64,000 bases of DNA from Pseudomonas guariconensis. Its GTDB lineage: Bacteria > Pseudomonadota > Gammaproteobacteria > Pseudomonadales > Pseudomonadaceae. This document shows positions 1 to 64,000 of this stretch, one piece after another. A model generated the notes under the pieces. It was given only the letters and a program-made list of their open reading frames with translations. It did not search any database and was not told where the DNA came from. The position numbers and the translations under genes are program-made. How positions within the stretch are numbered: position 1 is the stretch's first letter; every line of letters begins with the position of its first letter. The stretch spans positions 372,001-436,000 of the forward strand of contig NZ_FMYX01000001.1 in the NCBI RefSeq assembly GCF_900102675.1, given 5' to 3'.

Positions 1-1
1 G

Positions 2-922
<921 letters not shown>

Positions 923-1347
923 GTTTGGGTTTTTTTGGTTGTGTCCATTTTTTTGTGGTGGCACGGCTGACGCTTTCCGCCTTTACTGCGGGTTACTTTG
1001 GTCTTGGCCAAAGTAACCAAAGCCGTTGGCTCCCCCATACGGCCCCTGCGCTGCGCCCCGGGGTTCCCTGCGCTCCGGTGCCTTGCGGGGCTTCGCGACC
1101 TCCGGCTTGCTGCGCAAGCCTCCATCTCGCGACTTCGGCTGCGCCGAAGGGCGCTGCGCGCCAACCCCTCCAGACACCTCCACTTGGCCTTCTGAGGTCG
1201 CGATTGGTGGTGTCTGGACTGGCGTGTAGTAAGTATCCGTGCGGTCGGTGGTGGTGTCTGGGCTGGCGTGTAGTAAGTATCCGTACGGTCGGGGATGGCG
1301 CCTGGGGGTACTGGCCAAGCCTGCTATGGGCCGCGCAGCGGCCTTGG
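923..1347. other. Structured gene-free spacer between acyl-CoA ligase and mobA
   Basis: The spacer is 425 bp long with no convincing gene. It holds three perfect hairpins: an 11-bp stem (991-1001 with 1008-1018) and two 7-bp stems that both have a tgc loop (1104-1110 with 1114-1120; 1133-1139 with 1143-1149). A tandem duplication follows at 1206-1292. A 126-codon minus-strand open frame runs through it (983-1363) and ends inside mobA. Its composition is low-complexity Pro/Gly/Arg and it overlaps the hairpins, so I do not call it a gene. Similar structured spacers containing a ggttactttgg/ccaaagtaacc stem recur in Pseudomonas genomes as far as I recall. Confidence 0.6.
1206..1292. repeat. Tandem direct repeat, 2 copies, 44-bp period
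   Basis: Copy 1 (1206-1248) and copy 2 (1250-1292) are 43 bp each and differ at two positions (a/g in the middle, g/a near the end). Each contains gtgtagtaagtatccgt. The copies lie just beyond the mobA stop codon. Two copies with no spacer diversity do not make a CRISPR array. Confidence 0.85.
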
Positions 1348-1923
1348 TCACTGTTCGAGCCACTGGGGGCTGTTGAAGTTGCTCAGCCGACTATCTGTCT
1401 CGGTACATTCCAGCCCTTGCACGGACGTGCGCAACAGGGCCTTCTGCAAGCTCCGTTCGCCAGTGCTCCAGGCCTGTTCCAGCAGCGGCAATACCTTGCG
1501 TGGCAACACACTGAACATCGGCTGCCAGAACCCACCTTGGCGCACCATGGCCGGGCTGTCGTGCTCGACTGCCAGGCGCAGCAGGTCGGTGACCAACGCT
1601 TGATCCAGGCGTGGGGCATCGCACGCCAGCACCACCACCCAGTCATGCCGTGCTGCCGCGAGCCCGGCGATCACGCCGGCCAGCGGGCCGGGGAAGTCCG
1701 CCTCGGCGTCGGACACCAACTGATCGGCATAGGCCCGGTATGCCTCGTGGTTGCGGTTGCACGAGATCACCACATCGTCACTCAGCGGCCGTACCACCCG
1801 CTGCACATGGGCCACCAGCGGCTCGCCGTGCCAGGGCACCAGGCCTTTGTCGCGGCCGCCCATGCGCTGGCCGCGGCCGCCGGCAAGAATGAGAACGGAA
1901 CAAGGGGGCAGGGGAGCAGACAT
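1348..1923 (-). CDS. mobA: Molybdenum cofactor guanylyltransferase MobA
   Basis: MobA transfers GMP from GTP to molybdopterin-Mo to make the bis-MGD cofactor of DMSO-reductase-family enzymes in the cytoplasm. The 191-residue length is typical. The N-terminal nucleotide-binding signature LILAGGRGQRMGGRDKG spans residues 11-27, and the metal-binding aspartate sits in VVLACDAPRL (D102). The ATG at 1923-1921 lies one base after the U-tract of an intrinsic terminator that ends the upstream RND operon, so there is no room for a normal ribosome binding site. No alternative start exists before the essential GGRG motif. The transcript is therefore either leaderless from a promoter inside the hairpin region or arises by read-through. 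Confidence 0.93.
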   Translation of the reverse strand: MSAPLPPCSVLILAGGRGQRMGGRDKGLVPWHGEPLVAHVQRVVRPLSDDVVISCNRNHEAYRAYADQLVSDAEADFPGPLAGVIAGLAAARHDWVVVLACDAPRLDQALVTDLLRLAVEHDSPAMVRQGGFWQPMFSVLPRKVLPLLEQAWSTGERSLQKALLRTSVQGLECTETDSRLSNFNSPQWLEQ

Positions 1924-1924
1924 G

Positions 1925-1959
1925 AAAAAGGGTTCCAGGCAGTCATTGCCCGGAACCCT
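1925..1959 (-). terminator. Intrinsic terminator of the RND efflux operon
   Basis: On the minus strand an 8-bp stem (agggttcc/ggaaccct, 1952-1959 with 1929-1936) continues, after one mismatch, into a 3-bp inner stem (gcc/ggc) with a 7-nt loop, and is followed by five Ts (1929-1925). It lies 26 bp past the RND transporter stop and directly abuts the mobA start codon. Confidence 0.8.
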
Positions 1960-1984
1960 CCCATGTCACGCAGGTGTTGTCCAG

Positions 1985-4900
1985 TCAGGCTTCGTGGGGC
2001 TGCGCCTGGCTGTCCTTGGCCTGGCGTCGCCCGGCCAGGCGCATCACCACCACGAAGAACACCGGCACGAACACCACCGCCAGGGTGGCGCTGAGCATGC
2101 CGCCGATCACGCCGGTGCCGATGGCTTGTTGGCTCGCCGAACTTGCGCCTGTGGCGATGGCCAGGGGCACCACGCCGAGGATGAACGCCAGCGAGGTCAT
2201 CACGATTGGCCGCAAGCGCAGACGCGCGGCCTGCACCGCGGCGCTGACCGGGTCTTGGCCCTGGTCCACCAGGCTTTTGGCGAACTCGATGATCAGGATG
2301 GCGTTCTTCGCCGACAGGCCGATCAGGGTGATCAGGCCGACCTTGAAGAACACATCGTTGGGCATGCCGCGCAAGGTCACCGCCAGCACGGCGCCGAGCA
2401 CGCCCAGCGGGACCACCAGCAACACTGCGGTGGGGATCGACCAGCTCTCGTACAGCGCCGCCAGGCACAGGAACACCACCAGCAGCGACAACGCCATCAG
2501 CAGCGGCGCCTGGCTGCCGGACAACCGCTCCTGCAGCGATAGGCCCGTCCACTCAAGGCCTGCGCCGGCCGGCAACTGGTCGACCAGGCGCTGGATTTCG
2601 GTCATGGCCTCGCCGGAGCTGTAGCCAGCGGCGGGCTCACCGGAGATGGACACCGCCGGGTAGCCGTTGTAGCGGGTCAACTGCACCGGGCCACTGACCC
2701 ACTTGGCCTGCACGAACGCCCCCAGAGGCACCATCTTGCCGCTGCTGTTGCGCACGTGAATCTTGAGCAGATCTTCCACCTGACTGCGTTGATCGCCTTC
2801 GGCCTGCACCACCACCCGCTGCATGCGGCCCTGGTTGGGGAAGTCGTTGACGTAGTTCGAGCCCACGGCCGTGTCGAGCACCGCGCCGATGTCGGCGAAC
2901 GACACGCCCAACGCGTTGGCCTGGCGTCGGTCGATCTCCAGCTGGACCTGCGGGCTCTCGGCCAGCGAGGCTTCGCGCACGTTGGTCAGCACTTTGCTCT
3001 TGCGGGCCTCGTCCAGCAATTGGTCTCGGGCTGCCATCAACGCCTCGTGGCCCATGCCGCCGCGGTCCTGCAAGCGGAACTCGAAGCCGGTGGACTCACC
3101 CAGCCCGTCGATGGGTGGTGGCAGCACGGAATACGCCACCGCGTCCTTGAGTTGGGCAAAGGCCTCGGTTGCGCGGTCGGCGATCGATTGGGCGCTGTCC
3201 TTGGCACCGCGCTCGGACCAGTCCTTGAGCGTGGTGAATGCCAGTGCGGCGTTCTGCCCGCTGCCCGAGAAGCTGAAGCCCAGGATCAGCGTGGTGTTGC
3301 CCACGCCAGGCTCGCCGGCGTTGTGCGCCTCGATCTGCGCGGCCACCTGCTCGGTGCGCATGCGACTGGCACCTGGCGGCAACTGGATGTCGGTGATGGT
3401 GTAGCCCTGGTCCTCGGTGGGCAGGAAGGCGCTCGGCAGTTGGCTGAAGCCATAGCCGAGCACCGCCAGCAGTACGCCGTAGACCAACAGGTAGCGGCCG
3501 CTGCGCTTGAGGGCATGCACCACCCAGTGTTGATAGCCTTCGCTCATGCGTTCGAAGCGACGGTTGAACCAGCCGAAGAAGCCCTTGCGCTCGTGGTGCT
3601 CGCCTTTGGCCAAGGGCTTGAGCAGGGTCGCGCACAGGGCCGGGGTCAGGCTCAGGGCCAGGAACGCCGAGAACAGGATCGATACCGCCATCGACACCGA
3701 GAACTGCTGGTAGATCACCCCCACCGAGCCCTTCATGAAGGCCATCGGCAGGAACACCGCCACCAGCACCAGGGTGATGCCGACGATGGCGCCGCTGATC
3801 TGGCCCATGGCCTTGCGCGTGGCCTGCTTGGGCGAGAGGCCTTCCTCGGCCATGATCCGTTCGACGTTCTCCACCACCACGATGGCATCGTCCACCAGAA
3901 TGCCGATGGCCAGGACCATGCCGAACAACGTCAGCACGTTCACCGAAAAGCCCAGTGCGAGCATCGTGGCGAAGGTTCCCATCAGCGCCACGGGCACCAC
4001 CAAGGTCGGAATCAGCGTGTAGCGGATGTTCTGCAGGAACAGGAACATCACCAGGAACACCAGCAGCATGGCCTCGAACAGGGTGCTGATCACTTGCTGG
4101 ATCGACACCTTGACGAAGGGTGAGGTGTCGTAGGGGATGTCATAGCGCACGCCCTCGGGGAAGTAACGTGCCAGCTCTTCCATCTTGGCCCGCACCAGGG
4201 TCGCAGTCTCCATGGCGTTGGCGCCCGGTGAGAGCTGGACGCTGAAGGCGGTGGACGGTTTGCCGTTGAGGCGTGTGCCGTACTGGTATTCCTGGGCGCC
4301 GATCTCCACCCGGGCGACATCGCCGATGGTCACCGTGGAGCCGTCGGGGTTGGCGCGCAGGACGATGGCGGCAAATTCCTCGGGTGTGCCCAACTGGCCC
4401 TTGACCACCACGTTGGCGGTGATTTCCTGAGTGCCGCGCCCCGGCAGATCGCCGATGCTGCCGGGGGCGACCTGGGCGTTCTGCGCGGCAATGGCGTCGG
4501 CCACGTCATTGGGCGTGAGGTTGAAACCGATCAGCTTCTGCGGGTCGATCCAGATCCGCATGGCTCGCTCCGAGCCATACAGCTGGGCCTTGCCCACGCC
4601 CTTGAGGCGGCGGATCTCGTTCATCACGTTGCGCGCGAGGATATCGGAGAGGGCGGTCTCATCGAGGCTGCCGTCCTCGGAAGTGAGGGTGGCCAGCAGC
4701 AAAAAGCCCGTGGAGACCTTCTCCACTTGCAGGCCCTGCTGCGTCACCGGGCGTGGCAGGCGTGACTCGACCACCTTAAGGCGGTTCTGCACGTCCACCT
4801 GGGCCAGGTCCGGGTGGGTGCCCGGCTCGAAGGTGGCAGTGATGGTGGCGCTACCCAGGCTGCTCTGGGACTCGAAGTACAACAGGTTGTCGGCGCCGTT

Positions 4901-5107
4901 GAGCTCCTGCTCGATCAGGCTGACCACGCTTTCGTCCATGGTCGCCGCCGAGGCGCCCGGGTAGACCGCGTAGATTTCCACCTGTGGCGGCGCCACGTTG
5001 GGGTATTGGGCCACCGGCAACTGGGGCAGGGCCAGGGCGCCGGCAAGCAGGATGAACAGCGCGACCACCCAGGCGAACACCGGGCGGTCGATGAAGAACT
5101 GCGGCAT
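1985..5107 (-). CDS. RND efflux transporter, HAE-1 family inner-membrane pump
   Basis: This proton-driven inner-membrane pump exports drugs or hydrophobic compounds together with the adjacent membrane fusion protein. The 1040-residue length fits AcrB/MexF/TtgB proteins. The N-terminus MPQFFIDRPVFAWVVALFI is the usual first membrane segment. TM4 contains GMVLAIGILVDDAIVVVENV with the proton-relay pair D406/D407, and a second membrane half begins near residue 540. It lies 11 bp downstream of the fusion-protein gene in the same operon. No outer-membrane channel gene follows, so a TolC/OprM-type partner must come from elsewhere. The substrate cannot be inferred. Confidence 0.95.
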   Translation of the reverse strand: MPQFFIDRPVFAWVVALFILLAGALALPQLPVAQYPNVAPPQVEIYAVYPGASAATMDESVVSLIEQELNGADNLLYFESQSSLGSATITATFEPGTHPDLAQVDVQNRLKVVESRLPRPVTQQGLQVEKVSTGFLLLATLTSEDGSLDETALSDILARNVMNEIRRLKGVGKAQLYGSERAMRIWIDPQKLIGFNLTPNDVADAIAAQNAQVAPGSIGDLPGRGTQEITANVVVKGQLGTPEEFAAIVLRANPDGSTVTIGDVARVEIGAQEYQYGTRLNGKPSTAFSVQLSPGANAMETATLVRAKMEELARYFPEGVRYDIPYDTSPFVKVSIQQVISTLFEAMLLVFLVMFLFLQNIRYTLIPTLVVPVALMGTFATMLALGFSVNVLTLFGMVLAIGILVDDAIVVVENVERIMAEEGLSPKQATRKAMGQISGAIVGITLVLVAVFLPMAFMKGSVGVIYQQFSVSMAVSILFSAFLALSLTPALCATLLKPLAKGEHHERKGFFGWFNRRFERMSEGYQHWVVHALKRSGRYLLVYGVLLAVLGYGFSQLPSAFLPTEDQGYTITDIQLPPGASRMRTEQVAAQIEAHNAGEPGVGNTTLILGFSFSGSGQNAALAFTTLKDWSERGAKDSAQSIADRATEAFAQLKDAVAYSVLPPPIDGLGESTGFEFRLQDRGGMGHEALMAARDQLLDEARKSKVLTNVREASLAESPQVQLEIDRRQANALGVSFADIGAVLDTAVGSNYVNDFPNQGRMQRVVVQAEGDQRSQVEDLLKIHVRNSSGKMVPLGAFVQAKWVSGPVQLTRYNGYPAVSISGEPAAGYSSGEAMTEIQRLVDQLPAGAGLEWTGLSLQERLSGSQAPLLMALSLLVVFLCLAALYESWSIPTAVLLVVPLGVLGAVLAVTLRGMPNDVFFKVGLITLIGLSAKNAILIIEFAKSLVDQGQDPVSAAVQAARLRLRPIVMTSLAFILGVVPLAIATGASSASQQAIGTGVIGGMLSATLAVVFVPVFFVVVMRLAGRRQAKDSQAQPHEA

Positions 5108-5118
5108 GAATCAGGCCC

Positions 5119-6294
5119 TCACTGGCCAGTGTGCTGAACGATGGGCAGGGCATCTGGGGCAGTGTCGACCTGGACCTGGTCGCCTGCCTTGACGTGTTGC
5201 AGGCCTTCGATCACCACGCGCTCGCCTGCGGCCAGCCCCTGGGTGACGATCCAGCGATCGCCCTGGGCGTTGCCCAGTACCACCTGGCGTTCGCTGATGC
5301 GCGCCTGCTCATCGACCACCAGCACCTTGGGCACACCGGCGCTGTCGCGCAGGATCGCGCGCTGCGGCACGCTGATGCCCTTCGGTTGCACGGCCTGGTC
5401 CAGGCGCACGCGCACATAGCTACCCGGCAGCAGGTCGAGGTCCGGGTTGGGGAACTCGCTGCGTAGGGTGATCTGGTTGGTGCTCGGGTCGACGCTGATG
5501 TCTGAGAACAGCAGCTTGCCCGGCAGCGGATAGGCCGTGCCATCGTCCTGGATCAAGGTCGCCCTGGCCTGGCCTTCGCCGACCTGCTGCAACTCGCCGG
5601 CGCGCATGGCCCGGCGAAGGGTGTTGAGCTCGCGGGTCGACTGGGTGACGTCGGCGTGGATCGGGTCCAACTGCTGGATGGTCGCCAGCGGTGTGGTTTC
5701 GTTCTGGCCCACCAATGCGCCCTCGGTGACCAGGGCCCGGCCGATGCGTCCGGAAATCGGCGCGGTGACCGTGGCGTAGCCCAGGTTCAGGCGGGCACGT
5801 TCCAGGGCTGCCTTGGCCTCGGCCACGACAGCGCCGGCCTGGAGGAAGGCGGCGCGGGCATTGTCGTACTCCTGGCGGCTGACCGCCTTGTCGTCCACCA
5901 GCTCGCGGTAACGCTGCTCTTGCAGGCGCGCCTGGTACAGGTTGGCCTCGGCTTTGGCAAGGGTGGCGCGGGCGGCGTCGTGGTCGGCCTTGAACGGCGC
6001 AGGATCGATCAAGAACAGGACATCGCCCTGTTTGACGTCGCTGCCTTCGCGGTACACGCGCTTGAGCACCACGCCGCTGACCCGTGCGCGGACCTCGGCG
6101 GTGCGCGGCGCGAGGATGCGACCGCTGAGCTCAGTGCTGATGGCCAGGGGCTGAACCTGCACGGTTTCGACCCGGACCTGGGGCGGGGGTGTCTGTGCGT
6201 CCTGCTCGGCGGCGTCGTCGCAGCCGGCCAACGACAGGGTCAGCAGCGCCAGAAGCGCCAGGGGGCGCAGACGAAAAGGGAAAGAAATTGACAT
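5119..6294 (-). CDS. RND efflux membrane fusion lipoprotein
   Basis: This periplasmic adaptor links the RND pump to an outer-membrane channel. The 391-residue protein has a lipoprotein signal peptide ending in LSLAGC, with C25 as the lipidated cysteine. The family core follows: a barrel-sandwich half near LAPRTAEVRARVSGVVL, a coiled-coil hairpin at about residues 100-170 (AKAEANLYQARLQEQRYREL), the second lipoyl half (VTAPISGRIGRALV), then beta-barrel domains. It is the first gene of the efflux operon and diverges from the two-component system, which is the likely regulator. The 170-bp divergent region holds a candidate response-regulator site. Confidence 0.95.
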   Translation of the reverse strand: MSISFPFRLRPLALLALLTLSLAGCDDAAEQDAQTPPPQVRVETVQVQPLAISTELSGRILAPRTAEVRARVSGVVLKRVYREGSDVKQGDVLFLIDPAPFKADHDAARATLAKAEANLYQARLQEQRYRELVDDKAVSRQEYDNARAAFLQAGAVVAEAKAALERARLNLGYATVTAPISGRIGRALVTEGALVGQNETTPLATIQQLDPIHADVTQSTRELNTLRRAMRAGELQQVGEGQARATLIQDDGTAYPLPGKLLFSDISVDPSTNQITLRSEFPNPDLDLLPGSYVRVRLDQAVQPKGISVPQRAILRDSAGVPKVLVVDEQARISERQVVLGNAQGDRWIVTQGLAAGERVVIEGLQHVKAGDQVQVDTAPDALPIVQHTGQ

Positions 6295-6370
6295 GCGGAT
6301 CTTCCGAAAATGACCGAGCCTATGCTAAGGCAGCCGCTCCTGCGTTGGCTGTGAAGCTATGTAGGGCGAA

Positions 6371-6386
6371 TGTGAAAAAGTGTAAG
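6371..6386. promoter_or_regulatory. Candidate response-regulator direct repeat in the divergent efflux/two-component promoter
   Basis: TGTGAA (6371-6376) and TGTAAG (6381-6386) form a direct repeat with a 10-bp period, the spacing used by OmpR/PhoB-family dimers. It lies between the divergent fusion-protein gene and the response-regulator gene. A separate dyad attgacg/cgtcaat (6394-6400 and 6427-6433) flanks the region just upstream of the regulator gene. This assignment is inference from spacing and position only. Confidence 0.35.
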
Positions 6387-6464
6387 AATTCTCATTGACG
6401 GCCATGGGATTCTATATCCTGCAGCGCGTCAATCCTCTTCATTCACCCGTTCTTCTCACCGCCT

Positions 6465-7166
6465 ATGCCGAATATTCTCCTGGTCGAAGACGACAGTGCC
6501 TTGTCCGAACTGATCGCCAGCTACTTGCAACGAAACGATTTTCACGTCCGGGTGATTGCCCGAGGCGACCACGTGCTGGAAGAGTTCCGCCGGCAAAAGC
6601 CCGATCTGGTGGTGCTTGACCTGATGTTGCCGGGTCTGGATGGCCTGCAGGTATGCCGCTTGCTGCGTCAGGAGTCGCAATCCCTGCCGATCCTCATGCT
6701 CACTGCCCGCGACGACAGCCACGACCAGGTGTTGGGGCTGGAGATGGGCGCCGACGATTACGTCACCAAGCCGTGTGAGCCACGCGTGCTGCTGGCACGG
6801 GTACGCACTTTGCTGCGTCGCAGCACGGTCAACGAACCTCGCCTGGACAGTGACCTGATCCAGGTCGGGGGCTTGCGCATCGACCTGGCCGAGCGTGTCG
6901 TCACCTGGCGCGGCGACGAGGTGGAGCTGTCCAGCAGCGAGTACAACCTGTTGGTGGTGCTGGCCCGCAATGCCGGCGAGGTGCTCAGCCGCGACCGCAT
7001 TCTCCAGCAATTGCGCGGCATCGAGTTCAACGGCACCGACCGCTCGGTGGACGTGGCCATCTCCAAGCTGCGGCGCAAGTTCGATGACCACGCCGGTGAG
7101 GCGCGCAAGATCAAGACTGTGTGGGGCAAGGGTTATCTGTTCAGCCGGGTCGAGTGGGAGTACTGA
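6465..7166 (+). CDS. OmpR/RstA-type response regulator
   Basis: This cytoplasmic DNA-binding response regulator has 233 residues. The receiver domain (1-115) carries the acidic pair D9/D10, phospho-acceptor D52 in LVVLDLMLPGLDG, and K102 in DYVTKP. The C-terminal winged helix (about 135-230) ends with KLRRKFDDHAG and TVWGKGYLF, typical of the OmpR family. The sensor kinase gene starts 6 bp downstream, so the two form one operon. Divergence from the RND operon suggests that it controls efflux expression. The signal is unknown. Confidence 0.95.
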   Translation: MPNILLVEDDSALSELIASYLQRNDFHVRVIARGDHVLEEFRRQKPDLVVLDLMLPGLDGLQVCRLLRQESQSLPILMLTARDDSHDQVLGLEMGADDYVTKPCEPRVLLARVRTLLRRSTVNEPRLDSDLIQVGGLRIDLAERVVTWRGDEVELSSSEYNLLVVLARNAGEVLSRDRILQQLRGIEFNGTDRSVDVAISKLRRKFDDHAGEARKIKTVWGKGYLFSRVEWEY

Positions 7167-7172
7167 CACGCC

Positions 7173-8471
7173 ATGCTGAAGATTCTGGTGCGCCTGTATC
7201 TGGTGATCATCGCCGCCTACGCCGGCGCCCTGCTGTTCATCCCCGACACCATCGTCGGCCTGTTCCATGACCGCTTCATGGCCTACAACCTGGAGCAGGC
7301 CAAGGGCGTGCAATCGCTGCTGGTGCGCCAGTTCCAGCAAACCCCGCGCGAGCAGTGGCCGCAGGTGGAGCGGCAATTGGCGCAGAGCTTCGCGCCACTG
7401 GAAATCAAATTGCTGCGCATGGACCAGGCCGAACTGACGGCGCCGGAGCGCGCGCGCCTGACGCAAGGCCAGAACGTGGTGCGTATCGCCGACTGGGGCT
7501 ACTACGACACCGCCCTGGCGCCGTTGGACCAGGACTGGCTGGTGAGCCTGTACACCCCACCGGACCCGTTGGACATCAACCTGTTGTCCTGGGGAGTCAC
7601 GGTGCTGATCGGCGCCGCCATGCTCGGTTGCCTGCTGCTGTGGGTGTGGCCGCACTGGCGTGACCTGGAACGCCTGAAGGAAACCGCCCGGCGTCTGGGC
7701 CAGGGGCAGATGGCCGAAAGGACACATATTTCACCGCGCTCGAACATCGGCGAGCTGGCCGGGGTGTTCGACACCATGGCCAGCGACCTGGAGCGGCATG
7801 TCAATCAGCAGCGCGAGCTGCTCAATGCGGTGTCCCACGAGTTGCGCACACCGCTGACTCGGCTGGATTTCGGCCTGGTGCTGTTGTTCGATGAGGTGCC
7901 ACCACCGTGCCGCAAGCGCCTGCTGGAACTGGTCGGGCACGTGCGTGAACTCGATGAGCTGGTGCTGGAGCTGCTGTCCTACAGCCGCCTGCAGAACGCC
8001 GACCAGGCCCGCGAGCGGGTCGAGGTGTCATTGCTGGAGCTGGTCGACAGCGTGCTCGGCGGGTTCGCCGAAGAGCTCGACGGGCGGGGCATTCAGTGGG
8101 AAGTGCGGGCCGAGACCCGGTTGCCGCGTTTCGTGCTCGACCCCCGTCTGACCGCGCGCGCCGTGCAGAACCTGGTGCGCAATGCCATGCGCTATTGCGA
8201 CGAGAGCCTGCTGCTGCGCCTGCGCGCGGAAGAAGACGGCGCGTGCCTGGTAACCGTGGAAGACGACGGCATCGGCATTCCTCCCGAGGAACGCGAGCGG
8301 ATCTTCCAGCCGTTCTACCGGCTGGACCGTAGCCGGGACCGCAGTACCGGTGGCTTCGGGCTGGGGCTTGCCATCAGCCGGCGGGCCATCGAGGGGCAGG
8401 GCGGGACACTGACCGTGGCCCAGTCGGCGCTTGGTGGCGCGCAGTTCAGGATTCGTCTGCCGGCAGGTTAG
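7173..8471 (+). CDS. RstB-like sensor histidine kinase
   Basis: This membrane-bound sensor kinase partners the upstream response regulator. Among its 432 residues are TM1 at about 4-24, a periplasmic sensor of roughly 110 residues, TM2 at about 139-159, and a HAMP domain. The dimerisation/phospho-acceptor box is AVSHELRTPLTRLDF with H222. ATP-binding boxes are RAVQNLVRNAMRY (N), DDGIGIPPEER (G1) and GFGLGLAISRR (G2). All catalytic motifs are intact. The short periplasmic domain gives no ligand clue. Confidence 0.95.
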   Translation: MLKILVRLYLVIIAAYAGALLFIPDTIVGLFHDRFMAYNLEQAKGVQSLLVRQFQQTPREQWPQVERQLAQSFAPLEIKLLRMDQAELTAPERARLTQGQNVVRIADWGYYDTALAPLDQDWLVSLYTPPDPLDINLLSWGVTVLIGAAMLGCLLLWVWPHWRDLERLKETARRLGQGQMAERTHISPRSNIGELAGVFDTMASDLERHVNQQRELLNAVSHELRTPLTRLDFGLVLLFDEVPPPCRKRLLELVGHVRELDELVLELLSYSRLQNADQARERVEVSLLELVDSVLGGFAEELDGRGIQWEVRAETRLPRFVLDPRLTARAVQNLVRNAMRYCDESLLLRLRAEEDGACLVTVEDDGIGIPPEERERIFQPFYRLDRSRDRSTGGFGLGLAISRRAIEGQGGTLTVAQSALGGAQFRIRLPAG

Positions 8472-8540
8472 AGAACGGCCAGGTTGGTCTGACACCAAGG
8501 TGCGTTCTTGGCGGGTAAATCGGAGTGCGCAACCCAGCCA

Positions 8541-9632
8541 CTAGGCACCTTTTGCCAGTTGCGCCGACCAGCAGACGAACCGGTCCTTGCCACTGTGCTT
8601 GGCTTCGTACAGCGCCTGGTCGGCCCGCACCAGCGCCATGCTCAGGGTGTCACCCTGCTCGACGCGGGTCAGGCCGATGCTGATGGTCACCGGGTGCGCG
8701 TTCAGGTCTTCGCGCACCCGCTGACACAGCGCTCCCACTTGCCGCTCGGCACCTTGCTGATCCAGCCCTTGGAAATAGATGGCGAACTCTTCGCCGCCCA
8801 GGCGTGCATAGGCATAGCTGGCCATGCTCGCCTTGATGTGCGCGGCCACACGCTTGAGCACCTCATCACCGATGTCATGGCCGAAGCGGTCGTTGACCCG
8901 CTTGAAATTATCGATGTCGATCATCGCCAGGTACTGCCCGGATGGGGCCTGTTGCAACTGCTGTTCGGCCTTGAGCATGAACGACCGGCGGTTTGGGATT
9001 TCAGTCAGGGCATCGATGTAGGCCTGCTCCATCAGGACCTTGGATAGGTAGAAGTTGTGCAGCTTGGCTTGGCGCATCCGCAAATAGGCGTAGATCACCA
9101 GCCCGCAAAGAAACACCGCATAGCTCGTCAACATCGCACCTTCGAGTTCGAGAAACTCGATACGCGTGTGCTGGAAAGGATTGAGCACCAGCCAAGTGAT
9201 GGCCATGGCACAGAAGAACGACCAACGCTGTACCGGCAGCACCGAAACGCTGTAGAGCACCGTCGACACCCCCAACACCAGCCACACGGGGCGCAGGGCA
9301 ATGGGAATGCCGTCTATCACCAGGCGCATGCCCAGGGTGATGGTCGCGATGAACATCAGGTTGAGTACGTCGAAATGCTGGCTTTTGCGGATAAACCCAA
9401 GCACGACCGTGATGGCGCACAGTGCAGCGAGAAACACCATCGATCGCCAGGTGAATTCCTGATCGCCCAGGTAGCTGACGATCAGGTCGAAGATCAGCCA
9501 GATGACGATGCTGACGCTGAATATCAGCAGGCAGAACCGGCGCATGGCCTCGAATTCGTGCTGGCGGAATTCGGCGCGCAGCGCAGCGGGGGCCACCTGC
9601 TTGCGCAACTGGTCTTCGATGGTCTTGAACAT
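8541..9632 (-). CDS. Membrane-bound diguanylate cyclase (GGDEF)
   Basis: The enzyme makes c-di-GMP from two GTP. The 363-residue protein has an N-terminal membrane region with about six helices (residues 35-185) and a C-terminal GGDEF domain. The active-site motif is GGEEF at 279-283, preceded by DIDNFKRVNDRFGHDIGDEVL, so it should be catalytic. The RxxD inhibitory site that normally sits five residues upstream of the motif is absent (SMASYAYARLGGEEF), which suggests weak or no product inhibition. It converges on the two-component operon and appears monocistronic. Confidence 0.92.
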   Translation of the reverse strand: MFKTIEDQLRKQVAPAALRAEFRQHEFEAMRRFCLLIFSVSIVIWLIFDLIVSYLGDQEFTWRSMVFLAALCAITVVLGFIRKSQHFDVLNLMFIATITLGMRLVIDGIPIALRPVWLVLGVSTVLYSVSVLPVQRWSFFCAMAITWLVLNPFQHTRIEFLELEGAMLTSYAVFLCGLVIYAYLRMRQAKLHNFYLSKVLMEQAYIDALTEIPNRRSFMLKAEQQLQQAPSGQYLAMIDIDNFKRVNDRFGHDIGDEVLKRVAAHIKASMASYAYARLGGEEFAIYFQGLDQQGAERQVGALCQRVREDLNAHPVTISIGLTRVEQGDTLSMALVRADQALYEAKHSGKDRFVCWSAQLAKGA

Positions 9633-9860
9633 GCTGGACGGGAACTCCTTGAAGTTCTCTGGTGTTTGATTGGCGCTGTGCTGCAGCGGATGTCTCCGCC
9701 CTCAGAGAGTCAAGCCCAGACTGCTCAACTGGTCCAGCCAAGTGCTGGCGTCCCGTCGGGCGAACGTCTGCTACTGCTACCGCGGCGTCGACTGCCGCTC
9801 GCCAAGCGCTAGATTGACGCGCTTAATGCCTGGCGGGGAATTTACCTGAAAGAGGAGGTG

Positions 9861-9889
9861 TTGACTTCCTACGGGGTGGCGGGCTAATT
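9861..9889 (+). promoter_or_regulatory. ilvA: Sigma-70-type promoter for the ilvA leader
   Basis: TTGACT (-35, 9861-9866) and CTAATT (-10, 9884-9889) are separated by 17 bp. The predicted start site at about 9896-9899 coincides with the leader-peptide ATG, so the leader mRNA would be leaderless or nearly so. Only the motif match supports it. Confidence 0.6.
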
Positions 9890-9898
9890 TCCCAACCC

Positions 9899-9961
9899 AT
9901 GAACCCATACCTGCAGCGTCGCGCCATTATTATTACCGCCATTATCGGATTGGCGGGCTAG
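9899..9961 (+). CDS. Ile-rich leader peptide of the ilvA attenuator
   Basis: This 20-residue frame reads MNPYLQRRAIIITAIIGLAG and then stops. Five of seven consecutive residues are isoleucine, with one threonine (III-T-A-II), the product and the substrate of the threonine deaminase pathway. It is followed 15 bp later by an intrinsic terminator and then by ilvA. No Shine-Dalgarno sequence lies at the usual distance; the nearest purine-rich run (aggagg) is about 40 bp upstream and inside the promoter. This is the classic layout for ribosome-mediated transcription attenuation. Confidence 0.8.
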   Translation: MNPYLQRRAIIITAIIGLAG

Positions 9962-9976
9962 CGCGTACGTGCACCG

Positions 9977-10005
9977 AACCCGCCCTGGAGGCGGGTTTTT
10001 TCTTT
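9977..10005 (+). terminator. ilvA: Attenuator terminator upstream of ilvA
   Basis: Stem aacccgcc (9977-9984) pairs with ggcgggtt (9990-9997) around a 5-nt loop and is followed by a T-rich tract. The upstream ggcggg at 9952-9957, within the last leader codons, can pair with cccgcc (9979-9984) as an antiterminator when the ribosome stalls at the Ile codons. Confidence 0.8.
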
Positions 10006-10042
10006 CCGACTCCTGGGCCCTCGAAAACACCAGGAGTCATCG

Positions 10043-11605
10043 ATGACCAACCTCAGCGTCAGCCCTCGTAACACCGCCTCGCCCGCGCAGCTGCTTTCAG
10101 AGCAGGTGCGCCGCATTCTCAGCGCCCCGGTGTACGACCTGGCCATCGAGACACCCCTGCAACTGGCACCCGCGCTGTCGGCCACCTTGGGCAACCAAGT
10201 GCTGCTCAAACGCGAAGACCTGCAACCGACGTTTTCTTTCAAGATTCGCGGCGCCTATACCCGTTTGTCGCGCTTGACCCCAGCCCAGCGCGAGCGCGGT
10301 GTGATCACGGCTTCGGCGGGCAACCATGCCCAAGGCGTGGCGCTGGCCGCCTCACGGCTGGGCATGCGGGCGACCATCGTCATGCCGACCACCACCCCGG
10401 AACTCAAGGTGCAAGGAGTGCGCTCGCGCGGGGGGCACGTGGTACTGCATGGCGAAAGCTTCCCTCATGCCCTGGCCCATGCCCTGCAACTGGCCGACAG
10501 CGACGGCGCGACCTTCGTGCCGCCGTTCGATGACCCGGACGTGATCGCCGGCCAAGGCACCGTGGCGATGGAAATCCTGCGTCAGCAACCCGGCGCCCTG
10601 GACGCGATCTTTGTGCCGGTGGGGGGCGGCGGCCTGGTAGCGGGCATCGCGGCGTACGTCAAGTACCTGCGCCCGCAGGTCAAGGTGATCGGGGTGGAGC
10701 CAGAGGATTCCAATTGCCTGCAGGCTGCCCTGGCGGCGGGCGAGCGGGTGATCCTGCCCCAGGTCGGTACGTTCGCCGACGGCGTGGCAGTGGCGCAGGT
10801 CGGTGCCCATTGCTTCGAGTTGTGCCGCCATTTTGTCGATGAGGTGGTGACGGTCAGCAGCGACGAGTTGTGCGCGGCCATCAAGGACATCTACGACGAC
10901 ACCCGCTCGATCACCGAGCCCTCCGGTGCCCTGGCGGTGGCCGGGATCAAGAAGTACGTGGCCCGCGAAGGCGTCCAAGGCCAGACCCTGGTGGCGATCG
11001 ATTCCGGCGCCAACGTCAATTTCGACCGCCTGCGTCACGTGGCCGAGCGCGCCGAACTGGGTGAGCAGCGCGAGGCGATCATCGCCGTTACCATCCCCGA
11101 GCGCCCCGGCAGCTTCCGGGCGTTCTGCCAGGCGCTGGGCAAGCGCCAGATCACCGAATTCAACTACCGCTATTTTCCTGGGAAGGAGGCGCGGCTGTTC
11201 GTGGGCGTGCAAACCCACCCCCAGCACGACCCGCGCGAGCGCCTGCTGGCCAGCCTGCGCGAACAGGGCTACAACGTGCTGGACCTGACCGACAACGAAC
11301 TGGCCAAGCTGCACGTGCGCCATACGGTGGGCGGCCATGCTGCGCCAGGGGCGGATGAGCGGGTGCTGCGCTTTGAGTTCCCCGAGCGCCCCGGGGCATT
11401 GCTGGGCTTTCTCGAGCGCTTGGGCAAGCGCTGGAACATCAGCCTGTTCCACTACCGCAACCACGGTGCGGCTGAGGCGCGGGTGTTCGCTGCGCTGGAG
11501 GTCCCGGGCGATGAGCTGCCAGGCCTGCCCCAGGCCCTGGATGACATGGGCTATCGCTATTGGGATGAAACCGACAACCCGGCGTATCGGTTGTTCCTGG
11601 GCTAG
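10043..11605 (+). CDS. ilvA: Threonine ammonia-lyase (threonine deaminase), biosynthetic
   Basis: IlvA converts threonine to 2-oxobutanoate and ammonia, the committed step of isoleucine synthesis. The 520-residue length matches biosynthetic, allosteric IlvA rather than catabolic TdcB. The PLP lysine is K67 in TFSFKIRGAY, and the phosphate-binding glycine loop is VGGGGLVAG near residue 195. Two ACT-like regulatory domains occupy about residues 335-510, each starting with a PERPGSF/PERPGAL-type segment. An Ile-rich leader peptide and terminator precede it, so expression is probably attenuated by isoleucyl-tRNA charging. Many pseudomonads carry a second ilvA copy elsewhere; that cannot be seen here. 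Confidence 0.95.
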   Translation: MTNLSVSPRNTASPAQLLSEQVRRILSAPVYDLAIETPLQLAPALSATLGNQVLLKREDLQPTFSFKIRGAYTRLSRLTPAQRERGVITASAGNHAQGVALAASRLGMRATIVMPTTTPELKVQGVRSRGGHVVLHGESFPHALAHALQLADSDGATFVPPFDDPDVIAGQGTVAMEILRQQPGALDAIFVPVGGGGLVAGIAAYVKYLRPQVKVIGVEPEDSNCLQAALAAGERVILPQVGTFADGVAVAQVGAHCFELCRHFVDEVVTVSSDELCAAIKDIYDDTRSITEPSGALAVAGIKKYVAREGVQGQTLVAIDSGANVNFDRLRHVAERAELGEQREAIIAVTIPERPGSFRAFCQALGKRQITEFNYRYFPGKEARLFVGVQTHPQHDPRERLLASLREQGYNVLDLTDNELAKLHVRHTVGGHAAPGADERVLRFEFPERPGALLGFLERLGKRWNISLFHYRNHGAAEARVFAALEVPGDELPGLPQALDDMGYRYWDETDNPAYRLFLG

Positions 11606-11783
11606 GGCAGCGCTCGAGCGCGGATACATTTCGTGCAGAACCTAGCGCGCAGGGACCGCTTTGCGGCCCTTCAGCGTGTCAGCCACGCTGCGTTTGTAGG
11701 CGTGGCCTTGCGCTGGATCAACACCCCTCACTGCAATCAGGCAGATCCTCGAAGACAAACAGACTTTTCGCGAGGGTTCGGCC

Positions 11784-12932
11784 ATGAGCAGCACGTTCTT
11801 CATTCCCGCCGTCAACATCATGGGTATCGACTGCCTGGAGGAGGCGATGGCCGCCATCGCAGGTTTCGGCCTGCGCAAGGCACTGATCGTCACAGACCCT
11901 GGGTTGGTCAAGGCCGGGGTCGCCGAGCGTATCGCCGGCATGCTGGCCATGCGCGACATCGATTCGGTGGTGTTCGATGGCGCCAAGCCCAATCCGAGCA
12001 TCGCCAACGTCGAGGCGGGGCTGGCCTTGCTGCGTCAGGCGCGGTGCGACTGTGTGGTTTCCCTGGGCGGTGGTTCGCCCCACGACTGCGCCAAGGGCAT
12101 CGCCCTATGCGCCACCAATGGCGGTCACATCAGTGATTACGAGGGCGTCGACCGTTCCAGCAAGCCGCAGTTGCCGCTGATCGCGATCAATACCACCGCC
12201 GGCACCGCCAGCGAGATGACGCGGTTCTGCATCATCACCGACGAGGCGCGGCACGTGAAAATGGCCATCGTCGACCGCAACGTGACGCCGATCCTGTCGG
12301 TAAACGACCCGGCGTTGATGGTCGGCATGCCGCAGAGCCTCACCGCCGCGACCGGCATGGATGCCCTGACCCATGCCATCGAGGCCTATGTGTCCACGGC
12401 GGCAACGCCGATTACCGACGCCTGTGCACTCAAGGCCATTACCCTCATCAGCGACAACCTGCGTCAGGCCGTGGCCGATGGTGGCGACCTGAAGGCGCGG
12501 GAGAACATGGCCTACGCCCAGTTCCTCGCCGGCATGGCGTTCAACAACGCTTCGCTTGGGTATGTGCATGCCATGGCGCACCAGTTGGGTGGTTTCTATG
12601 ACCTCCCTCACGGCGTGTGCAATGCGGTGTTGCTGCCCCATGTGCAGCGCTTCAACGCCCAGGTCAGCGCTGCACGGCTGCGTGACGTGGCCAAGGCCAT
12701 GGGCGTGAAGGTCTGTGCGCTGGATGCCGAGCAGGGCGCTGGCGCGGCGATTTCGGCCATCGAGCATCTGGCGGCGGCGATCGGGATCCCGGCGGGGCTG
12801 GCGGAGTTGGGGGCGAAGGTCGAGGATGTGCCGCTGCTGGCGGCCAATGCCCTGAAGGATGCCTGCGGGCTGACCAACCCACGCCCTGCGAGCCAGGCGC
12901 AGATCGAGGCGATCTTCAAGGCGGCGTTCTAG
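11784..12932 (+). CDS. Iron-containing alcohol dehydrogenase (YiaY-like)
   Basis: This NAD(P)-dependent group-III alcohol dehydrogenase has 382 residues, the usual FucO/YiaY length. The nucleotide-binding motif [13 protein letters not shown] starts at residue 95. The metal ligands expected for Fe are D193, H197, H262 and H276, in [12 protein letters not shown] and [16 protein letters not shown]. It stands alone after ilvA, separated by 178 bp, with a weak ribosome binding site. The substrate is unknown. YiaY homologues in P. putida accompany short-chain and aromatic alcohol oxidation, but no such cluster lies next to this copy. Confidence 0.9.
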
Positions 12933-12964
12933 GCCAAGTCTTGGGGCGTCTGTACTGACGCTTT

Positions 12965-13050
12965 GGCGGGTAAACCCGCCCCCACTGGCACCGCGCTGTG
13001 CTTCAGGGCAACAGCGAACCTGTGGGAGCGGGTTTACCCGCGAAGAGGGC
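12965..13050. repeat. REP pair (inverted) downstream of the Fe-ADH
   Basis: Two P. putida-type REP elements face each other: 12965-12988 (ggcgggtaaacccgcccccac) and 13019-13050 (reverse copy, gtgggagcgggtttacccgc). The pair sits between convergent genes and can form a large hairpin, probably acting as a transcript end. Confidence 0.8.
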
Positions 13051-13060
13051 AGCGCAGGCT

Positions 13061-14251
13061 TCAGCGCTCGCGCATGAAGAAGCCAGCGACGAACTTGCGG
13101 AAGGTCTCAAGGCTCTTGAAGTCGGCGTAGCGCTTGAAGTTCTCGGTGTCTGGCTCAGGTCCGATCGGTTGTTCGAGCAGTGACACCGACAGCACCCGGT
13201 CCTGATCCGAGGTCAGCACCAGCTCATCCATCACCTGGCCGCCGATCACCGGCCTGCGCATCAACACCTTGACCCCCTTGCTCGCCATCCAGTCGATCAA
13301 CGACACCAAGGCTTTGAGCGGCTCGCGCTCTTCGTCGCGGTACACCGGGAACAGGTGCCCACGTGACAGCACCGGGACGCTCGCCACGTGGATCAGCTCG
13401 TAGAAATGGCTGCCGGCGGTGGTCGGTGAATAGAGCATCAGTGCCAGCAACGGCCCGCGCGTCTTGCCGCCGTCCCAATACAGGTGGTGGCCCTGGAAGT
13501 CAAAGCCGTCCTCGGTGCGGGCGTTGAAGACCTTGCGTCCCTTGATCTGGTCGACACAGTCGAGCAACAACCCATGACGGCGATGATTACCGAAGGCCTT
13601 GGCTTCGCGCAGACGGGACTTGAGCATCATCATGTGCTTCATGTCCAGGCGGGTTTCCAAGTAGTTGCTCGCCGGTACACGCTCGACCAGCGGGTAACGG
13701 GCAGCCACGCCGCGCAGGTCGGCGAACTGAGCGGTGAGGTCTTTCTTCACATGCGTGGCATAGACGTTGAGCCCGCTGGCTTCCATCCAGGTCAGCAGCA
13801 CCGAGAGCAAACGCTGCTGTTCGCGACGTTCCGTAGCGGTTCCGGCGCTGGCTGGGCCACCTTCGCTGGCAGCGTGGAAGTCGCCCAGCAGACGCAGTGG
13901 AGTATCGGGCGCCAGCCACGCGGCAGGTTGTGCGGCCTGCTCAGTGCGCTCACTGGCTTCGCGCTCGACCTTCGTGAACGGGCAGCCCGGAGCGTGCTCG
14001 GGGGTGTCAGGGTTGTTGCGCAGGAACAAGGTGCCGGTACTGCCGTTGAGGGTGATGTTGAGCACCGGCAGGGCATCGCGCCGGCAATCGCAGGCCAACC
14101 ACTGGTTGGCGCTGCGCACTTTCATCAGCCACTGGTTGGCTTGCAGCAGTCGCGGGCCGGCGAGGGCGCCAGTGGCAAAGCCGACCAACAGTTCCTCTTC
14201 GGCCGGGGTCAGGCTGCGCACTTGCGCGGCGGTTTTGTCGATGATTCGCAT
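13061..14251 (-). CDS. Uncharacterised protein with CxC/HxxxC cluster
   Basis: I do not recognise a characterised family for this 396-residue protein. The start at 14251 is chosen because GGAG lies 7 nt upstream; an upstream ATG has no such site. Near the N-terminus C54-x-C56 and H86-x3-C90 (WLACDCRRDA and PEHAPGCPF) could form a zinc site. The remainder is an alpha/beta region with no membrane segment or signal peptide. The CxC-then-HxxxCP arrangement followed by a leucine-rich helix resembles, from memory, the DUF1173 family of integrative elements, but this copy stands in ordinary chromosome. That link is a weak inference. It is followed by REP elements and appears monocistronic. Confidence 0.8.
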   Translation of the reverse strand: MRIIDKTAAQVRSLTPAEEELLVGFATGALAGPRLLQANQWLMKVRSANQWLACDCRRDALPVLNITLNGSTGTLFLRNNPDTPEHAPGCPFTKVEREASERTEQAAQPAAWLAPDTPLRLLGDFHAASEGGPASAGTATERREQQRLLSVLLTWMEASGLNVYATHVKKDLTAQFADLRGVAARYPLVERVPASNYLETRLDMKHMMMLKSRLREAKAFGNHRRHGLLLDCVDQIKGRKVFNARTEDGFDFQGHHLYWDGGKTRGPLLALMLYSPTTAGSHFYELIHVASVPVLSRGHLFPVYRDEEREPLKALVSLIDWMASKGVKVLMRRPVIGGQVMDELVLTSDQDRVLSVSLLEQPIGPEPDTENFKRYADFKSLETFRKFVAGFFMRER

Positions 14252-14312
14252 GAAGCAGCTCCAAGCTACGAGCGACAAGCTTCAAGCAAACGCGCCGCGC
14301 ATTCAACCGTGC

Positions 14313-14780
14313 TCAGTTGCCGCCGAACATCTTCGCGGCGCGGGCGCGGATTTCGTCGGGGGTGAGGTCTTCTTTGTGGGTGGAGACGAACCAGATGTTG
14401 CCGAACGGGTCTTTCAGACTGCCGCTGCGGTCACCGTAGAACTGGTCCGTCACCGCGTGCAGCTGTGTCGCGCCAGCAGCGAGGGCCTGGGCGAAGACCT
14501 TGTCCGAATCCTCCACATACAGATGCAGGCCGACACCGGCGCCGGCGAGCTTCTGGCTGGCGGTCAGGCCGCCTTCCATATCGCAGGGATCGCCAAGCAT
14601 CAGCGAGGAGTCGCCGATCTTCAGCTCGGCATGGCCGACGCGTCCGCCGGGGGCTTCCAGGCGGAACATTTCGACCGCGCCAAAGGCTTTTTTGTAGAAC
14701 TCGATGGCCTTGGCGGCGTCGTTGATGGCCAGGTATGGGGTAAGACTGTGCTGGCCTTCGGGAATGGGTTTGACTGCCAT
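14313..14780 (-). CDS. VOC-family (PhnB/glyoxalase-like) protein
   Basis: This 155-residue cytoplasmic protein has the vicinal-oxygen-chelate fold. The start resembles PhnB-like members (TPYLAINDAAKAIEFYKKAFGA), followed by HAELKIGDSSLMLGDP and the C-terminal metal-site strand GDRSGSLKDPFGNIWFVSTH. Members include dioxygenases, glyoxalases and antibiotic-binding proteins, so a reaction cannot be assigned. A strong ribosome binding site precedes the ATG. It is separated from the upstream aldehyde dehydrogenase by two hairpins and is probably transcribed alone. Confidence 0.88.
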   Translation of the reverse strand: MAVKPIPEGQHSLTPYLAINDAAKAIEFYKKAFGAVEMFRLEAPGGRVGHAELKIGDSSLMLGDPCDMEGGLTASQKLAGAGVGLHLYVEDSDKVFAQALAAGATQLHAVTDQFYGDRSGSLKDPFGNIWFVSTHKEDLTPDEIRARAAKMFGGN

Positions 14781-14800
14781 GTTCGATTCTCCTTCGCGTG

Positions 14801-14878
14801 AGGGCGCCGGTTGGCGCCCTGTTGCTTAGAGTCGTTTGCGCACAGAGAAAATCGACAGGTCGGTTAGATCGATTTTCT
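14801..14878. terminator. Two hairpins between the aldehyde dehydrogenase and VOC genes
   Basis: The first hairpin has stem agggcgcc/ggcgccct (14801-14808 with 14813-14820). The second is a perfect 10-bp AT-rich stem agaaaatcga/tcgattttct (14846-14855 with 14869-14878) with a 13-nt loop and a U-run in its 3' arm on either strand. The second lies just after the aldehyde dehydrogenase stop and is its likely terminator. Confidence 0.5.
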
Positions 14879-14891
14879 ATAAGCGCCGGCG

Positions 14892-16511
14892 TCAGAAGAT
14901 GTAATCGGTGGTCAGGAAACTCGACTGACGGTTGCGGATGATCTCGCTGATCAGCTCCTTGTTGGCTTGCTGGAACTTGGTCGCCACCAGGGTTCGGATC
15001 GAGAACACGCGCAGTGCGTCATGCACCGACAGGGTGCCTTCGGCGCTGTTCTTGCGGCCGTTGAACGGGTAGGTGTCTGGCCCGCGTTGGCATTGGGCAT
15101 TGAGGTTGATACGCCCGACCTGGTTGGCGAAGGTGTCCACCAGCATGCCGATGGTCTGCGGGTCGTTGCCGAACAGACTCAGCTGCTGGCCGTAGTCGGA
15201 GTCGAGCACGTAGTCGATCACCGTTTGCAGGTCGCGGTAGGGCACCACGGGCACCAGGGGGCCGAACTGTTCTTCATGGTAGACGCGCATGTCGGCGCTG
15301 ACAGGGTAGAGCAAGGCTGGGTAGAAGAACGAGCCGCGGCTGAGCCCACCCCCTTCGTTGAGTACCCGCGCACCCTTGGCGGTGGCATCGGCCACTAGAC
15401 CGTCCAGGTAGTCAATCTTGCCCGGCTCAGGCAGCGGCGTGAGGGCCACGCCTGGCTCCCACGGCATGCCGGGCTTGAGCGCAGCGAGCTTGCGCTGGAA
15501 CTTGTCCAGGAACGGCTCGACCACGTCTTCATGGACGAACAGGATCTTCAGGGCCGTGCAGCGCTGGCCGTTGAACGACAGGGCGCCGGTCACGGCCTCT
15601 TCGACGGCGTTGTCCAAGTCCACCTGGGGCAGGACGATGCCGGGGTTCTTGGCGTCAAGGCCCAGGGCTGCGCGCAGCCGATGCGGGCGCGGGTGTAGCT
15701 TCTTGAGGTCGCTGGCGGCTTTGTGGGTGCCGATGAAGGCGAACACGTCGATCTTGCCGCTGGCCATCAGGGCGCTGACCGTCTCGCGGCCACGGCCATA
15801 GATCACGTTGATCACCCCTGGCGGGAAGCTGTCGCGAAATGCCTCCAGCAGTGGGCGGATCAGCAGCACGCCGAATTTGGCCGGCTTGAACACGACGGTA
15901 TTGCCCATGATCAACGCCGGAATCAGCGTGGTGAAGGTCTCGTTGAGCGGGTAGTTGTAGGGGCCCATGCACAGCGCGACGCCCAGCGGTGCGCGGCGGA
16001 TCTGGCCGAGGGTGCCTTGCTCGAGCTCGAAGCGGCTGGAGCGCCGGTCCAGGTCTTTGAGGGCGTTGATGGTGTCGACGATGTAGTCACAGGTGCGGTC
16101 GAATTCCTTTTCCGAATCCTTGATGTTCTTGCCGATCTCCCACATCAGCAGCTTGACCACCGCCGTGCGCTGCTCGCGCATGCGCGCCAGGAAGGCTTCG
16201 ACATGCTGGATACGCTCGGCCACGCGCAGGGTCGGCCAGGTGCCTCGCCCTTTATCGTAGGCCTGTACGGCGGCGTCCAGAGCGGTGAGGGCGGTGTCGG
16301 CATCGAGCAGCGGCGCACTGCCGAGGATCACCTGGCGTTCCTCGTCGCCTTCCTTTAGCCAGACCGGGCTGCGCACCGTGGCCAATGGGCCGTCCCAGCG
16401 GCGCAGTTGGCCGCCGACCAGGTAGTCGCGTTGCTCCAGCGGGGCGCCCAGGCGCCAGGCTTCGGGAATGTCGTCGGCAGCAGGAAACAGCGAATCGAGC
16501 AAAGGATCCAT
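14892..16511 (-). CDS. Aldehyde dehydrogenase, GAPN-like NADP-dependent glyceraldehyde-3-phosphate dehydrogenase family
   Basis: This 539-residue ALDH-superfamily protein is longer than the usual 480-500 and resembles proteins annotated as non-phosphorylating NADP-dependent glyceraldehyde-3-phosphate dehydrogenase. The nucleophile is C318 in FNGQRCTALK, the MGPYNYP segment near 182 matches the cofactor-binding MxPWNxP, and FKPAKFG near 208 matches the cofactor lysine region. The general-base Glu normally found in ELGGK is not obvious: the aligned stretch reads AALGLDAKNPGIV. The enzyme would bypass GAPDH/PGK and yield NADPH if the assignment holds. It is monocistronic and diverges from the CHASE-GGDEF-EAL gene. 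Confidence 0.85.
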   Translation of the reverse strand: MDPLLDSLFPAADDIPEAWRLGAPLEQRDYLVGGQLRRWDGPLATVRSPVWLKEGDEERQVILGSAPLLDADTALTALDAAVQAYDKGRGTWPTLRVAERIQHVEAFLARMREQRTAVVKLLMWEIGKNIKDSEKEFDRTCDYIVDTINALKDLDRRSSRFELEQGTLGQIRRAPLGVALCMGPYNYPLNETFTTLIPALIMGNTVVFKPAKFGVLLIRPLLEAFRDSFPPGVINVIYGRGRETVSALMASGKIDVFAFIGTHKAASDLKKLHPRPHRLRAALGLDAKNPGIVLPQVDLDNAVEEAVTGALSFNGQRCTALKILFVHEDVVEPFLDKFQRKLAALKPGMPWEPGVALTPLPEPGKIDYLDGLVADATAKGARVLNEGGGLSRGSFFYPALLYPVSADMRVYHEEQFGPLVPVVPYRDLQTVIDYVLDSDYGQQLSLFGNDPQTIGMLVDTFANQVGRINLNAQCQRGPDTYPFNGRKNSAEGTLSVHDALRVFSIRTLVATKFQQANKELISEIIRNRQSSFLTTDYIF

Positions 16512-16652
16512 GGGTACGGCACCTCACGTTGTTTTTGGCTTGGTGAAACGCTTCAGCTGGTGAGCATGCACCCTGTCGTAGAAAAACACCAGTGTGGCTC
16601 AAATTTGCCCCCCGCACGCCGATACAGGATCAATCGAACTCGACCGTGGCCC

Positions 16653-18896
16653 ATGAACACTCTTCAGCTCTCCCTCGATGAACCGGCTCCGCCCGCAAAA
16701 TGCGCGCTGCGGCGCACGCTCCATCGCCTGTTGCCGGTCGGTTTCGCCGTGGTCGGCATCGGCCTGTCGGTGGTACTTGGACACTTGGACAACCAGCGTG
16801 AGGAAAGCGAGCAGATCGCCAATATCTCGGCGCGTTTGTCTGGGGTGCGTGGTGCCCTGGAGGCCCAGTTGCGCGCAGCCTTCGGCGAGGCCGAGGGCAT
16901 TGCGCAACTGATCGCCACCGATGGCCGCATCAGCGAGGCGCATTTTCAAGGCATGGCCTTCGATGCCCTCGAGTCGGTGCCCTACATGCATCACATCGCC
17001 CTGGCTCCGGATGATGTGATCACTGATGTCTACCCGCGTGAAGGTAACCTCGCCATCATTGGGTTGGATTACCGTCGCCTGCCCGACCAGTTCCCCATGC
17101 TGCAATCGGCCCGTGAGCATCGCCAAGCGGTGCTGGCCGGGCCGGTCCAGCTGTTCCAGGGCGGCCGGGCGCTGATCTATCGGCGGCCGGTATTCGTCAC
17201 GGGCAAGCGAGGGGTGAGGTTCTACTGGGGCAATGTATCGATCGTCGCGGATATCGATCGCTTGCTGTGGGCTGCGGGCCTGCGACCGGACATGGACTTC
17301 CAGGTGGCGGTCCGCGGTACGGACGGCAAAGGCGCCGAGGGTGCGATGATCTGGGGCGATCCGCATTTGTTCGATGAGCCGCTGCTCAGCCAGGTGGTGG
17401 AGGTGCCCGGCGGCCATTGGCAAATGGTCGCCGCCCCACAGGGCGGATGGCCAGTGCTGGGCTTGTTCACGTCGCCGCTGTTCATGTTTGCCTTGACCTG
17501 CACGGGGCTGTTCAGCGTGTTCGTCGCTCAGCTCAACGGCAACCAGCGCCTGCTGAAACAGCGTAACCGCGAGCTGCGACAGTCCCAGGCTCAGCTCGAA
17601 CGCCTGGCCCATTACGACACTATTACTGGCTTGCCCAACCGTGTCTTGTTTCAACGCCAACTCGCCGAGGCGATTGCCCAAGGCCATGGTCTGGCGGTGC
17701 TGATGCTCGATATCGATGGCTTCAAGCAGGTCAATGACAGCCTCGGTCATCCGATGGGCGATCTACTGTTGCAACAAGCCACTGCACGTTTTCTGCAGGA
17801 ACTGCACAGCGCCGATCGGCTCTGCCGTCTGGGCGGTGACGAGTTTGTGTTCATGCTTCAGGGCAGCCAAGGCCAGGTCAATCTCCAGATACAAGCCTTG
17901 TTGCGGTGCCTGCAGCGGCCGTTCGACCTCAATGGCAATGCCGCGTTGGTCACGGGCAGCATTGGCGTGGCCCGGTGCCCGCAGCATGGGGAGGACGCCG
18001 ACAGCCTGCTGCGCCACGCCGACACGGCGATGTACGCGGCCAAGGAGGGCGGGCGTAACGCCTGGCGCCCCTACCAGGCGGAGATGACCGAGCGCCTGCA
18101 ACAGCGCCTAGAACTAGAGCGCAACCTACGCCGGGCATTGGAATGCGATGAGTTCGAGCTGTGGTACCAGCCCAAGGTGGACCTGTTCAGCGGTCGGCTT
18201 GAAGGGGTCGAGGCCCTGTTGCGCTGGCGCGATCCTGACCATGGACTGGTCTCGCCGGGCGAGTTCATCCCCTTGGCCGAGCGCACCGGGCTCATCATCC
18301 CCCTCGGTGAGCGGGTGCTGGAACTGGCCTGCGCCCAGCTGGCAGCCTGGCGTGCGGCGGACTGCCTGCCTGGGCCGCTGGCGATCAATGTGGCGGCGTT
18401 GCAGATCGAGCGCAGCGACTACGTCGCCAGCTTGGCCACGGCCCTGGCGCGCCACGAACTACCGGCCAGCCTGCTGGAGGTGGAAATCACCGAAAGCCTG
18501 CTGATGGAAAGCCAGCAACAGGCCTGTGCGGTGCTGGCGCAATTGCAGGCCATGGGCGTGGTCACGGCGGTGGACGACTTTGGCACGGGCTATTCGTCGT
18601 TGGCCTATCTGCGGGCACTGCCGATCGATCACTTGAAGATCGATCGGGCGTTCATCAAGGACCTGCCAGGCGATGATGACGCCGAAGCGGTGGCCCGAGG
18701 CATCATCGACCTGGGCCATGCCCTGGGCTTTCGGATCACTGCCGAGGGGATCGAGACCCAGGCGCAGTACGAATTCCTGCGCAACGTTGGCTGCGACCAA
18801 GGCCAGGGCTTTTTGCTCGGGCGGCCGATGCCAGCGTCAGTGCTGGAGCGTTGGCTGGCCGACCACCAAACCAAGGGGCGTTCGCTGGGCCTCTGA
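16653..18896 (+). CDS. CHASE-GGDEF-EAL c-di-GMP signalling protein
   Basis: This is a 747-residue inner-membrane protein. The order is TM1 (about 27-45), periplasmic CHASE sensor (about 75-235, with DDVITDVYPREGNLAIIGLD), TM2 (about 270-292), GGDEF (about 320-475) and EAL (about 490-740). GGDEF is intact at 394-398 with no RxxD inhibitory site. The EAL motif is intact (GVEALLRW, 519-526), as are DDFGTGYSS and the AEGIE segment, so both cyclase and phosphodiesterase activities are possible. The start at ATG 16653 gives a proper membrane N-terminus; an in-frame extension upstream lacks one. CHASE domains commonly sense small extracytoplasmic ligands such as cytokinin-like molecules. Confidence 0.92.
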   Translation: MNTLQLSLDEPAPPAKCALRRTLHRLLPVGFAVVGIGLSVVLGHLDNQREESEQIANISARLSGVRGALEAQLRAAFGEAEGIAQLIATDGRISEAHFQGMAFDALESVPYMHHIALAPDDVITDVYPREGNLAIIGLDYRRLPDQFPMLQSAREHRQAVLAGPVQLFQGGRALIYRRPVFVTGKRGVRFYWGNVSIVADIDRLLWAAGLRPDMDFQVAVRGTDGKGAEGAMIWGDPHLFDEPLLSQVVEVPGGHWQMVAAPQGGWPVLGLFTSPLFMFALTCTGLFSVFVAQLNGNQRLLKQRNRELRQSQAQLERLAHYDTITGLPNRVLFQRQLAEAIAQGHGLAVLMLDIDGFKQVNDSLGHPMGDLLLQQATARFLQELHSADRLCRLGGDEFVFMLQGSQGQVNLQIQALLRCLQRPFDLNGNAALVTGSIGVARCPQHGEDADSLLRHADTAMYAAKEGGRNAWRPYQAEMTERLQQRLELERNLRRALECDEFELWYQPKVDLFSGRLEGVEALLRWRDPDHGLVSPGEFIPLAERTGLIIPLGERVLELACAQLAAWRAADCLPGPLAINVAALQIERSDYVASLATALARHELPASLLEVEITESLLMESQQQACAVLAQLQAMGVVTAVDDFGTGYSSLAYLRALPIDHLKIDRAFIKDLPGDDDAEAVARGIIDLGHALGFRITAEGIETQAQYEFLRNVGCDQGQGFLLGRPMPASVLERWLADHQTKGRSLGL

Positions 18897-18919
18897 CCGG
18901 CTCTGGCGCCATCGTTTTT

Positions 18920-18946
18920 GAACTTTGCCGCGCTGGGCGATTCCAC
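18920..18946 (+). promoter_or_regulatory. Possible AlgU-type (extracytoplasmic sigma) promoter
   Basis: GAACTT at 18920-18925 and TCCAC at 18942-18946 are 16 bp apart, close to the AlgU consensus GAACTT-N16/17-TCTGA or TCCAA. It is followed by a hairpin (atgccggg 18950-18957 with cccggcat 18972-18979) and then the 44-aa acidic gene. The match is partial. Confidence 0.35.
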
Positions 18947-18997
18947 CGGATGCCGGGGGCGATTTCGTCCGCCCGGCATTGTCAGAGGAGCGGCGCT

Positions 18998-19132
18998 ATG
19001 AATACCGATACCGAATTCGACGAACTCAATCAGCTTCCTCAGGCCAGCGAGCGACCCGAGGACGATCCAGAGGTCATGCCCGACGACCCTGACTTGCAGG
19101 GCCTGCCAGGCGAGGACAAGCTGCCGGGCTGA
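18998..19132 (+). CDS. Small acidic protein, 44 aa
   Basis: This 44-residue acidic protein is rich in Asp, Glu and Pro, with DDPEVMPDDPDLQGLPGED near the C-terminus. AGAGGAG lies 7 nt before the ATG, which makes the start convincing. It has no signal peptide or membrane segment and is probably disordered. The stop is 27 bp ahead of the Iron_permease-family gene and the two are likely co-transcribed with the ClpP-like gene. Two similar tiny acidic proteins are encoded at 27.4-27.9 kb. No function is known to me. Confidence 0.75.
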   Translation: MNTDTEFDELNQLPQASERPEDDPEVMPDDPDLQGLPGEDKLPG

Positions 19133-19159
19133 TGCCGGTAGCAAGGGAGGACCGCCGGC

Positions 19160-19546
19160 ATGAAATTCGACCGTTTCGCCCAATGGCTGGCCAAATGGGC
19201 CGGCCGACCGCTGACCTTCGCCATCGCCTTGTTGTTGATCCTGGCCTGGGCCGTGAGCGGGCCGTTGTTCGACTTCAACGACACCTGGCAACTGGTGATC
19301 AATACCTCGACCACCATCATCACCTTCCTGATGGTGTTCCTGATCCAGAACACCCAGAACCGCGACAACGACGTCTTGCACATCAAGATCGACGAACTGC
19401 TGCGTACTACGCACAAGGCACACAAGGCGCTGCTGGACCTGGAGCACATGGATCCGGCCAAGTTGCACGCCCTGCGCAAGCAGTACCAGCAGATGGGCGA
19501 GGGCTGCGACGACTTGCCACCGGCCGCCACCGACGAGTCCGACTGA
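19160..19546 (+). CDS. Low-affinity iron permease family protein (PF04120-like)
   Basis: This 128-residue inner-membrane protein has two predicted membrane helices (about residues 16-40 and 46-67) followed by an amphipathic cytoplasmic tail. The segment INTSTTIITFLMVFLIQNTQ and the following NRDNDVLHIKIDELL are hallmarks of the Iron_permease family. The family name comes from a yeast Fe(II) transporter; in bacteria transport has not been clearly shown, so iron uptake is only a family label here. It is the middle gene of a likely three-gene operon between a 44-aa acidic protein and a ClpP-like protein. Confidence 0.85.
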   Translation: MKFDRFAQWLAKWAGRPLTFAIALLLILAWAVSGPLFDFNDTWQLVINTSTTIITFLMVFLIQNTQNRDNDVLHIKIDELLRTTHKAHKALLDLEHMDPAKLHALRKQYQQMGEGCDDLPPAATDESD

Positions 19547-19594
19547 CCGTCTGCCCGCTTCACTGGACTGATTTCGCCAACTTTGGAGGCAAGC

Positions 19595-20146
19595 ATGGCC
19601 AGACACATCATTCACTTCACCGGCCCCATCAATTCATCCACCTGCGGCAACCTGATCACCACCTGCACCCGCGCCCTGCAACAGGGCGCGGATATTCTGC
19701 AAATCAACATCGCGACCATGGGCGGGGAATGCAGCTACGGCTTCACGCTCTACAACTTCCTGCGCTCGTTGCCGGTGCCGGTGCATACCCACAACCTGGG
19801 TACGGTCGAATCCATGGGCAATATTCTGTTCCTGGCGGGCGAGCGGCGCACCGCATGCGTGCTGAGCAAGTTTCTGTTCCATCCGTTCCACTGGACCTTG
19901 CACGGCTCGGTGGACCACTCACGGATGGCCGAATACGCCATGAGCCTGGACTACGACCTGCGCCTGTATGCCCAGATCGTGGCCGAACGGACCGAGGGGG
20001 CCAGCGAAGTGCTCGATGTGCCGCGTTACCTGATGGCCTATCCGCGCATCCTGGGCGCCAAGGAGGCCCTGGCCAGCGGCATGATCGACGCCATCGACGA
20101 AATGCCGATCGAGGCCGATGCCTGCCAGCACAGTGTCCATGCGTGA
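19595..20146 (+). CDS. ClpP-like serine protease family protein
   Basis: This 183-residue protein of the ClpP/crotonase fold is shorter than housekeeping ClpP and lies away from clpX. The start at 19595 is set by GGAGG five bases upstream. Recognisable elements are INIATMGGECSYGFTLYNFL (oxyanion-side strand), TVESMGNILFLAG with candidate nucleophile S73, and SKFLFHPFHW with candidate H96. The C-terminal PRILGAKEALASGMIDAI matches the ClpP handle-strand end, with D141 a possible triad acid. It is probably the last gene of a stress-type operon with the Iron_permease protein. Whether it associates with an ATPase is unknown. Confidence 0.85.
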   Translation: MARHIIHFTGPINSSTCGNLITTCTRALQQGADILQINIATMGGECSYGFTLYNFLRSLPVPVHTHNLGTVESMGNILFLAGERRTACVLSKFLFHPFHWTLHGSVDHSRMAEYAMSLDYDLRLYAQIVAERTEGASEVLDVPRYLMAYPRILGAKEALASGMIDAIDEMPIEADACQHSVHA

Positions 20147-20157
20147 TTCGGGCTGAT

Positions 20158-20191
20158 GTGCCCTTTTCGCGGTAAACCCGCGAAGGGGCAC
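20158..20191. terminator. Bidirectional REP-derived hairpin terminator
   Basis: gtgcccttttcgcgg pairs with ccgcgaaggggcac (one bulge) around a taaac loop. It sits between the convergent ClpP-like and Nudix genes, and its loop region matches the P. putida REP core. Confidence 0.65.
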
Positions 20192-20211
20192 CGCCGAAAA
20201 CCGGTCAAGTA

Positions 20212-20610
20212 TCAACGCACGGATTCAGCCAGGCCACGATCACAGGCGAGCAGCGACTGGATCAGCAGCCTGATGTCATCTTTGAGTTCGGGCACCTGAT
20301 CCAGATGCGCGAAGCAGCAATCGGCGATCTCGTGGCTGGCCGTGGGCCGCGGGGCGTCGGCGAATTCGGCTTCGAAGACGTAATGCACCCGGGCGGGCGA
20401 CTCATAGCGCATCAGGAAGGTCAGCTCCCGGGCCCTGAGCCCGGTTTCCTCCAACAGCTCGCGTTCGGCCGCCTCCACCGGGGTCTCGCCTGGCTCGATC
20501 TTGCCGCCTGGCAATGTCCAGGCGGCTTTGGGCTTTCTGACCCATAACCACTTGCGGGTTTTCCTGCCATGGCGGCAGATCACGGTAGCGCGATGCTTGA
20601 GGGGCTTCAT
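20212..20610 (-). CDS. Nudix hydrolase
   Basis: This 132-residue cytoplasmic pyrophosphohydrolase acts on nucleoside diphosphates linked to another moiety. The complete Nudix box GX5EX7REUXEEXGU is present as GGKIEPGETPVEAAEREL followed by LEETGL. The start at 20610 has GGAG five bases upstream; an earlier in-frame ATG five codons upstream is less well placed. The basic N-terminus (MKPLKHRATVICRHGRK) suits a nucleotide or RNA-cap substrate, but the substrate cannot be assigned. Monocistronic. Confidence 0.9.
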   Translation of the reverse strand: MKPLKHRATVICRHGRKTRKWLWVRKPKAAWTLPGGKIEPGETPVEAAERELLEETGLRARELTFLMRYESPARVHYVFEAEFADAPRPTASHEIADCCFAHLDQVPELKDDIRLLIQSLLACDRGLAESVR

Positions 20611-20692
20611 GCAGACTCCAGGCAAAATCCAGTATTCCTACTGAATTGGGCCTTGGGTGCCAGCTGGAAGTTGTACCCGCCAGGATGAGCGG

Positions 20693-23600
20693 TCAGTAAG
20701 GCTGCGAACCGCTCAATGCCTCGATCGCTTCCACGAGCTCGTCGTAGGCCACCGGCTTGTTCAAATGGCGGTCGAAGCCTGACTGGCGTGATTTGTACTG
20801 GTCAGCGCTGGCGCCATAGCCGGTCAGGGCGATGGCGGGTATGTCATGCAGGTGCGGGTGCTCGCGCAATGCCTTGATCAGCGCATGGCCATCCATGACC
20901 GGCATGCCGATGTCCGAAAGAATGATGTCGTACTGCCCGTTGGCCGCGGCCTTCAGCGCCGCGCGCGGATCAGTGAAGGCATGGACCTGCGCCCCTTCCA
21001 TCTCCAGCAGCTGTTGCATGATTTCCAGTACATCCGGTGAGTCGTCCACCAACAGCACCCGGGTATTGTCCAGCCGTGGGGCCATCTGCTGCTCGCCTGG
21101 GTTGTGCTGCGGTTGCGGACTGAAGTGGCACAGCGGCAGGCGGACGGTGAAGGTGCAGCCTTTGCCCAGCCCCGGCGAGCTGGCCTGAACGCTGCCGCCA
21201 TGGGCTTGGGCCAGCTGGCGTACCAGCGACAGGCCGATGCCCAGGCCTTCGCGGCTGTGGCTGGTGACTTGCGGGGTGGCCTGGGTGAACAGGTCGAAGA
21301 TGTTCTCCAGGCTTTCCTCGCTCAGCCCCAGCCCCTGGTCGATCACCTGCAGCAGCGCCTGTTCGCCGTGGTTGGACAGCACCAGGCGGATCTCGCTACC
21401 GGCGGGGCTGAACTTCAGCGCGTTGTTGAGCAGGTTCCAGATGATCTGCTCCAGGCGGGTGATGTCCCCCTCTATGAACAGGGCGTTGTCGTCTGCCGGC
21501 AACTCCAGCACCACGTCGCACGGGTGTTGCTCGCTACGCACCACGGCATGGATGTCACGCAGGATGGTGCACAGGTCCACAGGTTCGGTCTTGAGCTTGA
21601 GCTTGCCGGTGCGGATGCGTGCCACATCGAGCAGGTCGTCGATGATCCGCGCCTGGCTGGCGACGGCTTCGCAGATGGTGCCGACGGCCTTGCTGGCGGC
21701 GCTGGTGTTCTTCACCGAAGGCAGGCGGCGCAAGATTTCGGCATTGAGCTGGATCAGGTTGAGGGGGTGCTTGAGCTCATGGGACATGATGGCGAAGAAC
21801 TCGTCCTTCATGTGGCTGCTGCTCTGGGATTCGGCCAGTTGCTTGCTCTGCTCCTCGTGCAGGCGCTTGTGGCCGGTCAGGTCACGGGCGATCTTGACGT
21901 AGCCAAGCAGGCTAGTGCCTTTGAGCAGGGAAACTTCGCCGCTGCAGAAGAAGCGGCTGCCGTCCTTGCGCACGTGCCAGCGCTCGTCCTGGCCACGACC
22001 GTTGAGGCGGGCACCGCGCAGCTCTCGGCTGGGCACGCCGTTGGCGCGGTCCTCCTCGGTGAAGATCAGCTCGTAATGGCGGCCGACCACCTCGTCTTTT
22101 GCGTGGCCGAAGATCAGCGTGGCGCCGGTGTTCCAGTCGGTGATCACCCCGTGTTCATCGAGCAGGATGATGGCGAAGTCATGGGTGCTTTCAGCCACCA
22201 GGCGCATGCGTTCTTCGCCCAGGCGCAGGCGCTCCTCGGCGGCACGGCCTTTGCTGATATCGATGAACGTGAGCACCGTACCGTCGATCTTCTGCTCGTT
22301 GGCCCGATAAGGCAGCAGGCGGGCCAGGTACCAGTGCTGGTTTTCACCGCACACTTCGCGCTCGATGGACGTGGTGCCCTGGGCCACGGCGCGGGCATCG
22401 TCGGCCAACTCGGGGTAATCCAGCCGGTGGGTGATGTCGAGCAACGAGCGCCCGGTATCCACGGGCAGGATGTTGAAGATGTCGGCGGCGCGGGGGGTGA
22501 ACCAGCGAATGCACAGGTTACGGTCGACGAACACCGTGGCGATGGCGGTGGAGGCGATCAGGTTGCTCAGGTAGTCGTTGACCTTGTCGGTCTCCTCGAC
22601 CTTGTTCTTGAGTTCATAGTTGACGGTCAGCAGTTCTTCGTTGATCGACTGCAGCTCTTCCTTGCTGGTTTCCAGCTCCTCGCTGGCCGAACGCAGCTCC
22701 TCGTTGATCGCCTGCATTTCTTCATTGGAGGCGGTCAGCTCTTCGCTGGAAATTTCCGATTGCTCGATGGTTTCCTGCAACTGAAGGCGGGTGCGTTGCA
22801 GCTCGCGCTCCAGGTTGTTCAGGACCATGCTGTCGGTCTGGCGAATGGCGCTGGTTGGCAGCAGGGAAGGGTCGGGCACGCGCTCCTCGAACACCACCAG
22901 CAGGCATTCGCTGCCGCTGGGTTCGTCCTTGTGCGGATGCACGGCGATTTCCACCTGCATCTGGCCCAGTTCTACCGGCCGCGAGGTCACCGCCTCGTTG
23001 CCATGGCGAGCCTGGAACAAAGTGCTGCGCAGGGCCAGGCGCAGTTCTGGCAGCACCAGGTTGATCAGGTTGCGGCTGGGCTCGCCGCCGACCAAGTGCA
23101 GGAAGCGCCCGACGCCATCGCTCATGTGCAGGATATTGCCGTCGCCATCGAGAATGAGGCTGGGCGGGGTTCGCTTGGCCAGGGCGCGGTGATGCACCTC
23201 GGCATAGGAGATCTTCCGGCCGGGACGTAGCTTGGCCTGGCTGTCCTGCAAGGCGACGGATACTTCGGCGCCCGGCAGCTGCCGGCCGGAAGAGCGAATG
23301 ACCGGTCTGGCCGGGCTTGCGCGGAAGATACGGTTGCGCTTGTCCACCGGGATGAACAGCTCGCTGGCCACATCCACCGATTCGGACGTGCCCAGGAACA
23401 AGTGCCCACCCGGGCGCAGGGCGAAGTGGAACATCTGCAGAATGTCGCGCTGCACCTCGCGATCCAGGTAGATCAGTAGATTGCGGCAGACGATCAGGTC
23501 GATTTGCGAGAACGGCGGATCGGACAGCAGGTTGTGCCGGGCGAACAGCACTTTTTCGCGGATTTCCTTGCGCACCCGGTAATGCTGGTCTTCCTTGACG

Positions 23601-24823
23601 AAGAACTGGCGCAGCCGGGCCGGCGGCACATCGGTGACGATCGACTCTGGATAGAGGCCGGTACGGGCGGTGCCGATGGCACGCTCATCCAGGTCGGTGG
23701 CGAACACCTGGACCTTCGCTGCGCGCCGCTCCAGCGCCAGTTGCTCGCATACGAGCATGGCCAGGCTGTACGCCTCCTCACCGGTGGAGCAGCCGGCCGA
23801 CCAGACACGCACCTCGCTTGGTCCCTCACCGCTTTCGCCATCGCTGACCAGCTCCGGCAGGACATGGCGCTCCAGGGATTCGAACGCTTCGCGGTCGCGG
23901 AAAAAGTTGGTCACGCCGATCAGCATGTCTGCCAGTAGCTCGGCAGATTCGGCCGGGTGCTGCTCGAGGTAGCGCTGGTAGGCAGCCAGGTTCGGCTGCC
24001 CGGTGACGTGCAGGCGCCGCTCGATGCGCCGCAGTACGGTGGCACGCTTGTAGTGCTGGAAGTCATGGCCGGTATTGGTGCGCAGCAGCAGGAGGATTTC
24101 ATCGAGCAGCGGCTCGGCCTGGGCGGGGTCGCCGCTACGGGTGCCCAGGGCAGGGGGCAGGGTGTCGTCCTCGATGGTCGGCAGCCTCACCTGGCGAGCG
24201 TTGCGCCATAGCTCCATGAGCTTTTGCGGCATCTCGGCCACCGGCAGCACGGCATCGACCATGCCCGTCTCCAGTGCCGCCCGCGGCATGCTGTCGTAGA
24301 GGGCATCATCGGGGGACTGCACCAGAGTCACGCCGCCCTGTTCTTTGATCCGCGACAAACCTACCGCTCCGTCGGCGCCGGTGCCGGAGAGGACCACGCA
24401 AAACGCATGGTCCTTGTGCACATCGGCCAGGTCGCGGAAGAACAGGTCGATCGCCACATGATCGCCCCGGCGACGGTTGGCCGGGCTGACACGCAGGTAG
24501 CCATCGTTGGTGGACAGGCGGTTGGCCGGTGAAATCACGTAGACATGATTGCGCTCGATCGGCACCGGTTCGCTGACCTGCCGCACCGGCATGGCGGTGG
24601 TTTCCTGGATGATGCGGTCGGCGACGCTCTGGTGGTCCGCCGACAGGTGCAGCACCACCACGAAGGCCATGTCGCAATCGGCGGGCATTTGCTTGAAGAA
24701 AGTGCAGATCGCCTCCAGCCCACCTGCCGAAGCGCCGATGCCGACCACCGGAAAGTCCAGGTGGCTCGGGCTCAACGTCGGATTCTGAGGCGAGGCGACG
24801 GCGGGCTTGGAGGATGACTTCAT
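20693..24823 (-). CDS. CheB-CheR-PAS-histidine kinase-receiver hybrid
   Basis: This 1376-residue signalling protein is built in the order CheB methylesterase (about 25-200; triad S32, H59, D151 in GIGASAGGLEA, VVLHLSADH and LSGTGADGA), CheR methyltransferase (about 205-480; SAM motif WSAGCSTGEEAYSLAM and VCRNLLIYL), a long Glu-rich coiled coil (SSEELTASNEEMQAINEEL), two PAS domains, HisKA/HATPase (phospho-acceptor His in AIMSHELKHPLNL; G boxes GLGIGLSLV) and a C-terminal receiver (LLVDDSPD; phospho-Asp in LSDIGMPVMDG). The start at 24823 has an AAGG-type site and yields the usual N-terminus. No chemoreceptor or che genes are nearby, so the modification target is probably not a chemotaxis array. 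Such hybrids often act in general stress signalling. Confidence 0.93.
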   Translation of the reverse strand: MKSSSKPAVASPQNPTLSPSHLDFPVVGIGASAGGLEAICTFFKQMPADCDMAFVVVLHLSADHQSVADRIIQETTAMPVRQVSEPVPIERNHVYVISPANRLSTNDGYLRVSPANRRRGDHVAIDLFFRDLADVHKDHAFCVVLSGTGADGAVGLSRIKEQGGVTLVQSPDDALYDSMPRAALETGMVDAVLPVAEMPQKLMELWRNARQVRLPTIEDDTLPPALGTRSGDPAQAEPLLDEILLLLRTNTGHDFQHYKRATVLRRIERRLHVTGQPNLAAYQRYLEQHPAESAELLADMLIGVTNFFRDREAFESLERHVLPELVSDGESGEGPSEVRVWSAGCSTGEEAYSLAMLVCEQLALERRAAKVQVFATDLDERAIGTARTGLYPESIVTDVPPARLRQFFVKEDQHYRVRKEIREKVLFARHNLLSDPPFSQIDLIVCRNLLIYLDREVQRDILQMFHFALRPGGHLFLGTSESVDVASELFIPVDKRNRIFRASPARPVIRSSGRQLPGAEVSVALQDSQAKLRPGRKISYAEVHHRALAKRTPPSLILDGDGNILHMSDGVGRFLHLVGGEPSRNLINLVLPELRLALRSTLFQARHGNEAVTSRPVELGQMQVEIAVHPHKDEPSGSECLLVVFEERVPDPSLLPTSAIRQTDSMVLNNLERELQRTRLQLQETIEQSEISSEELTASNEEMQAINEELRSASEELETSKEELQSINEELLTVNYELKNKVEETDKVNDYLSNLIASTAIATVFVDRNLCIRWFTPRAADIFNILPVDTGRSLLDITHRLDYPELADDARAVAQGTTSIEREVCGENQHWYLARLLPYRANEQKIDGTVLTFIDISKGRAAEERLRLGEERMRLVAESTHDFAIILLDEHGVITDWNTGATLIFGHAKDEVVGRHYELIFTEEDRANGVPSRELRGARLNGRGQDERWHVRKDGSRFFCSGEVSLLKGTSLLGYVKIARDLTGHKRLHEEQSKQLAESQSSSHMKDEFFAIMSHELKHPLNLIQLNAEILRRLPSVKNTSAASKAVGTICEAVASQARIIDDLLDVARIRTGKLKLKTEPVDLCTILRDIHAVVRSEQHPCDVVLELPADDNALFIEGDITRLEQIIWNLLNNALKFSPAGSEIRLVLSNHGEQALLQVIDQGLGLSEESLENIFDLFTQATPQVTSHSREGLGIGLSLVRQLAQAHGGSVQASSPGLGKGCTFTVRLPLCHFSPQPQHNPGEQQMAPRLDNTRVLLVDDSPDVLEIMQQLLEMEGAQVHAFTDPRAALKAAANGQYDIILSDIGMPVMDGHALIKALREHPHLHDIPAIALTGYGASADQYKSRQSGFDRHLNKPVAYDELVEAIEALSGSQPY

Positions 24824-24903
24824 GGGTGCAGCCTTCTGCAGTCCTAACGATTCGGCCCATCGAAGCATCGCCGGGCGGTTGATGCGCGATTATAGGCCCG
24901 CTC

Positions 24904-25167
24904 TCAACGGCGCGGCGAGTGCTCCTGGGCCTCGTTGCCCGCGTCGAACGTTCGCTCGATCAGTGCCAGGTGTTCCAGTGCCTCCTGATAGCGTTCGGCC
25001 GCCTTTCGCCGCAACGTTTGGTAGCGGTCGAAGCGGCCGGCATCGAGCCCGGGGCGGTCAAGCAAGGCGAAGGCAGTGTGGTCGAGTTGGTAGGCCTGCT
25101 GGAGCAGGCGGCGGTTCTGTTCCAGGGCGAGTTGTCGGCAGGCGTGGGCGGGGTGGGCATGGATCAT
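24904..25167 (-). CDS. Small helical protein upstream of the CheB/CheR hybrid
   Basis: I do not recognise this 87-residue protein. It is predicted to be almost entirely helical and charged (ALEQNRRLLQQAYQLDHTAF, then RKAAERYQEALEHLALIERT), with no signal peptide or membrane segment. The start at 25167 has AGGA nine bases upstream; longer in-frame extensions lack support. It lies 80 bp ahead of the CheB/CheR hybrid on the same strand and is probably co-transcribed, so it may be a partner or reporter of that signalling protein. This is inference from position alone. Confidence 0.7.
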   Translation of the reverse strand: MIHAHPAHACRQLALEQNRRLLQQAYQLDHTAFALLDRPGLDAGRFDRYQTLRRKAAERYQEALEHLALIERTFDAGNEAQEHSPRR

Positions 25168-25403
25168 GGCACGGTTCCTGGTCGAGGAATAATGGGCGTC
25201 CCTGTATGACCGCGCCGCCACTTTCAAAGTGCCAAAAAATCCTCCACCCAGAGACTCGCGTACAAATGTTTGGCTCAAGCATTGTTTGGCGCCACTCGTC
25301 CGAGCCTCGACAGACCGATTGAGCAGAGCCTGCCCTGACCGGTTCGGAACTACTGCACGGTGCGATTCCGTGCCCAGCTAATCCACTTGTAAGGAGAAAC
25401 GAC

Positions 25404-25613
25404 ATGGCTCGTGATCAAGAAAACAGCGGACAACGTGGCGGCACCAAGGAAACCAACCCGGGCAACTTCGCCAACGACCGCGAAAAAGCCTCCCGCGCAG
25501 GCCACAAAGGCGGGCAGAACTCCGGGGGCAACTTTGCCAACGACCGGGAGCGCGCTTCCGAGGCCGGCCGCAAAGGTGGCCAGCACAGCCACGGCGGCGG
25601 TCGCAATCAGTGA
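25404..25613 (+). CDS. KGG-repeat general stress protein
   Basis: This 69-residue hydrophilic protein has two copies of the stress-induced KGG motif: GNFANDREKASRAGHKGGQ (about 20-38) and GNFANDRERASEAGRKGGQ (about 42-60). This is the YciG/Con-10/GsiB-type pattern found in desiccation- and stationary-phase-induced proteins. Glycine, Asp and Arg dominate, so it is probably disordered. AAGGAG precedes the ATG closely. A gcacgg/ccgtgc inverted repeat (25355-25360 and 25368-25373) lies in its upstream region. The molecular role of the motif is unresolved. Confidence 0.9.
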   Translation: MARDQENSGQRGGTKETNPGNFANDREKASRAGHKGGQNSGGNFANDRERASEAGRKGGQHSHGGGRNQ

Positions 25614-25720
25614 TGCACGCCCGCTCCAGCCCGGTGTAGTACCTGCCGGGCACCGACCCTGGGCAAGTAGCCACGTGCCGCTTGCCCAGGGTCGTTCCTG
25701 TTCTGATGGGAGATTGAAGC

Positions 25721-26905
25721 ATGCGCGCACTCACTTACCACGGCGCCGGAGACGTTCGGGTCGACACCGTACCGGACCCGGTCATCGAGCAGAACGACGA
25801 CATCGTGCTGCGGGTGACCGCCACGGCAATCTGTGGCTCAGACCTGCACCTTTATCATGGCAAAGTCCCGGCGATGGAGTCCGGTGACATTCTGGGCCAC
25901 GAATTCATGGGCATTGTCGAGGAGGTCGGCAGCGAGGTGACCGCTGTGCGTCCCGGCGACCGGGTGGTGATTCCCTTCGTGATCGCCTGCGGCAGCTGCT
26001 TCTTCTGCCAGCATGATTTGTTCGCGGCCTGCGAGACCACCAATACCGGACGCGGCGCCATCCTCAACAAAAAGAGCATTCCACCGGGGGCGGCCTTGTT
26101 CGGCTACAGCCACCTCTATGGCGGTGTGGCCGGTGGCCAGGCCGACTACGTACGGGTACCCAAGGCCAATGTTGGGCCGTTCAAGGTGCCGGGGCAGTTG
26201 GCGGACGATAAGGTGCTGTTTCTTTCGGACATCCTGCCGACGGCCTGGCAGGCGGTTCTCAACGCCGAGGTCGGGCAGGGCGCGTCCCTGGCCATCTACG
26301 GGGCGGGGCCGGTGGGCCTGCTGTCGGCGGCTTGCGCACGTCTGCTGGGCGTCGAGCAGATCTTCATGGTCGATGGCTGCGGTTATCGGCTGGAGTACGC
26401 ACGCCAGGCCTATGGCGTGATTCCGATCGACTACACCCACGATGACGACCCGGCCGACACTATCATCCGCCAGACCGCGGGCATGCGTGGCGTGGATGGG
26501 GTCATCGACGCGGTGGGCTTCGAGGCCAAGGGCAGCACCACCGAGACCGTGCTCACCGCGCTGAAACTCGAAGGCAGCAGTGGCAAGGCGCTGCGCCAGA
26601 GCATGGCGGCGGTGCGTCGAGGGGGCGTGGTGAGCGTACCGGGTGTCTATGCCGGCTTCATCCACGGTTTTCTGTTCGGCGATGCCTTCGACAAGGGGTT
26701 GACCTTCCGCATGGGGCAGACCCACGTGCAGCGCTATCTGCCTGAGCTGCTCGAGCACATCGAAGCGGGGCGGCTCGACCCTTCAGCCATCGTCACCCAT
26801 CGCCTGGCGTTGGAAGAGGCGGTGCGCGGCTACGAAATGTTCGATGAGCAACAGGAGCGTTGCCGAAAGGTCATTCTGGTGCCTGGCGCCGCACCGAGCG
26901 CCTAG
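25721..26905 (+). CDS. Zinc-dependent alcohol/formaldehyde dehydrogenase-like protein
   Basis: This 394-residue medium-chain dehydrogenase is of the glutathione-independent formaldehyde dehydrogenase-like group. Catalytic zinc ligands are C38 ([12 protein letters not shown]), H60 and E61 (LGHEFMG). The structural zinc lobe has C90, C93, C96 and C104. The Rossmann motif is [19 protein letters not shown]. It lies 107 bp after the KGG gene on the same strand and may share stress regulation. In many proteobacteria this group accompanies KGG or catalase-type stress genes. The substrate is not determined by sequence. Confidence 0.9.
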
Positions 26906-27017
26906 CAAGATTCAGGTATCGGGCCACTCATTCGAATTGTTCGACAATCTTTTGAATCTTCGCGCAAAACCTTGATCCATCTGGATGTCATCCATGGAGA
27001 AGAGGAGGGCCCCTACG

Positions 27018-27335
27018 ATGCCAACCCCACAGCTGTACATCATCGACTACCGGCTGCATGGCCAGCCGCGCAGTTTCATCATCCGTCTGGAGCGCATGGA
27101 CAATGCCGAGGCCTGGCATTGGGCAAGCTGCGATGCTGGGGTGGGGATCATTCCGAAGTTCGGCCGAGAGAAGATCCGCAAGGTAAGCCGGCCCTTGGCC
27201 GAGCGCTATGGCCTGAGTGACGTGAGCTGGCGACTTTCGGGCAGCGGACCGGCCTTCGTACCGCGGTCGGGCCCAGGCGATGGCCAGGGTCAACCTGAGG
27301 TTGGTTCAACCCAGGAAGACGCGGCGACCGCCTGA
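27018..27335 (+). CDS. Conserved Pseudomonas protein (DUF6555-like)
   Basis: This 105-residue cytoplasmic protein begins MPTPQLYIIDYRLHGQPRSF and includes RMDNAEAWHWASCDAGVGII. I associate this pattern with DUF6555 of pseudomonads, from memory. GAGGAGGG lies eight bases before ATG 27018, so the start is placed there rather than at an upstream in-frame ATG. The C-terminal 25 residues are Gly/Gln/Glu-rich and probably disordered. The neighbours are stress-type small genes. Function unknown. Confidence 0.75.
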   Translation: MPTPQLYIIDYRLHGQPRSFIIRLERMDNAEAWHWASCDAGVGIIPKFGREKIRKVSRPLAERYGLSDVSWRLSGSGPAFVPRSGPGDGQGQPEVGSTQEDAATA

Positions 27336-27352
27336 CCTGCGGCTGATCCATG

Positions 27353-27400
27353 CGGGGCAAGTCTGCATTCCTGCACCTGCAGGGACACAGGCTTGCCCCG
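27353..27400. terminator. Composite bidirectional terminator
   Basis: Outer stem cggggcaag (27353-27361) pairs with cttgccccg (27392-27400), and an inner stem cctgca/tgcagg (27370-27375 with 27378-27383) forms in the loop. It lies between the convergent DUF6555-like gene and the 55-aa acidic gene. Confidence 0.6.
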
Positions 27401-27407
27401 TGTACGT

Positions 27408-27575
27408 TCAGGCTCCTGATTCAGGGTCGCTGGCTGGAACGCCGGGGCGGTTGCCGTCGTCTTCCAGGTCCGGATCGGTATCGGGATCATCGGCGCGGTC
27501 GTTGCGCTGATCAGGGTTAAGTTCTGGCCAGTCGTCCTGGACGTTGCCGCCGCCCATCTGCAATGTGGTGTGCAT
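27408..27575 (-). CDS. Small acidic protein, 55 aa
   Basis: This 55-residue, Asp/Pro-rich acidic protein starts MHTTLQMGGGNVQDDWPELN and continues with an Asp-run (ADDPDTDPDLEDDGNRPGVP). GAGGAGGT lies five bases before the ATG, an unusually good ribosome binding site. It is probably disordered and has no membrane or export signal. An intrinsic terminator ends about 20 bp upstream of its start, leaving almost no space for a promoter of its own. It may be expressed by read-through from the 48-aa gene. Function unknown. Confidence 0.7.
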   Translation of the reverse strand: MHTTLQMGGGNVQDDWPELNPDQRNDRADDPDTDPDLEDDGNRPGVPASDPESGA

Positions 27576-27594
27576 GGTGACCTCCTCGGGTTCG

Positions 27595-27622
27595 AAAAAA
27601 GGGCCCGCCAGAAACGCGGGCC
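27595..27622 (-). terminator. Intrinsic terminator between two tiny acidic genes
   Basis: On the minus strand the stem ggcccgc/gcgggcc (27622-27616 with 27608-27602) has a 7-nt loop and is followed by a T-tract (27600-27595). It lies downstream of the 48-aa gene and immediately upstream of the 55-aa gene's ribosome binding site. Confidence 0.75.
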
Positions 27623-27726
27623 GAACACAGGAGTGGAGGCGAAGCCGTTGCCGCACCTCTCATGGATTGAGAGCCTTGATGGGACGAGTGCGATCGGTTT
27701 TTCGTGCAGGACCTGCGACCAACGGT

Positions 27727-27761
27727 CCTGTGGGGCTTGGCCGTTTACCCGCGAATGGGCC
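27727..27761. repeat. Degenerate REP element
   Basis: The reverse copy of the P. putida REP (cctgtgggg ... gtttacccgcgaatgggcc) has several changes in its middle. It sits just past the stop of the 48-aa acidic gene. Confidence 0.6.
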
Positions 27762-27771
27762 GATACGGCGC

Positions 27772-27918
27772 TCAGCCATCGGACTGCTCTTCTGGGGGGA
27801 CCTGGCCTTCCGGCCAGTCGGGGGCCTCCTTCTCCGGTGGTGGCACCGGTTCTCCGGGATTGTGAGGGATGTTGTCCACATAGGGATCGGGATCATTGGG
27901 CTGCTTGGGATCTGCCAT
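27772..27918 (-). CDS. Small Pro/Asp/Glu-rich protein, 48 aa
   Basis: This 48-residue frame begins MADPKQPNDPDPYVDNIPHN and ends with PEEQSDG. GGAGG lies seven bases upstream of the ATG at 27918. A third of the residues are Pro, Asp or Glu and it should be disordered. It shares the DPD-type acidic, proline-rich character of the 55-aa protein downstream and the 44-aa protein at 19.0 kb. It lies divergent from the LuxR gene. Function unknown; expression is inferred from the ribosome binding site and codon use. Confidence 0.65.
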   Translation of the reverse strand: MADPKQPNDPDPYVDNIPHNPGEPVPPPEKEAPDWPEGQVPPEEQSDG

Positions 27919-28096
27919 GACTGGCCTCCGAGACGGGTTGGCTTGCCTGGCATTAGGTTCGTGGGCCGAGGGATGCGTTCACTGCGGCGGTACGAACGGC
28001 AGCTCACCCCGAAGGGTGATGGTCGCCCTGGTCAGTGCGTGAAACAATCCCAGCCAGCCACGAACACGTACAACAACCCTGGCGGGGACCTGAGAC

Positions 28097-28945
28097 ATGA
28101 GCAAAGACCAGCTGAAATCGCCCGACTGGTACGAGCAGATGGCCCGTGTCATCGAGGCCATCGGCACGCCAGGCTTCGTCGAAGCGCTGTTCGGCGCGCT
28201 CAACTGCCTGGCCCAATGCCAGGCCATCACAGTGTTCCTCTACCCACGCAAAGGTCTGCCTTCGGCCTTGTTCGAGAAAGACGAAGAGGGCCCTTGGTTG
28301 CCTGAAGGCAACGTGCAGAAGTACCTCGAAGGTTATTACCTGCTGTGCCCGTTCTACCGCGCCTGCATGGAAGGGCTGGCCCCTGGCTGCTATCGCCTGA
28401 GCGACGTGGCACCGGACCACTTCAAGCGCAGCGAGTACTACCTGTCGTTCTACCAGCACGCGCACCTTGAGGACGAACTCAACTACATCGTCCCGCTCGA
28501 TGCGCAACTGACCATCGCCGTGGCCCTGGGCAGCACCCGGCGCCTGAGCGCGGCGCAGGTCACCGACCTCAAACGCATCGCCCCGTGGGTGGTGGCGGTC
28601 GTGCGCCGGCACTGGGGCCAGCTGGATGCCGACAGCCTGGGCGGACGCTTCGAAAGCGCCCTGGGCCGGCAGATCAACGCCGCCCTGAACAATTTCGGTT
28701 CCTCCCTGCTGACCGAGCGCGAATGCCGGGTCGCCCAATACTTGCTGCGCGGCCACTCGACCCGCTCGCTGTCGGAACGGTTGGGTATCAGCGAAGACAC
28801 GGTCAAGACCCACCGCAAGAACCTCTACACCAAGCTGGACATCGCCAAGCAGTCCGAGCTGTTCTCGTTGTTCATCGATTCGTTGGCCCAGGCTCAGGAA
28901 GGCTTGAGCAAGGATCCGCTGGAAAGTTACCTGCGAAGGCGCTGA
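28097..28945 (+). CDS. LuxR-family transcriptional regulator of an amine-catabolism module
   Basis: This 282-residue regulator has an N-terminal domain of about 195 residues and a C-terminal LuxR/GerE helix-turn-helix (LLTERECRVAQYLLRG, then GISEDTVKTHRKNLYTKL, about 210-265). The N-terminal domain is not an obvious autoinducer or receiver domain. It has EGYYLLCPFYRACMEG and the motif FKRSEYYLSFYQ. A paralogue with the same layout is at 50.45 kb, also next to a class-III aminotransferase. It lies 70 bp upstream of the aldehyde dehydrogenase gene on the same strand, so it is the likely regulator of the following two genes. The ligand is unknown, possibly a polyamine. Confidence 0.88.
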   Translation: MSKDQLKSPDWYEQMARVIEAIGTPGFVEALFGALNCLAQCQAITVFLYPRKGLPSALFEKDEEGPWLPEGNVQKYLEGYYLLCPFYRACMEGLAPGCYRLSDVAPDHFKRSEYYLSFYQHAHLEDELNYIVPLDAQLTIAVALGSTRRLSAAQVTDLKRIAPWVVAVVRRHWGQLDADSLGGRFESALGRQINAALNNFGSSLLTERECRVAQYLLRGHSTRSLSERLGISEDTVKTHRKNLYTKLDIAKQSELFSLFIDSLAQAQEGLSKDPLESYLRRR

Positions 28946-29015
28946 CCGGCCTACCGCATCACCCCACCTACAACCATAACCAGCGGCCGCCCAGGCGGTC
29001 GCAAGGGAGTCCTGC

Positions 29016-30506
29016 GTGCATACATTGAGCGATTGGCAGCAGCGCGCTGCGCAACAAAGCTTCATCGACACCGCGTTGATCGACGGCCGCCGCGTGGCTG
29101 CCTGCTCGGGCGCGACCTTCGAGGCCATCAACCCGGCCACTAACCAGCTATTGGCCAAGGTTGCCGCCTGTGGCGAGCTTGAGGTCGATCAGGCGGTGCG
29201 CTCTGCCCGTCGGGCCTTCGAGCAAGGCCCCTGGGCCCGCATGGCGCCCACGGCCCGCAAACGCATCCTGCTGCGCCTGGCCGAGTTGATGCTGGCCCAC
29301 CGCGAGGAACTGGCCCTGCTCGATTCGCTGAACATGGGCAAACCGGTCATGGACGCCTACACCATCGATGTACCGGGTGCGGCGCACGTCTTTGCGTGGT
29401 ATGGCGAGGCCCTGGACAAGCTTTACGACCAGGTGGCGCCGACCGCAGGCAACGCGCTGGCCACCGTCACCCGCGAAGCCCTTGGGGTGGTGGGGGCGGT
29501 GGTGCCCTGGAACTTCCCCTTGGACATGGCCGCCTGGAAAGTCGCGCCGGCCTTGGCGGCCGGCAACAGCGTGGTGTTAAAGCCCGCCGAGCAGTCGCCG
29601 TTCTCTGCCCTGCGCCTGGCTGAACTGGCCTTGGAGGCCGGCCTGCCGGAAGGGGTGCTCAACGTGGTGACAGGCCTTGGCGAGCAGGCCGGTAAAGCCC
29701 TGGGCCTGCACCCGGATGTGGACTGCCTGGTGTTCACAGGCTCCACGCAGGTGGGCAAGTACTTCATGCAGTACTCGGCGCAATCGAACCTCAAGCAGGT
29801 CTGGCTCGAATGTGGCGGCAAGAGCCCGAACCTGGTGTTCGAGGACTGCCGCGACCTGGACCTGGCGGCGGACAAGGCAGCCTTCGGCATCTTCTTCAAC
29901 CAAGGCGAAGTCTGTTCGGCCAACTCGCGCCTCTACGTGCAGCGCTCGATCCACGACGAGTTCGTCGAACGCTTGCTGGCCAAAGCCCGCGACTGGATGC
30001 CGGGCGACCCCTTGGATCCGGCCAGCCGCGCCGGGGCCATCGTCGATGCCGGGCAAAGCGCACGCATCAGAGCGGCCATCGACCAAGCCAAGGCCGACGG
30101 CGCACGTCTACTGTGCGGTGGCCAGCGCCTGAGCATCAACGGCTCGGACAACTTCATCGCACCGACGATATTCACCGGCGTGAGCGCCGACATGGCGTTG
30201 GCCCGCGAGGAGGTCTTCGGCCCGGTGCTGGCGGTCAGCACCTTCGAGGACGAAGAGCAGGCCCTGCGCCTGGCCAATGACAGCATCTATGGCCTGGCCG
30301 CCTCGGTATGGAGCGATGACCTCAACCGCGCCCACCGTGTGGCCCGGCGTCTGAAGGCAGGCACCGTGTCGGTCAACACCGTCGATGCCTTGGATGTGGT
30401 GGTGCCGTTCGGTGGCGGCCGCCAGTCCGGCTTCGGCCGCGACCTCTCGCTGCATTCGTTCGACAAGTACACCCAACTGAAAACCACCTGGTTCCAGCTG
30501 CGCTGA
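29016..30506 (+). CDS. Aldehyde dehydrogenase (aminoaldehyde/gamma-Glu-aminobutyraldehyde type)
   Basis: This 496-residue NAD(P)-dependent aldehyde dehydrogenase of the PuuC/KauB type oxidises aminoaldehydes to amino acids. It starts at GTG 29016 with AAGGGAG upstream. The nucleophile is C300 in FNQGEVCSANSRL, the general base is E265 in WLECGGKSPN, and the cofactor site is VVPWNFPLDMAAWKVAPAL. It precedes an aminotransferase gene by 20 bp, forming an operon of deamination plus oxidation, the standard route for putrescine, cadaverine or similar amines. Substrate choice among them is inference. Confidence 0.9.
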   Translation: MHTLSDWQQRAAQQSFIDTALIDGRRVAACSGATFEAINPATNQLLAKVAACGELEVDQAVRSARRAFEQGPWARMAPTARKRILLRLAELMLAHREELALLDSLNMGKPVMDAYTIDVPGAAHVFAWYGEALDKLYDQVAPTAGNALATVTREALGVVGAVVPWNFPLDMAAWKVAPALAAGNSVVLKPAEQSPFSALRLAELALEAGLPEGVLNVVTGLGEQAGKALGLHPDVDCLVFTGSTQVGKYFMQYSAQSNLKQVWLECGGKSPNLVFEDCRDLDLAADKAAFGIFFNQGEVCSANSRLYVQRSIHDEFVERLLAKARDWMPGDPLDPASRAGAIVDAGQSARIRAAIDQAKADGARLLCGGQRLSINGSDNFIAPTIFTGVSADMALAREEVFGPVLAVSTFEDEEQALRLANDSIYGLAASVWSDDLNRAHRVARRLKAGTVSVNTVDALDVVVPFGGGRQSGFGRDLSLHSFDKYTQLKTTWFQLR

Positions 30507-30519
30507 TATTTCTACGGAG

Positions 30520-30527
30520 AACAACAA
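30520..30527 (+). promoter_or_regulatory. Candidate Crc/Hfq (CA) motif at the aminotransferase start
   Basis: AACAACAA matches the AAnAAnAA motif bound by Hfq-Crc in Pseudomonas and overlaps the ATG at 30527. Such placement represses translation during growth on preferred carbon sources. Confidence 0.5.
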
Positions 30528-31909
30528 TGAACGCACCTTTCCAGCCACAACGCGAAACCCGCGACTACCAGAACGCCGATGCCGCCCACCACATCCATGC
30601 CTTCCTCGACCAGAAGGCGCTGAACGCCGAAGGCCCGCGGGTCATCGTGCGGGGTGAAGGTCTGCACCTGTGGGACAACGACGGCAAGCGCTACCTGGAC
30701 GGCATGTCCGGCCTGTGGTGCACCCAGCTGGGCTATGGCCGCAAGGACCTGACCGCTGCCGCCGCCGCACAGATGGACCAGTTGCCGTACTACAATATGT
30801 TCTTCCACACCACCCATCCGGCGGTGATCGAGTTGTCCGAACTGCTGTTCAGCCTGCTGCCGGGGCACTACAGCCATGCCATCTACACCAACTCCGGCTC
30901 CGAATCCAACGAAGTGCTGATCCGCACCGTGCGCCGCTACTGGCAGGTGATGGGCAAGCCTGAGAAGAAGATCATGATCGGCCGCTGGAACGGCTATCAC
31001 GGCTCGACCCTGGCCGCCACGGCCCTGGGCGGCATGAAGTTCATGCACGAGATGGGCGGGCTGATCCCGGATGTCGCGCACATCGACGAGCCGTACTGGT
31101 ACGCCGAAGGCGGCGATCTGACCCCTGCCGAGTTCGGTCGTCGCTGCGCCCTGCAACTGGAGGAAAAGATCCTCGAACTGGGCGCCGAGAACGTTGCAGG
31201 TTTTATCGCCGAACCGTTCCAGGGCGCCGGCGGCATGATCTTCCCGCCAGAGAGCTACTGGCCGGAAATCCAGCGCATTTGCCGCCAGTACGACGTGCTG
31301 CTGTGCGCCGACGAAGTGATCGGTGGCTTTGGTCGTACCGGCGAGTGGTTCGCCCATCAGCACTTCGGCTTCCAGCCGGACACCCTGTCCATCGCCAAGG
31401 GCCTGACCTCTGGCTACGTGCCCATGGGCGGCCTGGTGCTGAGCAAGCGCATCGCCGAGGCGCTGGTGGAGCGCGGCGGGGTGTTCGCCCACGGCCTGAC
31501 CTACTCCGGTCACCCGGTGGCGGCGGCCGTAGCCATCGCCAACCTCAAGGCCCTGCGCAATGAAGGCATCGTGCGTCAGGTCAAGGACGACACCGGCCCG
31601 TACCTGCAGCGTTGCTTGCGCGAGGTGTTCGGTGATCACCCGTTGATTGGCGAGATCCAGGGCGCCGGCCTGGTCGCGGCGTTGCAGTTCGCCGAGGACA
31701 AGGCCACCCGCAAGCGCTACGCCAACGAGAACGACCTGGCCTGGCAGTGCCGGACCTATGGTTTCGAGGAAGGCGTCATCATCCGGTCGACCCTGGGCCG
31801 GATGATCATGGCCCCGGCCTTGGTCGCCAGCCGTGGCGATATCGATGAGCTGGTGGCCAAGACCAAGAGTGCCGTGGACCGCACGGCGCGGGGTTTGGGC
31901 TTGCTGTAA
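30527..31909 (+). CDS. Class-III aminotransferase (polyamine:pyruvate, SpuC-like)
   Basis: This 460-residue PLP-dependent omega-aminotransferase transfers an amino group from an amine such as putrescine to pyruvate. The PLP lysine is K291 in TLSIAKGLTSGYVPMG, the PLP phosphate motif YTNSGSESNEV lies near residue 120, and LLCADEVIGGFGRTG holds the PLP-pyridine aspartate. The ATG overlaps an AACAACAA motif. The upstream aldehyde dehydrogenase would oxidise its product. A paralogous aminotransferase is encoded at 48.98 kb. The length and motifs match SpuC; the exact amine is inferred. Confidence 0.9.
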   Translation: MNAPFQPQRETRDYQNADAAHHIHAFLDQKALNAEGPRVIVRGEGLHLWDNDGKRYLDGMSGLWCTQLGYGRKDLTAAAAAQMDQLPYYNMFFHTTHPAVIELSELLFSLLPGHYSHAIYTNSGSESNEVLIRTVRRYWQVMGKPEKKIMIGRWNGYHGSTLAATALGGMKFMHEMGGLIPDVAHIDEPYWYAEGGDLTPAEFGRRCALQLEEKILELGAENVAGFIAEPFQGAGGMIFPPESYWPEIQRICRQYDVLLCADEVIGGFGRTGEWFAHQHFGFQPDTLSIAKGLTSGYVPMGGLVLSKRIAEALVERGGVFAHGLTYSGHPVAAAVAIANLKALRNEGIVRQVKDDTGPYLQRCLREVFGDHPLIGEIQGAGLVAALQFAEDKATRKRYANENDLAWQCRTYGFEEGVIIRSTLGRMIMAPALVASRGDIDELVAKTKSAVDRTARGLGLL

Positions 31910-31928
31910 GCCGTCGGCAGCGTGATGG

Positions 31929-31947
31929 GGGGCCGCTTCGCGGCCCC
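31929..31947. terminator. Hairpin downstream of the aminotransferase
   Basis: Stem ggggccgc/gcggcccc has 8 bp and a 3-nt loop. No clear T-tract follows, so termination is likely weak or needs another factor. It lies between the convergent aminotransferase and TonB-receptor genes. Confidence 0.5.
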
Positions 31948-32008
31948 TTCGCGGCTCGAACCGATCCTGTCGATAACGTGCGCTACCGCAGATGAGGGAA
32001 CCGTTCGA

Positions 32009-34135
32009 TCAGAAGGTGTAGCTTACGCCGGCCTGCACGGTACGTGGCGCACCGGGGTAGACGTAGTTGTTGAAGGCGCCTTCGTCGTATTCCTTGTTGA
32101 ACAGGTTCTTTAGGTCCAGGTTCAGTCGTACGTGCTCGTTGACCTGATAGAAGCTCAGCAGGTCGACCACGGTGTACTGCTCCATGGTGTAGGTCTGCGG
32201 CGCGGTCTGGCCGGCGCGGTCGTCCACGTACTTCACGCCCATGCCCAGGCCCAGCCCTTTGAGGCCACCATCCTGGAACTCATAGGTGTTGAGCAGGCTG
32301 AAGCTGTTGCGCGGAATGTTGGCCAGGCGGGTGCCGGTCGGCAGGCTGGTGTCCTTGGTCACTTCGGCATCGACGTAGGCATAGCCACCGATCATCCGCC
32401 ACTCGGGGGTGAGATTGCCGGCCACGGTGATGTCCAGGCCGCGGCTGCGTACTTTGCCGGCGGCCACCTTGTAGGTGCCGGTGGGGTCCAGCGGGTCGTT
32501 GGCCAGGACGTTTTCCTTGACGATGTGGTAGATCGCCGCATCGACGCTCAACTGGCGATCCAACGCCTCCCACTTCACACCCACCTCGTACGACTTGCCT
32601 TTTTCCGGGTCGAAGCCCTGGCCTTGCCGGCTGGCACCGCTATTGGGCTTGAACGAGCGGGCGGTGTTGGCGTAGACGGCGAGCGTGTCGGTCAGGTCGT
32701 ACATCAGACCCAGACGAGGGGTGACGGCGTTATCGGCGGCGGTCCAGTCAGCAGCGCCCGGCAGGTAGTTGTCGTACTGGTGTTCGAATCGCTCGAAACG
32801 CACGCCCGCCAGGGCCTTGAGGCGGTCGGTGAGGGCCACCTGGTCCTGGATGAACGCTGCCCAGGTCTTGAGGTTTTCCTTGTCGTCGGTAGTGGTGCGG
32901 GTGAGGGCAGGGCGTGGCTGGCCCAAGACTGGATCGAACAGGTCGATCGGGTAGGCCGTGCTGCCTTTGGCCGAGCGCCGGATGATAGATTGATAGTCGT
33001 AGTCTTCGTATTCGATGCCGGTCAGCAAGGTATGGGCGTAACCTGCGGTTTCAAAGTGCCCGGTCAGGTTGAGCTGGTAGTCCCGATCGGTCCATTGCAG
33101 TTTCCGATAGCTGAAATTGCGCCCGAGGGTACGGCCATCGGCTTGCAGTTCATTGGCTTCCACCGCATTGCCCTTGAGCGTGCCGTCGAGCCACTGCATG
33201 CCACCGCCCAGGGTCCAGTCCTCGTTGAGCTGATGCTCGAAGCGCAGCTGGGCCATGTTGTTGTCGTTGTGCAGCAGGTTGTCGGAGCCTTTTTCCCAGA
33301 CGTTGGTATCGCGCGAAGCTCGGTCGCGCTGATTGGCAAAGCGTGTCAGCCCGCGGTCCAGAGGGTGGTTGTTGCGCATGAAATCGCCTTCGAAGACGAT
33401 GCGTGTGGTGTCGTTGACCTGCCAGCTGAGCACGGGTGCGACGTCGTAGCGCTCGGTCTGCACGTCGTCGCGGAAGGTCTCGCCGCCTTCGCCGAGTACG
33501 TTCAGGCGGTAGGCCAGGCGGCCTTCCTCGTCGAGCGGACCGGTGGCATCGAGGGTGGCGCGGTGCATCCCTTGGTCATCGAACTGGCTGCCCAAGGTGA
33601 CTTTGGGGTCGGCCAGCGGCTGCTTGCTGACCACGTTGAACGTGCCACCGGGATCGCCACGGCCGTACAGGCTGGTCGCCGGGCCGCGCAGGATCTCCAG
33701 ACGCTCGACGGTGTTGGCATCCGGCGCGTTGGGGTAGCCGCGGTTGATGGGGAAACCATTGCGGTAGAACTCGCCAGTGGTAAAGCCGCGCACGGTGAAG
33801 GTGGTCAGGCCCTGGCCGCCGAAGTTGTTGGCTCGTCCCACACCACCGGCATAGTCCAGCCCATCCTGCAAGCGGGTGGCGGCGGTGTCTTGCAGCACAT
33901 CGCTGGGTACCACGCTGATCGATTGAGGCGTCTCGTGCAGCGCGGTGTCCGTGCGTGTGGCACTGGCTGAGCGCGTAGCCTTGTAGCCGATCACCGGACC
34001 GTCGGCGCGCTCCAGGTCGCTGGTGGCATCGATGTTGACCGCTTGCAACTCAAGAGCAGGCGAGGCCTGCGAGTCGGCCAGGGCAACGGGAGAAATAGCG
34101 GGAATCAGGCAGAGAGAAACGAACGTACGACGCAT
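32009..34135 (-). CDS. TonB-dependent siderophore receptor
   Basis: This 708-residue outer-membrane receptor imports an iron-siderophore with TonB energy. The signal peptide is MRRTFVSLCLIPAISPVALA. The mature protein goes directly into a plug domain (HETPQSISVVPSDVL, VRGFTTGEFYRNG, LRGPATSLYGRGDPGG) with no STN domain, so it is a transporter rather than a sigma-factor signalling receptor. It ends in a barrel strand with terminal Phe (VSYTF). The start at 34135 has AGGA ten bases upstream. A Fur-type box lies 45 bp upstream, consistent with iron repression. No sigma/anti-sigma or synthetase genes adjoin it, so the siderophore is unknown and may be exogenous. Confidence 0.93.
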   Translation of the reverse strand: MRRTFVSLCLIPAISPVALADSQASPALELQAVNIDATSDLERADGPVIGYKATRSASATRTDTALHETPQSISVVPSDVLQDTAATRLQDGLDYAGGVGRANNFGGQGLTTFTVRGFTTGEFYRNGFPINRGYPNAPDANTVERLEILRGPATSLYGRGDPGGTFNVVSKQPLADPKVTLGSQFDDQGMHRATLDATGPLDEEGRLAYRLNVLGEGGETFRDDVQTERYDVAPVLSWQVNDTTRIVFEGDFMRNNHPLDRGLTRFANQRDRASRDTNVWEKGSDNLLHNDNNMAQLRFEHQLNEDWTLGGGMQWLDGTLKGNAVEANELQADGRTLGRNFSYRKLQWTDRDYQLNLTGHFETAGYAHTLLTGIEYEDYDYQSIIRRSAKGSTAYPIDLFDPVLGQPRPALTRTTTDDKENLKTWAAFIQDQVALTDRLKALAGVRFERFEHQYDNYLPGAADWTAADNAVTPRLGLMYDLTDTLAVYANTARSFKPNSGASRQGQGFDPEKGKSYEVGVKWEALDRQLSVDAAIYHIVKENVLANDPLDPTGTYKVAAGKVRSRGLDITVAGNLTPEWRMIGGYAYVDAEVTKDTSLPTGTRLANIPRNSFSLLNTYEFQDGGLKGLGLGMGVKYVDDRAGQTAPQTYTMEQYTVVDLLSFYQVNEHVRLNLDLKNLFNKEYDEGAFNNYVYPGAPRTVQAGVSYTF

Positions 34136-34179
34136 CGACAGCACGATCCTAGGGAGGGCGGGAGCTGCGGATCTTAACT

Positions 34180-34198
34180 GATAGGTATTATCATTTAC
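34180..34198 (-). promoter_or_regulatory. Fur box of the siderophore receptor gene
   Basis: The 19-bp minus-strand site GTAAATGATAATACCTATC matches 14 of 19 positions of GATAATGATAATCATTATC by eye, including the full TGATAAT core. It is placed upstream of the receptor gene start at 34135. Confidence 0.65.
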
Positions 34199-34283
34199 AG
34201 TGGTATTTGGTGTACCACAGTACCAATTTCGAAGCGTCGTGAGCGGGCACGAAAAAGGGGGCACAGGGCCCCCGGTTTCGTCA

Positions 34284-36284
34284 TCAGTGCGGTGCGCGCG
34301 GGATGGTCTTGAGCAGGTCTTCCGGGCTGATGTGTCCGACCACCTGGGCTACGGCGCTGCCCGGGCTTGGCAGGTCGATGATGTGGTCTTTCATCTTGCC
34401 GATCACATGCATCTCGCAGGGCTTGCAGTCGAACTTCAGGGTCAGCACTTCATCGCCATGCACCAGCTGCATCGGCGCGACCTTGGTGCGTACGCCGGTG
34501 ACGCCCTTGGCCTGCTTGGGGCACAGGTTGAAGGAGAAGCGCAGGCAGTGCTTGGTGATCATCACCGGCACCTCGCCGTGCTCTTCGTGCGCCTCGAAGG
34601 CGGCATCGATCAGCTTGACCCCATGACGATGATAGAAGTCGCGGGCCTTCTGGTTGTAGACGTTGGCCAAGAACGACAGATGCGCCTCCGGATACACCGG
34701 TGGCGGTGTGGTCTCGGCTTTGCGCCCGCCACGGGGGTGGGCCTTGACCCGCGCCTCGGTCAGCGCCTCGATGGCTTCGCGGCGCAGGGCCTTGAGCTGC
34801 GAGTTGGGGATGAAGTACGCCTGCGGGGCGTCCAGCTCGATGGCATGGGCGTAGTACTGGGTGGTGCCCAGTTGACCGAGCAAATCATGCAATTGGTCCA
34901 AGGCCTGCTGGGGCTTGTTGGCTTCGCCGAACGGGCCGTCCAGGGCGACCTGCACGCTGACGCCTTCTTCGCTGGTGGCGGTCAGCGCCAGGCGCTGTTC
35001 GCGCAGCACGGCGTGCCACTCGACGCCCACGCGACGTTCGGCGGAGGTGCGTTGCAGCGCCTGTTGCCAGTTGTGGTCCAGGTTGCGCGAGAGCGGATGG
35101 TTCGGGCGCAGCTTGTGCAGGCCTTCGGGCATTTCGTTGGGCTCGACGCGGTAGCGATAGCGCTTCTGGCCGTCCTCTTCGAATTCACCTTTGGGTTCTG
35201 CGATGTTGGCACGAAAGCCCACCACCTCACGCTTGACCAGCACGTTGAGGCCGTCGCCGTTGGTCAGCGGCACCTCGGTGACCACGTATAGGTCGCGCTT
35301 GCCGACTTTTTCCACCACGCCCACCGGCAAGCCGGTGAAGGTGGGCGAGTCGAAGGCGCCAATGTCGATCTTGCGGTCGGTTACGAAGTAATCGGTGCTG
35401 CCGCGGTGGAAGGTTTTGTCCGGATCCGGCACGAAGAAATGCTCGGTGCGACCGCTGGAGGCGCGGGCCAGGTCCGGGCGGTCCTCGAGGATGGCGTCGA
35501 GTTCCTTGCGATAGTGGGCGGTGATGTTCTTCACATAGCCCATGTCCTTGTAGCGGCCTTCGATCTTGAACGAACGCACGCCGGCATCGACCAAGTCGCG
35601 CAGGTTAGCGGTCTGGTTGTTGTCCTTCATCGATAGCAGGTGCTTCTCGAACGCTACCACGCGGCCCTGGTCATCCTTGAGGGTGTAGGGCAGGCGGCAA
35701 GCCTGGGAGCAGTCGCCACGGTTGGCGCTGCGCCCGGTCTGGGCGTGGGAGATGTTGCACTGGCCGGAGAAGGCCACGCACAGGGCGCCATGGATGAAGA
35801 ACTCGATGGCCGCGTCGGTTTCGCCGGCGATGGCGCGGATCTGCTGCAGGTTCAGCTCGCGTGCCAAGACCAGTTGGGAGAAGCCGGCCTGGTCGAGGAA
35901 CTTGGCCCGCTCCAGGGTGCGGATGTCGGTCTGGGTGCTGGCGTGCAGCTCGATCGGTGGGATGTCCAGCTCCATCACCCCCAAATCCTGGACGATCAGC
36001 GCATCGACGCCTGCATCGTACAGCTGGTGGATCAGCTGGCGGGCAGGTTCGAGCTCGTTGTCATGCAGGATGGTGTTGATGGTGGTGAAGACGCGCGCGT
36101 GGTAGCGGTGGGCGAACTCCACCAGCTCGGCGATATCGCTGACTTCGTTGCACGCGTTGTGGCGGGCGCCAAAGCTCGGGCCGCCGATATAGATGGCGTC
36201 AGCGCCGTGCAGGATCGCTTCGCGGGCGATGGCCACGTCACGGGCGGGGCTGAGCAGTTCGAGGTGATTCTTTGGGAGGGACAT
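34284..36284 (-). CDS. rlhA: 23S rRNA 5-hydroxycytidine synthase RlhA (U32 peptidase family)
   Basis: RlhA (formerly YdcP) is needed for 5-hydroxylation of C2501 in E. coli 23S rRNA. The 666-residue length matches. The U32 signature EFFIHGALCVAFSGQCNIS spans residues 161-179. The cluster-type cysteines C169, C176, C192 and C196 are all present and would bind an Fe-S cluster as in other U32 proteins. The C-terminal half carries another cysteine set near residue 590 (KHCLRFSFNLCPKQ). Monocistronic, with the terminus facing the TonB gene. The enzyme name comes from family knowledge; U32 includes other members (TrhP, UbiU) of different length. Confidence 0.88.
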   Translation of the reverse strand: MSLPKNHLELLSPARDVAIAREAILHGADAIYIGGPSFGARHNACNEVSDIAELVEFAHRYHARVFTTINTILHDNELEPARQLIHQLYDAGVDALIVQDLGVMELDIPPIELHASTQTDIRTLERAKFLDQAGFSQLVLARELNLQQIRAIAGETDAAIEFFIHGALCVAFSGQCNISHAQTGRSANRGDCSQACRLPYTLKDDQGRVVAFEKHLLSMKDNNQTANLRDLVDAGVRSFKIEGRYKDMGYVKNITAHYRKELDAILEDRPDLARASSGRTEHFFVPDPDKTFHRGSTDYFVTDRKIDIGAFDSPTFTGLPVGVVEKVGKRDLYVVTEVPLTNGDGLNVLVKREVVGFRANIAEPKGEFEEDGQKRYRYRVEPNEMPEGLHKLRPNHPLSRNLDHNWQQALQRTSAERRVGVEWHAVLREQRLALTATSEEGVSVQVALDGPFGEANKPQQALDQLHDLLGQLGTTQYYAHAIELDAPQAYFIPNSQLKALRREAIEALTEARVKAHPRGGRKAETTPPPVYPEAHLSFLANVYNQKARDFYHRHGVKLIDAAFEAHEEHGEVPVMITKHCLRFSFNLCPKQAKGVTGVRTKVAPMQLVHGDEVLTLKFDCKPCEMHVIGKMKDHIIDLPSPGSAVAQVVGHISPEDLLKTIPRAPH

Positions 36285-36426
36285 GTCGTTAGGGTCGGGC
36301 TGTCACGGTCAAGGCGCGCATTGTACCGGTGAAATGGCCCGGGGGCATCCATCGGCTGTCCGATGGCGTGCCCCGTGTGGTGGGGCGCTGGGCAATCCGC
36401 GGGTGCGTCGGTGGTTTCGCGACCGC

Positions 36427-36453
36427 ATTCGCGGGTAAACCCGCTCCCACAGG
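36427..36453 (+). repeat. REP element
   Basis: attcgcgggtaaacccgctc followed by ccacagg is a near-canonical P. putida REP core. It is a single copy in the spacer between rlhA and the RidA-family gene. Confidence 0.8.
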
Positions 36454-36512
36454 GCCTGGCGCGACCCGTGTGGGAGGCAGGGCTTTAATGACGCCCAGCT
36501 TTGAGGACCGGC

Positions 36513-36893
36513 TCAGGCCTTGGCTGCCATTGCCGTGACTTCCACCCGCATCCCCTCGACCGCCAGGGCCGCCACGCCAACCGCCGCGCGCACAGGCCAA
36601 GGCTTGGCGAAGAAACGCTGGTACACCTCGTTGAACGCCGGGCGATCGGCCATGTCGGTCAGGTAGATGGTCAGGTGCAGTACGCGGTCCATGGAGCTGC
36701 CAGCGCGCTCCAGGGCGTCCTTGAGCGCTTGGAGTGTGCATTCGCTCTGCTCGACGATGCCGCCAAGCTCCAGGCTGCCGTCGGCGCGGGTCGGGATCTG
36801 GGTGGTGACCAGCAGGCCGCGAAAATTCGCGACGTCGGAGGAAATGGACTCCGGGTCCGGGTCCGGGATGAAGGTGATGTCTGCGTTTGCCAT
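36513..36893 (-). CDS. RidA family protein (YjgF/UK114)
   Basis: This 126-residue protein is of the reactive intermediate deaminase family. RidA proper hydrolyses 2-aminoacrylate and related enamines and imines. Residues NFRGLLVTTQIP (the trimer-core region), SECTLQALKDALERAG and a C-terminal VAALAVEGMRVEVTAMA fit the family. The start at 36893 is weakly supported by AAGG 11 bases upstream. The canonical RidA arginine (VARLPK) aligns with RAAVGVAALA, so this is probably one of the Rid2-7 type paralogues. It is divergent from trmK. Confidence 0.85.
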   Translation of the reverse strand: MANADITFIPDPDPESISSDVANFRGLLVTTQIPTRADGSLELGGIVEQSECTLQALKDALERAGSSMDRVLHLTIYLTDMADRPAFNEVYQRFFAKPWPVRAAVGVAALAVEGMRVEVTAMAAKA

Positions 36894-37063
36894 GAGGGTA
36901 TTTGCCTTGCAACGGAAGGAAACCAGCAAGCCTACGCGAGCGGCCCAAGCAGGTCGAGCGGTGGCTCTGGTCGGCGGTATTTGAAATGCCGGGCATTGCT
37001 CGTCAGAATCGCGCGCCGAACCGGCCACTGGCGCCGGTCGATTGATGCGAAAAGGGGCAAGGG

Positions 37064-37759
37064 TTGAACGAACAGACATTGTCGATGCGCCTGGAGCGCG
37101 TGGCCGCCCATGTGCCGGCTGGGGCACGCCTGGCCGATATCGGCTCAGACCACGGCTACCTGCCGGTGGCGCTGATGCTGCGTGGCCGAATCGAAGCCGC
37201 CGTGGCCGGCGAGGCGGCGATGACGCCGTTTCGCTCGGCCCAGCGCAAGGTGCGCAAGAACGGCCTGGAGCAGGCGATCACCGTGCGCCTGGCCGACGGT
37301 CTGGAAGCCATCGAGCCACAGGATCGCATCGACGCCATCAGCCTGTGTGGCATGGGCGGGGAGAAGATCCGCGAGATCCTCGAGCGGGGCAAGCATCGCC
37401 TGAGCGGCAAGGAGCGGTTGATCCTGCAGCCGAACGTGCGTGAAGGCACCCTGCGCGAGTGGTTGATGGAAAACGACTACCGTATCGTTTGCGAGGAGTT
37501 GCTTGAGGAAAACGAGTTCACCTACGAGATCATCGTGGCCGAACCGTGTCAGGCGGTAGCGTACTCCCCAGAGGAGTTGTATTTCGGGCCGTTGTTGATG
37601 CAGGAGCGCAGCCCTGCGTTTCTGGCCAAATGGGGCCTGAACCTGCAACGCAAGCAGCGGGTCATGGCCCACTTCGCCCGTGCCCGGCAGGCGGTGCCGA
37701 CACAAAAGGCCCAGGAAGTGGCTCGACAGGTGCGCTGGATCGAGCAGTTGCTGGCGTAA
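37064..37759 (+). CDS. trmK: tRNA (adenine(22)-N1)-methyltransferase TrmK family
   Basis: This 231-residue SAM-dependent methyltransferase is of the TrmK/YqfN (DUF633) type, which makes m1A22 in some tRNAs. The SAM-binding motif is LADIGSDHGYLPVALM (residues 23-38), and CGMGGEKIREIL and LILQPNVREGTLREWL are typical family blocks. The start is TTG at 37064 with AAGGG directly upstream; a second start at ATG 37085 is possible. Monocistronic, facing the DUF2790 gene with a 6-bp gap between stop codons. Target assignment is by family. Confidence 0.88.
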   Translation: MNEQTLSMRLERVAAHVPAGARLADIGSDHGYLPVALMLRGRIEAAVAGEAAMTPFRSAQRKVRKNGLEQAITVRLADGLEAIEPQDRIDAISLCGMGGEKIREILERGKHRLSGKERLILQPNVREGTLREWLMENDYRIVCEELLEENEFTYEIIVAEPCQAVAYSPEELYFGPLLMQERSPAFLAKWGLNLQRKQRVMAHFARARQAVPTQKAQEVARQVRWIEQLLA

Positions 37760-37765
37760 TTCCTG

Positions 37766-38035
37766 TTACAGCTGCGAGCAGTTGCCCATTTCCCGGTAGT
37801 CGACCTTGTGGGTCTGGCCCTGGTGATCGATGTAGACCATATGGGCGGTGCCCACCGCGCAATCGGCCGCATTGCTCGCCGGGGTGATGGAAATCACCTT
37901 GGCCACATCCAAGGGCATCCCGTATTCATAGGTCTCGCTGGTGGCCGCTACGGGCTGGCTGTTGGCAGGATCGGCGACGGCACCGAACGAAGCCAGAGCG
38001 GCGAACAAGGTGAAGAAGGCGATCGAAGGTTTCAT
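37766..38035 (-). CDS. DUF2790 family periplasmic protein
   Basis: This 89-residue exported protein has the signal peptide MKPSIAFFTLFAALASFGAVADP and a small C-terminal domain with YEYGMPLDVAKVISIT and THKVDYREMGNCSQL. Two cysteines (C in NAADCAVG and in GNCSQL) may form a disulphide. DUF2790 members are common, multi-copy and uncharacterised in Pseudomonas. The start at 38035 is chosen to give a proper signal peptide. The gene diverges from the LysR regulator, which may control it. Confidence 0.85.
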   Translation of the reverse strand: MKPSIAFFTLFAALASFGAVADPANSQPVAATSETYEYGMPLDVAKVISITPASNAADCAVGTAHMVYIDHQGQTHKVDYREMGNCSQL

Positions 38036-38154
38036 GGCGATGTTCTCGTTTGGCGTTGACTCATGATGTGTTTCTTGGGTATCGCCAATAAAGACTCTGA
38101 TCCGTGATAGATTCCTGCCTCGAATGCACGAATAGGTCACAGGGAAGACACATC

Positions 38155-39084
38155 ATGGACATGCTGCACGCCATGCGAACCTTCGCCCGGGTTGTGGAAT
38201 GCGGCAGTTTCGCCGCCGCCGCCAACGCCCTGGACATTTCTGCCGCACAGGTGTCGAGGATCGTCGCGGAACTGGAAAACCAGCTGCAGACCCGCCTGCT
38301 GCACCGCACCACCCGGCGTCTGCGCATGAGCGAGGCGGGCGAGCGGTTCCTCGAGCGCTCGCGGCAGATCATGCTGCTGACCGAAGAAGCCATGGACGAG
38401 GCACGCGGAGCCCACCTCACCCCCCGTGGTCGATTGCGCCTGCATTGCACTCATGGTCTGGGGCTGTTGATGATGCCGCTGGTGGCCCGCTACAACGCCA
38501 CCTGCCCGGAAGTGGTCATGGAACTCACGTTGTCCCAGCGCAACCCGGACCCGCTGGCGGACGGCCAGGACGTGGTGATCGCCATCGGCCAGGGCCTGCC
38601 GGACTCGCAACTGATCGCCATCCCCCTGGGCAGCATCCACAGCATTCTCTGCGCTTCGCCCGATTACCTGGCACGTCATGGCGTGCCTCAGCGCCCGGAA
38701 GACCTGCACCAACATGTGTGCTTGCGCACAGTGGACCCGTTGTTCGAGGAGGACTGGTCGTTCGAAGGGGCAGACCCTTGCGTGATCGTGCCCCAGGACA
38801 CCTTCCTGACCAATGTGGCAGACGCCATGCTCAAGGCGACGGAGCTTGGCATGGGCATCGGCCTGTTGCCGTATTACTCAGCTACCCAGGCCATCGAGCA
38901 AGGCCGCCTGTGCCGATTGCTCGCGCCCCATCGGCTGCGTCAGCGGGAGATCTATGCGATCTACCCGTCGCGGCATTACCTGGACGCCAAGGTCCGCACC
39001 TGGCTGGATTTTCTCAAGGAGCAGTTGCCGGTGTTGTTCCAGGCCCATGAACAGGTGGTGGACGACCCGCGCTACTGGCGGTGA
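38155..39084 (+). CDS. LysR-family transcriptional regulator
   Basis: This 309-residue regulator has the winged helix-turn-helix at residues 1-62 (MRTFARVVECGSFAAAANAL, VSRIVAELENQLQTRLLHRT). An effector-binding domain follows, starting near residue 90 (RGRLRLHCTHGLGLLMMPLV). The start at ATG 38155 has GGGAAG upstream and gives the canonical N-terminus. The divergent neighbour is a DUF2790 gene. Nothing in the sequence identifies the effector; similarity of the N-terminal half is to the general CrgA/AaeR-type group. Confidence 0.9.
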   Translation: MDMLHAMRTFARVVECGSFAAAANALDISAAQVSRIVAELENQLQTRLLHRTTRRLRMSEAGERFLERSRQIMLLTEEAMDEARGAHLTPRGRLRLHCTHGLGLLMMPLVARYNATCPEVVMELTLSQRNPDPLADGQDVVIAIGQGLPDSQLIAIPLGSIHSILCASPDYLARHGVPQRPEDLHQHVCLRTVDPLFEEDWSFEGADPCVIVPQDTFLTNVADAMLKATELGMGIGLLPYYSATQAIEQGRLCRLLAPHRLRQREIYAIYPSRHYLDAKVRTWLDFLKEQLPVLFQAHEQVVDDPRYWR

Positions 39085-39206
39085 CCCTTGCGGAGCGGCC
39101 CTGAGGTGGCCTCTTGGCGGTTGAACCCCCCACACGATCCAGGTCAGCACCTCATGCCATCCTCGGGTTTGGCCCCGCATCTATTCCAGGCCAATCCAAC
39201 GTCTGC

Positions 39207-39527
39207 TCAGCGGCTGTCCTGATCCTCGGCGGCACCGCCCGAGGCGCCTGCACCGGTGCCGGTGGCCTCGCCGGTGTTATTGGAGCCTCCGGTAGTGCCG
39301 TCGGGCACGTCAGAGCTGGAGTTGGTATCGGTGCTGTCGTTATCGCGAGTGCTATCAGGGTCGTTGACGCTGTTGCCTTGGCTCCCGGTGGTGCCTTGGG
39401 AATGCTCACCGGAGGAGTGGTCGGCCTTGGGGTGGGTGTCGGTGCCGTTCATATCGGTGGCGGCCAGGCTGGCAGTGGTGGTCAGGCCCAGGCACAGGGC
39501 GAGGAACAGGGGCTGGAAACGAACCAT
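39207..39527 (-). CDS. Secreted Ser/Thr/Asp/Gly-rich protein
   Basis: This 106-residue protein has a cleavable signal peptide (MVRFQPLFLALCLGLTTTAS, cleavage near residue 22). The rest is low complexity: His/Asp/Ser/Gly/Thr, with DSTRDNDSTDTNSSSDVPDG in the middle and GASGGAAEDQDSR at the end. It has no cysteines after the signal and is likely disordered in the periplasm or outside. I do not recognise a family. It is on the same strand as the following MFS gene but 144 bp away. Function unknown. Confidence 0.7.
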   Translation of the reverse strand: MVRFQPLFLALCLGLTTTASLAATDMNGTDTHPKADHSSGEHSQGTTGSQGNSVNDPDSTRDNDSTDTNSSSDVPDGTTGGSNNTGEATGTGAGASGGAAEDQDSR

Positions 39528-39671
39528 GGCGAATCTCCTGTCGGGATGATTGTCCTGCGTTCGGCCATGGGAGACGGGGCAGGGTGCCCTTCAGGCGACG
39601 GATGGTAAGGGGAGAAGGGATAAGTGGGAGCGTCGGCCTGACACTCCCACAGGGCTTGCCCGGTCAGCCCA

Positions 39672-40976
39672 TCAGGATGAGGGTTCTGTGCGCGACGAAG
39701 GGGTCTCCCCGTTCGCTGTCTCGCCCATCGGCGGATGCTCCTGGGCCGCATGCATCAGCTCCTCGGTCACCCGCAGCTCGGCGCCGGTGGGCGAAAAGGT
39801 GGCCGTCGGCGCGAAGGGCGCGGGATGTTCCGGGGCCGGGCGCTTGCCGCGGCGCCACAGGAAGAAACCCACCATCGCCAGGTTGATCACCGCAAAGGCC
39901 CAGAACAGCCCCGTCTCGCCGTAGACGTTCATCACCGGAGAGATCGCCAGCGGGGCCATCGACGAGCCCAGCGAGTTGATCAGCAGCAGGCCTTGGATCA
40001 TGGGCACCAGCGCATCGGCCGGGGCACGGTCGGCCGCGCTGCTGACCGCCACCGGGTACAAGGCGAATACGCCGCCGCCGAGCAAGAACAGCATCGCTGG
40101 CAACCACTGCGACTCAGCCGGCAGCAGAACGATCACCACCGACAGCACGGTGCACATCGCCGCCAGGGCGACCAGCACGCTTTGCCGGTCCTTGCGGTCC
40201 GACCAACGCCCAACAGGATATTGCAGCAACATGGCGCCGAGGATCACCCAGGCCATCATGTTGCCCACCTCGCCTACGTCCAGGCCGATGCGTTGCAGGT
40301 ACAGCGGCAGCAGGGCGTAGATCCCGGCGATGGCCACGCCCGAGCCAAAGCAGCCGACCAAGCCGGTCGGGGCGATGCCCAGGAGCTGGCGCGGTTTGAG
40401 CGGTTCGACCTGATCGAGCAGTGGCGAGACCCGCGGCAGAATCACGATCGGCAGCACCGACAGGGTGGCGAGCATGCCGGCGACCATGAACGGTGCGGTC
40501 TCGCCCCAGCCGGTGACTTCGCCCAGCGTCGCCTGGGCCAGGACCCCGGCGCCGTAGAAGGCGATCATGTACAGCGCCAGCAGACGGCCACGTATCTTTG
40601 GATCGCCGGCCAGCAGCAGCCAGCTCTCGATGACCAGGAACACACCGACCGCAGCCCAGCCGTTGATCAGGCGCAAAGCAAACCACCAGGTGGTGTCGTA
40701 GAACAGGCCCTGCAGCAGGATGGTCGCGGCGATCAGCGAGGCGAAGCTGGTGTAGGCACGGATATGACCAATGCGCAGGATCAACCGGTCGTTGAAGATC
40801 GCCCCGAGTGTCAGGCCGATGAAGTAGGCCGACGAGACGATGCCGATCATGGTGGCCGATTCGCCGGCCGAGCCCAGGCGCAACGTGGTGAGGGAGGACA
40901 GGAAGCCGTTGCCCAGGGCAATGATGAACAGCCCGAGCAGGGGTGCCAGCGCCATGGCCAGCAAACGCGGAGACAT
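39672..40976 (-). CDS. MFS transporter (YcaD-like)
   Basis: This 434-residue, 12-helix inner-membrane transporter resembles the YcaD/CynX-type group of the major facilitator superfamily. The start at 40976 has AGAGGT four bases upstream, giving MSPRLLAMALAPLLGLFIIA as the first helix. The motif-A loop (NDRLILRIGHIRAYTSFASL) sits between helices 2 and 3, and the cytoplasmic tail of about 45 residues is Pro/Glu-rich. No substrate is assigned to the group. Monocistronic. Confidence 0.85.
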   Translation of the reverse strand: MSPRLLAMALAPLLGLFIIALGNGFLSSLTTLRLGSAGESATMIGIVSSAYFIGLTLGAIFNDRLILRIGHIRAYTSFASLIAATILLQGLFYDTTWWFALRLINGWAAVGVFLVIESWLLLAGDPKIRGRLLALYMIAFYGAGVLAQATLGEVTGWGETAPFMVAGMLATLSVLPIVILPRVSPLLDQVEPLKPRQLLGIAPTGLVGCFGSGVAIAGIYALLPLYLQRIGLDVGEVGNMMAWVILGAMLLQYPVGRWSDRKDRQSVLVALAAMCTVLSVVIVLLPAESQWLPAMLFLLGGGVFALYPVAVSSAADRAPADALVPMIQGLLLINSLGSSMAPLAISPVMNVYGETGLFWAFAVINLAMVGFFLWRRGKRPAPEHPAPFAPTATFSPTGAELRVTEELMHAAQEHPPMGETANGETPSSRTEPSS

Positions 40977-41250
40977 AGTTACCTCTAGTTGGAAAACGCC
41001 GAAAGTGTGCCTTTTCGGTGGGCGCAAGGGCTGCGCGGGTATGCCTGGCTGTCGGTGCGAGCGAGGTGCGGCTCAACCGTCTGCAATGACGGCATGGCCG
41101 GGGGCGAAAAGGAGGCGCGATTCTAAAGCCTGGGCGGTGGCCGGGCCCTGCGACCAGAAGCCGCACCGGACCGGGTATAGGCCAACGCGTTTTCACCGTT
41201 CTGGGAGGAAAACCGCATAATGTCGCTTCGACTTCTGGGGGATCCGCTTC

Positions 41251-42126
41251 ATGCTGGCTTCGCTGTTCGCCGTCCTGGCGCCTGTCTTCATCGTTGCCGG
41301 CATCGGCTATGGCTGGGCCCGCCGTGGTCTGGACTACCCCACCGAATTCATCGCCCGCATCGTCATGACGGTCGGCACCCCATCACTGGTGCTCTCGACC
41401 CTCAGCCGCACGCAACTGGACCCCGCAGCCTTCACCAGCATGGCCGTCGCGTGCGTGCTGTGCATGTTGGGCATGGCGCTGGCCGGGTTTCTCGTCAGCC
41501 GCGCTTCGGGCCAGCATTGGCGCGTGCTGATGCCGGCATTCATGTTCCCCAACACCGGCAACATGGGCTTGCCGATCAGCCTGTACGCCTTCGGCGAACA
41601 TGGCCTGGCGCTGGCGGTGGCGTTCTTTCTGACCTTGTCGATCTTCCAGTTCACCTTAGGCATCGCCATGTCCGGGGCCAGCGCGTCGTTCAAGGCCCTG
41701 CTGCGCAACCCGATCGTGATCAGCCTGGCCGGGGCCCTGCCGATCATCTTCCTGGACCTGGAGCTGCCGCGCTGGCTGGCCAACACCGCGGACCTGCTCG
41801 GCGGCATGACCATCCCCTTGATGTTGCTCACCTTGGGCGTGTCCCTGGCCAGCATTCGCCTGCATCACGTGGGCAGTGGCCTGTTACTGGGTGGTCTGCG
41901 CATCGTGCTGGGGGCGGCAGTGGGGTGGGGCGTGGGTACTGCGCTGGGCCTGGAATCGTTGGAGCGTGCGGTGCTGGTGGTGCAGTCTTCCATGCCGGTG
42001 GCGGTGTTCAACTATCTGTTGGCGGTGCGCGCCAGCCGGTCACCCGAACAGGTAGCCAACCTGGTGATGTGCTCGACGGTGCTGTCTTTCGCCTGGTTGC
42101 CAGCGGTGTTGGCCTGGTGGCTATAA
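41251..42126 (+). CDS. AEC-family transporter (auxin efflux carrier-like)
   Basis: This 291-residue inner-membrane permease of the AEC family carries organic acids such as malonate or malate in characterised members. About ten membrane helices are visible, starting MLASLFAVLAPVFIVAGIGY, and the central pair is separated by the typical PNTGNMGLPISLYAFGEHG motif near residue 92. The second half carries MTIPLMLLTLGVSLASI. Monocistronic, with no adjacent regulator. Substrate unknown. Confidence 0.9.
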   Translation: MLASLFAVLAPVFIVAGIGYGWARRGLDYPTEFIARIVMTVGTPSLVLSTLSRTQLDPAAFTSMAVACVLCMLGMALAGFLVSRASGQHWRVLMPAFMFPNTGNMGLPISLYAFGEHGLALAVAFFLTLSIFQFTLGIAMSGASASFKALLRNPIVISLAGALPIIFLDLELPRWLANTADLLGGMTIPLMLLTLGVSLASIRLHHVGSGLLLGGLRIVLGAAVGWGVGTALGLESLERAVLVVQSSMPVAVFNYLLAVRASRSPEQVANLVMCSTVLSFAWLPAVLAWWL

Positions 42127-42267
42127 GCCCCGGCTGCGGCATCCTGTCCTGCCCACAGGCAAAGTGCCATGGCTCATCCATACTCCACTGACCTGCCGCA
42201 CTCAAGCGCCAGGCTCAGGCGTCTCGGCGCTGCCGGGACAACCAACGGTTTGCGAGGGGAGTAGGCG

Positions 42268-43086
42268 ATGGCCAAGGCTGTGAACAAGAAGCACAAGGAC
42301 GAGCTGCCGGAGAAACTGGGACGCAAAACCTACGAACAAGAGCTCAAGCGCCTGCATGTGGAACTGGTCAAACTCCAGCAGTGGGTGGTGGCCAAAGGGC
42401 TCAAGGTGTGCGTGGTCTTCGAGGGGCGCGACGGCGCCGGCAAGGGCGGGACGATCAAGGCACTCACTGAACGGGTCAGCCCTCGCGTCTTTCGTGTGGT
42501 GGCGCTACCGGCGCCGACCGAGCGCGAGAAAACCCAGATCTATGCCCAGCGCTACCTGACCCACTTGCCGGCAGCCGGCGAGGTGGTGATCTTCGACCGC
42601 AGTTGGTACAACCGCGCCGGCGTCGAACGGGTGATGGGCTTTTGCACCGAAGAGCAGGCGCACAAGTTTCTCGCCGTGGTGCCGCTGTTCGAGCGGATGA
42701 TGGTCGACTCGGGGATCATCCTGATCAAGTACTGGCTGGAGGTGAGCGCCGAGGAGCAGACCCGCCGCTTGCAAGATCGCATCAACGATGGCCGCAAGCT
42801 GTGGAAGCTCTCGCCCATGGACATCAAGTCCTACACCCGATGGGACGATTACACCCGCGCCCGCGACGATATGTTCGCAGCCTCCGATTCGTCCTGGGCA
42901 CCGTGGTTCATGGCGCGCTCCGAAGACAAGCGCAAGGCGCGACTGAACATCATCAGCCACTTTCTGCAGCAGATCCCTTACCAGGACCTGAGTGCCAAGC
43001 AGAAGATCGCCCTGCCCAAGCGCGGCAAGATCGGCAAGTACAAGGCGGTGCCGTACCCGTTCAAGATGGTCTCCGAGCGATACTGA
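42268..43086 (+). CDS. ppk2: Polyphosphate kinase 2 (PPK2)
   Basis: PPK2 uses polyphosphate to phosphorylate nucleotides, typically GDP or ADP to the triphosphate. The single-domain, 272-residue protein has Walker A GRDGAGKGG (53-61) and Walker B VVIFDRSWYNRAG (107-118), plus the lid region ARDDMFAASDSSWAPW. GGGGAG precedes the ATG. The SulP permease gene starts 12 bp downstream, so the two are an operon. Single-domain members fall in class I (ADP/GDP) or class III; length and motifs favour class I. Confidence 0.9.
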   Translation: MAKAVNKKHKDELPEKLGRKTYEQELKRLHVELVKLQQWVVAKGLKVCVVFEGRDGAGKGGTIKALTERVSPRVFRVVALPAPTEREKTQIYAQRYLTHLPAAGEVVIFDRSWYNRAGVERVMGFCTEEQAHKFLAVVPLFERMMVDSGIILIKYWLEVSAEEQTRRLQDRINDGRKLWKLSPMDIKSYTRWDDYTRARDDMFAASDSSWAPWFMARSEDKRKARLNIISHFLQQIPYQDLSAKQKIALPKRGKIGKYKAVPYPFKMVSERY

Positions 43087-43098
43087 GGCCAGGCGGGC

Positions 43099-44853
43099 AT
43101 GGACACCTCGACACCACCGCCAAAGCCCTTGGCCTATGCGGCGCAGCCGGTCGACCGTGGCTTGCAGCGCTGGATACCGGGCTTGCGTGTGGTACGTCAG
43201 TACCCGATGGCATGGCTGTCCAAGGACTTGGTCGCAGGGCTGGTGCTCACCGCCATGCTGGTGCCGGTCGGCATCGCCTACGCGCAGGCGTCCGGCGTAC
43301 CGGGCATCCACGGCCTGTACGCGACGATCGTGCCCTTGCTGGCCTACGCCCTGTTCGGGCCCAGCCGCATCCTGGTGCTGGGCCCAGACTCGGCGCTGGT
43401 GCCGATCATCCTGGCCGTGGTGTTGCCCTTGGCGGCGGGCGACCCGGGGCGGGCGGTCACCCTGGCAGCGGCCATGGCGCTGGTATCGGGGCTGATCTGC
43501 ATCGGCGCGGGCCTGTTGCGCCTGGGCTTCATCACCGAGCTGCTGTCCAAACCGATCCGTTATGGCTACATGAACGGCATCGCCTTGGCGGTGCTGGTCA
43601 GCCAGGCGCCCAAGTTGTTCGGCATCTCTGGGCAGAGCGCCGGGCCGCTGCGCGATAGCCTGCAATTGGTCAACGCCCTGCTGGACGGCAAGGCCAACTG
43701 GCATGCCTTCGCCCTGGGGGCGGGTACGCTGGTGATCATTCTGCTGCTCAAGCGCTGGGAGCGCTTGCCGGGCATCCTGATCGCCGTAGTGGCCGCGACT
43801 GGGATCTGCGGGCTGATGGGCCTGGAAGCCGCCCACGCGGTTAAGGTGGTCGGGTCATTACCCCAGGGCCTTCCAGGGTTCGCGTTGCCATTGATCGGTT
43901 TCAACGACCTGGCCACCGTGGCCATCGGTGGCGCGGCGGTGGCGTTGGTGTCGTTTGCCGACACCAGCGTGCTGTCGCGCACCTACGCCGCCAAGACCCG
44001 CGCCCAGGTCGACCCGAACCAGGAAATGGTCGGGCTGGGGCTGGCCAATCTGGCGTCGGGGTTCTTCCAGGGCATTCCCATCAGCAGCAGTTCGTCCCGC
44101 ACGCCGGTGGCCGAGGCAGCGGGGGCGCGCAGTCAGCTGGCGGGTGTGTTCGGCGCCCTGGGCGTGGCGGCGTTGCTGTTGTTTGCGCCTGATCTGTTGC
44201 GCCACCTGCCGCAAAGCGCCCTGGCGGCGGTGGTCATCGCCGCGGCTATCGGGTTGTTCGAGTTCAAGGACCTGGCGCGGATCTACCGCATCCAACGTTG
44301 GGAGTTCTGGCTGTCCATCACCTGCTTCGTCGGGGTGGCGGTGTTTGGTGCGGTGCCGGGTATCGGCCTTGCGGTGGTCATCGCGGTGATCGAGTTTCTC
44401 TGGGACGGCTGGCGGCCGCACTATGCGGTGCTGGGCCGGGTCGATGGCATCCGCGGCTACCACGATGTGTCCCGCTACCCCGATGCACGCCGGGTGCCGG
44501 GCCTGGTGCTGTTTCGCTGGGATGCGCCGCTGTTCTTCGCCAATGCCGAGCTGTTCCAGCGCTGCGTGCTGGAAGCTGTCGCCCGGTCGGACGGCGAGGT
44601 GCGGCGGGTGGTGGTCGCGGCGGAACCGGTGACCAGCGTGGACGTTACCTCCGCCGACATGCTCGTGGAACTTGAGCAGACCCTGCGCGAGGCCGGTGTG
44701 GAGCTGCATTTTGCCGAGGTCAAGGACCCGGTGAGGGACAAGCTGCTGCGCCTCGAGGTGCTGAGCCACATCGGCAGCGACATCTTCCAGCCCACGGTGG
44801 GCGCCGCGGTGGACACTTACTTGCAGGACCACGCTGTGGACTGGACACCTTGA
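43099..44853 (+). CDS. SulP family sulfate permease with STAS domain
   Basis: This 584-residue anion transporter consists of a 12-14-helix SLC26/SulP core (about 30-440) and a cytoplasmic STAS domain (about 455-575). Core motifs are GLVLTAMLVPVGIAYAQASG and the family block SSSSRTPVAEAAGARSQLAG near residue 330. The STAS part includes LVLFRWDAPLFFANAELFQR and AAEPVTSVDVTSADML, where other members have a phosphorylatable or nucleotide-linked site. It is co-transcribed with ppk2. Substrate could be sulfate, bicarbonate or another anion. Confidence 0.9.
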   Translation: MDTSTPPPKPLAYAAQPVDRGLQRWIPGLRVVRQYPMAWLSKDLVAGLVLTAMLVPVGIAYAQASGVPGIHGLYATIVPLLAYALFGPSRILVLGPDSALVPIILAVVLPLAAGDPGRAVTLAAAMALVSGLICIGAGLLRLGFITELLSKPIRYGYMNGIALAVLVSQAPKLFGISGQSAGPLRDSLQLVNALLDGKANWHAFALGAGTLVIILLLKRWERLPGILIAVVAATGICGLMGLEAAHAVKVVGSLPQGLPGFALPLIGFNDLATVAIGGAAVALVSFADTSVLSRTYAAKTRAQVDPNQEMVGLGLANLASGFFQGIPISSSSSRTPVAEAAGARSQLAGVFGALGVAALLLFAPDLLRHLPQSALAAVVIAAAIGLFEFKDLARIYRIQRWEFWLSITCFVGVAVFGAVPGIGLAVVIAVIEFLWDGWRPHYAVLGRVDGIRGYHDVSRYPDARRVPGLVLFRWDAPLFFANAELFQRCVLEAVARSDGEVRRVVVAAEPVTSVDVTSADMLVELEQTLREAGVELHFAEVKDPVRDKLLRLEVLSHIGSDIFQPTVGAAVDTYLQDHAVDWTP

Positions 44854-44862
44854 GCAAGCGCA

Positions 44863-45990
44863 TCACTGGCGGGTATCGATGCTCACCACCACTGACATCC
44901 CTGGCCGCAGCCGCTTGGCATCCGGCTGGTCGGGATCGACGGTGATGCGCACTGGAATGCGCTGGGCAATCTTCACGAAGTTGCCGGTGGCGTTGTCGGC
45001 CTGCAACAGGGCGAACTCGGAGCCTGTGGCCGGCGAGATCTGTTGCACTTGCCCCCGCAGCTCAAGGTGGTCGAGCGCATCGACGGTGAAGGTGGCCGGT
45101 TGACCGATGCGCACGTGGGCCATCTGGGTTTCCTTCATGTTGGCGATGACCCACAACGTGTCGGGCACCAGCGCCATCAACTGTGCCCCTGAGTTGACAT
45201 AGGCGCCCAGGCGCGTACCGATCTGCCCCAGCTGACCGTCGCGCGGCGCGGCCACGCGGGTATTGTCCAGGTCGATGCGGGCCAGCTCCACCGAGGCCTT
45301 GGCGTTTGCCACGGCCGCTTCCAGGGCTGCGCGGTTGACGACCACGGTTTCTTTATCCTGCCGGGCGATTTCCAGTGCCGCCTTGGCCTGTTCCAGGTTG
45401 GCGACTGCGCCAGCGTGGGTGGCACGGCTCAGGTCCAGTTCCCGGCGAGACACCGAGCCATCGCTGACCAGTGCCTGGTTGCGGCGCAGGTCCGCCTGGG
45501 CCTTGTCGGCCTGGGCGGTGGCATCGAGGATGGCGGCCTCGCGCTGGATGATGGCCGCCTCTGCGCTCTTGCGCTGTTGCAGGTTGTTGGCCAGCGCCGC
45601 CTGTTGCTGTTGCAGTTGAGCGATGGCTTGAGCCAGACGCTGGGTGTAGATGCGATCATCCAGGCGCACCAGCAAATCGCCGCGTTTGACGAACTGGAAG
45701 TCGTGCACCGGCACCTCGACGATATAGCCGGGCAGTTGTGGGCCGATGATCGTCACCTGGCCACGGACCAGGGCGTTCTCGGTGCTTTCGATGGCGCTGC
45801 TGAACGGCGGCAGGCGCCAGGCATAGAGCACCAGCAGGATGCCGGCCAGCGCCACGCAGGCGAAGCTGAGTGAGGAAAGCAGGCGCACACGGCGCGTGCG
45901 GGTCTGATCGCCCGGCCCGCTGGGCGGGGCGGTGCCCTCCGGGGTTTCGGCGATGGCGGTGGTGGTCGTGGACTGGGTGGGTTGGGTCAT
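44863..45990 (-). CDS. EmrA-like membrane fusion protein (HlyD family)
   Basis: This 375-residue periplasmic adaptor pairs with a DHA2 MFS pump. It has one N-terminal membrane helix (about 37-58), a lipoyl half (SAIESTENALVRGQVTIIGP, then PGYIVEVPV), a long coiled-coil hairpin (about 110-215, with IAQLQQQQAALANNLQQRKS) and a C-terminal beta-barrel. The start codon overlaps the upstream MFS stop (TGATG), implying translational coupling. Unlike the EmrAB order, the pump gene comes first. The drug substrate is unknown. Confidence 0.9.
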   Translation of the reverse strand: MTQPTQSTTTTAIAETPEGTAPPSGPGDQTRTRRVRLLSSLSFACVALAGILLVLYAWRLPPFSSAIESTENALVRGQVTIIGPQLPGYIVEVPVHDFQFVKRGDLLVRLDDRIYTQRLAQAIAQLQQQQAALANNLQQRKSAEAAIIQREAAILDATAQADKAQADLRRNQALVSDGSVSRRELDLSRATHAGAVANLEQAKAALEIARQDKETVVVNRAALEAAVANAKASVELARIDLDNTRVAAPRDGQLGQIGTRLGAYVNSGAQLMALVPDTLWVIANMKETQMAHVRIGQPATFTVDALDHLELRGQVQQISPATGSEFALLQADNATGNFVKIAQRIPVRITVDPDQPDAKRLRPGMSVVVSIDTRQ

Positions 45991-47636
45991 CAGGTCGAAG
46001 CGCCACTGGAGGTGTCGGGGGAGGCTATCGGCTGCGCCGCGCGGCGCAGCCAGTAGCTGCGAATCAGAATCCAGATCATCGTCGCCACGGCAATGGCGCC
46101 GATGAGCATGAATACATCGTTGTAGGCCAGGATATTGGCCTCGCGGGTCGCCGCACTGGCCAACAGACGCGTGCCGACTTCGGTGCGTAAGGCGGGGTCG
46201 GCGATCAGGCCGGCGTAACCGGCACCGCCGCCCTGGACCCTGGCATTGACCAGCGGTTCGAGCGCACTCAGGCGTTCGACCAGGTTGCTGGAATGGAATT
46301 TCTCCCGCGCGGTCTGGAAGGTGCCGAGCAACGCTGCACCGATCAGCCCGCCGAGGTTGTTGCAGATCCCGAACATCACCGAGAAGCTCACCAGGTTGCG
46401 CGGGTTGGCCCGTACGTGACTGATGCCCAGGGCCATGGATGGGCCGAGGAAGAACGTGCTGCCGAAGGCCAGCAGGAACTGGCTCAGGTACATCTGCTCG
46501 GGCCGGGTCAGGTTGCTGGAACTCGAATCCATGAAGGCCCCGGTGGCCATCGCCGCCAGCGAGATGAACAGCGGTGTGACCAGGTGCGCTGGGTTGATGG
46601 TCAGGGCGCTGGTGGCAAGGCCCGTGGCTGCGCCCAGCAGCATGATCCAGTACAGGCTGCGCATCTGCTCGCTGCTCATGTTCAGGGCCTGCAGAAAGCC
46701 CACCGCGCCGGTGGATTGCTCGGACGTGACCATGCGGATCAGCACCACGCACAAGGCCAGTCGCACCACCGCGCCACTGCCCAGCCAGCGCGTCATCAAC
46801 AACGGGTTGGTGCGGTTGTGCTCGATGGCAAGGCCCGAGCACACCAGGGCGATGGAAGACGCCAGGGCCACGCCGATCCAGGGCGCCTCAAGCCACCAGT
46901 CGATGCGCCCGAGCGAAAGCACGGCGCAGAGCAGGGCGGTGCCGCTGGCCATCAGCGAGAAGGTCAGAAAATCCAAAGGTTCGAAGGTCTTGAAGCGATC
47001 GCCCGGTGGCAATTTGAGCTGCAGCACGCAACCCAGCGCGGCCAGCGCCAGGCCGAGTTCGAACATGTAGAGGCCCCGCCACTCGGCGATTTGCAACAGG
47101 TCTTCGGAAAACACCCGGGCCAGGGGCACCGCCAGTTGCGAGGCGCCAAGGCCCAACACCATGGCCTTGAGTCGCCATTGGGCGGGGAAGGCCTGGATCA
47201 TGTAGTAAAGACCCAACGAGCTCAGGGCCGCACCGACCATGCCATGGGCGGCGCGCACCGCGATGGCCGAGTTCAGGTCGTTGACGAACAAATGGGCGAA
47301 GGTGACCAGGGCGTAGAGCACCAGGAACACTTCGGTGAAGGCACGCAGGCCGAACTGCTGACGAAACTTCACCAGCAGCAGGTTCATCGAGACGTTGGTC
47401 ATCACGAACGCGGCGGGCAGCCAGGCCATCTCGGCGCTGGTCGCGCCCAGGGCACCTTGTAGGAAGGACAGATTGGCCGTGACCAGGGCATTGCCCAAGC
47501 CACCGGTGATCGCCACCAAAAGACCGACCGCGCCATAGGCCAGGCGTTTGCCGGGTGCGTGCAGGGGGGTGGAGGGTGAACCTGGCAGGCTGGGCTTTTC
47601 GTGGGGGAGCCACTGGCGCGGCGTGTATTTGTCCAT
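45990..47636 (-). CDS. DHA2-family MFS multidrug transporter (EmrB-like)
   Basis: This 548-residue, 14-helix proton-driven exporter resembles EmrB/QacA. Visible segments include AYGAVGLLVAITGGLGNALV (TM1), SAEMAWLPAAFVMTNVSMNL (loop/TM2) and a C-terminal long loop before the final helices (LASAATREANILAYNDVFML). It partners with the HlyD-family gene that overlaps its stop codon. No TolC-like gene or TetR/MarR regulator is adjacent. It is divergent from the polyamine-binding protein gene. Confidence 0.9.
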   Translation of the reverse strand: MDKYTPRQWLPHEKPSLPGSPSTPLHAPGKRLAYGAVGLLVAITGGLGNALVTANLSFLQGALGATSAEMAWLPAAFVMTNVSMNLLLVKFRQQFGLRAFTEVFLVLYALVTFAHLFVNDLNSAIAVRAAHGMVGAALSSLGLYYMIQAFPAQWRLKAMVLGLGASQLAVPLARVFSEDLLQIAEWRGLYMFELGLALAALGCVLQLKLPPGDRFKTFEPLDFLTFSLMASGTALLCAVLSLGRIDWWLEAPWIGVALASSIALVCSGLAIEHNRTNPLLMTRWLGSGAVVRLALCVVLIRMVTSEQSTGAVGFLQALNMSSEQMRSLYWIMLLGAATGLATSALTINPAHLVTPLFISLAAMATGAFMDSSSSNLTRPEQMYLSQFLLAFGSTFFLGPSMALGISHVRANPRNLVSFSVMFGICNNLGGLIGAALLGTFQTAREKFHSSNLVERLSALEPLVNARVQGGGAGYAGLIADPALRTEVGTRLLASAATREANILAYNDVFMLIGAIAVATMIWILIRSYWLRRAAQPIASPDTSSGAST

Positions 47637-47837
47637 GAGTGATGCAGCCCTTGGTCGCTTGGAAAAACTCTACGCGACTCGCGGTGGGAATGAAAATACC
47701 GGTGCCACGCCTGCGATGGGCCGCGCAGCGCCCCCAGGATCCAGGTGACCCACACATTCGGGGTATGTTCCCCTTCGCCGATTGTCGCGATAGTAGGTCC
47801 ACCGGCTCATCCCGAGCAGTCACACGATGGAGTTGCT

Positions 47838-48941
47838 ATGGGCAAGGCACTGAAGGTGATTGGCAGTCTGTTGCTGACGTGCGCCGCTACCGCCACGCAA
47901 GCGGCGCAAGAGGACACCAGCAAGACGCTGCGGTTGTACAACTGGACCGACTATATCGGCGAAACCACCCTGGCCGATTTCGAGAAGGCCACAGGCATCA
48001 AGGTGATCTACGACACTTTCGATGGCTATGAGACCGTGCAGACCAAGTTGCTCACCGGCCGCTCTGGCTACGATTTGGTCATGCTCAATGCCTCCCTGGT
48101 GCCGCCCTTGATCCAGGCGGGGGTGTTCCAGCCTCTGGACAAGCGTCAATTGCCCAGTTGGCACAACCTCGACGCCAAGGTGGTCGATGAGCTGCAAGGC
48201 TACGACCCAGGCTTGAAGTACTCGGCGCCTTACACCTGGGGCAGCTCTGGGGTGACCTATAACGTCGAGAAGATCAAGGCACGCATGCCCGACGCGCCGA
48301 TCGGCTCGCTGGCCATGCTGTTCGATCCCAAGATCGTCTCGCGCTTCGCCGATTGCGGTGTCACCTTGATGGACGCGCCCAGCGAAGTCATACCGCTGGC
48401 CCTGCAATACCTGGGCAAGGACCCGCACAGCGCCGCACCCGCTGACCTGAAGGCCGCCGAGACGCTGCTGATGGGCATCCGCCCCTACATCAAGAAGTTC
48501 GATTCGGTGAACTACCTCACCAGTTTGCCCAACGGGGATGTCTGCATGGCCCTGACCTGGTCCGGTGACTACGCCACCGCTCAGGCCCGTGCCGAGGAGG
48601 CGAAAAAGAACATCACCTTGGATTTCTTCATTCCCAAGGAAGGCTCGCTGATCTGGTTCGACAACCTCTACCTGCCCAAGGACGCGCCCCACGTGGCCAA
48701 TGCGCACCGTTTCATCGAGTTCCTGCTGCAGCCGCAGACCATGGCCAAGGTGACCAATTACATTCACTACGCCAACAGCAATGGCGCCGCCACGGCCTTG
48801 GTGCAGGCGGACATCCGCGACAACCCGGCCATCTACCCCGACGACGCCACCCGTGGGCGTCTGTTCGCCCAGAAGACCCAAGCCCCTCGGGACATGCGGG
48901 CCATCACCCGGGTGTGGAGCACGGTCAAGACCGGCTACTGA
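47838..48941 (+). CDS. PotF/SpuD-like polyamine-binding periplasmic protein
   Basis: This 367-residue ABC-transporter substrate-binding protein has a signal peptide (MGKALKVIGSLLLTCAATAT, cleavage after about residue 22). The mature N-terminus KTLRLYNWTDYIGETTLADF is characteristic of putrescine/spermidine-binding proteins, as is APYTWGSSGVTYN near residue 130. The start at 47838 has TGGAG six bases upstream. No permease or ATPase genes adjoin it, so it must use components encoded elsewhere or act as a sensor. The next gene is an aminotransferase, 36 bp downstream, making polyamine uptake and deamination a plausible unit. Confidence 0.9.
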   Translation: MGKALKVIGSLLLTCAATATQAAQEDTSKTLRLYNWTDYIGETTLADFEKATGIKVIYDTFDGYETVQTKLLTGRSGYDLVMLNASLVPPLIQAGVFQPLDKRQLPSWHNLDAKVVDELQGYDPGLKYSAPYTWGSSGVTYNVEKIKARMPDAPIGSLAMLFDPKIVSRFADCGVTLMDAPSEVIPLALQYLGKDPHSAAPADLKAAETLLMGIRPYIKKFDSVNYLTSLPNGDVCMALTWSGDYATAQARAEEAKKNITLDFFIPKEGSLIWFDNLYLPKDAPHVANAHRFIEFLLQPQTMAKVTNYIHYANSNGAATALVQADIRDNPAIYPDDATRGRLFAQKTQAPRDMRAITRVWSTVKTGY

Positions 48942-48977
48942 GTTCTTTTTCTTCGTATTCTGCCAAGGAGCTGCCCT

Positions 48978-50396
48978 ATGGCCATGCCCAGCAAAGCATT
49001 CGCTTCGACACCTGCCCAGGACGCATTGGTTGAGGCCGACAAGGCCCACTACATGCACGGCTATCACATGTTCGACGAGCACCGTGAGCAAGGCGCGTTG
49101 AACATCGTGGCCGGGGAGGGCGCCTATATCCGCGACACCGAGGGCAACCGCTTCCTCGATGCCGTGGGCGGCATGTGGTGCACCAACATCGGCCTGGGCC
49201 GTGAGGAAATGGCCCTGGCCATCGCCGACCAGGTGCGCAAGCTGGCCTATTCCAACCCGTTCTCCGACATGGCCAACGACGTGGCCATCGCGCTGAGCCA
49301 GAAGCTTGCCCAGCTGGCACCCGGCGACCTGAACCATGTGTTTCTCACCACCGGCGGCTCGACCGCGGTCGACACCGCCTACCGGCTGATCCAGTACTAC
49401 CAGAACTGCCGTGGCAAGCCGAACAAGAAGCACATCATCGCCCGCTACAACGCCTACCACGGCTCCACCACCCTGACCATGTCGATCGGCAACAAGGCCG
49501 CCGACCGGGTGCCAGAGTTCGATTACGCACACCCGCTGATTCACCATGTCTCCAACCCCAACCCTTACCGCGCCCCGGATGACATGGACCAGGCCGAGTT
49601 TCTCGACTTCCTGGTGGCCGAGTTCGAGGACAAGATCCTCTCGCTGGGCCCGGACAACGTCGCGGCCTTTTTCGCCGAGCCGATCATGGGCTCAGGTGGG
49701 GTGATCATCCCGCCCGAAGGCTACTTCCTGCGCATGTGGCAACTGTGCCAGACCTACGACATCCTGTTCGTCGCCGACGAAGTGGTGACCTCCTTCGGGC
49801 GCCTGGGCACCTTCTTCGCCAGCGAGGAGCTGTTCGGCGTGCAACCGGACATCATCACCACCGCCAAGGGCCTGACCTCGGCCTACCTGCCGCTGGGGGC
49901 ATGCATCTTCTCCGAGCGGATCTGGCAGGTGATCGCCGAGCCAGGCAAAGGCCGCTGCTTCACCCACGGCTTCACCTACAGCGGCCACCCGGTGTGCTGT
50001 ACCGCAGCGTTGAAGAACATCGAGATCATCGAGCGCGAGCGTCTGCTGGACCACGTCAATGACGTGGGTGGCTACCTGGAGCAGCGCTTGGCTAGCCTGC
50101 GCGACCTGCCGTTGGTGGGGGATGTACGCTGCCTGAAACTGATGGCCTGTGTCGAGTTCGTGGCCGACAAAGCCAGCAAGGCGCTGTTCGACGACGCGGT
50201 GAACATTGGCGAGCGCATCCACCGCAAAGCCCAGGCCAAGGGGCTGCTGGTGCGGCCGATCATGCACCTGAACGTGATGTCGCCACCGCTGGTGATCACC
50301 CATGCCCAGGTCGACGAGATCGTCGAGATCCTGCGCCAATGCATACTCGACACCGCCCAGGAGCTGCACAGCGAAGGGCTGTATCACGGCCAATGA
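48978..50396 (+). CDS. Class-III aminotransferase (SpuC-like), second copy
   Basis: This 472-residue PLP-dependent amine aminotransferase is paralogous to the one at 30.5 kb. The PLP lysine is K297 in DIITTAKGLTSAYLPLG, the phosphate site is LTTGGSTAVDTAYRL and the pyridine aspartate lies in LFVADEVVTSFGRLG. The serine-rich phosphate motif of the other copy (SGSES) is replaced by GGSTAV, which is typical of a distinct subclass within SpuC-like enzymes. It follows the polyamine-binding protein gene closely and precedes a LuxR gene. The amine substrate is not fixed by sequence. Confidence 0.9.
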   Translation: MAMPSKAFASTPAQDALVEADKAHYMHGYHMFDEHREQGALNIVAGEGAYIRDTEGNRFLDAVGGMWCTNIGLGREEMALAIADQVRKLAYSNPFSDMANDVAIALSQKLAQLAPGDLNHVFLTTGGSTAVDTAYRLIQYYQNCRGKPNKKHIIARYNAYHGSTTLTMSIGNKAADRVPEFDYAHPLIHHVSNPNPYRAPDDMDQAEFLDFLVAEFEDKILSLGPDNVAAFFAEPIMGSGGVIIPPEGYFLRMWQLCQTYDILFVADEVVTSFGRLGTFFASEELFGVQPDIITTAKGLTSAYLPLGACIFSERIWQVIAEPGKGRCFTHGFTYSGHPVCCTAALKNIEIIERERLLDHVNDVGGYLEQRLASLRDLPLVGDVRCLKLMACVEFVADKASKALFDDAVNIGERIHRKAQAKGLLVRPIMHLNVMSPPLVITHAQVDEIVEILRQCILDTAQELHSEGLYHGQ

Positions 50397-50449
50397 CCCA
50401 CCTGAGACAGGCTGTGCGCGAGCATGTCCGGCAGGCTAGACTGCCGGGC

Positions 50450-51271
50450 ATGACCCAGCCTACCCCCGACACGCCCATCACCCTGACCTTCGGCGCCCTG
50501 CAGCAGTGGCATGCAGCCTTGCAGCACGCTTTCGCCCACAGCGACACGCCCGATGCCCTGGCCCACCTGGCCGCCGCTATCGGCCAACTGGTTTGCGTGG
50601 AGTCGATGATGATCAGCCTGGAATGCCGGGGGCGGGCGCCGCGCTTGCTGTACCAGCAGGGTATTCCCGAATGCCATCGCGATGCGGTGCTCAATCGCTA
50701 TTTTGCCGCAGGCTACCTGCTCGACCCGTTCTGCCTGGCGGTGGAGAACGGGCTGGCTGAAGGTTTCTATCACCTGCAAGACATCGCGCCGGACAACTTC
50801 TTCGACAGCGACTACTACAAGGCCTACTACCTAGGTACCGGCTGCAGCGAAGACAGTTACTTCATCGCCGATATCGCCGAGGACCGCAAAGTCTCGCTGA
50901 GCCTGTTCCAAGGCTGCAGCGGCACACGCCTGAGCGCTGCGCAGCTGGACGTGCTGCGGGCGGTGGAGCCGATGGTGCGTGAGCTGCTGGGGCGCTATGC
51001 CCGCGCGCATCTGCTGGAAGCCCCGCACGCCGCCGAGCCGGGCGGTTTGCAGGCAGCGTTCGACAGCTTTGGCTGCCAGGTTCTCACCGACCGGGAGCGC
51101 GAGGTGGCGCACATGATCCTGCGTGGGCACTCGGTGAAATCCACGGCCATCGAGTTGGGCATCTCGCCGGAAACGGTCCGCATGCACCGCAAGAACCTTT
51201 ACCTCAAACTCGAGATCAACTCCCAATCGGAGCTGTTCGCCCGCTTCATCGACTGGTTGCGCCGGGGCTGA
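50450..51271 (+). CDS. LuxR-family regulator, paralogue of the 28.1-kb regulator
   Basis: This 273-residue regulator has an unnamed N-terminal domain (with FFDSDYYKAYYLGTGCSEDS) and a C-terminal LuxR helix-turn-helix (VLTDREREVAHMILRG and GISPETVRMHRKNLYLKL). The layout and motifs match the regulator at 28.1 kb. An in-frame ATG at 50393 overlaps the aminotransferase stop (ATGA) and would add 19 residues; I prefer 50450 because the added stretch does not align with the paralogue. The two LuxR-aminotransferase pairs suggest regulation by amines. Confidence 0.78.
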   Translation: MTQPTPDTPITLTFGALQQWHAALQHAFAHSDTPDALAHLAAAIGQLVCVESMMISLECRGRAPRLLYQQGIPECHRDAVLNRYFAAGYLLDPFCLAVENGLAEGFYHLQDIAPDNFFDSDYYKAYYLGTGCSEDSYFIADIAEDRKVSLSLFQGCSGTRLSAAQLDVLRAVEPMVRELLGRYARAHLLEAPHAAEPGGLQAAFDSFGCQVLTDREREVAHMILRGHSVKSTAIELGISPETVRMHRKNLYLKLEINSQSELFARFIDWLRRG

Positions 51272-51301
51272 ACCGGCGCAACCCAAGGGAACGGCAGAGG
51301 A

Positions 51302-52687
51302 TCAGTTGCGATCCAGCCACACCGTCTGCACGTTGCAGAACTCGCGCACGCCGAAGTGCGACAGTTCGCGGCCGAAACCGCTCTTCTTCACACCGCCAAA
51401 GGCTACACGGGGGTCGGAGGCGCAGTAGCCGTTGATGAACACGCCGCCGGTGTCCAGGGCGGCCGTCATGCGCTCGGCCAAGGCGAGGTCGGCGGTGTAG
51501 ATGGTCGAGGCCAGGCCGAACTCGCTGTCGTTGGCCAGTTCTACCGCATGCTCGGCATCCTTGGCGGTGATGATCGCCGCGACAGGGCCGAACAGCTCCT
51601 GCTTGAAGGCGGTCATCTCGGGGGTAACGTCGCCGAACACAGTGGGTGCATAGTAGTTGCCCACGCCTTCGATCTTGTTGCCGCCGAGCAGCAAAGTGGC
51701 GCCTTCGGCCAGGGTCGCCTGGACTTGGCCGTCGAGTTCGTCGCGCAAGTCGAAGCGGGCCATGGGGCCGATGTAGGTGTCGTCGTCCTGTGGGTTGCCG
51801 ATCTTCAGCTGCCGGGTGGCCTCGACGAACTTGCGGGTGAATGCCTCGACGACGCCTTGTTCGACGATCATACGCTTGGCGGCAGCGCAGACCTGGCCTG
51901 TGTTCTGGTAACGGCCGATCACGGCCGCCTTGACCGCCGCATCCAGGTCGGCGTCGGCCAGGACGATGAACGGGTCCGATCCGCCCAGTTCCAGCACGCA
52001 TTTTTTCAGCGCCGCACCTGCCTGGGCACCGATGGCCATACCGGCACGTACGCTGCCGGTGAGGGTGACGGCGGCGATGCGCGGGTCATTGATGGCTCGG
52101 GTGACGCCTTCTGGGGTCACGTTGACCACTTCGAACACGCCCTCGGGTAGCCCGGCCTGCTTGAAGGCGTCGAGCAGCAGGTAGGCACTGCCCATCACGT
52201 TCGGCGCGTGCTTGAGGACATAGGTATTGCCGGCCAGCAACGCAGGCACCGCGCCGCGCAGGACCTGCCAGATCGGGAAGTTCCACGGCATCACCGCCAG
52301 AATTGGGCCCATCGGACGGTATTCGATGCGGGCTTTTTCGATCTGGGTGGGTTCTGGCGCGAGCATGGCCGGACCGTGTTCGGCGTACCACTGGCACAGG
52401 CCGATGCACTTGGTGACTTCGCCGCGGGCTTGGGTGATCGGCTTACCGATCTCGCGGGTGATCATGTGAGCGAAGGCTTCATGATTGGCTTGCAGGGCAT
52501 CTGCCAAGGCGAGCAGGTACTCGCTGCGCTGACCCAGCGACACCTGGCGCCACTGGCCAAAGCCTTTCTTGGCGCGTTGCAGCGCCGCTTCCAGTGCGGC
52601 GTCGGTGTCGAAGGGGTAATGGCCGATCCGCTCACCGCTATGCGGGTCGACGGAAATGGCATGGGTCAGGCTGCTGATCTCGCTCAT
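51302..52687 (-). CDS. NAD(P)-dependent succinate-semialdehyde dehydrogenase (Sad/YneI-like)
   Basis: This 461-residue aldehyde dehydrogenase resembles E. coli Sad, which oxidises succinate semialdehyde from 4-aminobutyrate to succinate. The nucleophile Cys lies in YQNTGQVCAAAKRM, the general base in VLELGGSDPF, and the cofactor site is VMPWNFPIWQVLRGAVPALL. It converges with the LuxR gene by 30 bp and diverges from a LysR regulator. Together with the upstream polyamine genes it could complete the putrescine-to-succinate route. The exact aldehyde is an inference. Confidence 0.9.
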   Translation of the reverse strand: MSEISSLTHAISVDPHSGERIGHYPFDTDAALEAALQRAKKGFGQWRQVSLGQRSEYLLALADALQANHEAFAHMITREIGKPITQARGEVTKCIGLCQWYAEHGPAMLAPEPTQIEKARIEYRPMGPILAVMPWNFPIWQVLRGAVPALLAGNTYVLKHAPNVMGSAYLLLDAFKQAGLPEGVFEVVNVTPEGVTRAINDPRIAAVTLTGSVRAGMAIGAQAGAALKKCVLELGGSDPFIVLADADLDAAVKAAVIGRYQNTGQVCAAAKRMIVEQGVVEAFTRKFVEATRQLKIGNPQDDDTYIGPMARFDLRDELDGQVQATLAEGATLLLGGNKIEGVGNYYAPTVFGDVTPEMTAFKQELFGPVAAIITAKDAEHAVELANDSEFGLASTIYTADLALAERMTAALDTGGVFINGYCASDPRVAFGGVKKSGFGRELSHFGVREFCNVQTVWLDRN

Positions 52688-52793
52688 GGCGGGCTCCTCG
52701 TTGTTGTATCCGACTGGCGCCCAGACTAGTGGTGTGTGGTTTTAATGAAAACTGAATAATAATGAGCGAAACATTCACGAATGGAGAAAGACC

Positions 52794-53660
52794 GTGGACC
52801 TGGTGCAACTGGAAATCTTCAAGGCCGTGGCCGAGCACGGCAGCATCAGCGCTGCGGCGCAGCAGATCCATCGCGTCCCCTCGAACCTGACCACGCGCAT
52901 CAAGCAGCTGGAGGAGGACCTGGGCGTGGAGCTGTTCATCCGTGAGAAAAGCCGGTTGCGGCTGTCGCCGGCGGGCTGGAACTTTCTCGAATACACGCGG
53001 CGCATCCTCGACCTGGTACATGAGGCGCGCCTGACCGTAGCTGGCGAGGACCCTCAGGGCACCTTTGCCCTCGGGTCGCTGGAGAGCACCGCGGCGGTGC
53101 GCATTCCAGGGCTGCTGGCGGCCTATAACCAACGCTTTCCCAAGGTCGATCTGGACCTGTCAACCGGCCCGTCGGGCACCATGCTCGAAGGTGTGCTGTC
53201 CGGGCGCCTGGTGGCGGCGTTCGTCGACGGCCCGGTGCTGCACCCGACCTTGGAAGGCATGCCGGTGTTCGATGAGGAAATGGTCATCATCGCGCCGCTC
53301 AACCATGCCCCGGTGGGCCGGGCCCGGGATGTGAACGGCGAGAGCATCTATGCCTTCCGGGCCAATTGCTCCTATCGGCATCACTTCGAGAATTGGTTCG
53401 TCCAGGACCAGGCGGTGCCGGGCAAGATCCATGAGATGGAGTCCTACCATGGCATGCTGGCCTGCGTCAGCGCCGGGGCCGGCCTGGCCCTGATGCCGCG
53501 CAGCATGCTCGACAGCATGCCGGGATGCAGCACGGTGAGCGTCTGGCCGTTGTCCGAGGATTTTCGCTACCTCAAGACTTGGCTGGTGTGGCGCCGAGGA
53601 ACGGTCTCGCGCAGCCTGAGCATGTTCGTCAAGCTGCTGGAGGAGCGGCGCGCGGCCTGA
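52794..53660 (+). CDS. LysR-family regulator divergent from the semialdehyde dehydrogenase
   Basis: This 288-residue regulator has an N-terminal winged helix-turn-helix ([20 protein letters not shown] and [20 protein letters not shown]) and an effector domain beginning near residue 85 ([20 protein letters not shown]). The start is GTG 52794 with GGAG just upstream. The 106-bp divergent spacer includes attcacgaat, a short palindrome of the LysR type. The residues fit the PtxR/PcaQ-like ArgP neighbourhood only generally. It is the presumed regulator of the adjacent aldehyde dehydrogenase. Confidence 0.88.
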
Positions 53661-53744
53661 CCGACGGCTGTCCTCTGCTCGAACACCCCTGGCCCTAAGG
53701 CGTCGAACATTGTGTAGACCATCCCTCGCAGGGAGGAATGCACC

Positions 53745-54188
53745 ATGCGCAAACATCATTACGGGCTATGCGCCGCCTTGCTGGTGGCCATGGCCTTGCC
53801 TTGGACCCTTGCGGCCGCTGCCGACCTGAATGCGCCAATCGATCCGCAAGCGGTGCAACTGCAACCGCAAGAGCAAAACGGCGTGCGCTACCTGCAAGGC
53901 GGGATCGGCCAGGATGAAGCCAATGCCTTGCGTCGCACCCCTGGCTATGACCTGCATGTCACCTTGTCTGTGGGCCCGGAGGGCAAGTTCCAGAGCGGCG
54001 CAACGGTGGATATACAGAACGCCCAAGGCCAGCAGGTCCTGGCGTTGCAGGACGTCGGCCCGCTGTTGTTCGTGCAACTGCCGCCAGGGCAATACCGGGT
54101 CACCGGCAATGCCGACGGCCAAACCGTGCAGCAGCAGGTGAGCGTGAGCGGCAAATCCCCCGCCAATGTGAATTTGCACTGGCGGTAA
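53745..54188 (+). CDS. Periplasmic protein with a carboxypeptidase-regulatory-like domain
   Basis: This 147-residue exported protein has the signal peptide MRKHHYGLCAALLVAMALPW with cleavage near AAAAD. The mature part has a beta-sandwich-like pattern with GYDLHVTLSVGPEGKFQSGA and LPPGQYRVTGNADGQTVQQQ, typical of small carbohydrate- or peptide-binding Ig-like modules. There is no membrane anchor. I do not assign a function. It ends at a strong intrinsic terminator before the phytanoyl-CoA-dioxygenase-like gene. Confidence 0.75.
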   Translation: MRKHHYGLCAALLVAMALPWTLAAAADLNAPIDPQAVQLQPQEQNGVRYLQGGIGQDEANALRRTPGYDLHVTLSVGPEGKFQSGATVDIQNAQGQQVLALQDVGPLLFVQLPPGQYRVTGNADGQTVQQQVSVSGKSPANVNLHWR

Positions 54189-54205
54189 AACGTCCCTGAA
54201 TATCA

Positions 54206-54225
54206 AGGAGTACATCTGTACTCCT
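54206..54225. promoter_or_regulatory. 20-bp perfect dyad
   Basis: aggagtac and gtactcct are separated by atct, forming an 8-bp stem or a 20-bp operator-like palindrome. It lies 18 bp past the stop of the periplasmic-protein gene and 20 bp ahead of the terminator. Confidence 0.45.
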
Positions 54226-54241
54226 GTCGGATCCAGACCAC

Positions 54242-54293
54242 AGGCCTGATCGTGGCTTCCTGCAGGAGGTACCGATCGGGCCTATATTTTTTT
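54242..54293 (+). terminator. Strong intrinsic terminator upstream of the PhyH gene
   Basis: The 11-bp stem (54242-54252 with 54273-54283, one G-T pair) encloses a 20-nt region with its own palindrome (cctgcagg) and is followed by atattttttt. It ends the transcript of the periplasmic-protein gene. Confidence 0.8.
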
Positions 54294-54353
54294 GAACGAT
54301 CTTGATTCCGCGTCCTTCTGATATTTCAGCAGAGCGCCTGCCGGAGCATGGCC

Positions 54354-55097
54354 ATGAACCTGGAAACTCAGTTGAAATCGCTGGATGAATACGGCTACGT
54401 GCTGATTCCGGGCGTCCTGGAGCCATTGCGCATTGCCTTGCTGCGCTGTGCCATCGACGACCTGCAGCCACTTCACTGGGACTACCAAGGCCTGTTGGAA
54501 CACTACAAATGTGTGTTCAACCGCAATCCGCTGTGGTTGTCGTTTCTGGATCTTCCGCCCTTGATCGATCTGGCCGAGGCCGTCCTGGGACAGGATTGTC
54601 ATGTGATTGGCCAGACCGCCTGGCGCAGTCATCCCGGTTACCCCGGCATGGAGCTGCACCTGGATTACCTGCCCATCGAGTTGCCGGACTGGATCCGCGC
54701 TCGGAAGGACTACAGCCAGCCAGTCCAGATTCTCACCGCCCAGTTGTACTTGTGCGATATCGATGAGTCCGTTGGCCCGACCCGGGTCGTACCGGGCAGC
54801 CATTTCGCCGGTCGCTCGCCCCAGGAGGGCGAGGACAGCTGGCAGGGGCAAGGTGCCAGGGATGTGCTGTGTCACGCCGGCGACGCGTTGGTGTTTCGCA
54901 GTGACCTGTGGCATGGCGGGGGTGCCAACCATAGCGCCGCAATGCGCGACATGCTGCAAGTGCACTACGGCCGGCGCATGGTTGCGCAGAAGTTCTCTCC
55001 CTACTTGGCCTGGCACTTCAACTCTGAAGTGCTGGAAGAAGCGACGCCCAGGCAGAGGCGCTTATTGGGGGAACACGAGGAGTCGGTGTATGACTGA
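54354..55097 (+). CDS. Phytanoyl-CoA dioxygenase (PhyH) family protein
   Basis: This 247-residue Fe(II)/2-oxoglutarate-dependent oxygenase is of the PhyH family. The iron triad is H-x-D in GMELHLDYLP and a distal His in FRSDLWHGGGANHS. The Arg that binds 2-oxoglutarate is probably in the following strand (MLQVHYGRRMVAQKF). The start is placed at 54354, where GGAG lies seven bases upstream; the ATG at 54348 would leave only one base. The flanks are AT-richer than the rest of the window, which may reflect horizontal gain. Members hydroxylate fatty acids, antibiotics or ectoine, so no substrate is assigned. Confidence 0.85.
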   Translation: MNLETQLKSLDEYGYVLIPGVLEPLRIALLRCAIDDLQPLHWDYQGLLEHYKCVFNRNPLWLSFLDLPPLIDLAEAVLGQDCHVIGQTAWRSHPGYPGMELHLDYLPIELPDWIRARKDYSQPVQILTAQLYLCDIDESVGPTRVVPGSHFAGRSPQEGEDSWQGQGARDVLCHAGDALVFRSDLWHGGGANHSAAMRDMLQVHYGRRMVAQKFSPYLAWHFNSEVLEEATPRQRRLLGEHEESVYD

Positions 55098-55423
55098 GCG
55101 GGGGGCGACAGCATTAGCGAGAGGGAAAGTCGTCAGCATGTTTAAAGTATTTCTGAGCGACCTTCGGACGCTGGGATATTAGATTCCGTGCGACATGCTC
55201 AATTGTTTACAAATATGCAACAGAGTGTTTTATCAACAAGCGGCAAATAGCCTTTCAACTTTTTGTTGGGTTGGCCGATAATCCAAAAAGTATTGCGTCT
55301 TGTAACTTGGTTGGATGCACCCGGTTCAGGGCACTAAGAAGGAGGGGCATAAGCCCCCAATCTGGAATCAAGCTGGCAGGCATTGCGCTGGCTTGTCCGT
55401 GAAGACCATCAGGAGATTCATAG
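55098..55423. other. AT-rich spacer upstream of pagL
   Basis: This 326-bp stretch is notably AT-rich, with no convincing gene; a 14-codon frame at 55138-55182 is too short to support. It contains TGTTTA (55204-55209) and TGTTTT (55226-55231) 22 bp apart, and a small hairpin ggggc-ataa-gcccc (55344-55357) about 70 bp before the pagL start. It probably holds the pagL promoter and a long 5' leader. Confidence 0.5.
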
Positions 55424-55945
55424 ATGAAAACCCGTCTCGCCGCTTCGCTGGCTGCCGCCGTCCTGGCTTTCGCCGGCGCCAACATGGCCCAGGCCGCACA
55501 AGTGTCTGGTGCCGTTGGCGCCACCGGCCAAGGCGATATGACCTACCGTATCGGCCTTTCCTTCGACTGGGACAAGAAGTGGTTCGAAAGCAACACTGGC
55601 CACCTGACCGGTTACTGGGATGCGGCCTACACCTATTGGGAAGGCGGCGAGGCCAGCGGCGCACACTCGCTGTCGTTCAGCCCGGTGTTCGTCTATGAGT
55701 TCAGCGGCTTTACCTACACCCCCTTCATCGAAGCCGGTATAGGTCTTGCGGCATTTTCCAAGACCGATGTGGGCGATCAGCGCCTGGGCTCTTCGGTCAA
55801 CTTCGAAGACCGCATCGGCTTTGGCCTGAAGTTGCCGGCCGAACAGAAGATCGGTGTACGCGCAATGCACTATTCCAACGCCGGTCTCAAGCAGCCGAAC
55901 GACGGCATCGAGTCCTACTCGCTGTACTACAGCAAGGGCTTCTGA
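55424..55945 (+). CDS. pagL: Lipid A 3-O-deacylase PagL
   Basis: PagL removes the 3-linked acyl chain of lipid A at the outer membrane, changing endotoxin and polymyxin responses. The 173-residue length equals that of P. aeruginosa PagL. There is a signal peptide (cleavage after about residue 24, MAQA-A) and an eight-strand barrel ending YSLYYSKGF. The catalytic triad H149, S151 and E163 is intact in MHYSNAGLKQPNDGIES. It has a long AT-rich upstream region. Regulation by PhoPQ is known in Salmonella, but I see no convincing PhoP box here. Confidence 0.95.
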   Translation: MKTRLAASLAAAVLAFAGANMAQAAQVSGAVGATGQGDMTYRIGLSFDWDKKWFESNTGHLTGYWDAAYTYWEGGEASGAHSLSFSPVFVYEFSGFTYTPFIEAGIGLAAFSKTDVGDQRLGSSVNFEDRIGFGLKLPAEQKIGVRAMHYSNAGLKQPNDGIESYSLYYSKGF

Positions 55946-56004
55946 TACCCGTTGAGTGAGAGTGCGGCTGTCGGAGCGCTAGGCTTTGCCTGGCACCGGC
56001 TGCG

Positions 56005-56081
56005 CCGGTGTTCGCGGGTAAACCCGCTCCTGCAGGGATCACCGCCAATCCTGTGGGGGTGGGTTTACCCGCGAATTGGCC
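56005..56081. repeat. REP pair (inverted) between pagL and the universal stress gene
   Basis: Forward copy 56005-56036 (ttcgcgggtaaacccgctcc) and reverse copy 56050-56081 (ggtgggtttacccgcgaatt) face each other in the convergent intergenic region and can fold into a long hairpin. Confidence 0.85.
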
Positions 56082-56133
56082 AGCGCAGGCTCGCGAGACA
56101 ACGGCTTCTGCACGCCTGCGACGTCTCTGCATG

Positions 56134-57024
56134 TCAGCGCACCGCCTTGATCGCCAGCACATTGCACAACGGATGCTCCACCACATGGGCGGTGGTGCCG
56201 CCGAGGAAGGTCTGCATCGCATCGTGACGATGGCTGCCCATGACGATCACGTCGATTCGGCTATGGCTGACGAACTGGGCAATCGCGCGCGTGGCCGGCC
56301 CCTCCAGAAAGTGTCGACGCTCAAGATCGATCTGATGGTGATCGCCCAGACGGTTGAAAGCGGCGCGTTGGGCCGTGCGCACGCTACCGTCAAAGCCTGG
56401 CATGGTCACCGTGCCGGCGCCGAAGTCGGCGATGTGGGTCTTGGCCGCGTCGCACACATGCAGCAGGTGCAGTTCGGCGTTGCACTGCAGGGCCAGGGCA
56501 TGGGCGCAGCGGATGACCTGTTCATCCAGATGCTCGCCTGCGCCATGGCAGTTCAGATCGACCGCGGCGGCGATCTGCCGGGGCAGGGGCAGACGGATGT
56601 CGCTGACCAGGTGCACGGCGACAGGGCTGTCCTTGAGCAGTTGCCAGTCCAACGGCGTCACCAGCAGGCGCTTGAGCACCGGTTCGTGCTGAACGTCCTT
56701 GATCAAAAGATCGCATCCCAGGCGCTCCACTTGTTCCAGCACACTGCCCAGCGGGTCGCGAGTCAGTAGCAGCTCGGTGGACACATCCAGCCCGGCGTTG
56801 CGCAGCTGTTCGACTTCGTCGGCCAGCCACTGGCGGTTGTGCTCGAGCAGCCGCTCACGCTCGCGGGTATCGCTCATCAAGCCAAAGGTGTCGACATCGT
56901 CAACGAACACGTTGATATCCAGCAGTGCGCCGCTGGATTCGGCCAGCGCCGCGGCCCTCTGTAGGGCGGGTGTGTGGCGCATCTGCGGGCCGAGCATCAC
57001 GAACAATCGCTTGAACTGGCTCAT
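56134..57024 (-). CDS. Tandem-domain universal stress protein (UspA family)
   Basis: This 296-residue cytoplasmic protein has two Usp domains (about 1-145 and 150-296), an UspE-like arrangement. The second domain ends with VIVMGSHRHDAMQTFLGGTT and HVVEHPLCNVLAI, close to the ATP-binding G-2x-G-9x-G(S/T) pattern; the first domain is degenerate. GGAGG lies six bases before ATG 57024. On the minus strand a TCTAGACT element (57109-57102) may be the -10 of a stationary-phase promoter. It diverges from hisN. Members respond to starvation, anaerobiosis or oxidative stress. Confidence 0.9.
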   Translation of the reverse strand: MSQFKRLFVMLGPQMRHTPALQRAAALAESSGALLDINVFVDDVDTFGLMSDTRERERLLEHNRQWLADEVEQLRNAGLDVSTELLLTRDPLGSVLEQVERLGCDLLIKDVQHEPVLKRLLVTPLDWQLLKDSPVAVHLVSDIRLPLPRQIAAAVDLNCHGAGEHLDEQVIRCAHALALQCNAELHLLHVCDAAKTHIADFGAGTVTMPGFDGSVRTAQRAAFNRLGDHHQIDLERRHFLEGPATRAIAQFVSHSRIDVIVMGSHRHDAMQTFLGGTTAHVVEHPLCNVLAIKAVR

Positions 57025-57201
57025 CTCATACCTCCACGTGTGGCGGCCCCCAAACCGCCCGTGCCGGTTTACGCGCCAAGCGGCGCCCAAGTTCCTTTCT
57101 CAGTCTAGACCTTGGTGGCTGGTAGGCCTTGTGTCGATGCCTCCGGTGCCCGGCGACTGGGGTATGATGCGAGCCTTTTCTCCTACATCGAGGCCCGATC
57201 C

Positions 57202-57993
57202 ATGTCCCTGAGCGTTGAACAGATTGGCGAATTCCGCGCCTTCGCCGAGCAGTTGGCCGATGCCGCCGCTGCGGCGATAAAGCCGTATTTCCGTGCAAGC
57301 CTGGACGTCGAGGACAAGGGCGGACGCCTGTACGACCCGGTCACCGTGGCCGACAAGGCCGCCGAAGAGGCCATGCGTGAGCTGATCCAGGCGCGTTATC
57401 CGGCCCATGGCATCCTCGGTGAAGAGCAAGGTGTGGCCAAGGGCAGCAGCCCATTGACCTGGGTGCTCGACCCGATCGACGGCACTCGCGCATTCATCAC
57501 CGGCCTGCCGCTGTGGGGCACGCTGATCGCCCTGAACGACGGCGAACGTCCGGTGGTCGGGGTGATGAACCAGCCGTTCACCGGCGAGCGCTTCGTCGGC
57601 ACCCCGGAGGGCGCCTGGCGCAGCGGCACGCCGCTCAAGACCCGCGCTTGCGTCGACCTGGCATCGGCGACCTTGATGTGTACCACTCCGGACATGTTCG
57701 ACACGCCCGCGCGCAAGGCGGCCTTCGAGGCGGTTGCCGGCAAGGCGCGGCTGATGCGTTATGGCGGTGACTGCTACGCCTACTGCATGCTGGCGTCGGG
57801 CTTTGTCGATGTCATCGTCGAAGCCAGCCTGCAGCCGTATGACGTGCAGGCGCTGATGCCGATCATCGAGGGCGCAGGCGGTGTGATCACTGCCTGGGAT
57901 GGCACCTCGGCGCAGGATGGCGGTTGCGTGGTGGCTTGTGGCGATCCGGCGTTGCATGCCCAGGTTATCGAGATGCTGCGTCACGCCATGTGA
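57202..57993 (+). CDS. hisN: Histidinol-phosphatase of the inositol monophosphatase family
   Basis: This 263-residue Mg-dependent phosphatase has the metal motif LDPIDGTRAFITGLPLW, with D90 and D93, plus E74/E75 in ILGEEQG. The segment RAFITGLPLWGTLIAL is the hallmark of HisN-type (histidinol-phosphate) members, where general inositol phosphatases have NFxxG. The second metal-site motif near the C-terminus reads LQPYDVQALMPIIEGAGG. The start at 57202 follows the proper family N-terminus. Monocistronic. HisN would complete histidine synthesis; other sugar phosphates remain possible. Confidence 0.85.
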   Translation: MSLSVEQIGEFRAFAEQLADAAAAAIKPYFRASLDVEDKGGRLYDPVTVADKAAEEAMRELIQARYPAHGILGEEQGVAKGSSPLTWVLDPIDGTRAFITGLPLWGTLIALNDGERPVVGVMNQPFTGERFVGTPEGAWRSGTPLKTRACVDLASATLMCTTPDMFDTPARKAAFEAVAGKARLMRYGGDCYAYCMLASGFVDVIVEASLQPYDVQALMPIIEGAGGVITAWDGTSAQDGGCVVACGDPALHAQVIEMLRHAM

Positions 57994-57995
57994 TC

Positions 57996-58082
57996 GCTTC
58001 GCGGGTGAACCCTCCACGGGGTGCTGCGGCGCTTTCAACAACGCGGCAGTCCCTGTAGAGCGGGATTACCCGCGAACAGGCC
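57996..58082. repeat. Degenerate REP pair downstream of hisN
   Basis: A forward-like copy at 57996-58020 (gcttcgcgggtgaaccc) and a reverse-like copy at 58051-58082 (gcgggattacccgcgaacagg) retain only part of the REP stem. Confidence 0.55.
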
Positions 58083-58272
58083 ATTGCAAGCAACACAAGA
58101 CAGGTGCTGCCACGGCGCAGCGCTGTCTTTGAGTCTGCTGTTTGGCCTGTGAAGCGTCCCAGCACTACAAGCGTTTCGCTTACCCGCCGCACTTTTCTCC
58201 ATTTGCACGCTCTATCGATGGCCAGGCTGAGCCGATGCCCGACCCAGCCGTTGATCCCAGACCCCGGTGCCG

Positions 58273-59004
58273 ATGGTTGTTTCACTGCCCAGACTTTTAT
58301 CCCGCCTGCTCCTGGCTGGCGCCCTGACGGCCCTGTGCGCCTGCACCCAGGAGCAGGGGCGCGATGTCCTCACCCAGCTCGGTGACGGCAAGCCCAGCGA
58401 GCTGTTCCAGACCAGTGTCGACCGCATGGCGACGATTGCCATGCGTGACAACCTGCAGAGCCTGTACTTGCTGATGAACAAGCTCTACCAGCGCAATCCC
58501 AACCAGTGGAAGCAATCGGGCTACCTCGACGCCGCTACCGCCGAGCGCCAGATCCGCCTGGCCATCGAGCAGCGCCAACCCTTGGCACAGCTTGGCAATC
58601 GGCGCGACCTGGCGGCCTTGAGCTACGCCTTGAGCCCGGAATTTCGCGGCGACCGGGTCGGCGCCTTCATCTATGCCATCGGCAGCATGCTGATCACCGC
58701 TCATGGCGGGCGCACCGAGTTCTACATGACCGACACCATCGACCCGCTGTTCGTCAACAACGCCGCCCGCAACATCGAGAAGGCCACCTGGATGCTGAGC
58801 CAGCGCCAGGACGCCAATGGCGTATTGTTGCTGTTTTCCAATGAAATCTCCGAAGAGGGCAGCAACCTGAGCTTTGCCGTGGAGTTCGGCAAGATCGTCG
58901 CGCGGTTGGACCTGTTGGCCCAGATGCTTGACGAACGCTACCGGCGGATCGGTCTGAACTATGCGCAAAGCTTGCTGTTGCTGAACTTCCTGCCGGTGCA
59001 GTAG
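58273..59004 (+). CDS. Lipoprotein of unknown function
   Basis: This 243-residue exported protein has a signal peptide ending TALCAC, with C24 the probable lipidated residue; Cys at -2 is unusual for a lipobox. The mature part is helical, with AMRDNLQSLYLLMNKLYQRN, a central SEFRGDRVG-type turn region and GGRTEFYMTDTIDPLFVNNA. I do not recognise the family, though similar proteins are widespread in pseudomonads. ATG 58273 is preferred to GTG 58267, although no strong ribosome binding site is visible. Monocistronic. Confidence 0.78.
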   Translation: MVVSLPRLLSRLLLAGALTALCACTQEQGRDVLTQLGDGKPSELFQTSVDRMATIAMRDNLQSLYLLMNKLYQRNPNQWKQSGYLDAATAERQIRLAIEQRQPLAQLGNRRDLAALSYALSPEFRGDRVGAFIYAIGSMLITAHGGRTEFYMTDTIDPLFVNNAARNIEKATWMLSQRQDANGVLLLFSNEISEEGSNLSFAVEFGKIVARLDLLAQMLDERYRRIGLNYAQSLLLLNFLPVQ

Positions 59005-59306
59005 CCGGCCTCTGAAGTCGACAAGGTCTGGCAACCTTTCGGGGGCGGGTTTACCCGCGTAGCGCTGTGCGATAAACGAACACGTCTCGCTTGCGGGACG
59101 TTCGCTATCCGCACGTCGTTTGCTTAAGTCGCATTGCCCAAGGTCCCGCTTTTTGCTTAGTGTGTGGCGAGCACCACGCCGGTGGTCGCCTGCCTCCATG
59201 TTCCCTCCACCGGCTCGATAGACTGACCGTGAATGACCGCAACCACTGGCCCCAGTGCCCGTAGGACGCGGCGACCAGAACAATAACGAAGCCGAGTGCC
59301 TTGCCT
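59005..59306. other. Spacer between the lipoprotein and benR
   Basis: This 302-bp spacer has no convincing gene. It holds a REP fragment at 59040-59061 (gggggcgggtttacccgcgtag) and the benR leader with a CA motif at its 3' end. The rest shows no clear element. Confidence 0.6.
59279..59290 (+). promoter_or_regulatory. benR: Candidate Crc/Hfq (CA) motif in the benR leader
   Basis: AACAATAACGAA contains AAnAAnAA (59279-59286) about 17 bases ahead of the benR ATG. benR mRNA is an established Crc target in P. putida, which fits this position. Confidence 0.6.
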
Positions 59307-60263
59307 ATGGAAAGCCGCCTGTTGAGCGAGCGCAGCAGCGTGTTTCATCGCGCCGATCCTTATGTCGTGTCCGACTACGTCAACCGGCACGTGGGCCAGC
59401 ACTGCATCGGCCTGTCCCGCACCACCCATCCCCAATCGAGCCTCAGCCACCGCAAGATGGCCGAGCTCGACCTGTGCCGCATCAGCTACGGCGGCAGCGT
59501 CAGGGTCACATCGCCGGCGCTGGAGACCATTTATCACCTGCAGATCCTGCTCAACGGCAATTGCCTGTGGCGAGGGCACCAGCGCGAGCATTACCTGGTG
59601 CCGGGCGAACTGCTGCTGATCAACCCGGACGAACCGGTGGACCTGACCTACTCGGAGGACTGCGAGAAGTTCATCCTCAAGGTGCCCACCCATCTGCTCG
59701 ATTCGATCTGCGAGGAGCAACGCTGGCAGCGGCCCAGCGGCGGGGTGCGTTTCTTGCGCAACCACTACCGGCTGGAAGAACTCGACGGCTTCGTCAACCT
59801 GCTGTCGATGGTGTGCCATGAAGCCGAGGTGAGCGATTCGCTGCCCAGGGTACAGGGCCATTACAGCCAGATCGTCGCCAGCAAGCTGCTGACGCTGATG
59901 AGCACCAATGTCCAGCGCGAACCCTTGGGCGCGGCGGGTGCGAGCCTGGAGCGCATCCTCGAGCACATCGACCGCAACCTCAAGCACGAACTCACCGCCG
60001 AAGGCCTGGCCGAGCAGGCCTGCATGAGCCTGCGCTCGTTGTATGCGTTGTTCGACCGGCACCTGGGCACCACGCCCAAGCAGTACATCCGCCAGCGCAA
60101 GCTCGAGCAGGTGCATGCCTGCCTGCGCGACGCCAGCTGTTCGGTCCGCAATGTCACCGAACTGGCGATGGACTATGGCTTCCTGCACCTCGGTCGGTTC
60201 TCCGAGCACTACCGGCAGCGCTTTGGCGAGCTGCCATCGGAGACTCTCAAGCGCCGCAACTGA
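59307..60263 (+). CDS. benR: BenR, AraC/XylS-family activator of the benzoate operon
   Basis: BenR binds benzoate and activates the benABCD promoter. The protein is 318 residues, the same as P. putida BenR. The N-terminal effector domain precedes an AraC-type DNA-binding domain (about 210-318) with ERILEHIDRNLKHELTAEGL, MSLRSLYALFDRHLGTTPKQ, YIRQRKLEQVHACL and FLHLGRFSEHYRQRFGELPS, closely resembling XylS. ATG 59307 is chosen over an in-frame TTG. It lies 159 bp upstream of benA, whose promoter contains two BenR/XylS half sites. A CA motif in its leader suggests Crc control. Confidence 0.95.
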   Translation: MESRLLSERSSVFHRADPYVVSDYVNRHVGQHCIGLSRTTHPQSSLSHRKMAELDLCRISYGGSVRVTSPALETIYHLQILLNGNCLWRGHQREHYLVPGELLLINPDEPVDLTYSEDCEKFILKVPTHLLDSICEEQRWQRPSGGVRFLRNHYRLEELDGFVNLLSMVCHEAEVSDSLPRVQGHYSQIVASKLLTLMSTNVQREPLGAAGASLERILEHIDRNLKHELTAEGLAEQACMSLRSLYALFDRHLGTTPKQYIRQRKLEQVHACLRDASCSVRNVTELAMDYGFLHLGRFSEHYRQRFGELPSETLKRRN

Positions 60264-60323
60264 CCTGTGCTCGCGGGCTTGCCCGCGATTGCGCAAGCCC
60301 TGCACCCTCCGCACCGATCTGCC

Positions 60324-60359
60324 TGCACAAACTGGATAGCACTCTGCACGATCCGGATA
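60324..60359 (+). promoter_or_regulatory. BenR operator of the benA promoter (two TGCA-N6-GGATA repeats)
   Basis: Direct repeats TGCA-N6-GGATA lie at 60324-60338 and 60345-60359. The starts are 21 bp apart, the spacing of XylS sites in the TOL Pm promoter. The proximal repeat overlaps the -35 position by two bases. Confidence 0.88.
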
Positions 60360-60386
60360 TTGCCCCCGCCGCCCAATCCCTAACCT
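60358..60386 (+). promoter_or_regulatory. benA: Core benA promoter
   Basis: A -10 hexamer TAACCT at 60381-60386 and a poor -35 TATTGC at 60358-60363 are separated by 17 bp. The poor -35 is expected for an activator-dependent promoter. Transcription would start near 60393, giving a leader of about 30 nt. Confidence 0.6.
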
Positions 60387-60397
60387 GACCTGGCCTG

Positions 60398-60408
60398 AAC
60401 AATAACAA
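60398..60408 (+). promoter_or_regulatory. benA: Candidate Crc/Hfq (CA) motif at the benA ribosome binding site
   Basis: AACAATAACAA contains AAnAAnAA (60398-60405) and abuts the GGAG ribosome binding site that precedes ATG 60423. It matches the known multi-level Crc control of benzoate genes in P. putida. Confidence 0.6.
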
Positions 60409-60422
60409 TGGAGACCCTGGCC

Positions 60423-61781
60423 ATGTCCCTGGGATTCGACTACGTCAATGCCATGCTCGAGGACGATCGGGAAAAAGGTGTCTACCGCTGCAAGCGGGAG
60501 ATGTTCACCGACCCGCGCCTGTTCGACCTGGAGATGAAACACATCTTCGAGGGCAACTGGATCTACCTGGCTCACGAAAGCCAGATTCCCGAGAAGAACG
60601 ACTTCCTCACCCTGACCATGGGGCGCCAGCCGATCTTCATCGCGCGCAACAAGGACGGTGAGCTCAATGCCTTCCTCAATGCCTGCAGCCACCGCGGCGC
60701 CATGCTCTGCCGTCACAAGCGCGGCAACCGCTCAAGCTACACTTGCCCGTTCCACGGCTGGACCTTCAACAACAGCGGCAAGCTGCTCAAGGTCAAGGAT
60801 CCGGCCAACGCCGGCTATCCCGACAGTTTCAACTGCGACGGCTCCCACGACCTGACCAAGGTCGCCCGCTTCGAGTCCTACCGTGGCTTCCTGTTCGGCA
60901 GCCTCAACGCGGACGTCAAACCGTTGAGTGAGCACCTGGGTGAGTCGGCCAAGATCATCGACATGATCGTCGACCAGTCCCCCGAAGGCCTGGAAGTGCT
61001 GCGCGGCTCGAGCTCCTACATCTATGAAGGCAACTGGAAGCTCACCGCCGAAAACGGTGCCGACGGCTACCACGTCAGCTCCGTGCACTGGAACTACGCC
61101 GCCACCCAGAACCAGCGCAAGCAGCGCGAGGCCGGGGAAGAGATCAAGACCATGAGCGCCGGCGCCTGGGCCAAGCAGGGTGGGGGGTTCTACTCCTTCG
61201 ACCATGGCCACCTGCTGCTGTGGACCCGCTGGGCCAACCCTGAGGACCGTCCGGCCTACGAGCGCCGCGAGCAGCTGGCCGCCGATTTCGGCCAGGCCCG
61301 CGCCGACTGGATGATCGAGAACTCGCGCAACCTGTGCCTGTACCCCAACGTTTACCTGATGGATCAGTTCAGCTCGCAGATTCGTGTCGCCCGGCCGATT
61401 TCGGTGAACAAGACCGAGATCACCATCTACTGCATTGCGCCCAAGGGCGAAAGCGCCGAGGCGCGGGCTAAGCGCATCCGCCAGTACGAGGACTTCTTCA
61501 ACGTCAGTGGCATGGCCACCCCGGACGATCTGGAAGAGTTCCGCTCCTGCCAGACCGGCTACGGCGCGGGCACCGGCTGGAACGACATGTCCCGGGGCGC
61601 GACTCATTGGGTGGAGGGCGCCGACGAGGCGGCCAAAGAAATCGAACTCAAGCCGTTGCTCTCGGGCGTGCGCACCGAGGATGAAGGCCTGTTCGTGCTG
61701 CAGCACAAGTATTGGCAGGACACCATGCTCAAGGCATTGGAGCAGGAACAGCGATTGATCCCCGTGGAGGCCGTGCAATGA
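60423..61781 (+). CDS. benA: Benzoate 1,2-dioxygenase large (alpha) subunit
   Basis: BenA is the catalytic oxygenase subunit that, with BenB and reductase BenC, converts benzoate to 1,2-dihydroxy-cyclohexadiene carboxylate. The 452-residue length is that of P. putida BenA. The Rieske centre is C88-x-H90 ([10 protein letters not shown]) and C108-x2-H111 (YTCPFHGW). The mononuclear iron ligands lie in the region [16 protein letters not shown] near residue 215. The start at ATG 60423 has GGAG ten bases upstream; ATG 60408 has none. benB overlaps its stop by four bases. Confidence 0.97.
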
Positions 61782-62263
61782 GCATTTACGAGACCGTGCG
61801 CGACTTTCTCTACCGCGAAGCGCGCTACCTGGACGATGCCCAGTGGGACCAATGGCTGGAGCTGTACGCCGCCGATGCGACTTTCTGGATGCCTTCCTGG
61901 GACGATGACGACACGCTCACCGAAGACCCGCAGAGTGAAATCTCGCTGATCTGGTACGGCAACCGTGGCGGTCTTGAGGACCGGGTGTTCCGCATCAAGA
62001 CCGAGCGCTCCAGCGCCACGGTGCCCGACACCCGCACCTCGCACAACATCAGCAACATCGAGATCGTCGAGCAGGGCGATGGCCAATGCCAGGTGCGCTT
62101 CAACTGGCACACCTTGAGCTTTCGCTACAAGACCACCGACAGCTATTTCGGCACCAGCTTCTACACCCTCGATCTGCGCGGCGAGCAGCCGCTGATCCTG
62201 GCCAAGAAGGTGGTCCTGAAGAACGACTACGTCCGTCAGGTCATCGACATCTACCACATCTGA
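61778..62263 (+). CDS. benB: Benzoate 1,2-dioxygenase small (beta) subunit
   Basis: BenB is the structural beta subunit of the benzoate dioxygenase. The protein is 161 residues and begins [20 protein letters not shown], a standard ring-hydroxylating-oxygenase beta start. It contains [13 protein letters not shown] and ends with [13 protein letters not shown]. The ATG overlaps the benA stop as ATGA, implying coupled translation and equimolar subunits. It lies 73 bp before benC. Confidence 0.96.
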
Positions 62264-62336
62264 TTCCAGGTCACGGCGAGGGCCGTTCGGGGTGCCGCAA
62301 GGCGCGCCGCGGCCAGGCTCGCCCCGGAGGTACGCC

Positions 62337-63347
62337 ATGAGCTTCCAGATCGCACTGAATTTCGAAGACGGGGTCACCCGTTTCATCCAGGCCGACGGCC
62401 ACGAAACCGTCGCCGATGCCGCCTACCGCCAAGGCATCAACATCCCGCTGGACTGCCGCGACGGTGCCTGTGGCACCTGCAAGTGCCAGGCCGAGGCCGG
62501 GCGCTACGACTTGGGCGACAACTTCATCGAAGACGCCCTGAACGAGGACGAGATCGCCCAGGGTTATGTCCTGACCTGTCAGATGCGTGCGTTGAGCGAA
62601 TGCGTGATCCGCGTTCCGGCGTCCTCGCAGCTGTGCAAGACCGAGCAGGCCAGCTTCGAGGCCACCATCGCCGATGTGCGGCAGTTGTCCGAAAGCACCA
62701 TTGCCTTGTCGATCAAGGGCGAGGCGTTGAACCGTCTGGCGTTCCTGCCGGGGCAGTACGTCAACCTCAAGGTGCCGGGCAGCGAACAGACCCGCGCCTA
62801 CTCGTTCAGTTCGCTGCAAAAGGACGGCGAGGTCAGTTTCCTGATCCGCAATGTGCCGGGTGGCCTGATGAGCAGTTTCCTCACGAGCCTAGCCAAGGCG
62901 GGCGACCAGATGACCCTGGCCGGCCCTCTGGGCAGCTTCTACCTGCGCCCGATCCAGCGGCCTCTGTTGCTGCTGGCCGGTGGCACCGGCCTGGCACCGT
63001 TCACGGCGATGCTGGAGAAGATCGCCGAGCAGGGCAGCGAGCACCCGCTGCATCTGATCTACGGGGTCACCAACGACTTCGACCTGGTCGAGCTGGACCG
63101 CCTGCAGGCCTTCGCCGCGCAGATTCCCAACTTCACCTTCAGCGCCTGCGTGGCCAACCCCGACAGCCAGTACCCACAAAAGGGTTACGTGACCCAGCAC
63201 ATCGACCCACGCCACCTCAATGACGGCGACGTGGACGTGTACCTGTGCGGGCCGCCACCGATGGTCGAGGCGGTCAGCCAGTACATCCGCGAGCAAGGCA
63301 TCACGCCGGCGAACTTCTACTACGAGAAGTTCGCGGCGGCGGCCTGA
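62337..63347 (+). CDS. benC: Benzoate 1,2-dioxygenase reductase (electron transfer component)
   Basis: BenC passes electrons from NADH through FAD and a 2Fe-2S centre to BenAB. The 336-residue protein has an N-terminal plant-type ferredoxin domain (cysteines C40, C45, C48 and C81, in CRDGACGTCKCQ), then an FAD domain with RAYSFSS near residue 150, and an NAD domain with AGGTGLAPFTAMLEKI and YLCGPPPMV. CGGAGGT lies five bases before the ATG. It is followed by a hairpin and T-tract ahead of benD. Confidence 0.96.
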   Translation: MSFQIALNFEDGVTRFIQADGHETVADAAYRQGINIPLDCRDGACGTCKCQAEAGRYDLGDNFIEDALNEDEIAQGYVLTCQMRALSECVIRVPASSQLCKTEQASFEATIADVRQLSESTIALSIKGEALNRLAFLPGQYVNLKVPGSEQTRAYSFSSLQKDGEVSFLIRNVPGGLMSSFLTSLAKAGDQMTLAGPLGSFYLRPIQRPLLLLAGGTGLAPFTAMLEKIAEQGSEHPLHLIYGVTNDFDLVELDRLQAFAAQIPNFTFSACVANPDSQYPQKGYVTQHIDPRHLNDGDVDVYLCGPPPMVEAVSQYIREQGITPANFYYEKFAAAA

Positions 63348-63355
63348 GGTTTCAC

Positions 63356-63396
63356 GGGGCTGCCCGCATCGTGCGGGTGAGGGCGGCCCCCTTTTT
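63356..63396 (+). terminator. Imperfect hairpin with T-tract between benC and benD
   Basis: Outer stem ggggc/gcccc (63356-63360 with 63386-63390) and inner stem cccgca/tgcggg (63363-63368 with 63372-63377) are followed by cttttt. It resembles a weak intrinsic terminator inside the operon. A 95-bp gap separates the two genes. Confidence 0.5.
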
Positions 63397-63442
63397 ATTT
63401 CGTCCGCGAACGCTGTGGCAGCGGCGCATCGGAGAAGTGCAG

Positions 63443-64000
63443 ATGAACAACAGATTCCAAGGCAAGGTCGCCCTGGTCACCGGCGCCGCCCAAGGCATCG
63501 GCCGTGGCGTGTGCTGGCGGCTCAAGGCCGAGGGCGCCCAGGTGGTTGCGGTGGACCGCTCCGAGCTGGTCCACGAGCTGGCCGGGGAGGGCGTGCTGAC
63601 CCTCATCGCCGATCTGGAGCAGCACACTGACTGCGCCCAGGTGATGGCTGAGGCCGTGGCGACCTTCGGCCGTCTCGACATCCTGATCAACAACGTCGGC
63701 GGGACCATCTGGGCCAAGCCGTTCGAGCACTACGCGGTCGAGCAGATCGAGGCCGAAGTGCGGCGCTCGCTGTTCCCGACCCTGTGGTGCTGTCATGCGG
63801 CGCTGCCGTACATGCTCGAGCGCGGCAGCGGCGCCATCGTCAACGTTTCCTCCATTGCCACCCGTGGCGTCAACCGCGTGCCCTATGGCGCAGCCAAAGG
63901 CGGCGTCAACGCGCTGACCGCCTGCCTGGCGTTCGAAACCGCCGGCCGTGGGGTGCGCGTCAATGCCACCGCTCCGGGCGGCACCGAGGCGCCACCGCGG
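63443..64000 (+). CDS. benD: 1,6-dihydroxycyclohexadiene-1-carboxylate dehydrogenase BenD, 5' part
   Basis: BenD oxidises and decarboxylates the dioxygenase product to catechol with NAD. The visible 186 codons are open to the right edge, so the gene is cut. It is a short-chain dehydrogenase: the cofactor motif TGAAQGIGRG lies near residue 13, NNVG near residue 90, and the catalytic pair Y148/K152 in PYGAAKGGVNAL. AGAAG-type purines precede ATG 63443. The order benRABCD matches P. putida. The full length should be near 250 residues. Confidence 0.95.
   Translation, partial: MNNRFQGKVALVTGAAQGIGRGVCWRLKAEGAQVVAVDRSELVHELAGEGVLTLIADLEQHTDCAQVMAEAVATFGRLDILINNVGGTIWAKPFEHYAVEQIEAEVRRSLFPTLWCCHAALPYMLERGSGAIVNVSSIATRGVNRVPYGAAKGGVNALTACLAFETAGRGVRVNATAPGGTEAPPR

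Follow-up and report, generated by a model that had tools for sequence, protein, structure and literature searches.

A probable leaderless, isoleucine-coded attenuator upstream of ilvA in Pseudomonas and its match to the Rfam small RNA P9

The window analyzed here is a continuous stretch of 64,000 nucleotides from Pseudomonas guariconensis (contig NZ_FMYX01000001.1, positions 372,001 to 436,000). It includes ilvA, whose product is identified as threonine ammonia-lyase by both Pfam and NCBIfam, and a short intergenic region that precedes it. The upstream neighbor (8541-9632) is oriented away from the leader and ilvA. A preliminary description of this DNA had reported an Ile-rich peptide of 20 residues, an intrinsic terminator and ilvA, in this order, and all of its coordinates are confirmed (Table 1). 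The RNA between 9899 and 10042 folds with a predicted energy of -58 kcal/mol (z -4.4) and is more stable than 200 of 200 shuffled sequences. The pairings of a classical attenuator (1:2, 2:3, and 3:4) are all present and mutually exclusive. Arm 1 is flanked by Ile codons, arm 2 takes up the final codons of the leader, where GGCGGG is read at 9952-9957, and the terminator is made of arms 3 and 4. The attenuator parts listed in the preliminary description are retained, but it had missed the identity with P9, the arm between the Ile codons that makes helix 1:2, and the hairpin over the ilvA Shine-Dalgarno (SD) sequence.

Table 1. Features of the ilvA leader region (positions of the window).
Feature	Position	Strand	Remarks
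-35 box TTGACT	9861..9866	+	TTGAC 35-38 nt 5' of the leader ATG in 88/89 distinct upstream sequences
-10 region GCTAATTT	9883..9890	+	poor match to TATAAT; similar bases in relatives at equal distance from the ATG
-10 alternatives	GCTAAT 9883-9888; CTAATT 9884-9889; TAATTT 9885-9890		all weak
Predicted RNA 5' end	9894..9899	+	A9894/A9895 or A9899; no room for an SD; basis: -35/-10 spacing, C at -1
Leader ORF MNPYLQRRAIIITAIIGLAG, 20 codons	9899..9961	+	ATG at 9899, stop TAG 9959-9961; read from the sequence
Ile control codons ATT ATT ATT ACC GCC ATT ATC	9926..9946	+	
Rfam RF00624 (P9) match	9926..9999	+	87.3 bits, E 1.9e-19
Arm 1 CCGCCA	9936..9941	+	predicted partner of arm 2 if the leader is ribosome-free; 1:2 covaries in A2
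Arm 2 TGGCGGG	9951..9957	+	predicted partner of arm 1, or of arm 3 as antiterminator
Arm 3 AACCCGCC	9977..9984	+	terminator 5' arm; includes CCCGCC 9979-9984
Arm 4 GGCGGGTT	9990..9997	+	terminator 3' arm, followed by T run to 10001
Intrinsic terminator	9976-9998 + U run	+	pattern scan
SD-hairpin 5' arm GACTCCTGG	10008..10016	+	support moderate
SD-hairpin 3' arm CCAGGAGTC	10030..10038	+	holds the ilvA SD AGGAG 10032-10036
ilvA	10043..11605	+	520 aa; biosynthetic threonine deaminase with two C-terminal regulatory domains

In a scan with Rfam covariance models, the stretch matches the full length of RF00624, "Pseudomonas sRNA P9," well above the gathering cut-off (87.3 bits against 43). P9 reportedly stems from work by Livny and colleagues (2006), who predicted it as an sRNA of P. 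aeruginosa and had support from Northern blots. Because RF00624 matches the same stretch as the attenuator, P9 is most simply read as the terminated leader of ilvA. By DNA similarity the leader is found in 216 of 298 genomes of the genus, and RF00624 detects it in 222 of 296 at E 0.001 (215 above the gathering cut-off), some of the weak matches being due to chance or lying before other genes; none of 14 control genomes has a match. Across the family, RF00624 matches 51 of 119 genomes (48 above the cut-off) and 8 of 19 genera. A pattern scan of named genomes returned at least 120 stretches. Among the 80 listed, 74 are from Pseudomonas, 70 of which retain both the peptide and a TTGAC placed 34-39 nt ahead of its ATG, and the named carriers include P. 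putida, P. fluorescens, P. protegens, P. chlororaphis, P. viridiflava, and P. amygdali. Several candidates were set aside: a second match in the window's own genome (C6, 29.3 bits, model positions 35-73) covers the terminator half only and is attributed to chance, the match in family genus g15 is likewise confined to the terminator half and probably due to chance, and the weak matches L298, L299, L300, L304, and L305 are terminators or chance.

The leader was read in 90 loci, 30 obtained via DNA similarity and 60 further ones. All 90 contain an ATG-started peptide of 20-23 residues with 3-5 Ile and a stop before arm 3, a figure to be read with the selection in mind, because loci picked by similarity to the element, and a script that required three or more Ile together with a CCCGCC/GGCGGG terminator, favor conserved arms and peptide. 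The ilvA motif is located downstream in 88 of the 90. The Ile codons of the leaders are mostly ATT (307, with 49 ATC and 8 ATA), and those of the ilvA frames of 88 loci mostly ATC (1538, with 223 ATT and 23 ATA). ATT is less used than ATC, although its low G+C content may also help to keep the stretch unpaired. Some leaders (L090, L113, L140, L149, and L330-L332) show a shifted or earlier end past the Ile core (YWRAS, DWRAC, or ...IITAIT and stop), so the reading frame beyond the Ile codons appears dispensable.

A different reading would treat P9 as an independent trans-acting sRNA, with an incidental ORF and ilvA as a chance neighbor. This would agree with the Rfam entry, which is filed as a gene, with the presence of a promoter and terminator of its own, and with the finding, given in extracts of a study on Sinorhizobium meliloti rnTrpL (PMC7298713), that a terminated attenuator RNA can act in trans. 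However, an Ile ORF in 90 of 90 loci, adjoining ilvA in 88, a strong ATT bias and related leaders before other Ile genes speak against it, and this reading is very improbable. A dual role, in which the attenuator RNA also acts in trans, is possible. Isoleucine-controlled attenuation of ilvA, as first proposed in the preliminary description, is very likely, and the comparison among loci supports it through the peptides, an invariant helix 2:3, a nearly invariant 3:4, and a covarying 1:2.

These helices were examined in two alignments. Alignment A1 consists of 61 loci, thinned for similarity from 150; nine loci with a long insertion in the SD hairpin and the cut locus L134 had been dropped from the initial 160. 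Among the named loci, L128, L166, L173, L176, L177, and L188 (not Pseudomonas, and without such a leader), L115 and L167 (contig ends), L123 (without TTGAC), and L153 (before another gene) were left aside. In the 61 sequences, 100% of the cells are paired in 2:3, 100% in 3:4, and 99.7% in 1:2, with hardly any variation. The arms of 2:3 are invariant, giving zero covariation, and those of 3:4 nearly so. Because the arms are nearly invariant, A1 neither supports nor refutes the pairings. Both the Ile codons and the pairing arms are present in the relatives, as seen in the comparison across Pseudomonas that the preliminary description had suggested.

Alignment A2, comprising 39 hand-chosen loci (38 distinct) from several genera and before several genes, is more variable: CCGCC/GGCGG gives way to CCACC/GGUGG, among other combinations. 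In helix 1:2, six of the nine pairs have changed on both sides, the outermost of these six being paired in only 5 of the 38 sequences. The helix holds 31 such both-side cells against 8.1 in shuffles that ignore kinship (reached by 0 of 500), and its covariation score is 0.262 against at most 0.085 when the arms are slid. In helix 2:3 pairing is maintained by G-U pairs with no both-side change, and helix 3:4 has one both-side-changed cell. The predicted energies of the two alternatives are alike, with means of -14.5 kcal/mol for the antiterminator and -15.1 for the terminator.

The promoter had been described as consensus-like. In the window the -35 box is good (5 of 6) and its spacing is conserved, but the -10 is poor and a consensus promoter scan of the window reports no promoter at the leader; since the strict scan is blank here, the promoter call rests on conservation. 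In 88 of 89 distinct upstream sequences, 35-38 nt separate the start of TTGAC from the A of the leader ATG, which is the usual spacing of a -35 box from the transcription start. The bases between them are mostly not conserved, except for a C at -1 in 97% of the 89. In other genera, TTGAC lies at the same place in 15 of 20 loci and is absent from L317-L320 and L335. The predicted start in the window is 9895-9897 and the likely first base A9894, A9895, or A9899, so the 5' UTR would be 0-5 nt, not strictly zero. The proposed coincidence of start and ATG thus keeps A9899 among its candidates, but the predicted position lies slightly upstream. The preliminary description had also noted a 10-mer, tggcgggcta, repeated over the -10 box. 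The copy at 9877-9886 is indeed present, but its core, GGCGGGCTA, occurs within 45 nt before the ATG in only 1 of 90 loci, the window itself, and the repeat is considered a coincidence.

No SD sequence precedes the leader ATG in any of the 89 distinct upstream sequences, as had been stated for the window. In front of the leader the longest anti-SD match has a length of 2-4 nt; at ilvA, for which the in-frame ATG with the strongest SD was chosen, it has 5-6 nt in 72 of 87 loci. In 61 loci, the unpaired probability of the first 15 nt is 0.83, compared with 0.49 after mononucleotide shuffling. A leader of ordinary type could be restored by a longer transcript with a normal ribosome site, in which attenuation would still be real; the weak -10 and a GGAGGTG at 9854-9860 would suit it. 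However, GGAGGTG is some 40 nt away from the ATG, inspection by eye shows no conservation of it in the upstream sequences of relatives, the spacing between promoter and ATG is fixed, no SD is found and the upstream gene is divergent, all of which make this an unlikely arrangement. The fixed TTGAC-ATG spacing, the C at -1 and the lack of a ribosome-binding site support a leaderless start with a 5' UTR of 0-5 nt, which is likely, and the leaderless translation first proposed for this locus is favored by the comparison. That leaderless genes exist in the genus follows from 60 genes without a 5' UTR in P. aeruginosa, given in part of a transcription start site study (PMC3460626).

A further element lies over the ilvA SD, where GACTCC...GGAGTC or GTCTCC...GGAGAC is present in most loci inspected. 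Control could be mainly translational, with this hairpin as the switch and the terminator secondary. In the 61 aligned loci 87.2% of its cells are paired against 30-52% when slid, none of 500 shuffles attains its covariation score, and on three of five measures it exceeds every shuffle. However, 31 of 500 shuffles have at least as many both-side-changed pairs and 401 of 500 at least as many pair types, the second pair is mispaired in 24 of 60 sequences, nine loci have a long insertion between the arms, and there is no known signal to open the hairpin, which makes a mainly translational switch very improbable. The insertions, of about 100 nt (L093, L094, L098, L106, L132, L157, L163, L164, and L184), are presumably REP-like.

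The window's genome has two ilvA genes, and upstream of the second (C10) no Ile leader or terminator is seen by eye. Among P9 genomes tested, 14 of 16 have two close IlvA matches, some partial, and each of the 24 genomes tested that lack P9 before ilvA has one close IlvA, 72-76% identical. Upstream of 23 such P9-less ilvA genes the script finds no terminator pattern, and TTGAC in one. In a group including relatives of P. syringae, the IlvA encoded behind the leader belongs to the other lineage in a midpoint-rooted tree of partial proteins, where 26 proteins of this leader-bearing kind and 24 from leader-lacking genes form one clade (support 0.999). In the same group, 34 of 39 loci contain a second short ORF with an SD, which overlaps the ilvA start. 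This ORF lies between the P9 terminator and ilvA (L049-L058, L062, L063, L066, L068, L071, L076, L080, and L100, and the named loci L114, L142, L171, and L180). It has 25-39 aa, starts mostly with MI (often MI-I-I or MI-A-I) and ends mostly with TR and a stop that overlaps the ilvA ATG (CGATGA). Judged from the sequence, the second ORF and the leader are tandem Ile uORFs.

Related leaders precede other genes. A model built from A2 (R1) was used outside the family; its E-values are much too low, since even terminators scoring about 20 bits pass, and its tallies are therefore not used. Of 24 R1 loci, 21 were read (L402, L404, and L405 left out) and 15 have an Ile leader, the weakest of them (L394) with two separated Ile; L389, L390, L395, L399, and L401 are chance matches, and L388 is a doubtful case. 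The downstream genes encode threonine ammonia-lyase of another type (L391 and L393, NCBIfam cut-off met; L398 by eye), citramalate synthase (L387, a cut locus whose best model, CimA, is below cut-off; L396 by eye), isoleucyl-tRNA synthetase (L400, a cut locus whose best model, ileS, is below cut-off), and a P-loop kinase-like protein (nine loci). Ile metabolism accounts for three of the four classes, which fits Ile sensing. The kinase-like protein of L385 has "DNA topology modulation protein" as nearest NCBIfam model, far below cut-off.

In some genera, a SnoaL-like/DUF4440 gene stands between the leader and ilvA, as in L321, L324, L333, L334, L336, L138, and L160, and between the leader and an AAA_33 kinase in L317 and L318. 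Further SnoaL-like genes lie right behind an Ile leader in L319, L320, L335, L293, L294, L296, L297, L337, L340, L341, and L153. In the genus, the SnoaL-like gene is present in 9 of 199 genomes and the kinase in 46 of 199, and both are absent from the window's genome. The script finds Ile leader plus terminator at five of the nine SnoaL-like loci, and L344 has a poorer one by eye. For the kinase, the Ile leader is exceptional, since only 5 of 30 loci read have it. Kinase-like genes behind Ile leaders (L346-L349 and L354; L382-L386, L392, L394, L397, and L403) are found both in Pseudomonas and in further families of the order; they fall into two kinase groups, and their leaders carry as many as five consecutive Ile. 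Among solved structures, "hypothetical protein yybH" (2gxf) is nearest to the SnoaL-like protein, and PADLOC has no match for this protein or for the kinases. As a proposal with about even chances, P9-type leaders read from 5'-terminal start codons would define an Ile regulon of Pseudomonadaceae and other Pseudomonadales, absent from the literature searched, whose members are ilvA, small P-loop kinases and a SnoaL-like (NTF2/ketosteroid-isomerase-like) protein. A possible substrate of the latter is 2-aminocrotonate, the reactive enamine that IlvA makes, in analogy to the action of RidA on its imine, and P9 would be a by-product of the switch.

Taken together, the stretch is interpreted, with a probability of roughly 0.88, as a ribosome-mediated transcription attenuator that places ilvA under Ile control from a leaderless leader RNA. 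For this reading we infer the 5' end, leader translation, Ile response, RNA size and role of the SD hairpin as follows. RNA polymerase would start at, or within about 5 bases of, the leader ATG, and the 5'-terminal AUG would take up a ribosome that trails the polymerase. When Ile-tRNA is ample, the ribosome would reach the stop at 9959 and mask arm 2, so that the 3:4 terminator forms; the terminated product, the Rfam "sRNA P9," would have a length of about 100-107 nt. When Ile-tRNA is scarce, the ribosome would stall at ATT 9926-9934 or at the Ile codons 9941-9946 and mask arm 1, which would let arms 2 and 3 pair and ilvA be transcribed. If no ribosome loads, 1:2 would form and termination would be the default. 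Translation of read-through transcripts would probably be reduced by the hairpin over the ilvA SD. Points that count against this model are the weak -10, the lack of covariation in 2:3, the choice of loci by similarity to the element, the missing TTGAC in 5 of 20 loci from other genera, and the SnoaL-like and kinase genes, which have no known tie to Ile.

The mechanism itself is ordinary. What it would add is a likely function for the Rfam sRNA entry P9, a useful correction of that entry, and a suggested rule, conserved at ilvA across much of the family, of attenuation from a start codon at the RNA 5' end. The leader can also serve as a tag, a marker of the Ile regulon that ties two uncharacterized kinds of protein to Ile. 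It raises the question of how ribosomes load on a leaderless message fast enough to follow the polymerase.

In the open literature (titles and abstract starts; subscription papers and supplements lie outside this scope), no Ile attenuator at Pseudomonas ilvA, no reading of P9 as an attenuator, and no transcript end, ribosome footprint or Ile response for the leader were found. Word searches of the available text of individual papers agree: in Naville and Gautheret 2010 (PMC2965389), Pseudomonas appears only in connection with the leaders of rpsL and rnk, and the words ilvA, threonine, and isoleucine are absent; a P. syringae transcription start site paper (PMC3247240) has no leaderless, attenuat, leader peptide, ilvA, threonine, or Rfam; and for P. 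aeruginosa an sRNA paper (PMC3349714), a review (PMC8395346), and the start site paper (PMC3460626) have no ilvA, threonine, or leader peptide. As far as searched, the reading of P9 as an ilvA attenuator, the leaderless architecture across genera and the SnoaL-like/kinase link are new within the open literature.

Several known systems can be compared. RF00624 P9 has the same sequence, but there it is filed as an sRNA gene and here it is read as a terminated ilvA leader with ORF, promoter and antiterminator. The enterobacterial ilvGMEDA and thr leaders also combine Ile codons in a leader peptide with mutually exclusive hairpins, but they have an SD site and sense several amino acids; the Rfam Thr_leader model gives the window only 15.4 bits (cut-off 55). 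In Corynebacterium glutamicum ilvBNC, IlvL is, according to PMC11857589, a branched-chain-coded leader without ribosome site and with +1 one base from the start codon. It shares the type of peptide, the lack of a ribosome site and the link to Ile/Val synthesis, but the phylum, gene and sequence are different and its codons are two Ile, three Val, and two Leu. In S. meliloti trpL (rnTrpL/peTrpL), extracts of PMC7298713 describe an RNA that begins at the leader-ORF ATG and a terminated small RNA that acts in trans. The leaderless start proposed for ilvA and its predicted small-RNA product would be shared, whereas the S. meliloti leader is Trp-coded, precedes trpE(G) and has known trans roles. 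With these two leaderless attenuators as precedents, the mechanism proposed for ilvA is of a known kind.
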